A stretch of DNA of 16,062 nucleotides from Candidatus Brocadiaceae bacterium. GTDB taxonomy: Bacteria; Planctomycetota; Brocadiia; SM23-32. Both the position numbers and the translations under genes were made by a program. The notes beneath the pieces were generated by a model. That model did no database searches. It was not told where the DNA came from and saw only the letters and a list, made by a program, of their open reading frames with translations. Positions 1 through 16,062 of this stretch are shown here, in pieces; within the stretch, counting starts at the first letter, position 1, and each line of letters starts with the position of its first letter. The stretch spans positions 1 through 16,062 of the forward strand of contig PUNP01000446.1 in NCBI GenBank assembly GCA_003551785.1, read 5' to 3'.

Positions 1-2061
1 AATTCTTATTACTTCTATCCCATTGCTCTCAAAGTGATGAGTCGTTTCAGGGTCTTTGTCGGGAGTGACGATAATAAACCGTATTTGATTCGGACCGGTT
101 ATTTCTGAATTGTAATGGAAGGTGTTATTATAGATCCCATCTCGGATTGGTGCGAGATGCTCCAAATCATTTTGCTCCAATGACTGAACAAGTTTAATGA
201 ATGTGAGGATATTGTTTGAATCCCGCATTAAAATGCTATCTTCTCTAACACCTCTGCCATATCTACCACTGAGATAACTTAATTGAGATCTATCGAAATT
301 CCCGGGTTGGTTGTATGGGAAGGCAATCATATCGTGGGATAGTCCTTCTTCGACTATATCTGGATTCAATTGTATTATATTTCTCAATTCATCGATGTTG
401 TTATTCTCCCATATTAAATACTCATATTGAACGAAAGCGTCGCTTTGTAGGTCCTCAAGTTTCTCCTCTAACTCTTGATATGAGGTGTCTATTCTTGTAT
501 TAGTAATTTCCAACTGTTCCCCTTCTTCTGAAACACTTTGATACATACCTGAAGTCCGCTTTACTTCCAGGTATTCATACAATTCATCGAATGCCCCATC
601 AACTATCTCCCTCTCACCTCGGAATTGGATCTCACCCAGAGCATTAGCCCATTCTTCTTTAGAAGAAGACGGTCTTTCACTGCATAGATCAATAATTGCG
701 AGTTCAATGAATATTTGGGTGAGGTACTTCGAATAATTATCGCTTGACAATTGAAAGGCATTAATACAAAACTTCTTCCAGCATATAATAATTAATTCAT
801 ATCCGACTCTTCGTCGGAATACTGGTGGTTCCTCACTAACTTTCACAGACAAAACAAGTAACAGTTCTTGCAAATTAATTAACGAACGTACTGGATAATC
901 ATTACTGGTGTTATTAGTCCTGCCATGCATCACTCTTTTTCCTACAACCGTGATTTCGCTCTCAGAATCCATTAAGAGACGGCGTTGGATTATGGGGAAA
1001 AAGTCCGTAACAGGATGAATAATGTCTTTAGGTAATTCCTCAGCGTTCAAATTATCTAAGAATAATTCACTAAGAGTGGTTGATAAATCATGGAGTGTAT
1101 CATAACGTCTGTTTTTGCATTCATGATATAGCATGCCAAAATACTGACGTAGGATTGCGGCTTCATACTCATCTACTTCTTTGAATGTTTCGACAAAACC
1201 CTTAGCAGCGATCGTAGCCACTAACGGACTTTTGACGCCTACAGCTTGTGCTAATTGCCGGTGACAGGCAATCACCTCATCTTTCAAGAACCTATCGTTC
1301 TCGCGTATCGCTGTCTGAAAAATGCTAGGAAGTTGATGTATGAAGATGGGTTCGAAAGCGCGGGTAACCTCTTCAGAGCGGAGTTTATTGAAAGCATCTC
1401 GGTTCAATGCTTCTAAGGATAGCTGATTGATAAGTCCAATATATTCCTCAAAAGCTATTTTTGCAGTGATTAGTTCATGCTCAGACATTGAGGCTGTGAT
1501 AAATGAAAAGAGTCCTCGCGTTGGTGGACTAGAGAGGTCTCCTTTCGCATAATTATTGAAGTCATCATATGTAGTCAAATTTCTTGACGTGTGTATCACA
1601 CCTTCGGGAGTGCTACTTTTCAACATTCTCTTTACAGATAAATATAGAGAATAGAAGGCGACCATACTCAATCCAACTGAGAAATATAATGCAGCAACAA
1701 ATAGTGAACCCTGGTCCGTCGGTAGAAGATAGAGTAATAATAAATCAAGTCCAATAGCTAATGACAATATACCGATTGTGAATTGAATGAGTCTATCTCG
1801 AAAAAATAAACGACCCATCCGTGAGGTATACCTAGAGGATATAACCTGAACTCCCAAGAATATCACGGAGAAGACGATTGCAATAATGCTGGATTCGGCT
1901 TGAACTAGTGTTCTAAGAAATGTTCTCGTATTTTCCTCACTAGCTGGAACAAAGAAGTTGTAAGCAAAAACAGCGAAAACTAGAGGAACAGATACAACGA
2001 CTACTAGCAGTACAGTTGGAATGCCAGAAGTAAAATGGCCATCAGTATCAGATTCCGACAT
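1..2061 (-). CDS. Membrane-anchored protein with DUF2254-like N-terminus, partial at C-terminus
   Basis: An uninterrupted frame of 687 codons starts at the ATG at 2059-2061, with an in-frame stop directly upstream, and is still open at base 1, so the C-terminus lies outside the window. I checked every codon and found no stop. Four hydrophobic stretches lie at about residues 14-37, 57-76, 93-113 and 119-142. Between the second and third is an Arg-rich loop (SSRYTSRMGRLFFRDR) that resembles the loop of DUF2254 membrane proteins. The remaining 540 or more residues look soluble and mixed helical, with no catalytic motif I recognise. A DUF2254 protein would usually be shorter, about 400 residues, so this is either a divergent relative or a fusion. 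One sampled 60-base line is 38% GC, much lower than the defence operon, which suggests recent transfer. The role is unknown. Confidence 0.85.
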   Translation of the reverse strand, partial: MSESDTDGHFTSGIPTVLLVVVVSVPLVFAVFAYNFFVPASEENTRTFLRTLVQAESSIIAIVFSVIFLGVQVISSRYTSRMGRLFFRDRLIQFTIGILSLAIGLDLLLLYLLPTDQGSLFVAALYFSVGLSMVAFYSLYLSVKRMLKSSTPEGVIHTSRNLTTYDDFNNYAKGDLSSPPTRGLFSFITASMSEHELITAKIAFEEYIGLINQLSLEALNRDAFNKLRSEEVTRAFEPIFIHQLPSIFQTAIRENDRFLKDEVIACHRQLAQAVGVKSPLVATIAAKGFVETFKEVDEYEAAILRQYFGMLYHECKNRRYDTLHDLSTTLSELFLDNLNAEELPKDIIHPVTDFFPIIQRRLLMDSESEITVVGKRVMHGRTNNTSNDYPVRSLINLQELLLVLSVKVSEEPPVFRRRVGYELIIICWKKFCINAFQLSSDNYSKYLTQIFIELAIIDLCSERPSSSKEEWANALGEIQFRGEREIVDGAFDELYEYLEVKRTSGMYQSVSEEGEQLEITNTRIDTSYQELEEKLEDLQSDAFVQYEYLIWENNNIDELRNIIQLNPDIVEEGLSHDMIAFPYNQPGNFDRSQLSYLSGRYGRGVREDSILMRDSNNILTFIKLVQSLEQNDLEHLAPIRDGIYNNTFHYNSEITGPNQIRFIIVTPDKDPETTHHFESNGIEVIRI

Positions 2062-2485
2062 CTATTATCACCGTCTACGAGCGGCTGATAATTCGTCTAT
2101 GGCACTTTGCCTTAGTACTATTCATTGACCAGTTCCGTTGAAGAGGCGATATTATAGACTAGTCTAGACAGTTGGGAACGGTATACTAGCTCTTTGATCT
2201 GGACGAGTATATTTCTCCTTTCTCTATCAGAAGTCATTCTACAGCGCTGAGCAGCCGTGAGAGCTATGATAACTTTATAACAAGGGGAGAAGCGGCAGGG
2301 CACTCTTTTTGAGAGACCATTAAATATACGATAGCTTTAGGACATGAATATGGAAATATTATGCTCGACACTTATTATTCTATATAACCTAATAATCAAT
2401 AGAGGAAGACTGTCCTACAGAGCTGACTTTTCGGAAAAGCCCGGCGCTTGGAACGCCGGACAGTAGCCTTCAGGAAGGAAGACCG
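2062..2485. other. AT-rich intergenic region between divergent genes
   Basis: About 420 bases separate the start of the leftward membrane-protein gene from the start of the rightward small Cys-rich genes, so promoters for both should lie here. The part from 2310 to 2405 is very AT-rich and has several TATA-like stretches, too many to choose between. On the minus strand a GTG-initiated frame at 2118-2303 could encode 61 residues, but it has no recognisable domain and no visible ribosome binding site. I do not call it a gene. Confidence 0.6.
2410..2463 (+). promoter_or_regulatory. Structured leader with two competing pairings
   Basis: CCGGCG at 2441-2446 pairs with CGCCGG at 2454-2459 around a 7-base loop. 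CTGTCC at 2410-2415 can instead pair with GGACAG at 2458-2463, which uses the last two G of the first hairpin, so the two structures exclude each other in part. The element lies 23 bases before the ATG at 2486. It could act on transcript stability or translation of the small gene pair, but the sequence alone does not show this. Confidence 0.3.
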
Positions 2486-2668
2486 ATGTCAACTACGCAC
2501 GCCGAGAGCCAAGAGCGTACCGAACGGGAAACACTTCGAGAACTACTGGGGTCCCACCTCGACACCGCTGTGAGCGATAGAGACGGGTGTTGGTGTGACA
2601 GCAACCACTTCCCGTGTTTCGACTGCTACCAGAGCGATCGTCGGGAGATTCCAGGTGATACCGAATGA
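2486..2668 (+). CDS. Small Cys-rich haloarchaeal protein (putative zinc-binding)
   Basis: This 60-residue acidic protein has a helical N-terminal half and a compact Cys cluster at C35, C37, C44 and C47 (CWCDSNHFPCFDC), suited to binding one zinc ion. A GA-rich stretch (aggaagga) lies about 6-13 bases before the ATG. Its stop overlaps the ATG of the next gene by four bases (ATGA at 2665-2668), so the two are probably translationally coupled and made together. Small zinc-finger proteins of this kind are common in haloarchaeal genomes and plasmids, but I know of no assigned function for this one. The GC content and acidic composition fit a haloarchaeal gene, unlike the AT-rich gene to the left. 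Confidence 0.6.
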   Translation: MSTTHAESQERTERETLRELLGSHLDTAVSDRDGCWCDSNHFPCFDCYQSDRREIPGDTE

Positions 2669-2988
2669 GCGAGATCGCTCCGGCGACGGCGCTCAACAGT
2701 GCAAAGACGGGCCAGATTTGCGACCAATGCAATCAAGATATCCGGACGGGTGACAAGGCGATCGCTTACGCAACCCACTACGTTGCCGACGGGTGGGTCA
2801 TCCGGCGCGTATGGTGTGATGACTGTGGGGACTCAATTATCGGTACCGACACCGATGGCATGGACGAGGTAGTCATTGATGCGGGTACTCTGCGGAATCG
2901 ACTCGTCGGTGTGACCACCATAGATCGGAGTCGGCCCAAGAACGAACTAACCCGGGACGATTTATCTCGCGTTCTACACCAACGGTGA
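2665..2988 (+). CDS. Zinc-ribbon protein, uncharacterised haloarchaeal type
   Basis: This 107-residue protein has two Cys-x-x-Cys knuckles (C19-C22 in CDQC and C51-C54 in CDDC) about 30 residues apart, a classical zinc-ribbon layout. Between them are aromatic and strand-like residues (AIAYATHYVADGWVIRRVW). The acidic C-terminal half ends in a short helix. It follows the 60-residue Cys-rich gene with an ATGA overlap. Proteins of this shape are frequent in haloarchaeal accessory DNA and are usually annotated as hypothetical. A role in nucleic acid or protein binding is possible but unproven. The DNA just after its stop appears to be the remnant of another gene. Confidence 0.7.
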   Translation: MSEIAPATALNSAKTGQICDQCNQDIRTGDKAIAYATHYVADGWVIRRVWCDDCGDSIIGTDTDGMDEVVIDAGTLRNRLVGVTTIDRSRPKNELTRDDLSRVLHQR

Positions 2989-3001
2989 GATTCAACCAAA
3001 G

Positions 3002-3327
3002 GTGCCACAGATCATCGATTCAGTGGAGAGTGTCGAACTCACACAAGAGGGTGTCGAAAAATCGATTCGCTTTCGAGTGAACAACGGGCAGAGTTACGGA
3101 AAACAGTCGACAAACTCGAGGCAGCAGATTCAGACCGATACGGTAGCGACCAGAAAGTGATCTTCCTCGATGAAGGTCGGGGAATCTCACTCGAGAGCCC
3201 AGTCAAGAACAATAAAACAGCAGAAGGCACCGACCGGACCGTCGCGTTCGTTCAGGGCCATCGATACGTATCTGCTTCGGCGTTACAAGAAGATCCGACG
3301 ACGACGTCCGCTTTGGAAAAGCCGTAA
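3002..3327 (+). pseudogene. Frameshifted remnant of a small acidic protein gene
   Basis: Two coding-like frames adjoin at a run of five A (3057-3061). The first, open from 2951 with a possible GTG start at 3002, reads VPQIIDSVESVELTQEGVEK. The second continues as IDSLSSEQRAELRKTVDKLE and ends at the TAA at 3325-3327 (last residues ALEKP). One more A in the run would join them into a continuous acidic protein of about 108 residues with a helical segment rich in Glu, Lys and Leu. Codon choice and composition are haloarchaeal on both sides of the break. I recognise no family. It could be a decayed gene, or an intact gene with a single-base sequencing error. Confidence 0.4.
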
Positions 3328-3376
3328 CGAGCGAACCGTTTTCAGTTAGTTGCAGTCGCTTTAGATCGACACTCTG

Positions 3377-3389
3377 AGTGTAGCTTCAA
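3377..3389 (+). repeat. Left terminal inverted repeat of the IS
   Basis: AGTGTAGCTTCAA matches the reverse complement of 4577-4589 at all 13 positions. It lies 44 bases before the transposase start. The flanking bases outside it do not match the other end clearly. Confidence 0.7.
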
Positions 3390-3433
3390 CAGTGAACGTC
3401 TAACGTATCTTCTCTGAGCGCGTCTCTTACCAA

Positions 3434-3919
3434 ATGGGAGCGAAGAAGTACATTGTTGAGCTCAGCGACGAAGATCGCAAGACGCTCGAATGGTTCACGT
3501 CCGCCGGTGAACAGAGGGCGCAAGCCAACACACGCGCACGTATCCTTCTGAAAGCTGACGACGGGCTCACTGATGCGACAATCAGTGAGCACGTCGGCTG
3601 TCACCCCCAAACCGTCCACAACACACGCAAAGACTACACTGAACGAGGGATTGCGGCGATTCATCGCCGCAAACCCGACCGTGAGTACGAACGCAAGCTT
3701 GACGGAAACGCCGAAGCCCACCTCATCAAACTCGCCTGCAGCGAACCACCAGAAGGACACTCTCGGTGGACACTACACCTCCTTGCCGACGAACTCGTTA
3801 CCCTTGACGAGATCGACTTCGAGTCGATCTCTCACGAGGCCGTCCGACAGCGGTTAAAAAAACGCCCTGAAACCTCATCTCTCCAGCTACTGGGAGATAC
3901 CTCCAGAACAGGACGCTGA
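3434..3919 (+). CDS. IS630-family transposase, N-terminal frame (helix-turn-helix part)
   Basis: The 161-codon frame encodes the DNA-binding half of the transposase. Residues 12-80 form a helix-turn-helix region (ARILLKADDGLTDATISEHV then GCHPQTVHNTRKDYTERG) that should bind the terminal repeats, followed by a second helical region up to the VRQRLKK motif at about residue 140. After that the frame reads out of register (RPETSSLQLLGDTSRTGR) to its stop. The expected continuation, KNALKPHLSSYWEIPPEQDA, lies in the +1 frame. That frame has a stop at 3855-3857, so the switch must happen at the seven A of 3856-3862. Either ribosomal frameshifting makes the full transposase or the copy is inactivated by one extra base. 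Confidence 0.85.
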   Translation: MGAKKYIVELSDEDRKTLEWFTSAGEQRAQANTRARILLKADDGLTDATISEHVGCHPQTVHNTRKDYTERGIAAIHRRKPDREYERKLDGNAEAHLIKLACSEPPEGHSRWTLHLLADELVTLDEIDFESISHEAVRQRLKKRPETSSLQLLGDTSRTGR

Positions 3920-4457
3920 CTTCGTCTACTACATGGAAGATGTTCTCAATCTCTACCACGAACCGTACGACGAAACCCGTCCAGTCATCTGTTTTGACGA
4001 ATCTAGCAAGGCTCTACGAGGACACGAACGCGACCCGCTCCCGGCCCGACCGGGAGCGGTCGCCCGATCCGATCACCGCTACAAACGCAATGGGAAACAA
4101 CGAATACATCTCTCGACAGAGCCGCTAACTGGCTGGGTAAACGTCGAAATCACCGAGAAGAGGCGAACAATAGAATGGATCGACCGAATGGTCGAACTCG
4201 CAGATATTCACTACCCGGATGCGGACTGCATCCGGGTTGTGATGGATCAGCTCAACACACACAAGCCTGCTGCCTTCTATCAGTTTTTCCCGCCAGAGTA
4301 TGCTCAAGCGTATCTTGATCGGTTCGAGTTTCATTACACGCCCAAGAGAGGAAGTTGGCTGAATATGGCCGAAATCGAGATAGGCGTCCTCAAACGGCAG
4401 TGTCTCGATCGGCGAATCTACCACGCAGCGACCCTCCGAGCGGAGGTCGCTGCGTGG
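3559..4457 (+). repeat. Series of six long hairpins inside the transposase coding sequence
   Basis: Six strong inverted repeats are spread along the transposase frames: 3565-3574 with 3581-3590 (10 bp, plus 5 more pairs at 3559-3563 with 3592-3596 after one mismatch); 3651-3660 with 3663-3672 (10 bp); 3809-3818 with 3822-3831 (10 bp); 4031-4044 with 4050-4062 (13 bp, one bulged C); 4213-4222 with 4228-4237 (10 bp, 5-base loop); and 4421-4438 with 4441-4457 (17 bp, one bulged C, 2-base loop). They lie within protein-coding sequence with conserved motifs nearby, so they are extra to the protein code. They could hold down translation of the transposase or fold as single-stranded DNA. Confidence 0.7.
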
Positions 4458-4580
4458 CAGAGGCGTCGAAACACGACCAATCGTCCCATTGACTGGCAGT
4501 TTACTACTGACGATGCCCGGATCAAACTACGCCAACTCTACCCAATTGAGACCGAAGAGGATCTACAGATTCACGCTTGA
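3933..4580 (+). CDS. IS630-family transposase, C-terminal frame (DDE catalytic part)
   Basis: This 215-codon frame holds the RNase H-like catalytic domain that cuts and joins DNA during transposition. Likely metal-binding residues are D22 in VICFDESSK, D105 in RVVMDQLNTHK and E147 in SWLNMAEIE; all are present, so the domain looks intact. The frame is open from 3858, directly after the stop at 3855-3857, and carries recognisable transposase sequence before the ATG. That ATG is therefore probably an internal Met, and the product is made by fusion with the upstream frame. The stop codon lies inside the right terminal repeat. It is transcribed convergently with the helicase gene. Confidence 0.85.
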   Translation: MEDVLNLYHEPYDETRPVICFDESSKALRGHERDPLPARPGAVARSDHRYKRNGKQRIHLSTEPLTGWVNVEITEKRRTIEWIDRMVELADIHYPDADCIRVVMDQLNTHKPAAFYQFFPPEYAQAYLDRFEFHYTPKRGSWLNMAEIEIGVLKRQCLDRRIYHAATLRAEVAAWQRRRNTTNRPIDWQFTTDDARIKLRQLYPIETEEDLQIHA

Positions 4581-4589
4581 AGCTACACT
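4577..4589 (-). repeat. Right terminal inverted repeat of the IS
   Basis: This is the reverse complement of AGTGTAGCTTCAA at 3377-3389, identical over 13 bases. It begins inside the last codons of the transposase and is followed by a run of five T at 4598-4602, which could help end transcription of the transposase. Confidence 0.7.
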
Positions 4590-4613
4590 GAGTCCTCTTT
4601 TTGCCAGCCTATC

Positions 4614-7523
4614 CTAGACCGAAAGAACCAGACACCGATTCTCCACTTCCGGAGCAAGCGAGATTACCTGCGCCTTTCGCTGAAGATCCGCTCGGCGATC
4701 CTCGATCCGTTGTTCGAGTTTGCGTAGCCGGTCTCGCTGATTTCGAATAGCGATGTTCATGTCCGAGCCCGCCTCTGCTTTGCGTTCGTACTCTTCGATG
4801 AATGTCTCGATCCGATCACGTTCGGCCGCTGCGTATGCCTCGAGGTCATCGAGCTCTTGCTGGGTTTCCTGTCGCCGGCGTTCGGAAAGCTCCTCCCTGA
4901 GTGTTTCGACGCGTTGACTGACGTACCTGTCCGCGACCGCTCGAAATTGTGCTCGCTGCTCGAGGAGTGCCCGAACGGACTGTGAATTCGGTGATCCCTT
5001 GATCGTATCGCCGTTGATGATTCGCTCGCCGAGTTGGCGGCGTGGATCGTGATGATTGACGTCGACGAAGATGGGAAGCATCTCCTCCCGAATGACCTCA
5101 CCAGTCCCGTCTTCGAACCGTACGCGGTAGTTGAAGACGATCCCCGGTTCGGAGACGAACGGGAGAAGTTTGAGACCGACGTCTCCCAGATCGCCGTCAA
5201 GCACCTGCTGCATGAGCCGTTGAACCAGCTCTGCGTCAGGAGAGATGTACTCGATCCCGTCGTGGTCCATGGCGAACTCACGATTGAACGTGAACGGACC
5301 GTACTCGTCGTCGCCGACAATCGGATCAAGTGTCGATGGCAGTTCAGCCCAAAAGAGGTTGTTCCCGGCTTTCTCGACATTGCCACCGAGGGCGGCAATA
5401 CCGCGTTCGAAGAACTCCCGAATATCCGCCTCGCTCCCGTAGACGTCTTCGGACTCGTCCATGACCTCCTGGATCTTTTGTCGACTCTCCTCGTCGAAGG
5501 TGCTGGCGTCGATAAGGCTCCGTTCGTACCACTCCTCGAGTGTGCGCTGGCGCTCATCGATGAGTTCCTCGAGTTCGTCTTTGGTCGCACTCGGCGGTTC
5601 ATCGTTGCGAATAGACTCCATGATGAGCGAGTCGACGTCGATGTCGTCGAGGATTCCCAGGACGTCGGCCGTGTTCCCGAGTTTCCCTCGGATGTTCTCG
5701 ACTTTGTCCTGGAGCATCTCGAAGATCTCCCCCTCACGAGTCTCCTTGAACGAGAAGTTCCACACCTTGACCTCCTTGTCCTGCCCGTAGCGATGGGTGC
5801 GCCCGATACGCTGCTCGAGGCGGTTCGGATTCCACGGGAGTTCGTAGTTCACCATGATGTGGCAGCTGTGCTGGAGGTCGATCCCCTCGCTTGCAGCATC
5901 GGTCGCAAACAGGAGTCGGGACTGTCCGTAGTTGAACTCCTCTTCGATACGAGCGCGGTCATCCTTGTCGACGTCACCGTGGATAACGAGGATCTCATCG
6001 GCCCACGGCTCGTCTTTCACGAGTTCGAGGAGGTAGTCCAGTGTGTCGCGGTACTCGGTGAACAACAGGACTTTCTCGTCGGGTTGTTCCTCGAGAAGCT
6101 GTTGGATGTAACGGCGTACCTTCTGTGCCTTCGAATCGACGGGAATCCGTTCGGCAAGCGAGACGAGGTCACGAAGTGTCTCGATTTCCTCTTCGAGCTG
6201 GGCATCGCTTTCAGTGATGGTGAGCCCCGCGAGCTCCTCTTCGGCCTGCTGTTTGTCGTCCTCGTCGAGATCCTCGCCCTCGAGGTAGGCCGTTGCCTCC
6301 TCTGAGAGTTCGGTGGACGTCGACTGCTCTTCGAGGAGATCGCCCAGTCGACGACTGAGCGTAGCTTTGATCGCGCCGATACTGCTGACGAGGCGCTTTT
6401 GCATGAGCGCCATCGCGAAGCCGACGGCCGGCTCGTTGAGTTTCTCCGAGCGGTTGTAGACGTTCTGGACGTACTCCGTGACGGCGTGGTAGAACTGGCG
6501 TTCCTCGTGGGACATCTCGACCGGAACCGTGTTGACGTCCCGATCGGGGAAGATACGCTCGCCATCCTCGTCGTAGATCGACTGTTTCCCACGACGCATC
6601 ATGACGCGGTCGACGGCCTCCTTCGAGAGGTCCTGGTCTTCGGCGACGACGAACGGGTCGACATACTCGACGAGCGAGCGGAACGCCTCGCCTTTCCCGT
6701 CGTGTGGCGTCGCACTGAGCAAGAGCAACGAGTCGGAGTTACTGACGACGCGTTCGGCCATCTTCGAAGTCTTGCTCGGTGACTCGCCACGCTTGGCGGC
6801 CTTGTGTGCCTCATCGACCACGACAACGTCCCAAAATGCGTCCTCGAGTTCGGGTTGGAACTCGTCCTGCCGAAGGAAGGCCATGCTGGTCACCATGCGC
6901 TGGTGGTCCTGATCCCAGATGTTCGCCTCCTCGCCGAGACGGCGACGCTCACCTTCGACCCACTGGCGGTCGGCCGGCGTGAGGTCGATGTCGAAAAAGC
7001 GGTCCATATCCCTGATCCACTTCTTCTGGAGGTGTGCCGGGACGACGAACAGGACGCGATCAGCACGATTGCGGGCGTCGAGCTCTTTGAGGATCAGGCC
7101 GGCCTCGATCGTCTTCCCCAGCCCGACGTCGTCGGCGATGAGCGCCCGTTGGCGGAGCTTCTGCATGACCCAGTTGACACAGGCGAGCTGGTAGGGCTCG
7201 AGACGGACGAGGGAGTTCGAGATGCTCAGCAGTTGCCCTTGCTCGTGGGCCATCTCGAGTTGCAACGCCTGTGAGCGTAGATCGAACCATTCGGCGGAGA
7301 CGGCTTCGTGTTCGGGATGAAGCTGGTCGGCCACCGCCGGCTCCAGCTTGGCAAGAGAATCACGTTTTTGTTCGATCTCGACGTCATCGATGCAGACCGT
7401 TTTCGCGCCGACACCCTCGACGTATGCCCGAAGATAGTCGAGATTTCCCACCGAGTAGGTCTTGATGACTTCCGCGGAGTTTCCGTTGAGAAGGATCGTG
7501 TCGCCGGGTTTGAACGAGGTCAT
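4614..7523 (-). CDS. brxHII: SNF2/HepA-type helicase of the BREX-like system (BrxHII-like)
   Basis: The 969-residue protein is a superfamily 2 ATP-dependent DNA translocase. Visible motifs are a helicase Q/I region with Walker A DDVGLGKT (131-138), Walker B DEAH (237-240), motif III SATPH (270-274), motif IV LLFTEYRDT (486-494), motif V SEGIDL (545-550) and motif VI QRIGRTHRYGQ (571-581). An acidic insert lies at about 400-450 between the two RecA lobes. The last 120 residues are mostly charged coiled coil. In BREX types 3 and 5 a helicase of this COG0553 class accompanies PglX and PglZ. DrmD of DISARM is a related alternative, but no drmA, drmB or drmC is present and pglZ is. It is the last gene of the operon and overlaps the nuclease gene by ATGA at 7520-7523, with GGGAGA just upstream. 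An IS starts 24 bases past its stop. Confidence 0.85.
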   Translation of the reverse strand: MTSFKPGDTILLNGNSAEVIKTYSVGNLDYLRAYVEGVGAKTVCIDDVEIEQKRDSLAKLEPAVADQLHPEHEAVSAEWFDLRSQALQLEMAHEQGQLLSISNSLVRLEPYQLACVNWVMQKLRQRALIADDVGLGKTIEAGLILKELDARNRADRVLFVVPAHLQKKWIRDMDRFFDIDLTPADRQWVEGERRRLGEEANIWDQDHQRMVTSMAFLRQDEFQPELEDAFWDVVVVDEAHKAAKRGESPSKTSKMAERVVSNSDSLLLLSATPHDGKGEAFRSLVEYVDPFVVAEDQDLSKEAVDRVMMRRGKQSIYDEDGERIFPDRDVNTVPVEMSHEERQFYHAVTEYVQNVYNRSEKLNEPAVGFAMALMQKRLVSSIGAIKATLSRRLGDLLEEQSTSTELSEEATAYLEGEDLDEDDKQQAEEELAGLTITESDAQLEEEIETLRDLVSLAERIPVDSKAQKVRRYIQQLLEEQPDEKVLLFTEYRDTLDYLLELVKDEPWADEILVIHGDVDKDDRARIEEEFNYGQSRLLFATDAASEGIDLQHSCHIMVNYELPWNPNRLEQRIGRTHRYGQDKEVKVWNFSFKETREGEIFEMLQDKVENIRGKLGNTADVLGILDDIDVDSLIMESIRNDEPPSATKDELEELIDERQRTLEEWYERSLIDASTFDEESRQKIQEVMDESEDVYGSEADIREFFERGIAALGGNVEKAGNNLFWAELPSTLDPIVGDDEYGPFTFNREFAMDHDGIEYISPDAELVQRLMQQVLDGDLGDVGLKLLPFVSEPGIVFNYRVRFEDGTGEVIREEMLPIFVDVNHHDPRRQLGERIINGDTIKGSPNSQSVRALLEQRAQFRAVADRYVSQRVETLREELSERRRQETQQELDDLEAYAAAERDRIETFIEEYERKAEAGSDMNIAIRNQRDRLRKLEQRIEDRRADLQRKAQVISLAPEVENRCLVLSV

Positions 7524-7993
7524 TTCTCTCCCACCGGTGAGTGTTGTGCCGTCTCGATCTGCTCTCCCGTCTCTGCGTCGTTCATATGCTCGCGAAACGC
7601 TCGGTCGAACGTATAGTCCTCGAGGAGATTTGCCTCGCTTGCATTATGATCGCTCAACTCGTCGCTGTCCTTTGTGTTTACCCTGAAATTGTTGTTGCCG
7701 ACTTCGTCGAAAGACACATAGAACACCTCGTCTGTCTCCACGATATACCCCGCAAAGATGTCGACCTGCCCTTCCTGATATTGGCCCGTGAACAGTCGAT
7801 ATTTCCAGGGCTTCTCGTTGCTCCTGTTCGCCTTCTTGACCTGCACTCGGAGCAGCTCGTCGTCTCTGTCAGCGACGAGGTCGTATTTGTACAGTCCATG
7901 GGTGTAGGACACTCGGCAGCCCTTGCGAACGAGGTCGGTTGCGACGGCGAACTCCGCTACTTCTCCATCGACATGACCTTCGTTACGAGTCAT
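7520..7993 (-). CDS. Small PD-(D/E)XK endonuclease-like protein (PDDEXK_5 type) within the operon
   Basis: I place the start at the ATG at 7991-7993 because a GGAGGTGA ribosome binding site lies 8 bases upstream; the in-frame GTG at 8003-8005 is part of that site. The 157-residue product has the fold signature of the restriction-nuclease-like group: an N-terminal helix with E5 and E11, then RKGCRVSY, D38 in YKYDLVAD, and QVK (51-53) in LRVQVKKA. In the PDDEXK_5 family and in relatives of archaeal Holliday junction resolvases the acidic residue of the last motif is often Gln, as here, so activity is plausible. The C-terminal 50 residues are acidic. It lies between pglZ (74 bases upstream of this ATG) and the helicase (4-base overlap), so it is probably translated together with the helicase. 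It is not among the standard BREX genes I know. Confidence 0.75.
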   Translation of the reverse strand: MTRNEGHVDGEVAEFAVATDLVRKGCRVSYTHGLYKYDLVADRDDELLRVQVKKANRSNEKPWKYRLFTGQYQEGQVDIFAGYIVETDEVFYVSFDEVGNNNFRVNTKDSDELSDHNASEANLLEDYTFDRAFREHMNDAETGEQIETAQHSPVGEK

Positions 7994-8001
7994 ACAACTG
8001 T

Positions 8002-8009
8002 TCACCTCC
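8002..8009 (-). promoter_or_regulatory. Strong ribosome binding site that fixes the nuclease start
   Basis: On the minus strand the bases read GGAGGTGA, a near-perfect match to the haloarchaeal 16S rRNA 3' end, 8 bases before the ATG at 7993. It contains the alternative GTG start within itself, which argues for the ATG. It is the clearest ribosome binding site in the operon, suggesting that the nuclease is translated independently of pglZ. Confidence 0.8.
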
Positions 8010-8067
8010 GGACAACCAGTTACCGTCTTGGATCGAGATCATTGTTCACGTCGTATTAGGGATATGC

Positions 8068-10242
8068 TTACTCCTGCGTGATCGTGACGTAGTTCAACAC
8101 GAACTCCTGTGGGAGGACGCCCCCGTGGTAGAACCGTGCGTCGGGGAGCCCCTGATTCCGGAACCGCTGGATCGGATCGGAGAGCACACTGAGTTTGGTC
8201 TCACCATCCAGATAGCCGAGGTGGGCGTTCTCGTCGAGTAACACGCCGGGTGCATCGTTATCGAGGTCTTTGCCGGCGACCCACCGGCGAGTGACTCTTT
8301 CGGCTTCCGACGGTGGGTGGAGGTCGTCGATGTCCACGTGTTTCGGCAACGAGACGAAGCCGTGATCGGAGAGGATGTACGCACGATCCCACTCTCCCTG
8401 ATCGAGTTTCTCACAGATGATCTCCGAGATGATCTCGATCCGGTCTTTGAACACCGACTGGAAGTCGGTCAACTCCTCTTCGCCGCTCTTATCGATGTCG
8501 TTCCAGTAGTAGACAACGCGGTTCTCACCCCAGCCGACTTCGGGCTCGTCGTTCTGTGTGATGAAACTCCAGCCGTCGTTTTCGAACAGCGACCTGCGGC
8601 GGCTGTAGGTTATTTTTCGCCCGTTTCGCTCCGGGACCAGCTCGCCATCTCGAAGATCGATGTTGAAGCTAAATTTGCTTCCCGGGGTGAGTGCGCCCTT
8701 TCCGAACTCCGTATCGGCGGGGAGCGTTCCGACCCAGGGGTTCTCCTCGACCTCGAGGTCCGGCAGTTCGCGACGGATCGATTCGGCGAGGTCGTGTGCG
8801 AGGTCGAAACGCAGTGCGTCGATGATGAACAGCGCGACTCGCTGGCCACTCTGGAGGAACTCCTGTTCGGTGGCGAAAAACTGGTGGGCGTGGTTCTCAC
8901 CGACGAACGGCGAGCCCGCTTCGATCTGGTCGACCACGAGATCGCCGAGGTCTGTGAGATACTCGAGGTAGCCCGTCTCCACCAGCGATGACCGGATGCC
9001 CTCGAGTGTTGCCGTTGCGGGGTGTTCCTCGGGGAGGTCGTGTTCAGGAGCTCCCGAGACGGAGAGATTGTAGACGGCGTGGTCGATCTGCCAGGTTCCC
9101 GACTCTACGTCGCCGTAGAGGGAGACGACGTCGTCGGTGTCACCCCGGTCTTCCCACGTCTCGAGTTCGTTCGCGAGTCTGGCGACGTCGATCGCCTGGT
9201 TCCAGACTTTCGTCCACGGCACATCCCCGTAGGTTCGCTCGAGGCGGTTGCTTCGGAGTCTCGCCTGTGAGACACACGTCTCGTACTCCCCGGCGTGGTA
9301 GGTCTGGAGCCACGCGTCCCAGAGTTCGGTCTCGAGTGAGCCATCAACGGGACAGTCCGCGAGCTCCCACGGATCGTCGTAGGTTCGGATCACGTCGTGC
9401 CAGAACGGACGGTCGGGATCGAGATAGACCGCTGCGAGTTCCGCTGGCCGGTCGGTCTTGCTGAGCGCCGACTGGAGATTCGGCCGGGAGATGCCAAGAC
9501 CTGAACTGGGCTCTGGCTGGTACGCTGTGGGAAGGAGGTCGATCTCGAGGCCCTCCTCGACGAGCCACTCGGCGACCGCCCACTGTCGGGTGCGTTCGGC
9601 GAGCGTCTCCGGGTCGGTGATGCCCTCGACGGCGGCGACGCCGTCTTCGACCAGCAGATCGCGGATCTTCCGGAGGTCGGCTTCCCCACCATCGTCGTCT
9701 GGATCGGGGAGGTTCGAAACGCTGTGTCCGAGGACGAACTCGATGGCATCGTCGTGGCCGTCGAGGACGATCTTCGTCTGGAGCCCTCGAAGCGACGGCA
9801 GCCCGCCCCCGTCGTCGAGTTCCGCAAAGAGCGTCCGGGCGATGTCCTCGCGATCGTCCCCTTCGGCGGCTTCGTAGGCGGTTCGGATCGAGGTCGCCTG
9901 GAGGCGTTCGTCCTCGAAACAGTGGGTCGCGAGTTTGCCGATGTGGTACTCGAGGACGCCCCCTGTGTGTTTGACGTCTCGGAACCAGTCGACGTCCTCG
10001 TCGGGTGCCTGGGGGACGTACCAGACGGTTCGCCCCTCTGGGGCCTCCCCACGGAGCTCGAGGGGAGTCGTCTCCGCAGCCCGGAAGGCACACTCGAGGT
10101 CGGCGCTCGCACGCTCGACGATCTCGCGGAGGTGGCCGCCCTCGTCCCACCAGAGGATGGTGGGATCGTCGTCGTATGCCTCGTCGATGGCGTTCCGGAT
10201 GGCATCGCGGGCACATTCGGGGAGGGTTTTGGTGGCGACCAT
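8068..10242 (-). CDS. pglZ: PglZ, alkaline-phosphatase-superfamily protein of the BREX-like system
   Basis: The 724-residue protein has the PglZ domain in its C-terminal half. IIDALRFD (473-480) gives the first metal-binding aspartates, LPADTEFGKGALTPG has the likely nucleophile T511, SDHGF (625-629) supplies Asp and His for metal, and YHGGVLPQE (705-713) is the closing motif typical of PglZ. The N-terminal 450 residues are helical and acidic with no motif I can name. PglZ is required in every BREX subtype and is thought to act on nucleotide or DNA phosphate groups, although its substrate is not settled. The gene starts two bases after the pglX stop, showing tight co-transcription, and 74 bases separate its end from the start of the next gene. 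The residues needed for activity appear intact. Confidence 0.92.
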   Translation of the reverse strand: MVATKTLPECARDAIRNAIDEAYDDDPTILWWDEGGHLREIVERASADLECAFRAAETTPLELRGEAPEGRTVWYVPQAPDEDVDWFRDVKHTGGVLEYHIGKLATHCFEDERLQATSIRTAYEAAEGDDREDIARTLFAELDDGGGLPSLRGLQTKIVLDGHDDAIEFVLGHSVSNLPDPDDDGGEADLRKIRDLLVEDGVAAVEGITDPETLAERTRQWAVAEWLVEEGLEIDLLPTAYQPEPSSGLGISRPNLQSALSKTDRPAELAAVYLDPDRPFWHDVIRTYDDPWELADCPVDGSLETELWDAWLQTYHAGEYETCVSQARLRSNRLERTYGDVPWTKVWNQAIDVARLANELETWEDRGDTDDVVSLYGDVESGTWQIDHAVYNLSVSGAPEHDLPEEHPATATLEGIRSSLVETGYLEYLTDLGDLVVDQIEAGSPFVGENHAHQFFATEQEFLQSGQRVALFIIDALRFDLAHDLAESIRRELPDLEVEENPWVGTLPADTEFGKGALTPGSKFSFNIDLRDGELVPERNGRKITYSRRRSLFENDGWSFITQNDEPEVGWGENRVVYYWNDIDKSGEEELTDFQSVFKDRIEIISEIICEKLDQGEWDRAYILSDHGFVSLPKHVDIDDLHPPSEAERVTRRWVAGKDLDNDAPGVLLDENAHLGYLDGETKLSVLSDPIQRFRNQGLPDARFYHGGVLPQEFVLNYVTITQE

Positions 10243-10244
10243 GG

Positions 10245-13200
10245 TTAGAGCACGTCTTTTTCGACCGTCTTGGGGACGATTTCAGCGTCAGCAAGCGGTG
10301 TGATATTAATCACGACGCCGTGTTTGTGGTTCGGCCGGTAGCCGGCGGTCGTAATCTCCGAGAGTGCACGGTCGGCCCAGTCAGACGAGAGGTCTGCCGA
10401 GACAGCGTCGCACGCGTCGGAAATTTCCCCTGCACGTTCTTTATACTCCTCGAGGCCGCTCGCCAACTCCGAGAGCAAGTGTTGCTTGCGGGAGGCCCCG
10501 CCGTCGCCGAGTTGTGCCTGTTCTGGCTCTTCGAACTTGTCGTAGTAGTAGGTCGTAAACAGGATGCCGTTACTCGCATAGTGGGTGGACCCGACGAGAT
10601 CGTCGTAATACTCGAAGAGGTCGTAGAGATGTGCCTCGACGGGTTCAGAGCCATCCTCAGCGTATGCCTCAAAGGCCGATTCGAGGTCCTCGAGTGCGTC
10701 CAGCCACTCCTCGCGGTTTTCCTGTACCGTGTCGTAGAACGAAGGACTAAACAGGTCTTCCATGTCGACGTTCTCGAGGTCAGCCAGTTCTTCGAGGGCC
10801 TCGAGTCGTCGTGCGGTTTCCTCGCGGAACTGTGCGACCTTCCCGGCAGCCTCGCGGGCGATCTCGCGGTTTTCTTCGGGCCATTCCCGAGGTTCGGGCT
10901 GTGCTAAATCGCTGAGTCGATCCTCGAGGACGGCGATCTGCTCGAGGGCACTCTCACATCGGCTGTACTCCTCTGCCGCGTCAGCTTTCTCAGAAGCGGA
11001 GAGCGATTCGTCGCTTCGGCGGCGGTTAGCCGCGCTGCGTCGTTCCCGTAGGAGGGCTTTCCGGGGCTCGAGGTAGCGGTTCTGGAGTTTGTCAAAGACG
11101 CTGGCGTCGAGCTGGTGGTAATCGATCAGACAGGCGAAGCCCTCCCCGTCGGGGTCGGAGACCAGGCGTTCGGTGGTGAGCCGCCAGAGGATCGGTGTTC
11201 GGTCGAATTTCGAGACGTGGTACTCGAAGAGATCGTCCTCGAGCCACACCCGGAGGTTGGGATAGGCTTCTTCGTCAGCCGTCCGACTACCGAGCACTTG
11301 ATCGACCTCGGCCAGTCGGTCGGTGGCGTACTCGCCGAAGACTCGCTCGAACTCGTCCTCGATGCGCTCGAGGAGGTCGGACTCGCGCTCTACATTCGAA
11401 ATTGGGACGATACCATCATCGTCTTCTTTCACAGATTTTATAACTAAATGGTGTAAAAGATCTTCAATTAACTTTCTCAATTCATTATCATTCACTTCTT
11501 CTGAAGACTTGCTCCTAGGATTTTCGTTAGTTCGAATAGTAATTTCGGTGAGTATATCCTCTCTGAGGTCTTCTGTAAGACCAAAAAAGTCTATAATCTC
11601 ATTATTTATGTCAAGTGATGCCTGATGCAACCTTTCCTCAAGTTCTTTTAGATGTTCAATTGCGTACTCTCCTAATTTCTCGATCGAGGTGGTTTTAGGC
11701 AGAATTTCTGGAGTGGAAGGTGTCTCAATTCTCTCACAAAGTTCTCTATGAACATGCTGTTTATGCCAGCCAAAGGAATCAGACACTCCAATAGTCGCGA
11801 GAATCACCGGGCCATCATAATATAGTGATGATATTTCGTATTGACGCCTTCCTATTAGGTTCCCAACTGCTTCTTTTGTTAGATTATTAGTCTGGGTTTT
11901 TGTCTCTATCTCTTTGGGATATGGTATTTTTGACACCTGGCTCACTTCCCAGTTTCGGTCAGGGGTTTGCCCTATCATGAGGTAAGTGAATAGGTTACTA
12001 TTTGAATAACCGAGAATGGACCAAGTATCTACGTCTGGCGCAAATACTTTTCCAGTATGGTCGAATAACGAGCCTGGGTTAAGATAACCAAATCGGCGTC
12101 CCCCTTCCTTAATATATGTGTATGTTATTAATTCTCTGAAATAATATTCTTCATTTCTTGGGTATGATCCTTTATACCTTTTCACTTCTTTACCCTGATT
12201 TCCCCAAAAAACTTTCCTGTCAACTCGCGGTAAAAGCCAAGCATCTTTCCCACCTTTAGCATAGGGAACAAACCCATCGTCAGTAGTTTCCCAGAACCGT
12301 CTCGTGAATCGAGCATTATCTCCAGAGGTAAGACCCGCTTTAACTGACCCTGCACTATTCGTGTCTACACCTGCGTTATCTGCGTCAAATATCACTTCCG
12401 AATCAAATAAAGACCGGATTTCTTTAGGGATCCAATAAGAGAGCGGCGAGCCTGGGATCAAAGAAAACTCTCTTAAATAACGGTTATATAGACGTTTAAC
12501 TTGCCGATCAGAATCTCTAAATGCCGTTTCGAGAAATGCCTTTTCTTTAGAGTTTTTCTCTATATCATGTAGTCGGAAAAATACTGCCCTTGAATCTTTG
12601 TCAGCTTTTGTTCCTGCTCTCACTACTGTTCCTGCGGTTCTCACTGTCGCATTATCCAACACATCGTTTCCATATTCAGCTAAGAAATCGAAAGAGCCAA
12701 TTTCACCGATGAAATCTTCTCGGAAATCTTCAAGACTTTTCTTAAACATGAATGTCCGGGGAACGATCATCCCAATACGACCATTCTCTTTAATTACTGA
12801 GTTGCATACTTCGAAAAAGTTGATGTAGAATTCTGCAGTATATCTGTAATTATCCTCGAGATAGTGTCTGACGTCGGATGGAATTCGGCTTTGAGATCCG
12901 TACGGCGGATTCATCAATGCTACGTCGTAATCCTGGGTCAACACCACCAGCAGATTGAGGAAACTCCGGAGGTTCTGCTCGCCGAAGGAGTCCGACGCTC
13001 GCTCGTCGACGGCCTCGCGCAGCGCCTTGAGGAAGGCGTTCAGCGTCTTCGGACCGTCGTCGGTATAGTCCAGCAGGTCAGTCTGGTCCTCGAGGAACTC
13101 CTCGGAGAGTGTCCCCTGAACGTCCAGTAGGCTACCGAGGGCTTCGGTGGTCTGGAACTCCTCGATGATCTCCTCGAGGGCGGCGCGGACGTCGGTTCCC

Positions 13201-14432
13201 TCGCCGGTGATCTCGTTGAGCACCTCGACAGCCTCCTCGACTTCGGCGACTCGAGCGTCGGCACAGACGATCCCGACGTTCGGCATCTCGAAGTCACCGT
13301 CTTCCTCCTCAGCTCGCGTTCGGGCTTTGAGATAGAGGTTGAACGCGGAGAGTTGGCACGAACGAAGGTCGATGTCGACCCCGTAGAGGTTGTGCTCAAG
13401 GATCTTCGCAGGGATCTCGTGGCGCTCGAGGTCTGGCCGTTCGGCCCACCAGATTCGCTCGAGGATGTCGAAGGCATAGAGCAAGAAGTGTCCACTTCCA
13501 CAAGCAGGATCGATGACACGGAGTTCCGACGGATCGCTGAACGACGGTGCATCTTGGTCGCCCTCGTCGGGAATCAGATAGGTACACAGCGACGGGATAT
13601 CCGGTGAGTCTTCAGGCGTGACGAGGCGTTCCTTTCGCTCCTCGATCGAGAGGGCGTCCGGCTCTGGAACTGTTGCTTCCTTGCCCGTCGACTCGAGATA
13701 GAGCTTCCCCAGGCTGTTATCCGCGAGCATTCGCACGACCCAGTGGGGCGTGTAGAACTGATTGGCCGGACCGACGTCGTCGGGCTCGAGTGTGTTCTTC
13801 GCGTCGAGATCCTCGACAACGGGGCGGTTGTAGTACTCATAAACCCACCCCAGGACTTCGTCAGCCCGCCAGACCTCATCCGGGACCGTATCGAGCAACG
13901 AACAGACGTCCTCGAACGTGTCGTCATCGGGATCGACCAAGCTGTAGGCCGTCGACCGATCGAACAGGATCTCGATCTCCTCGGCTAACTCATCACACGC
14001 CTCGTGATAGGCTTCGAGGATCGCCTCGTCCTCGAGTAAGAACTCCTCGTAGACGAGCGTCTCCGCGGCAGGCGTGAGTCCGTTGTCCTTGAACACGGTG
14101 ACCTCCTCCTCGAGAAAGCCCCGCACCTCCATACAGCGCAACGCGGCCAGCCGATTGACGATCGTGTAGCCGACACCGGTGACGTACTGCTCGAAGGCCT
14201 CCGCCCAGGCCGTGTCGTCGACGGCCTCGAGTTCGATCGCCTCGACGAGCTTTCGGTCCTCGGCTCCGAGCTCGTCTGTGTTTTCCGGCTCGTCCTCGAG
14301 ATCCCGCTGGGTCAGCTGAAAGCGGACGTTGTCCTCGACGCGCTCGCGCATATCCGCGACGACGTCCTCGAGGTGTTCACGCTCTGCTTTGTCCAACTGC
14401 GCCTTCCGCTGGGAAAGAGAATCGCCTGCCAT
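10245..14432 (-). CDS. pglX: PglX, BREX-type adenine-specific DNA methyltransferase
   Basis: The 1395-residue protein has a helical N-terminus, then QFYTPHWVV (225-233), S-adenosylmethionine motif I DPACGSGHF (308-316), motif II-like GVDID (351-355) and the catalytic NPPY (508-511) in ALMNPPYGSQ. These define a gamma-class N6-adenine methyltransferase. Residues about 515-1000 would include the end of the catalytic core and the target-recognition region. Residues about 1000-1395 are charged and partly coiled coil. BREX PglX methylates host DNA to mark self and takes part in blocking phage DNA. The DNA for residues 515-1000 (about 11430-12890) is strikingly AT-rich while both ends are GC-rich, suggesting that this module was exchanged. 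The ATG has no ribosome binding site, and a TTAAAG-like box lies about 45 bases upstream. It is first in a tight operon with pglZ. Confidence 0.92.
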   Translation of the reverse strand: MAGDSLSQRKAQLDKAEREHLEDVVADMRERVEDNVRFQLTQRDLEDEPENTDELGAEDRKLVEAIELEAVDDTAWAEAFEQYVTGVGYTIVNRLAALRCMEVRGFLEEEVTVFKDNGLTPAAETLVYEEFLLEDEAILEAYHEACDELAEEIEILFDRSTAYSLVDPDDDTFEDVCSLLDTVPDEVWRADEVLGWVYEYYNRPVVEDLDAKNTLEPDDVGPANQFYTPHWVVRMLADNSLGKLYLESTGKEATVPEPDALSIEERKERLVTPEDSPDIPSLCTYLIPDEGDQDAPSFSDPSELRVIDPACGSGHFLLYAFDILERIWWAERPDLERHEIPAKILEHNLYGVDIDLRSCQLSAFNLYLKARTRAEEEDGDFEMPNVGIVCADARVAEVEEAVEVLNEITGEGTDVRAALEEIIEEFQTTEALGSLLDVQGTLSEEFLEDQTDLLDYTDDGPKTLNAFLKALREAVDERASDSFGEQNLRSFLNLLVVLTQDYDVALMNPPYGSQSRIPSDVRHYLEDNYRYTAEFYINFFEVCNSVIKENGRIGMIVPRTFMFKKSLEDFREDFIGEIGSFDFLAEYGNDVLDNATVRTAGTVVRAGTKADKDSRAVFFRLHDIEKNSKEKAFLETAFRDSDRQVKRLYNRYLREFSLIPGSPLSYWIPKEIRSLFDSEVIFDADNAGVDTNSAGSVKAGLTSGDNARFTRRFWETTDDGFVPYAKGGKDAWLLPRVDRKVFWGNQGKEVKRYKGSYPRNEEYYFRELITYTYIKEGGRRFGYLNPGSLFDHTGKVFAPDVDTWSILGYSNSNLFTYLMIGQTPDRNWEVSQVSKIPYPKEIETKTQTNNLTKEAVGNLIGRRQYEISSLYYDGPVILATIGVSDSFGWHKQHVHRELCERIETPSTPEILPKTTSIEKLGEYAIEHLKELEERLHQASLDINNEIIDFFGLTEDLREDILTEITIRTNENPRSKSSEEVNDNELRKLIEDLLHHLVIKSVKEDDDGIVPISNVERESDLLERIEDEFERVFGEYATDRLAEVDQVLGSRTADEEAYPNLRVWLEDDLFEYHVSKFDRTPILWRLTTERLVSDPDGEGFACLIDYHQLDASVFDKLQNRYLEPRKALLRERRSAANRRRSDESLSASEKADAAEEYSRCESALEQIAVLEDRLSDLAQPEPREWPEENREIAREAAGKVAQFREETARRLEALEELADLENVDMEDLFSPSFYDTVQENREEWLDALEDLESAFEAYAEDGSEPVEAHLYDLFEYYDDLVGSTHYASNGILFTTYYYDKFEEPEQAQLGDGGASRKQHLLSELASGLEEYKERAGEISDACDAVSADLSSDWADRALSEITTAGYRPNHKHGVVINITPLADAEIVPKTVEKDVL
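11430..12890 (-). other. AT-rich block within pglX covering the specificity region
   Basis: The reading frame is continuous, but base composition changes sharply: one sampled 60-base line inside (11581-11640) has 21 G or C (35%), against 37 of 60 (62%) in a line outside (13081-13140). The right border lies just beyond the codons for NPPY, and the left border near codon 1000. In type I-like and BREX methyltransferases this is where target recognition resides. The pattern fits recombination that swapped the recognition module between conserved flanks. Confidence 0.7.
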
Positions 14433-14646
14433 AGGAGATGTGTGTCTACTATGCTCGAGTCACACGACTGTCTTTAATGTTGCTCAACAGGTATTCACGT
14501 CAACTCACGTCCCGATTCAACGCTTTCTGTAGCACTACGAGCACAGGGGACACCACTCTTTCAAGTGATCAGCTTTGGCACCTACATTAAGATAGCCCGT
14601 CTGCGCTGAAACCAAGGAATTTCGATATTGAATACAGCCGAAGAAA
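14433..14646. promoter_or_regulatory. Intergenic region with probable pglX promoter
   Basis: The 214 bases between the MCM-nuclease stop and the pglX start are longer than any gap within the operon, so pglX probably has its own promoter here. Read toward pglX, a TTAAAG-like box lies around 14475-14480, about 45 bases before the ATG. No other element could be recognised, and no clear terminator for the upstream gene is visible. Confidence 0.35.
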
Positions 14647-15954
14647 TTACCTCGCAGACGAGAAGGCTCCTAACAGCGAGTCTGTCGCCTCAACGGACTC
14701 GCGGGTTAGCAGGCGAAACAAGCCGCTGTTCATCGGCAGTGCAGACACCGTCACTGCGAATATAGGTGTAAGATCTTCGTCTTCGTCCAGTGGGACGCCG
14801 TACAGGCGAAACTCGTCGCCCGATGCCAGCATCCCAACTTCACAGCCGAACGCCCGCGCGTAGCGTTCGAGTTGTCCCTTGCACTCACGTAGGTCTGTTG
14901 CTGGTGACTTTGCCTCTACGGGTATCCGCGGCTCGTCTGAAGAATCGACGAGCATGTAGTCGACCTGGCCACTCATCCCTGGTTCCGAATACTCAAGGCG
15001 CAGTTGCCGGCTGTAGACGTTCCAGCCGAGAAGGTGCAGTAACGGTGTGATGATTTTCGCTTGCGCTTCCTCCTCTACGAGTGGCTGTTGGTAGGCCAGT
15101 ATCTCCGAACTGCGGTTAGCGAATTCCGACAACGCCTTCGTGAGTTCGTCGTCAGACGGGGGCTCCAGCCCGAGATACGGGTCTAACGCCGGCGTTGGAA
15201 CCGGCGATTCCTCACCCGGTGCCAGCGAGTTCGCCAGCACCGTGATTCGGGGGCGGCGACCGTCCATTTTAGTGTTGTGAACGATGCCCGAAACTGCGAC
15301 CTCGCTCAGCGGGAGGTCCTCCACCGCGTCGATGAGTTCGTGGCGAAATTCAATGATTACCTCACCATTCCGTGGCTCGGTTGTCGTTGGAATAACCGTC
15401 GCGAACAATGATTCGACGCGCTTGGACTCGGGGCTGTTAACGACGAACGGTCGCTCGGTCCCACACCCGTCGCAGCGAACCGGTTCCTTGAGGCCTCTTC
15501 CCACCTGCTGACGATTAACTCGATTACCGCAATACTCGCAATCAAATGCAGCGGTGGCCAGCCGTGCTTGTACCTCGCCGACTGTCTCGATAGTAGCCTC
15601 AAAACTAACCAGCTTCCCCACCTCGTCAAACAGGTTTTCTGACTCAGTTTGCTCGGGAATGTTGGTAAAGCGGACGAATGGTGCCTCATTCCGGTCGGGA
15701 TTGTCTGGATCAAACGCCAGTTGGCCGTGCGGCGGCTTCGCAGGGTATGTCGCCAGCGCATGTTCAGCTATCTCGAAGAACTCGTCGGGTTCCTCCAGCA
15801 CCGCCCATCCCCACTCATCGTTGTGTTCGTTGAGGTCTGCCCAGTCAATGTACATCGACCGCTGATTAGGGAACTCTGCGGCCAGATCAACAACATCGAC
15901 GTGGTAATACTCCATCAGGAACTCATGGAACCCTTCCACTGAAACCGCCGTCAT
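14647..15954 (-). CDS. MCM N-terminal domain fused to PD-(D/E)XK nuclease (HSDR_N-like), no ATPase
   Basis: The first 250 of 435 residues match the N-terminal part of archaeal MCM replicative helicase: domain A (FLMEYYHVDVVDLAAEFPN, then RSMYIDWADLNEHND), an OB-fold (KLVSFEATIETVGEVQARL), and a C4 zinc finger at C139, C142, C161 and C164. The MCM AAA+ ATPase does not follow. Instead residues about 285-390 form a restriction-type nuclease domain: EEEAQAKIITPLLHLLGW (294-311), D332 in GQVDYML, VEAK (346-349) and a later QLERYARAFG helix, as in the HSDR_N family of type I restriction subunits. The OB-fold and finger should bind single-stranded DNA or forks, and the nuclease would cut it. It lies 214 bases upstream of pglX on the same strand, probably with its own promoter. 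A defence effector is likely, a degraded replication gene less so. Confidence 0.85.
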   Translation of the reverse strand: MTAVSVEGFHEFLMEYYHVDVVDLAAEFPNQRSMYIDWADLNEHNDEWGWAVLEEPDEFFEIAEHALATYPAKPPHGQLAFDPDNPDRNEAPFVRFTNIPEQTESENLFDEVGKLVSFEATIETVGEVQARLATAAFDCEYCGNRVNRQQVGRGLKEPVRCDGCGTERPFVVNSPESKRVESLFATVIPTTTEPRNGEVIIEFRHELIDAVEDLPLSEVAVSGIVHNTKMDGRRPRITVLANSLAPGEESPVPTPALDPYLGLEPPSDDELTKALSEFANRSSEILAYQQPLVEEEAQAKIITPLLHLLGWNVYSRQLRLEYSEPGMSGQVDYMLVDSSDEPRIPVEAKSPATDLRECKGQLERYARAFGCEVGMLASGDEFRLYGVPLDEDEDLTPIFAVTVSALPMNSGLFRLLTRESVEATDSLLGAFSSAR

Positions 15955-15983
15955 TGGTCTGAGTAGCTATACAAGAGTGAGTG

Positions 15984-15989
15984 ATATAC
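15984..15989 (-). promoter_or_regulatory. Possible TATA box for the MCM-nuclease gene
   Basis: On the minus strand the bases read GTATAT within GCCGTATATCAC, about 30-35 bases before the ATG at 15954. That spacing would give a short leader or nearly leaderless transcript, common in haloarchaea. No ribosome binding site precedes the ATG, which agrees. A second TATA-like stretch (TTGTATAG) lies too close to the start to serve. Confidence 0.3.
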
Positions 15990-16062
15990 GGCTATCGAAT
16001 TCTAATGAATTTTGTCAGATAGTGCTGGCAAGACGGACAAAACAGCGTGACCTCCACCAGTC

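Follow-up and report, generated by a model that had tools for sequence, protein, structure and literature searches.

Auxiliary PD-(D/E)XK nucleases are described as a recurrent theme in BREX loci and in DUF499/Hma loci in the sections of PMC12839542 covered here, where the DUF499-type operons are named BREX-Related. The nuclease partners described in these sections are HARE-HTH, ATPase, SF2 helicase and Shedu-type sensory modules, and in the main text, references aside, "MCM" is used solely for the BrxL motor. According to the portion of PMC12988326 covered, several Hma-embedded genes were antiviral in assays. The protein described here is encoded in a stretch of 16,062 nucleotides from a halophilic archaeon, hereafter the window. 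Like the auxiliary effectors of PMC12839542, it lies beside core BREX genes, and relatives lie within a DUF499/DUF1156/helicase operon, but the partner of its nuclease is an MCM module. Nuclease cargo in BREX/Hma loci is already known, while the MCM-derived version was found undescribed among the matches listed. No description of an MCM-nuclease fusion appeared among the matches listed from the titles and abstract beginnings of the open-licence literature, or in 12 of the 19 places concerned in PMC3972481, and the "MCM" matches in PMC11090510 were author names (McMahon).

Both halves of the protein have solved counterparts. The N-terminal half resembles the N-terminal domain of archaeal MCM (MthMCM, 1ltl; PfMCM, 4pof), from which the window protein differs in having neither an AAA+ motor nor a winged helix. 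The C-terminal half has the fold and the D-E-x-K active site in common with the N-terminal nuclease of HsdR and the nuclease domains of DrdV and BpuSI, whereas its chain lacks both an SF2 translocase and a methyltransferase domain. DrdV is a restriction enzyme with its methyltransferase in the same chain. The features of the window are as follows.

14647-15954, minus strand: MCM-nuclease fusion gene, 435 aa, ATG start at 15954 (ORF, Pfam, NCBIfam)
15214-15954, minus strand: MCM N-terminal module, residues 1-247, with A domain, OB fold and zinc finger
15463-15540, minus strand: C4 zinc finger, C139 C142 C161 C164, invariant
14755-15153, minus strand: PD-(D/E)XK nuclease domain, residues ~268-400
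14908-14961, minus strand: active-site stretch D332...E347-x-K349, invariant in 21/21 fusions
14433-14646, no strand: 214 bp gap between fusion gene and pglX, probable cargo slot together with the fusion gene
10245-14432, minus strand: BREX-5 adenine methyltransferase gene pglX, 1395 aa (NF033454, 2300 bits, cut-off 900)
8068-10242, minus strand: BREX-5 pglZ, 724 aa (NF033444, 1072 bits, cut-off 250)
7520-8005, minus strand: second, small auxiliary PD-(D/E)XK nuclease gene, 161 aa (Pfam PDDEXK_5, 55.4 bits, cut-off 26.1)
4614-7523, minus strand: BREX-5 helicase gene brxHII, 969 aa (PADLOC BrxHII, 1930 bits)

An open reading frame is present exactly at 14647-15954 on the minus strand, and the plus-strand frame over the same interval contains many stops. 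An earlier note on this DNA had read the product as an MCM A domain, OB fold and C4 zinc finger followed by a PD-(D/E)XK nuclease (D332, E347, K349) in place of the AAA+ motor. The architecture is borne out. Pfam matches MCM_OB and MCM_N (E 4.5e-7 and 4.1e-6, respectively) with scores that pass the curated cut-offs, and lists no AAA+/MCM motor family for the window protein up to E 10. The NCBIfam MCM model covers no more than residues 9-231, and its score there (58.9 bits, E 2.8e-16) falls far short of the whole-protein cut-off of 940. Archaeal MCM chains were matched in the PDB at E values down to 3.5e-12 with the single sequence and down to 4e-30 with the family profile. The cysteines and the three nuclease residues are those named in the note.

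In the fold comparison, the MCM-derived half and the nuclease half each have fold matches, and the nuclease domain has a restriction-endonuclease fold, with the DrdV N-terminal domain and HsdR among its best solved-structure matches. The Pfam HSDR_N_2 score of the window protein (24.8 bits) is slightly under the cut-off of 25; relatives score higher with the HSDR_N-type profile (L001, 34.7 bits; L002, 34.4 bits). Pfam matches no helicase family, and hence no SF2 translocase, in the 435 residues, and a profile from real haloarchaeal MCM C-termini finds no C-terminal winged helix in the window protein. The domain and residue pattern of the fusion is far beyond chance. Two other assignments were rejected. 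Cas12f is the only PADLOC match of the window protein at E 0.01, a local match (E 9.6e-5) confined to the zinc-finger region, residues 103-168. An HVO_2753-type zinc protein also matches the zinc-finger region, under the cut-off.

The first protein search returned the window protein on three contigs and seven relatives with 37-80% identity. Counting that of the window, 21 fusions are now known, some of them near-copies (P0008, L001, L014), retrieved by protein searches (P0002-P0009, P0018-P0020), from plasmids (L001, L002) and by genome scans (L014-L019, L137). C139, C142, C161, C164, D332, E347 and K349 are invariant in 10/10 aligned sequences, window protein included, and the four zinc cysteines and the three nuclease residues are kept in all 21 fusions. 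Intact catalytic and zinc residues across so diverse a family argue for selection on a working, putative nuclease. A Walker A motif was found in none of the 21 fusions under four patterns, each of which was positive in 7/7 real MCMs. We also reject a sequencing error that removed the motor from a genuine MCM, since the fusion recurs in 21 proteins, all with the nuclease residues conserved. Five haloarchaeal proteins without an MCM part (L020-L024, 333-363 aa) carry the same nuclease domain at their N-terminus.

The family is rare and patchy. The fusion occurs in at least 7 of 391 class genomes, a lower bound because the scan scored at most four candidates per genome. Profile scans for clade A, the group containing the window protein, were positive in 3/170 and 3/146 genomes and in 2/392 of the phylum; these samples and that of 391 genomes overlap. 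A scan of genome contigs with the window protein as single query gave no match, and the same scan with the family alignment gave a Haloglomus plasmid as its sole match. A viral-contig scan with the family alignment gave no match.

Clade A comprises the window protein, P0002-P0008, P0018-P0020, L001 and L014, and the remaining fusions make up clade B. In the nuclease tree, the 13 rows of clade A form one group (support 99/99), and a single origin of the 19 fusions in this tree was not rejected (p-AU 0.313), long branches being present. In the MCM-half tree, the 10 rows of clade A form a separate group (support 100/100), and a long branch of 1.42 changes per column divides them from every MCM row, viral and plasmid ones among them. 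Seven clade B fusions are intermixed with real MCMs with low support inside, and 16 of the 29 inner branches of this tree are left open because their support is low. Neither tree includes L137, P0009 is in the MCM-half tree only, and L015 was shortened by 60 residues for the MCM-half tree. The row MCM_L006chr, in a wrong frame, is excluded from this tree and from the residue comparison below.

Some clade B fusions keep both ends of MCM. A winged helix follows the nuclease in 3 of the 21 fusions, L137, L015 and L002 (clade B, 522-545 residues), which score 50.8, 44.3 and 17.5 bits with a profile of the C-termini of seven real MCMs from haloarchaea; among 2000 shuffled tails the highest score is 11.9 bits. 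With the Pfam archaeal MCM winged-helix model, L137 reaches 21.4 bits, under the cut-off of 26.1, and L002 is not listed by Pfam, its match coming from the seven-MCM profile alone. P0009 is an incomplete sequence in which a winged helix is not assessable. The nuclease is predicted to occupy the position of the AAA+ motor in L137, L015 and L002, and fusions of this kind look like a clear one-frame replacement of motor by nuclease. The clade A proteins, that of the window included, end shortly past the nuclease. In L019, an MCM gene at the contig edge (12-992, minus strand) and the fusion gene (4411-5685, minus strand) lie within 3.5 kb.

The residues by which MCM grips DNA are mostly missing from the fusions. 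In PfMCM, the main single-stranded DNA contacts are R124 and R186, assisted by K129 (part of PMC3970758), and F179 is central to the hexamer interface, with F179A monomeric in solution (part of PMC4627082). The window protein has T124, Q129, T186 and R179 at these positions. Among 17 fusions, basic residues occupy position 124 in 2, position 129 in 3 and position 186 in 7; positions 124 and 186 are both basic in 1/17 fusions versus 5/5 real haloarchaeal MCMs, all five of which are also basic at 129 and have F at 179. F179 is kept in 9/17 fusions and in 2/10 clade A rows. The earlier note had extended the single-strand and fork binding of MCM N-terminal domains to this protein, a step that these residues do not support. 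MCM-style gripping of single-stranded DNA by the window protein is unlikely on this evidence, and a ring, if it forms one, would have to be held differently from that of MCM. With both the single-strand residues and the hexamer phenylalanine lost, ring formation and DNA binding by the MCM half appear doubtful. The hairpin after the OB fold carries four basic residues in the window protein (counted stretch) versus 0-2 in real haloarchaeal MCMs, so some DNA binding may still be possible; the L002 row stops before this hairpin in the residue comparison. Fork or double-stranded DNA binding through other residues is possible. The fold and the zinc site are what the MCM half has retained.

The genes pglX, pglZ, the PDDEXK_5 gene and brxHII all lie downstream of the fusion gene on the same strand, and the PglX, PglZ and BrxHII of type 5 mark this neighbourhood as BREX type 5 proper. 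The two brxC genes, brxA and brxB were not found within the window. A BREX-5 PglX is encoded in 20 plasmid records; in the 10 of these that were viewed, the usual order is brxA-brxC-brxB-brxC-[cargo]-pglX-pglZ-brxHII, and in L033 the brxA-brxC part is divergent. The brxC genes are annotated as hypothetical or unnamed; five of them, from four loci, match PADLOC BrxC with 1924-2587 bits. The interval between the second brxC gene (brxC2) and pglX is a cargo slot in BREX-5. Its length is 20-7756 bp, with a median of 1776, and reaches at least 400 bp in 33 of 39 unique collinear slots. In the larger gaps, length and amino-acid bias served to call ORFs, without a gene finder, and the matches listed for the 75 slot ORFs include NucS_C (8), PDC-S11 (8), KwaB (6) and KwaA (6). 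Slots of this kind (L065-L124) hold NucS_C-like, Kiwa, AAA_15/OLD-like ATPase, TATA-binding and HTH genes. The NucS_C-like proteins of ~347 aa in other BREX-5 loci share this slot and are likewise putative nucleases, with a marginal NucS_C match (24.0 bits, cut-off 24) and, in the one member searched, no MCM part in Pfam.

The fusion gene, 214 bp upstream of pglX, probably fits this slot. We infer this placement because brxC2 falls outside the window, whose last 108 bp, past the start of the fusion gene, show no BrxC tail. The earlier note had placed the gene directly upstream of a BREX-like operon on the same strand. Proximity and strand hold and the type is BREX-5, but "upstream" is more likely "inside", since the expected upstream BREX genes fall beyond the window. 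Association with BREX genes is not a general rule for the family. The fusion gene was found in none of 60 other BREX-5 stretches, chosen as near full length and several of them overlapping or closely related, so the BREX link is one locus, and the fusion was rejected as a BREX core gene on the same count.

The second context of clade A is an Hma-type operon. On Haloplanus rubicundus plasmid pCBA1112-02 (L001) and in genome G241 (L014), a relative 37% identical to the window protein is encoded in an operon with genes for a DUF499 ATPase, a DUF7680 protein, a DUF1156 methyltransferase and an SNF2 helicase, the fusion lying between the last two. PADLOC matches for this operon are HmaC (300 bits) and HmaB (195); its helicase matches PLD_Helicase (233), PbeA (224), BrxHI (214) and HmaA (203 bits). 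With such mixed matches, "Hma-type" is a family-level label. Hma-embedded candidates (HEC/PDC) sit in operons of this type as well, and the HEC/PDC models of PADLOC match neither the window protein (E 0.01) nor the L001 relative (E 0.001). The L001 and L014 fusion genes are 96% identical and therefore count as one independent Hma context, which gives clade A two independent known contexts. The DUF499 proteins of L001 and L014 are 98% identical and the helicases 96%, whereas the DUF1156 methyltransferases (L001, 15027-17909; L014, 10875-13838) are only 65% identical, which looks like a specificity swap.

Clade B relatives have other neighbours. The fusion gene is preceded by nucleotidyltransferase and Cap15 genes (CBASS-like) in L016, overlaps an SRAP gene with a GmrSD gene close by in L017, and lies upstream of helicase genes and a Piwi gene in L002. 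With few neighbours scanned, L018 shows only an HNH gene about 1 kb off on the other strand, and no defence partner was seen for L015, L019 and L137. The defence role that the note had proposed from the BREX genes is backed by the Hma-type operons and by the CBASS-like and SRAP/GmrSD neighbours of relatives.

We modestly favour the reading of the fusion as an auxiliary nuclease against invaders that forms part of the cargo of a BREX type 5 locus, with the MCM half as recruiting scaffold. The C-terminal HsdR_N-type PD-(D/E)XK domain would cut DNA. The MCM-derived N-terminal part may form a scaffold, stiffened by zinc, on which subunits assemble and which directs the nuclease to invading DNA under replication or remodelling. 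The fusion would work alongside BREX and not as a core part of it. Self DNA may be spared through methylation by the neighbouring methyltransferase, or the target may be found only in invaders. If it works in this way, the protein links replication machinery to immunity, with a nuclease guided by a scaffold borrowed from a helicase, and the MCM-nuclease fusion makes it possible to test directly how the replication of viral DNA is stopped by BREX-associated systems.

A bolder reading, which we consider rather unlikely, is that the MCM motor was swapped for a restriction nuclease in proteins, travelling as BREX/Hma cargo, that join or mimic the MCM rings of viruses and plasmids, or dock on the host ring, and cut the fork of the invader. 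If true, a replicative helicase would have been turned into an immune weapon. Potential targets exist, as haloarchaeal viruses have their own MCMs (the four phage records matched are two of BJ1, HJTV-4 and Humcor1) and a gene annotated as MCM lies under the best place in 12 of 28 matched plasmid records. The retention of zinc finger and fold with loss of the protein's own single-strand grip is what a partner-reliant subunit might show, and in three relatives the nuclease is still flanked by both ends of MCM. However, the hexamer-interface phenylalanine is arginine in the window protein and seldom kept in clade A, and the long clade A branch stands apart from viral and plasmid MCMs as from all others. 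The possibility that the protein is instead a restriction subunit acting in trans appears unlikely too. Its direct partner would be the adenine methyltransferase encoded next to it, PglX in BREX and DUF1156 in Hma, which would recognise unmethylated sites, and the MCM half would be no more than a connector. A methyltransferase gene does adjoin the fusion in the window and in L001/L014, the nuclease is most similar to DrdV and HsdR among others, and the MCM-less nuclease cousins lie near a large methyltransferase gene in three of the five plasmids viewed, directly in L022 and with one annotated gene between in L020 and L021. These methyltransferases are only distantly PglX-like (BREX_1_MTaseX, 66-100 bits, cut-off 500), and the other two cousins have no annotated methyltransferase in the 20 kb viewed. 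Nor was one seen beside the clade B fusions, where few neighbours were scanned or annotated, and the absence of the fusion gene from all 60 other BREX-5 stretches also speaks against such a partnership.

Quite unlikely, in our view, is a housekeeping or repair function, in which the nuclease would trim stalled forks and occur in defence regions only through shared plasmid travel. The MCM origin of the N-terminal half would suit such a role, as would the overlap with the SRAP gene in L017, the SRAP family being linked to single-stranded DNA lesions. A repair gene would not be expected to show the scattered occurrence found among the class genomes, and the relatives embedded in the Hma-type operon of L001 and L014 argue against a passenger. 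The auxiliary anti-invader nuclease remains the preferred reading.

Several further observations concern the BREX-5 genes and the left part of the window. The PDDEXK_5 protein (7520-8005) is encoded directly upstream of brxHII, and homologues with 61-81% identity adjoin brxHII in 8 of the 60 BREX-5 stretches, some of which overlap and represent one locus. Two pglX genes flank pglZ in 14 of the 60 stretches, some overlapping (L065, L068, L072-L076, L082, L086, L091, L103, L105, L108 and L110). A DUF2254 membrane protein is encoded at 1-2061 on the minus strand, incomplete at the window start, with a G+C content of 39% compared to 53-63% in the BREX genes. At 3434-4580 on the plus strand lies a transposase in two ORFs (HTH, DDE_3), which we take to be IS630-like, ending 33 bp from brxHII. 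In L016, copies of this transposase with 99.5-100% identity lie 1.5 kb away from the fusion gene.
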